Shown here one piece after another: positions 1-11,142 of a stretch of 11,142 bases of DNA. Location of the stretch: assembly GCA_905214855.1 (NCBI GenBank), contig CAJMNU010000043.1:1-11142 (forward strand), given 5' to 3'. The notes beneath the pieces were generated by a model, which was given only the letters and a program-made list of their open reading frames with translations, did not search any database and was not told the origin of the DNA. Source of the DNA: an uncultured bacterium. Lineage in GTDB: Bacteria; Bacillota; Clostridia; Lachnospirales; Lachnospiraceae. The position numbers and the translations under genes were made by a program. How positions within the stretch are numbered: the stretch's first letter is position 1; each line of letters starts with the position of its first letter.

Positions 1-551
1 ACAGCTGTCTCAGAGTTCAGACCCAGTTCTTTGTAATTCTCAACTTTTGCTTTGGAAGCGTTGTATACTACAAAATCCGGTTCAAAGTTTTCCAGTTCTT
101 CTTCTGTAGGCTGAATGAACATATTCTTTACAAAATGTGCCTGCCAAGCAACTTCCATGATGAAACGGATTGCCATACGTGTATCTTTGTTAGCACCGCA
201 GAATGCGTCAACTACAAACAGTTTCTTGTTGGACAGCTCGTTTAAAGCGATCTCTTTTACTGCATTCCAAGTTTCTACAGAAGCTGGATGGTTATCATTC
301 TTATATTCATCAGAAGTCCACCATACAGTATCTTTGGAATTTTCATCCATAACGATAAACTTATCTTTAGGAGAACGGCCTGTGTAGATACCAGTCATAA
401 CGTTAACTGCGCCCAGTTCACTTTCCTGTCCTTTTTCAAAGCCCTCAAGATCAGATCTTGTCTCTTCCTCAAACAGCATCTCATAGGAAGGGTTGTGTAC
501 GATCTCTGTGGTTCCATTAATGCCATACTTGCTCAAATTGATTTCTGCCAT
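1..551 (-). CDS. pckA: Phosphoenolpyruvate carboxykinase (ATP), N-terminal part
   Basis: Reading the minus strand from the ATG at 551 gives 183 uninterrupted codons that leave the window at its left edge, about one third of the usual ~530-residue enzyme. The start [11 protein letters not shown] and the conserved TGRSPKDKF block (residues 57-65, with the substrate-binding Arg at 59) identify ATP-dependent PEP carboxykinase, a cytosolic enzyme interconverting oxaloacetate + ATP with PEP + CO2 + ADP. In anaerobic clostridia it often works in the carboxylating direction. A second recognisable stretch is [12 protein letters not shown] (109-120). The kinase P-loop and metal ligands lie outside the window. 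The start is supported by AAGAGG ending 10 nt upstream. Its codons look more GC-rich than those of the defence-like genes to the right. Identification is by family recognition; no part of the visible frame is broken. Confidence 0.95.
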
Positions 552-617
552 CTTACATTAACCTCTTTTCTTCTTTCTTCAATAGTAATGGTTGTTAAGA
601 AAAAAATATGATAACTG

Positions 618-634
618 CCTGTAAATAATACAGG
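618..634. promoter_or_regulatory. 17-nt palindrome in the pckA leader (operator or hairpin)
   Basis: CCTGTA-AATAA-TACAGG is a perfect 6+6 inverted repeat lying downstream of the predicted pckA start site. It could be a repressor site acting as a roadblock or a small RNA hairpin. In the pckA transcript a U-run follows about 11 nt after the stem, too far for a standard terminator. The binding protein is unknown. Confidence 0.35.
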
Positions 635-683
635 ACTTACGATATCGTTTGAAAGGATTACATGGTACAACTCCTATTATCAT

Positions 684-711
684 ATTATACATAATAAATC
701 AATAAAAGCAA
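684..711 (-). promoter_or_regulatory. Candidate sigma-A promoter of pckA
   Basis: On the minus strand TTGCTT (706-711) is followed after 16 nt by a perfect TATAAT (684-689). Transcription would start near 677, leaving a leader of about 125 nt before the pckA ATG. That leader contains both small palindromes, which suggests room for post-initiation or operator control. The -10 is strong and the -35 matches only its TTG part. Confidence 0.5.
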
Positions 712-865
712 TAAAAATTCTTTAAAAATTTACTAAAAAAATAGAAGAAAGATACAAAGTATGAAGGAAATAGAAGAAACATAAGAAATATAAAATATAG
801 AGGAGTAGTCTGTTTTACTTAAAAAATTAAAAATTTAGAAATAATAGGTGAATTTGATGATGTTA

Positions 866-874
866 TGCTATAAT
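866..874 (+). promoter_or_regulatory. Extended -10 promoter of the EFR1-type gene
   Basis: TGCTATAAT is a perfect extended -10 element (TGn plus TATAAT). The matching -35 position (846-851, AGGTGA) is poor, which is typical for extended -10 promoters. Transcription would begin near 881 and give a leader of about 57 nt before the ATG at 938. Confidence 0.55.
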
Positions 875-937
875 TGAGATAAATATTCTGATTAACATTT
901 ACAATAGAATTTGCAATAAAAAGACAGGAGGAAAGAA

Positions 938-1708
938 ATGAAAGTATATGAAATGTATTTTAGCCCTGTTGGAGGAACAAAAAAGGCAATAGATATTCTG
1001 ACAGATGGGATTATGGATGAAAATGTACAGGTAGAGGAAATTGATCTGACAGACAGTGAAAAAGATTTTAATACTGTGGAATTGGAAAAAGAGGATATTG
1101 TTATGATCGCCGTACCATCTTATGGAGGTCGTGTTCCTCAAACAGCGGCACAGCGTTTTTCTAAAGTTAAGGGAAACCATGCCAGAGCAGTGTTAGTCTG
1201 TGTATATGGAAATCGTGCCTATGAGGATACTTTGGCAGAGCTTTTGGATCTTGCAAAAGAGGCAGGATTCTGTGTGATAGGAGCTGTGGCTGCATTGGCA
1301 GAGCATTCTATTGTACATGAATATGGAGTAGGACGACCTGATACACAGGATAAGGAACAGATTTTACGTTTTTCAGAGGAGATAAAGGAGAAATTAAAGT
1401 CAGGAGATTGTAAAGAACCGCAGATTCCGGGAAATCGTCCGTATAAAGTGTGGGGTGGAAGTAATGTAGTTCCAATGCCATCTAAACAGTGCAGCAAGTG
1501 CGGATTATGTGCAATAAAGTGCCCTGTTCAGGCAATTGACAGGAAAGATCCTCAAAAAGTAGATACAGAAAAATGTATTTCCTGTATGCGTTGTATTGCT
1601 GTCTGTCCACAGAAAGCAAGAGAGATTTCTCCTGTAGTACTGGAAAAACTTAGTTTGGCATTGAAGAAGGTATGTTCTGTGAGAAAGGAAAATGAATTAT
1701 ATCTGTAA
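938..1708 (+). CDS. EFR1-family flavodoxin/ferredoxin (flavodoxin-like domain + 2x[4Fe-4S])
   Basis: A 256-residue cytosolic electron carrier. Residues 1-155 form a flavodoxin-like fold: FSPVGGT (8-14) sits where FMN phosphate is bound, and VPSYGGRVP (59-67) and VCVYGN (87-92) match the flavin-contact loops. The C-terminal part has two classic cluster motifs, CSKCGLCAIKCP (Cys185, 188, 191, 195) and CISCMRCIAVCP (Cys213, 216, 219, 223), each able to hold a [4Fe-4S] cluster. This architecture is the EFR1 ferredoxin family, common in anaerobic Firmicutes; the redox partner is usually unknown. The start is fixed by AGGAGG at 926-931, six nt before the ATG. It appears monocistronic, with a 136-nt gap to the next gene. 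The frame is intact. The family call is firm; the physiological substrate cannot be told. Confidence 0.93.
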   Translation: MKVYEMYFSPVGGTKKAIDILTDGIMDENVQVEEIDLTDSEKDFNTVELEKEDIVMIAVPSYGGRVPQTAAQRFSKVKGNHARAVLVCVYGNRAYEDTLAELLDLAKEAGFCVIGAVAALAEHSIVHEYGVGRPDTQDKEQILRFSEEIKEKLKSGDCKEPQIPGNRPYKVWGGSNVVPMPSKQCSKCGLCAIKCPVQAIDRKDPQKVDTEKCISCMRCIAVCPQKAREISPVVLEKLSLALKKVCSVRKENELYL

Positions 1709-1723
1709 TAAAAAGAAATTTCT

Positions 1724-1743
1724 CTTACAGAAGTCTTACAGAA
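1724..1743 (+). promoter_or_regulatory. 11-nt-period direct repeat CTTACAGAA x2
   Basis: Two identical copies of CTTACAGAA (1724-1732 and 1735-1743) repeat with a period of exactly 11 nt, one helical turn, about 100 nt upstream of the first cardiolipin synthase. Same-face direct repeats of this period are typical sites for OmpR/PhoB-type response regulators. No promoter boxes of good quality could be placed next to it, so the role is inferred. Confidence 0.35.
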
Positions 1744-1844
1744 AGAAAACTCGATTCTCTTTAATGGGTAAACTGGATTATGGGAGGAATTTATTATAAA
1801 GTGTTAATGATCTTTTTGATTATCTCAGGAAAGGAGTATTATGC

Positions 1845-3419
1845 ATGAAAGAGGATTCTAAAGAAATAGGATTGCGCCTTTTGGAAAAGGGCAAAAGAGG
1901 GATTTTCCGAATGATTTTCAGCCGTTCGGGCTTGATTCTTGTCTTGCTTGCTATACAAGTTTTGTTCTTGTTTAGTATTTTCCATTGGTTTGAGGCGTTT
2001 TTGCCTCATATTTATGGTGGTGTTGTAATCTTTACTGTGTTTATGGTGTTGTATTTACTCAACAGTTCTATGGATCCAACATCGAAAATCACATGGTTGG
2101 TAGTTGTTATGCTTTTGCCTGTATTTGGAGCTTTGCTGTTCCTTTATACACAGAAGAACTTTGGTCACCGCACACTAAAAAATCGTTATGCTCAATTAAA
2201 TAAAGAAACGGAAGAATCTCTAAAGCAAGATCCAGAAACAAAGAAAGCATTGCAACAGTCTGATCCAGGAGCAGCAGCTCTGTCACATTATGTGCAGCGC
2301 AGTGGATGCTATCCGGTTTATGATCATACATCTGTAACTTATTTTCCTCTTGGAGAAGATAAGTTTCAGGAGATGCTGATCCAGTTGGAAAAGGCAGAGC
2401 ATTTTATCTTTCTGGAATATTTTATTGTAGATGAAGGTGAAATGTGGGGAAAGATTCTGGAAATTTTGGCACGAAAAGTAAAAGAGGGAGTCGATGTACG
2501 AATGCTCTATGATGGTACTTGTGAACTCTCTACGTTGCCTCATGATTATCCTCAGAGACTTCGAAAACTGGGTATTCAATGTAAAATGTTTGCTCCTATT
2601 AAGCCTTTTGTGTCCACACATTACAATTATCGAGATCATAGAAAGATTTTAGTGATCGATGGAAAGATAGCTTTTAATGGAGGTATCAATCTGGCAGATG
2701 AGTATATTAATACTTATGAAAAACATGGTCATTGGAAAGACACTGCTGTTATGGTGAAAGGTGAAGCTGCCCGCAGTTTTACTCGAATGTTTTTACATAT
2801 GTGGTTTTTAGATGAAAAAGAAACAGATTTTGATACATTTCTGAATGTACCGATCACGCCAGAGGCAGAAAATGGTTTTGTCATGCCTTATGGTGACTGC
2901 CCTCTGGACAAGGATAAGGTAGGAGAACAGGTCTATATAGATATGTTGAATCGGGCGCAGAATTATATTTATATTATGACACCTTATCTGATTTTAGATG
3001 GTGAGTTAGAAAACGCTTTAAAATATGCTGCAGAGCGTGGTGTTGATGTTCGGATCATGCTTCCAGGTGTTCCGGACAAGTATATTCCTTTTTCTCTTGC
3101 TTTGACACATTATAAGGCTTTATTGGAATCTGGCGTAAAAATTTATGAATATACACCTGGTTTTATTCATGCAAAGGTTTTTGTATGTGATGATCGAGAG
3201 GCTGTTGTTGGAACGATCAATCTGGATTATCGCAGCCTGTATCATCATTTTGAATGTGCGACTTATATGTGGGGAACAGATTGTATTCCTCAGATTTTAG
3301 ATGATTTTAAAGTTACTCAGAAAAAATGCCGAGAGATTACTGTTGATATGATCAAGACAGAACCTTTTAAGCGTCGGATGCTTGGCTTTGTGGCAAAAGC
3401 TATCGCACCGTTGCTGTAA
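1845..3419 (+). CDS. cls: Cardiolipin synthase (phospholipase D family), first copy
   Basis: A 524-residue membrane enzyme expected to join two phosphatidylglycerol molecules into cardiolipin plus glycerol. The N-terminus has hydrophobic segments at about 28-48, 57-73 and 83-101, followed by two phospholipase-D domains. Both HKD motifs are complete: HRKILVID (His265, Lys267, Asp272) followed by FNGG, and HAKVFVCD (His442, Lys444, Asp449) followed by GTINLDYRS. Length and layout fit bacterial Cls enzymes; the extra N-terminal helix before the usual pair is a feature of this clostridial type. AGGAAAGGAG ends 8 nt before the ATG at 1845; the ATG at 1841 is out of frame. A second synthase starts 25 nt after the stop, so the two are almost certainly co-transcribed. 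Confidence 0.95.
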   Translation: MKEDSKEIGLRLLEKGKRGIFRMIFSRSGLILVLLAIQVLFLFSIFHWFEAFLPHIYGGVVIFTVFMVLYLLNSSMDPTSKITWLVVVMLLPVFGALLFLYTQKNFGHRTLKNRYAQLNKETEESLKQDPETKKALQQSDPGAAALSHYVQRSGCYPVYDHTSVTYFPLGEDKFQEMLIQLEKAEHFIFLEYFIVDEGEMWGKILEILARKVKEGVDVRMLYDGTCELSTLPHDYPQRLRKLGIQCKMFAPIKPFVSTHYNYRDHRKILVIDGKIAFNGGINLADEYINTYEKHGHWKDTAVMVKGEAARSFTRMFLHMWFLDEKETDFDTFLNVPITPEAENGFVMPYGDCPLDKDKVGEQVYIDMLNRAQNYIYIMTPYLILDGELENALKYAAERGVDVRIMLPGVPDKYIPFSLALTHYKALLESGVKIYEYTPGFIHAKVFVCDDREAVVGTINLDYRSLYHHFECATYMWGTDCIPQILDDFKVTQKKCREITVDMIKTEPFKRRMLGFVAKAIAPLL

Positions 3420-3444
3420 TTGGTAGACAAAGCAGGGGGTACTA

Positions 3445-4848
3445 ATGTTTAAAATTATCTTATTGGTTATATATATTGCTACTATTTTAGCGGTCATTTT
3501 TGTAGAGAGAAAGAATCCGACAGAAGCTTTACTTTGGGTGTTTGTTATGGTGTGTATTCCGTATGCAGGTGTTTTGCTTTATCTGGTTTTTGGCAGTACC
3601 ACTGCGATCAAGTTGACATCTGTTTTTAGAAGGAAAAAACTTAGTAAGCGCCTGCCAGCTGCAAAGATATCACAGGATTTATTGACGGGACAACAAGTTT
3701 CAGAAGAAGATCTTCAGGTTATGCAGTTCAATGAGAATTATAATAACAGTCCTGTTACATGTTATGAGAATTATCAGCTTTTTATCACTGGTGAAACACA
3801 TTATCGTGCATTATTTGAGGATATTAAAGGGGCAAAAGAAAGTATTTATGTGCTGTTTTATACGATCCATCATGATGTGATGGGGGAAGCATTAGTCAAA
3901 TCCTTGACTGAGAAGGCAAAAGAAGGTGTCACTGTTTTGGTGATGTGTGATTTTATAGCCAATTTGTCTACTCCTAGTAAAATGTTTAAACCTTTAGTGG
4001 ATGCAGGAGGAAAGGTGATTCGTGTTAAACCATATCTGACGCATTATCGCAGTCATAGAAAGATTGTTACTATCGATCATAAAATTGGATATATCGGTGG
4101 TATGAATATTGGAAAGCAGTATGCAAATCTGGCTGAAAAGAAAAATCCATGGCGTGATACACAAATCCGTCTGACAGGAGCTTGTGTTGCAACACTGGAT
4201 GCCTATTTTATGACAGATCTTTTATGTGCGGTACGCCGAAAAGATTGGGAAGATGTGGTGAAATATATGGAATCGATCCAGCTGCCGCCACAGAGGAGAA
4301 CACCAAATTTATGTCAGTTTGTTGTTGGTGGCGTGGATAATGATAAAGAAGCTGTTAAGATGAATTATTTGAGCATGATCCGCAGTGCAAAAAAGAAAAT
4401 AAGAATCCAGTCACCCTATTTTATACCCGATGCTTCTGTTTTAGATGCCCTTAAAACAGCAGCTGCATCTGGTGTGGAAATTGATCTGATGATTCCAGGT
4501 ATTAAAGCAAGTTTCTTCCTTGACCCTGTGACAACATATTATGCTGGTCAGATTATGGAATTTGGTGCTAAGGTCTATAAATATCATGGATATATTCATG
4601 CAAAAACCATGACGATTGATGATGAGCTGTGTTGTATTGGATCTGTAAATATGGATATGCGTTCTTTGATGGTAGATGATGAGATATGTGGTATTTTCTA
4701 TGCAAATGATTTAGTTCAGGACTATATCCATATTTTTGAAAATGATATTTTAAATTGTGATCCTTATATCTATGATCAGTTCTTGAACAGAGGGCAGAAA
4801 GAGAAGTTTGTAGAATGTATTTTTCTTCCATTTGCTCCTTTAATGTAG
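3445..4848 (+). CDS. cls: Cardiolipin synthase (phospholipase D family), second copy
   Basis: A 467-residue paralogue of the preceding gene. Two N-terminal membrane helices (about 3-20 and 29-49, the usual Cls number) precede two phospholipase-D domains with intact catalytic motifs: HRKIVTID (His204, Lys206, Asp211) followed by YIGG, and HAKTMTID (His385, Lys387, Asp392) followed by GSVNMDMRS. It is clearly diverged from the first copy and shorter at the N-terminus, so this is an old pair rather than a recent duplication. The start is supported by AGGGGG about 5 nt upstream, weaker than the first gene's site. Both enzymes look active. They may differ in substrate (phosphatidylglycerol, phosphatidylethanolamine or glycolipid), in regulation, or act as a heteromer; the sequence does not say which. 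Confidence 0.94.
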   Translation: MFKIILLVIYIATILAVIFVERKNPTEALLWVFVMVCIPYAGVLLYLVFGSTTAIKLTSVFRRKKLSKRLPAAKISQDLLTGQQVSEEDLQVMQFNENYNNSPVTCYENYQLFITGETHYRALFEDIKGAKESIYVLFYTIHHDVMGEALVKSLTEKAKEGVTVLVMCDFIANLSTPSKMFKPLVDAGGKVIRVKPYLTHYRSHRKIVTIDHKIGYIGGMNIGKQYANLAEKKNPWRDTQIRLTGACVATLDAYFMTDLLCAVRRKDWEDVVKYMESIQLPPQRRTPNLCQFVVGGVDNDKEAVKMNYLSMIRSAKKKIRIQSPYFIPDASVLDALKTAAASGVEIDLMIPGIKASFFLDPVTTYYAGQIMEFGAKVYKYHGYIHAKTMTIDDELCCIGSVNMDMRSLMVDDEICGIFYANDLVQDYIHIFENDILNCDPYIYDQFLNRGQKEKFVECIFLPFAPLM

Positions 4849-4942
4849 TGTGAAAGCGTAATTTTGGAAATCATGCAAGTTTACAAGCTGGTATGTGTAA
4901 TACTGTAGAAAAAGAAAGAGAAATGAGATAGAGGAGAAGTGT

Positions 4943-5902
4943 ATGTCACAGGAATTAACGGAACTTGAATTTCCTCAACAGAATCTTCAACAAAAGACTT
5001 CCTATACAGAGGGCTACCATTATTACATTTATGATACAGAATATCATGCAGGACGACGTGAACAGGCGAATCTTATGTATGATGTGTTTCAGGCATTATC
5101 TGAAAAATATCCCCAAAAGGTTGCTGATATGGCATTGGTATGCACATCTGTTTCAAAAAAAAGTGATGTATTATCTCCAGGAACACATCATTCTAATCCT
5201 TCGTACTTTAGAATGTGCAGGGAATACACGATATTAGGGACAGAGTATCTTGTTGGAGCTAGTTATGGATTGGATGCCAAGATTGCTGAAATATATAAAA
5301 TGATTGAGTGTTGTGGTGAAGATAGGGAAATTTTCAGATTGGATGGATACGAGCCAAAGAGCAAGAAGTCTGATATAGTTGATGAAAAAGAGAAGAGTGA
5401 GAAGTCTGACATAGTTGATAAAGAAGAGAAGAGTGAGGCGTTTGATACGGCTGATATGGATGAGAAAAATGAAGAAATTCAGGAAAAGACTTCTGTAGAT
5501 GCGTTTGTCTATGAATTATGGGGAGTAAGGCATACGGCAGACAAACTTTCCACTCTGATGCATGATGTATTTGATTTTATTGCAGATAAATATGCGGATA
5601 AGATACCAGACATCGCAAAAGATGATTTGATTACTTTTGTGGCATACAAAAGAGCAGTGGACAATCAGGAAATCTCAATGAGCAAACGGAGTTATTTTAG
5701 GGCTAAGAAGGAACATGATGTTCAGGGAGAGGCGTACTATGTAAGCACAAGTTATAATCGCCAGCAGGGAATAGGACAGCTCAAGAAGATGCTGGAGAAA
5801 TGTGAAGAAGATGATAATTCTTTGAAAATCATTTCTTATCCGCAAAAAGTGGTACATGGAAGAAGAAAAAGAAAGGCAGGTCTGGAAGAACTGCTTGGAT
5901 GA
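4943..5902 (+). CDS. Unrecognised protein with two copies of a ~100-residue module and a repeat linker
   Basis: I do not recognise this 319-residue family. No signal peptide or membrane helix is visible. It is built from two related modules: A at about 25-126 and B at about 187-290. They align on MYDVFQALSEKYPQKVADMA / MHDVFDFIADKYADKIPDIA, then SYFRMCREY / SYFRAKKEH, then GTEYLVGASY / GEAYYVSTSY, and end in IYKMIECCGED / LKKMLEKCEED. A charged linker (139-174) is three 12-residue repeats of the type KSxKSDIVDxxE. The C-terminus is basic (HGRRKRK), compatible with nucleic-acid contact. GAGGAG ends 6 nt before the ATG. Its stop overlaps the ATG of the PD-(D/E)XK nuclease gene, so the products probably act together, perhaps as specificity or sensor subunit and nuclease. 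That partnership is inference. Confidence 0.85.
   Translation: MSQELTELEFPQQNLQQKTSYTEGYHYYIYDTEYHAGRREQANLMYDVFQALSEKYPQKVADMALVCTSVSKKSDVLSPGTHHSNPSYFRMCREYTILGTEYLVGASYGLDAKIAEIYKMIECCGEDREIFRLDGYEPKSKKSDIVDEKEKSEKSDIVDKEEKSEAFDTADMDEKNEEIQEKTSVDAFVYELWGVRHTADKLSTLMHDVFDFIADKYADKIPDIAKDDLITFVAYKRAVDNQEISMSKRSYFRAKKEHDVQGEAYYVSTSYNRQQGIGQLKKMLEKCEEDDNSLKIISYPQKVVHGRRKRKAGLEELLG
5357..5464 (+). repeat. Three tandem 36-nt repeats inside the gene at 4943-5902
   Basis: Units run 5357-5392, 5393-5428 and 5429-5464, each encoding 12 residues (KSKKSDIVDEKE, KSEKSDIVDKEE, KSEAFDTADMDE). The first two units are nearly identical and the third has diverged. Because 36 is a multiple of three, gain or loss of a unit keeps the frame, so linker length between the two modules could vary between strains. 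Confidence 0.85.
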
Positions 5903-7137
5903 AAGGGGATGTGAGACATATGACGATTGAACAGGCAGAAGCCTTGATCGCAAGCCAATCTTTTCAGGAATTGAAATATTTTCAGGAGAAAAGCAATGTT
6001 TTTACTATAGTAGGACAGACACATACTGAGCATTGGCATAGTTCATTTATAAAGTGGCTTTTAGAGCCTAATTCAAGTTTATATTTAGGTCATTATCCCC
6101 TTGTAAGGTTGCTGACACTTTATATGATTAAGAATGAAAATGCTGATTTATCATTGAAACAGGTTTTTGACATGAATTTGGATAATGTCAGATTTCAGAC
6201 AGAAAAGACATTTATGACTTCGGACAAGAAAAAAAGATCTATTGATGTCTATGGAGAGAGTGATGAGCTTATTCTGGTCATTGAAAATAAGGTCAAAGCA
6301 CGGGAAAATATGAATGGTACTCAAATCGGGCAGACTCAGGATTATCATGATTATGTGAAAGCAAATGCCAAGAAAGGGCAAAAAATAATATGTTTATTTA
6401 TCACTCCAGATCCGAAACAAAAACCATATGATAAAAGTTATACTCAGATCACATATCAGGAATTTTATGATTATGTGATCGCAAAATGTATAGAACATCC
6501 TCAGCTTGGTCAAGAGGGAAGATATCTTCTGGAACAGTATGCAAATAATCTGAGAGAACCTGTGCATGGTTCGCCTATGGCATTGGTAAACATTGGATTG
6601 TGTAAACGAATATATGATGAATATAAGGAACAGTTAGATGAGATTTTTATTGATGTAGAATCAAGTAATGATTTTAAAAATGATAGCAGACTGACCTGTG
6701 TTGTGTATTGCCATTATCAAAATGTTTTTGATGAAATTTATCTGTCTTTGGATGAAAAGCATTATGGACGGACTCCAAGATCGGTAATAAAAAGAAAAGT
6801 GGTGAGTTTTACTGATCTATATCAAGCTGGGAAACTTAACGATGGTACACAGTTTGTTTTAGAGTATGATGGTGTGAAACATTATGCGATAGCTGAGTAT
6901 GATAAGGAGGAACAGGAGTGTTATATGCTCTTGTTGGACGAAAACCACCAGCCATATCACAATTCAAAAGGAGAGAAGATCGGTTATTATACAACGTCAT
7001 CTCAGGCAGGTATGGATAGTATAAACTTATATAGAAAAATGCACCACATTGATAAAAAAATTGAGTCATTGAATGGTCCAGCTTACTGGAAGACCAAGGA
7101 TGGAATTACATTGAAAACATTGATTGATTCCTTATAA
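5899..7137 (+). CDS. PD-(D/E)XK nuclease family protein with possible RAMA/DUF4357-like C-terminus
   Basis: A 412-residue protein whose first half matches the PDDEXK_4-type nuclease family. Visible elements are EHWHSSFIKWLLEP (44-57, the conserved E/HS..WLL.P opening), the catalytic Asp116 in RSIDVYG, Glu129 and Lys131 in LVIENKV, and GQTQDYHDYV (144-153). This is the standard metal-dependent D...ExK core, so DNA cleavage is likely. Residues about 302-385 (DLYQAGKLNDGTQF, then EYDGVKHYAIAEYD, ending YYTTSSQAGMDS) loosely resemble RAMA/DUF4357-type small beta domains thought to read DNA modification; this is a weak by-eye similarity. Its ATG overlaps the upstream stop (ATGA). A second in-frame ATG at 5920 has AAAGGGG about 11 nt upstream and may be the real start. 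A restriction or defence role is inferred. Confidence 0.85.
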   Translation: MKGDVRHMTIEQAEALIASQSFQELKYFQEKSNVFTIVGQTHTEHWHSSFIKWLLEPNSSLYLGHYPLVRLLTLYMIKNENADLSLKQVFDMNLDNVRFQTEKTFMTSDKKKRSIDVYGESDELILVIENKVKARENMNGTQIGQTQDYHDYVKANAKKGQKIICLFITPDPKQKPYDKSYTQITYQEFYDYVIAKCIEHPQLGQEGRYLLEQYANNLREPVHGSPMALVNIGLCKRIYDEYKEQLDEIFIDVESSNDFKNDSRLTCVVYCHYQNVFDEIYLSLDEKHYGRTPRSVIKRKVVSFTDLYQAGKLNDGTQFVLEYDGVKHYAIAEYDKEEQECYMLLLDENHQPYHNSKGEKIGYYTTSSQAGMDSINLYRKMHHIDKKIESLNGPAYWKTKDGITLKTLIDSL

Positions 7138-7145
7138 CAAGTACA

Positions 7146-7165
7146 AAGACAAGAAACCTTGTTTT
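7146..7165 (+). terminator. Weak hairpin after the nuclease gene
   Basis: AAGACAAG, loop AAAC, CTTGTTTT form an 8-bp stem with one G-U pair, ending in a short T-run, 9 nt after the stop at 7137. It is low in GC, so it is at best a weak intrinsic terminator for the 4943-7137 unit. Confidence 0.35.
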
Positions 7166-7269
7166 GATTGGAAGATTCACAAGTTTACTTTGAAATAAGA
7201 AAAGAGAAATACTAAAAGATTATGAAAAAATAGAGTTTGCTGTTCATATGATAGTATAAGATGGAGAGG

Positions 7270-7311
7270 GGGTGTCGCAAAATCATCTAATTTGATGATT
7301 TTGCGACACCC
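7270..7311. repeat. 18-bp perfect inverted repeat (terminator-like or IS-end-derived palindrome)
   Basis: GGGTGTCGCAAAATCATC (7270-7287) and its exact reverse complement (7294-7311) enclose a 6-nt loop, TAATTT. It lies in the 181-nt gap between two converging genes, 8 nt beyond the stop of the minus-strand membrane gene. Neither side has a clean T-run (downstream on plus: TCATTTATT), so a bidirectional terminator is possible but not classic. The GGGTGTCGCAAAA end resembles terminal repeats I associate with IS1182-type elements, which would make this a tiny non-autonomous relic; no target duplication is visible. Confidence 0.7.
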
Positions 7312-7318
7312 TCATTTA

Positions 7319-7732
7319 TTAGTGTGTATTATACTGAAAATAATTTTTTCCAAATAAAATTCCGGCTAAGAGCAGAGAGGAACCTAAACCAGTATAAAAT
7401 ACTGCGATAAAGCGTTCTGGAGCAAGAGAAGATGCTCGCAGATATATACCGCCACTCATCATGATTGCCATAATAATAGATGATTTTATATCAAAAAATT
7501 TCATAAAAAAGTGTCGTTTTTCTTTATAATTTTGGATTCGCTCTGTATGTTTTTTTACAAGGTGTCCAAAAACAAAATATTGAAAAATAGCAAAAACAAG
7601 GATAGAGAGTACAACATTTATGATTGAAATATAGGGTGGATAGGACAGGATTCCTATTCTTACAATATTAAATCCTGCAAGAAACCATACTATACAGGCA
7701 ATGAGTAATAATGTTTTTTTCTTTACTTTCAT
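7319..7732 (-). CDS. Small hypothetical membrane protein with four predicted helices
   Basis: A 137-residue protein with a basic start (MKVKKK) and hydrophobic segments at about 7-27, 36-56, 84-99 and 109-127. A basic, polar loop (58-80, HLVKKHTERIQNYKEKRH) separates the two hairpins and probably faces the cytoplasm. I know the opening TLLLIACIVWFLAGFNIVRIG as a pattern in uncharacterised clostridial membrane proteins, without known function. AAAGGAGG stands 10 nt before the ATG at 7732, a very good ribosome site. It is transcribed alone, opposite to its neighbours, from a near-perfect promoter with an overlapping palindromic operator, so strong inducible expression is expected once a repressor leaves. 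No regulator gene is in the window. Transporter, stress or efflux accessory roles are all possible and none is supported. Confidence 0.85.
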   Translation of the reverse strand: MKVKKKTLLLIACIVWFLAGFNIVRIGILSYPPYISIINVVLSILVFAIFQYFVFGHLVKKHTERIQNYKEKRHFFMKFFDIKSSIIMAIMMSGGIYLRASSLAPERFIAVFYTGLGSSLLLAGILFGKNYFQYNTH

Positions 7733-7826
7733 TATATGAAAACCTCCTTTATAAAAAAAGTGAAAGTTTTTGAAAACAAAAACGGATGTTCCATTGATAT
7801 ATGGTTATCAGTTTTTCTAGTTTATA

Positions 7827-7843
7827 AATGAACAATGTTCATT
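7827..7843. promoter_or_regulatory. 17-nt TetR-style operator
   Basis: AATGAAC-ATT-GTTCATT (minus-strand reading) is a perfect 7+7 inverted repeat with a 3-nt centre. It begins within the last bases of the TATAAT box and covers the predicted start of transcription, the classic position for repression by a TetR/AcrR-type dimer. The regulator type is inferred from size and placement; no such gene is present here. Confidence 0.65.
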
Positions 7844-7868
7844 ATACAGGGATTTTGTGATTTGTCAA
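7841..7868 (-). promoter_or_regulatory. Consensus sigma-A promoter of the membrane protein gene
   Basis: On the minus strand TTGACA (7863-7868), 16 nt, TATAAT (7841-7846): both boxes are perfect consensus. Transcription would start near 7834, inside the operator, with a leader of about 100 nt before the ATG at 7732. This is the strongest promoter seen in the window. Confidence 0.8.
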
Positions 7869-8126
7869 TATTTAATTTGTTGTGATTGTTTGTTATGATC
7901 CCATATGGTTGTTAGAGTTTTTGACATGATAGAAGATAATAAAAGGTGATAAAAATAAAGATAGTTTGGGTTGCTGTGGTACATCAAATGTCAAGTCATA
8001 TGTTTTATGAATTGGAAAATCATTATGATAGAGACTTCCAAATTCTTAGAATGTTTTGAATAGAAAAATTGTTGATAATATAGTATAATAAGTACAGCTT
8101 TTAGTGGACATTATGGTGAGTTGCAG
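7869..8126. other. Gene-poor stretch before the decayed HTH gene
   Basis: No supported gene. A frame starting GTG at 7946 and stopping at 8059 encodes 37 residues (including VWVAVVHQM and YELENHYDRDFQILRMF) that look protein-like, but it lacks a ribosome site and I do not recognise it. It may be a remnant of the same decayed locus as the pseudogene that follows. Confidence 0.4.
8084..8089 (+). promoter_or_regulatory. Candidate -10 box upstream of the decayed HTH gene
   Basis: A perfect TATAAT lies about 38 nt before the pseudogene ATG. The -35 position (8061-8066, TAGAAA) is poor. If active, it would now drive the helicase-nuclease operon through a leader of nearly 290 nt that contains the dead gene. 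Confidence 0.35.
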
Positions 8127-8281
8127 ATGAGATATTTTGCAGTTGCAGAGCTAGCAAAAAAATGGAATGTATTAGGGCATAGTGTAAGTATTGTGTGTAT
8201 GGAAGAGTGAATTGTGCGTTTCTTACTGGAAAGACTTAGAATGTTCCAGAAAATGCAAAAAAGCCTGAATAGTCTAATTTA
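8127..8281 (+). pseudogene. Decayed small helix-turn-helix protein gene
   Basis: The ATG at 8127 (GGTGAG 6 nt upstream) opens 27 codons, MRYFAVAELAKKWNV followed by a stop at 8210. In another frame the sequence continues GRVNCAFLTGKT (8201-8236), a TAG at 8237, NVPENAKKPE (8240-8269), a TAG at 8270, then SNL. Together these rebuild a small HTH cassette familiar from clostridia: (V/S)AE(L/M)A.KWGVSERSVRNYC, then GRVPGAFLTGKTWNIP, then ENAEKPERSN. A small deletion near 8199-8200 shifts the frame, the Trp of GKTW became TAG, and the Arg of KPER became TAG. Such cassettes occur free-standing or fused to Fic-type or NTPase genes. It stands directly before the nuclease-helicase gene and was probably its partner or regulator. 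The ancestral sequence is from memory of the family, not from a search. Confidence 0.75.
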
Positions 8282-8382
8282 AGAAGAGAAACAATCCATT
8301 TGAACTTATGGTAAGGATTTGTTGTGTCTTAAATGTCAGAATGGATAACATTGTTAAACACTGGAGAAAAGAGGTTTTGCTT

Positions 8383-10254
8383 ATGATTGTATATTCTGGT
8401 ATAAAAAGTGATTTTCTTGTAGCTGTTGAAGCAGATGCTATTGCTTCTGAAATTGAAGAAAATATTTATAAAAAAATGCATAAAAGAACAGCATCCAATG
8501 AGTTCCGTTCATGGGAAAATTCATTGGAGTATATGTATAAGGTTTTGAATGATAGAGAAATTCCAGAAGATGCAGGCATAGCTATTGAATATAACATTCC
8601 ACAAACCTCAAAACGTGTTGATTTTATTATTTCTGGCTATAATGAAAATAAAGATCCGAATGTGATTATTGTTGAATTGAAACAGTGGGATAAGATTAAG
8701 GCTGTTGAAGGACAAGATGCATTGGTGGAAGCATTCACAGGTGGAGCGCTTCGTAAGGTAGTACATCCTTCTTATCAGGCATGGTCTTATAAGACGATGA
8801 TTGAAGACTATAATTCACATGTTCAGGAATACAGTATTATGTTACATCCTTGTGTGTATCTTCATAATTATCGAAAATCTAAGCCAGATAAATTGGAACA
8901 ACCTCAGTATAAAGAATATTTGGATGAAGCGCCTATTTATGGACGTGGTGAGGTATTAAAGTTTCGAGACTATATTAAAAAAGCTGTGGTCTATGGTGAT
9001 AAAAAAGAAATACTCTATGAAATGGATCATGAAAAGATAAAACCATCAAAAAGTTTGCAGGATTCCATCAAAAGTATGATTGAAGGTAATCAGGAATTTG
9101 TTATGCTGGATGAACAGAAAGTGGTTTATGAAGAAATACTTCTTAAGTCAATGAAATGCATGAAAGATCAGAGAAAACGTACCATTATTGTAGTTGGAGG
9201 TCCTGGAACTGGCAAGAGCGTTGTTGCAATTAATCTTCTGGCAAAATTAACACAGGAAGGACAGTTTGTACAGTATACATCCAAGAATAGTGCACCAAGA
9301 AATGTATATGCAAAAAAACTGACTGGATATAGAAAGAGCAGCATTCAAAATATGTTTAAAGGATCTGGTTCATATATAGAAGTAGAAGCAAATTTAATTG
9401 ATACCATTTTATGTGATGAAGCTCATAGACTGAATGAAAAATCTGGACTGTACAAAATGGCAGGAGAAAATCAGGTGAAGGAAATTATCAATTCATGTTT
9501 GTGTAGTGTGTTTTTTATTGATGAAGGTCAGAGGGTAACATTAAAAGATATAGGAAGTGTAAGTGAAATAAAAAAATGGGCAGAAAGTTTGGGAGCAGAA
9601 GTGTCAGAAATGGAATTGGTATCTCAATTTCGTTGTAATGGATCCAATGGTTATTTGGCTTGGCTGGATGATACATTAGAGATCAGACCAACAGCAAATC
9701 ATGATTTATGGGATATAGATTATGATATTCGAGTCTTGGATTCGCCAAAAGAAGTTAGAGATTTAATTATTGAAAAAAATAAGTCTTCTAATAGAGCACG
9801 AATTCTTGCTGGATATTGTTGGGAATGGATTAAAAGTGGTAAGAGAAAGACGGATGTGCATGATATTGTGATTGGTGATTTTGGTATGAGTTGGAACTTG
9901 GATAATACGCAGACATTTGCAATTGATCCAAATTCAGTAAATGAGATTGGATGTATTCATACCTCACAAGGATTGGAATTTGATTATGTAGGAGTAATTA
10001 TTGGGGATGATATGCGATTTGAAGATAATCATATAGTGACTGATTTTAATAAACGAGCAAAGACAGATCAGTCCTTAAAGGGAATCAAGAAATTATATAA
10101 AGAAAATCCCCAAAAAGCTTTGAAAGAAGCAGATGAGATTATCAAGAATACATATCGTACATTGATGACCAGAGGCATGAAAGGATGTTATATTTATTGT
10201 ACAGACTCTAATTTAGCAGATTATCTTAAAAAAAGTATTGGAAAAGGGGAGTAA
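8383..10254 (+). CDS. DUF2075 / Schlafen-group-3 helicase with N-terminal PD-(D/E)XK nuclease domain
   Basis: A 623-residue protein. Residues 65-101 carry a PD-(D/E)XK core: IEYNIP (Glu69), RVDFII (Asp80) and VELKQW (Glu98, Lys100). From about 265 follows a superfamily-1-type ATPase: Walker A GGPGTGKS (272-279), Walker B LCDEAH (343-348), motif III FIDEGQR (378-384), motif IV SQFRCN (414-419), motif V HTSQGLEFDYVGVI (526-539), and motif VI YRTLMTRGMKG (591-601). This is the DUF2075 architecture (COG3410, now called Schlafen group-3 helicase). It likely moves on DNA or RNA and cuts it; defence use is inferred. The frame is open from 8308, but GAGG at 8371-8374, 8 nt before the ATG at 8383, and the family-like start MIVYSGIKSDF favour 8383. 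All catalytic residues are present. The MazG-like gene starts 5 nt after the stop. Confidence 0.92.
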   Translation: MIVYSGIKSDFLVAVEADAIASEIEENIYKKMHKRTASNEFRSWENSLEYMYKVLNDREIPEDAGIAIEYNIPQTSKRVDFIISGYNENKDPNVIIVELKQWDKIKAVEGQDALVEAFTGGALRKVVHPSYQAWSYKTMIEDYNSHVQEYSIMLHPCVYLHNYRKSKPDKLEQPQYKEYLDEAPIYGRGEVLKFRDYIKKAVVYGDKKEILYEMDHEKIKPSKSLQDSIKSMIEGNQEFVMLDEQKVVYEEILLKSMKCMKDQRKRTIIVVGGPGTGKSVVAINLLAKLTQEGQFVQYTSKNSAPRNVYAKKLTGYRKSSIQNMFKGSGSYIEVEANLIDTILCDEAHRLNEKSGLYKMAGENQVKEIINSCLCSVFFIDEGQRVTLKDIGSVSEIKKWAESLGAEVSEMELVSQFRCNGSNGYLAWLDDTLEIRPTANHDLWDIDYDIRVLDSPKEVRDLIIEKNKSSNRARILAGYCWEWIKSGKRKTDVHDIVIGDFGMSWNLDNTQTFAIDPNSVNEIGCIHTSQGLEFDYVGVIIGDDMRFEDNHIVTDFNKRAKTDQSLKGIKKLYKENPQKALKEADEIIKNTYRTLMTRGMKGCYIYCTDSNLADYLKKSIGKGE

Positions 10255-10259
10255 GGAAT

Positions 10260-10601
10260 ATGAGGCAGAGAACCATTAATCAGATTTTAAAATTTAGAGA
10301 TGATCGTGATTGGAAACAGTTTCATAATCCCAAGGATTTAGCAATTTCAATTTCCTTAGAAGCAGCAGAATTATTGGAAATTTTTCAGTGGAGTGCTGAA
10401 GATACCATTTGCTCAGAAAAAATTGATAAAATTAAAGAAGAGCTGGCAGATGTTGTAAATTATTGTGTGTTAATGGCAGATGCTTGTGGACTGGATTTGG
10501 ATGAGATTATAAAGGAAAAGCTGAAAAGCAATGATGAAAAATATCCGATTGAAAAGGCGAAAGGGAGTAAGGAAAAATATAATAATTTGAAATCAAAATG
10601 A
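10260..10601 (+). CDS. MazG-like / dCTPase-like nucleotide pyrophosphohydrolase
   Basis: A 113-residue all-alpha enzyme that should hydrolyse a nucleoside triphosphate to the monophosphate plus pyrophosphate. The metal-binding pattern ExxE...ExxD of the MazG superfamily is clear: Glu34 and Glu37 in SLEAAELLE, then Glu61 and Asp64 in EELADVVNY. The block RDWKQFHNPKDLAISISLEAAELLEIFQW resembles the RS21-C6/dCTPP1 branch, which prefers dCTP and modified dCTPs; the substrate is inferred from that resemblance. The length suits a single domain that works as a dimer or tetramer. GGGGAG at 10246-10251 within the upstream gene's end is 8 nt before the ATG, and only 5 nt separate the genes, so translation is coupled with the nuclease-helicase. 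A housekeeping role in clearing nucleotide pools is the alternative. Confidence 0.9.
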   Translation: MRQRTINQILKFRDDRDWKQFHNPKDLAISISLEAAELLEIFQWSAEDTICSEKIDKIKEELADVVNYCVLMADACGLDLDEIIKEKLKSNDEKYPIEKAKGSKEKYNNLKSK

Positions 10602-10622
10602 AGTTCCTTTAGCTTTGAGAAG

Positions 10623-10640
10623 ATGGTGTTTTAACACCAT
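10623..10640 (+). terminator. Hairpin after the pyrophosphohydrolase gene
   Basis: ATGGTGTT-TT-AACACCAT is a perfect 8+8 inverted repeat 21 nt after the stop at 10601. What follows (AATTATAACTT) is A/T-rich but has no T-run, so it may be a weak terminator or an RNA 3'-end stabiliser. Confidence 0.4.
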
Positions 10641-10684
10641 AATTATAACTTGTGGAATCGTAATCTCAAACAAGCATCAGCTAG

Positions 10685-10725
10685 TAAAAGTTTAATTTTG
10701 CCATACATGCAAAAATTTACTTTTA
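10685..10725. repeat. Imperfect 17-bp inverted repeat upstream of the phosphatase gene
   Basis: TAAAAGTTTAATTTTGC (10685-10701) and GCAAAAATTTACTTTTA (10709-10725) pair at 14 of 17 positions around the loop CATACAT. The mismatches cluster in the middle. It could form an A/U-rich hairpin in the DNA-level spacer before the phosphatase gene, or be a decayed mobile-element end. Confidence 0.45.
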
Positions 10726-10744
10726 AAGAGTGCGAGAATATATA
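10716..10744 (+). promoter_or_regulatory. Weak candidate promoter for the phosphatase gene
   Basis: TTTACT (10716-10721), 17 nt, TATATA (10739-10744). Both boxes match consensus at four of six positions, and the -35 falls within the right arm of the inverted repeat. The spacing is good but in such A/T-rich sequence chance matches are common. Confidence 0.25.
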
Positions 10745-10872
10745 AAGTGTTATTTGATTATGATACTTTGTGAAAAATCGAAAAATGTGGAGTTAATTGT
10801 TAATTAGAACTTGCTAGCTACTAGAAAATAGAGTAAATAACAGGATTTTAATCCAAGTATAGGAGATGAAAA

Positions 10873-11142
10873 ATGATAAAAATACTTTTTATTTGCCATG
10901 GCAATATCTGTCGCTCTACAATGTGTGAGAGTGTTTTTACTTACATGATCAAGAAAAGAGATATAGCAGATCAATTTATTGTTGATTCTGCTGCTACTAG
11001 TACAGAAGAGATTGGAAATCCGCCACATAGGGGAACTGTAAATAAATTAAAACAGGTAAATATTCCATTAGTACCTCACAGAGCAAGACAGATTACATGG
11101 AATGATTATAATAATTTTGATTATATTATTGGAATGGACGAA
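10873..11142 (+). CDS. Low-molecular-weight protein tyrosine phosphatase, N-terminal part
   Basis: The ATG at 10873 opens 90 uninterrupted codons that reach the window's right edge. The start MIKILFICHGNICRSTM contains the signature phosphate loop C-x5-R (Cys8 nucleophile, Arg14, then Ser15), placed within ten residues of the N-terminus as always in this family. Further family marks are DSAATSTEEIGNPPH (43-57), where small enzymes have the SAGT..w..g..p stretch, and HRARQI (70-75). The enzyme dephosphorylates phosphotyrosine proteins in the cytosol by a cysteinyl-phosphate intermediate. The acid-catalyst DP loop should follow beyond the window. AGGAG (10861-10865) is 7 nt before the ATG. It lies 271 nt after the preceding gene, beyond two inverted repeats, so it is probably a separate transcription unit. 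Arsenate reductases of the ArsC/LMWP type are a less likely alternative. Confidence 0.93.
   Translation, partial: MIKILFICHGNICRSTMCESVFTYMIKKRDIADQFIVDSAATSTEEIGNPPHRGTVNKLKQVNIPLVPHRARQITWNDYNNFDYIIGMDE

Follow-up and report, generated by a model that had tools for sequence, protein, structure and literature searches.

Introduction

The described systems closest to the locus analysed here are Thoeris, Type IV restriction, SeqA and PDC-S26, a phage defence candidate of PADLOC. In a 2026 preprint (PMC13232231), RyR-domain proteins of phages are reported to bind or destroy cADPR signals, binding having been seen for six of eight tested homologs. RAMA-Mrr and GIY-YIG-RAMA fusions are noted in the accessible part of PMC11037411, and the reading of 6mA by RAMA is debated in the accessible parts of PMC11037411 and PMC9963953. 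The titles and abstract beginnings that were covered, most subscription papers lying outside this scope, described no TIR-RyR locus with the nuclease considered below. A nucleotide-centric paper from 2015 may, reportedly, mention bacterial RyR domains. Term searches in the accessible text of PMC9503650, PMC10853773 and PMC7159879 returned nothing about such a TIR-RyR locus.

We analysed a stretch of 11,142 nucleotides from an uncultured member of the Lachnospiraceae, hereafter the window. Among its genes are two adjoining ones, one encoding a protein built of a duplicated module (the putative reader) and the other a nuclease with an intact catalytic core. SeqA and RAMA folds were recognised on the predicted models of these proteins, and relatives showed the recurrent gene order HD/RyR-like, TIR-reader, nuclease, RyR. 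In our best reading the pair would be a modification-sensing restriction arm split off from a Thoeris-like TIR-RyR system, with putative roles in DNA reading, cutting and defence.

Relatives of the locus resemble Thoeris in combining a TIR protein, whose catalytic Glu position is kept in 23 of 23 aligned TIRs (by eye), with RyR-type proteins. They differ from it in that eight proteins of relatives gave no ThsA match with PADLOC and a weak ThsB match in L001 only (14.2 bits), and in that sensing would proceed via DNA-reader modules, with the RyR proteins and the nuclease as putative effectors; the window itself is without a TIR. As in Type IV restriction, a nuclease is coupled to a presumed reader of modified DNA, but here a separate protein with two SeqA-like modules precedes the nuclease, the relatives sit in a TIR-RyR locus and modification dependence is putative. 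The modules differ from SeqA by the lack of a Pfam SeqA match, by their tandem arrangement, by the nuclease partner and by the loss of Asn150, presumably a DNA contact. The nuclease matches five PDC-S26 models of PADLOC, the best at 97 bits, but these matches stop by residue 252, before the RAMA-fold domain; four papers retrieved on the subject made no mention of PDC-S26.

Organization of the Two-Gene Unit

The features of the window are as follows.

1845-3419 and 3445-4848, upstream of the reader-nuclease pair: two phospholipase-D type genes (Pfam)
4943..5902, + strand: ORF of the reader protein (TIR-less, 319 aa), from the ORF list, the AlphaFold model and homologs with an N-terminal TIR
5009..5311, + strand: first module of the reader, A (residues 23-123), modelled with the SeqA C-domain fold
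5498..5800, + strand: second module of the reader, B (residues 186-286), paralogous to A
5899..7137, + strand: ORF of the PDDEXK_4 nuclease (412 aa; PF14281, PADLOC PDC-S26)
6244..6291, + strand: nuclease catalytic core, D116 (6244-6246), E129 (6283-6285) and K131 (6289-6291)
6796..7134, + strand: C-terminal domain of the nuclease (residues 300-412), modelled with a RAMA fold
7319-7732, opposite strand: small ORF, hydrophobic by eye, no Pfam match above cut-off
8308-10254, downstream of the pair: Schlafen group 3 helicase (E 9.4e-103)
10260-10601, directly after the helicase: MazG-like gene

A previous sequence-only reading had proposed a two-gene unit at 4943..7137, and both ORFs were confirmed. 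The ATGA overlap of 4 nt on which it had based the coupling of the genes is present in the letters, but the exact overlap may not be real. The nuclease alignments of 15 of the 17 genome relatives described below begin only at residue 7-10 (L013 at 1, L017 at 14), and an ATG stands at codon 8 (MTIEQAE..., position 5920), 11 nt behind an AAAGGGG stretch, so that the true nuclease start may be this ATG, 17 nt after the reader stop. Taking the starts of the longest ORFs, spacing in relatives varied between overlaps of 4-17 nt and gaps as long as 64 nt, an apparent 122-nt overlap in L002 being the product of an extended ORF. What is conserved is thus the close coupling, rather than an overlap of exactly 4 nt. 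Between the nuclease and the opposite-strand ORF lies a long inverted repeat (~7268-7313), by eye a two-way terminator.

The Reader Protein Consists of Two Modules with a Predicted SeqA-Like Fold

Modules A and B are 35% identical over 83 columns (BLASTP E 1.9e-14). Their global alignment score is 118, as compared with a maximum of 9 in 1000 shuffles, and a profile of module A finds module B at 52.9 bits. The duplication of a module of ~100 residues, as claimed from the letters, is therefore real. In the AlphaFold model, the modules reached a pLDDT of about 85-95 and linker residues 140-184 remained below 50. On this predicted model the modules have the C-domain fold of SeqA, which is known to read methylated DNA; a match to the Pfam sequence profile is absent, and they are classed as a SeqA-like fold, not as SeqA. 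We take Asn150 and Asn152 of SeqA to be DNA contacts: Ser occupies the position of Asn150 in both modules, and Asn152 is kept in module B only.

The reader protein had no match in Pfam (E up to 1), PADLOC or NCBIfam, and a single weak one in PHROG (E 0.02). Its earlier description as unrecognised consequently holds for sequence libraries but not for the fold, which is recognisable. Foldseek alone gave no confident match for the protein, and nearly all solved structures retrieved by sequence with the module protein family were TIR structures, found via the TIR part of the alignment. An HTH reading suggested by the PHROG match was rejected, since its score is weak and roughly 50% of the matched residues (111-212) fall in the low-confidence linker.

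The Nuclease Has an Intact Core and a Predicted RAMA Fold

The nuclease matched PDDEXK_4 (PF14281) at 60.6 bits, above the cut-off of 22.3. As claimed before, its D116...E129-x-K131 core is intact, and the three residues are invariant in 34 of 34 aligned nucleases. According to the predicted model, the C-terminal domain has a RAMA fold; with the RAMA profile (PF18755) it scored 14.9 bits, below the cut-off of 35.2, and hence it is called a RAMA fold only.

A search of solved structures by sequence with the nuclease returned one match (E 0.088), regarded as chance. Neither protein had a relative in the viral contigs searched, and the plasmids searched by DNA gave no match; a protein search of phages turned up two matches to the nuclease (27% and 28%). 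The most distant of the 17 genome relatives (L017, 7596-9224) has an extra N-terminal stretch of ~120 residues, DUF4357-like by eye and with no Pfam match, through which a reader may be fused to this nuclease.

A TIR Gene Precedes the Nuclease in Relatives

A protein search with the reader, which admitted only 0.55-1.75 times the query length and so left longer TIR forms out of reach, returned 13 relatives. Four of them (P0001-P0004, 75-98% identity) are TIR-less as in the window; the remaining nine (502-550 aa) have an N-terminal TIR region in the alignment, with a precomputed TIR_2 match in seven.

Scanning genomes with the nuclease yielded 17 loci, whose record titles name mostly Lachnospiraceae or related bacteria. 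A TIR gene lies directly upstream of the nuclease in 14 of them; among the other three, the contig starts at the nuclease in L010 and inside the preceding gene in L015, and L017 (40% identity) has none. The module type of the window is carried by eight of these 14 TIR genes, among which that of L016 matches weakly. When 11 pre-nuclease genes were scanned with TIR_2 (PF13676), seven exceeded the 28-bit cut-off, three fell under it (L002, 23.2; L014, 26.4; L016, 25.6) and L011 had no match, whereas a clade-built TIR profile detected all 11, the weakest being L011 with 28.3 bits.

As a control, we inspected 13 other PDDEXK_4 loci, up to 5 kb per side, and found no TIR gene in any of them with the clade-built profile, which could miss a very different TIR. 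Six of these loci came from the nuclease searches and seven from a Pfam search; of all 13, two did not reach the Pfam cut-off, and one contig had just 3.4 kb. It is this nuclease clade, rather than PDDEXK_4 genes in general, that shows the TIR association. Conservation of a partner gene next to the nuclease, on which the sequence-only reading had staked its proposal, was thus found in this clade. The clade is patchy: 4 of 397 family genomes matched at E 1e-3, including the centre genome and one at only 26% identity, and in a class-wide sample 6 of 391 genomes matched, all except the centre genome at 23-34% identity.

Most Relatives Belong to a Four-Gene TIR-RyR Locus

The complete order gene 1, TIR-reader, nuclease, gene 4 was present in 9 of the 17 loci (L001, L002, L004, L005, L008, L012, L013, L014 and L016). 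Scored at at least 100 bits to their own profiles, gene 1 (~663 aa) was found in 12 loci and gene 4 (~450 aa) in 11. Contig ends cut L003, L010 and L015; L003 nevertheless has a different gene at the gene 1 position, and L010 is without gene 4. Gene 4 is also missing from L006, L007 and L011, gene 1 from L009, and TIR-reader, gene 1 and gene 4 from L017.

The C-terminal RyR domain of gene 4 (PF02026, cut-off 27.4) was above the cut-off in three of four proteins (L013, 33.3 bits; L009, 27.8; L082, 38.0) and below it in L001 (18.9). A rough hydropathy count flagged one region in each of two gene 4 proteins, and this count, together with inspection by eye, suggests that the protein is probably located in the membrane. 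The end of gene 1 matched PF02026 weakly in L001 (12.5 bits) and L011 (14.6) and not at all in L013, the cut-off not being reached; it is called RyR-like because its profile overlaps that of gene 4 in the RyR part (E 1.4e-5). An H...LFHD motif was seen by eye in 7 of 7 aligned gene 1 proteins (7 of the 12 found), and since there was no Pfam HD match, the designation HD-like refers to this motif.

Four of ten further TIR loci (L080 and L082-L084) have a homologue of gene 1 or gene 4 and no match to the nuclease, which therefore seems to have been added to a broader TIR-RyR family. The four-gene locus of the relatives likely serves antiviral defence. The window, with reader and nuclease only, appears to show a reduced derivative and not a typical system. 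The two-gene picture drawn from the letters was right that the nuclease has a constant partner, but it missed the TIR domain and, in most relatives, a four-gene locus with two RyR-type proteins.

Some further features were seen around these loci. L009 has three tandem TIR genes (3290-7983) upstream of the nuclease, followed by the gene 4 homologue. The nuclease-free locus L082 shows MORN-like repeats by eye. A DUF2779 protein adjoins the locus in L002 (10657-13440, then a WYL protein) and L009 (125-1609), and similar starts were noticed by eye in L004, L010 and L011.

Reader Modules Are Exchanged Between TIR Proteins

In the relatives, the part behind the TIR consists of modules I (the type of the window), II and III in varying order. 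Twelve of the 16 TIR genes of the loci have at least two modules; the gene of L007 and the last one of L009 have a single module, and that of L004 and the first one of L009 have none. Including the relatives from the reader protein search, the combinations were I-I, II-II, III-III, II-I, II-III, III-I and I-III-I. The type III stretch of L011 is overlapped by a DUF4357 match below the cut-off (27.9 bits versus 38.4), and InlB-like repeats (PF09479) occur in L002, L003, L004 and L009. P0011 and P0012 share 232 of 242 residues in the reader part and 53 of 247 before it, a pattern that reads in the alignment as a clear block exchange of the reader part.

Proposed Mechanism and Alternative Explanations

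We give an even chance to the proposal that the pair is a TIR-less derivative of the four-gene TIR-RyR locus, in which the SeqA-fold reader likely senses DNA modification and steers the adjacent nuclease to cut foreign DNA. The modules would bind DNA and respond to a base modification such as N6-methyladenine or to its absence, reader and nuclease would act together, and phage or plasmid DNA would be restricted as a result. The reader of complete loci would additionally switch on the TIR to turn NAD+ into an ADP-ribose-type signal, for which the two RyR-type proteins, one probably located in the membrane, would be the sensors; in the window, where the signalling arm is missing, the DNA-cutting arm alone would remain. 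The recognisable modules (SeqA fold, RAMA fold and DUF4357) share a DNA or DNA-mark theme, and reading of DNA modification is the most economical account. The earlier suggestion that the duplicated protein reads a DNA state and steers the nuclease fits the predicted SeqA-like fold beside a RAMA-fold nuclease, but the TIR-RyR context had escaped it.

The loci may even form a new class of immune locus, a possibility that we hold a little below an even chance, with exchangeable modification readers on a TIR, a TIR signal passed to host RyR proteins and a RAMA nuclease cutting the recognised DNA; the window would be a streamlined branch that kept reading and cutting and lost signalling. If true, bacteria would possess host-side RyR-domain receptors for TIR signals, a counterpart of the phage RyR proteins described in the available part of PMC13232231, and it would become clear how swappable reader cassettes allow the chemical state of DNA to trigger a TIR. 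The natural reduced form of reader and nuclease would then let reading and cutting be studied apart from signalling.

It is unlikely, in our judgement, that the locus is a mere leftover of the four-gene system, with open ORFs and lost function. Gene 1, the TIR domain and gene 4 are all missing; in tblastn searches, neither genes 1 and 4 from L001 and L013 nor the TIR part of L001 found a trace in the window (best E 0.79), and no window ORF matched a TIR profile. The reader N-terminus, MSQELTELEF, moreover resembles the MSQELIGLEYL of the TIR-bearing homolog P0011, which suggests an internal deletion. When the upstream DNA was searched for a recent TIR deletion, the best local score was 30 (L001); the sole shuffle control, L012, scored 24 versus a shuffle maximum of 27. 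Against loss of function, both ORFs are intact, the catalytic residues are complete and the TIR-less form recurs across four protein clusters, with identities as low as 75%. The nuclease of the window, compared with that of L001, had a pN of 0.151 at a pS of 0.82, and modules A and B, 66% and 57% identical to those of L001, had a pN of 0.173 and 0.270 at a pS of ~0.74; synonymous sites are saturated in most pairs, and constraint is accordingly given as pN and pS and not as a dN/dS ratio. The nuclease of L011 is 68.4% identical to that of the window and 67.6% to that of L001. Judged by these divergences, the nuclease is strongly constrained and evolves no faster than in TIR-bearing loci, and this, together with the spread of the TIR-less form, indicates that the pair is probably functional.

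A function other than DNA reading is about as improbable as a dead remnant: the SeqA-fold modules could bind a phage protein or a small ligand, and on this contact the nuclease could be released as the effector in an abortive response. Variation and swapping of the reader cassettes are what one would expect of a part that faces a changing opponent, InlB-like repeats stand among the modules of four loci, and the presumed DNA contact Asn150 is not retained; however, those modules whose kind is recognisable (the SeqA fold and, weakly, DUF4357) are associated with DNA, and the nuclease beside them has a RAMA fold on its model. Still less do we expect the TIR-less reader to act in trans, dampening TIR-RyR genes at other genomic sites or serving them as an additional sensor. 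The tandem TIR gene set of L009 and the four further TIR loci that pair a homologue of gene 1 or gene 4 with no match to the nuclease would be consistent with such a role, whereas a relative sharing the chromosomal site, G149, has no TIR_2 match, though the pair is also absent there. Modification reading coupled to cutting remains our preferred explanation.

The Pair Lies at a Variable Chromosomal Site

The pair occupies a variable chromosomal spot. G149 matches the window at 1845-4846 (79.7%) and 10271-10581 (75.9%); between these matching stretches it carries other genes, the reader-nuclease pair being absent, and a D12 adenine methyltransferase lies further on. The N-terminal part of the Schlafen group 3 helicase of the window shows by eye a D...E-x-K stretch. 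The corresponding position before MazG is taken in L100, a relative, by a GIY-YIG plus Schlafen group 3 helicase.
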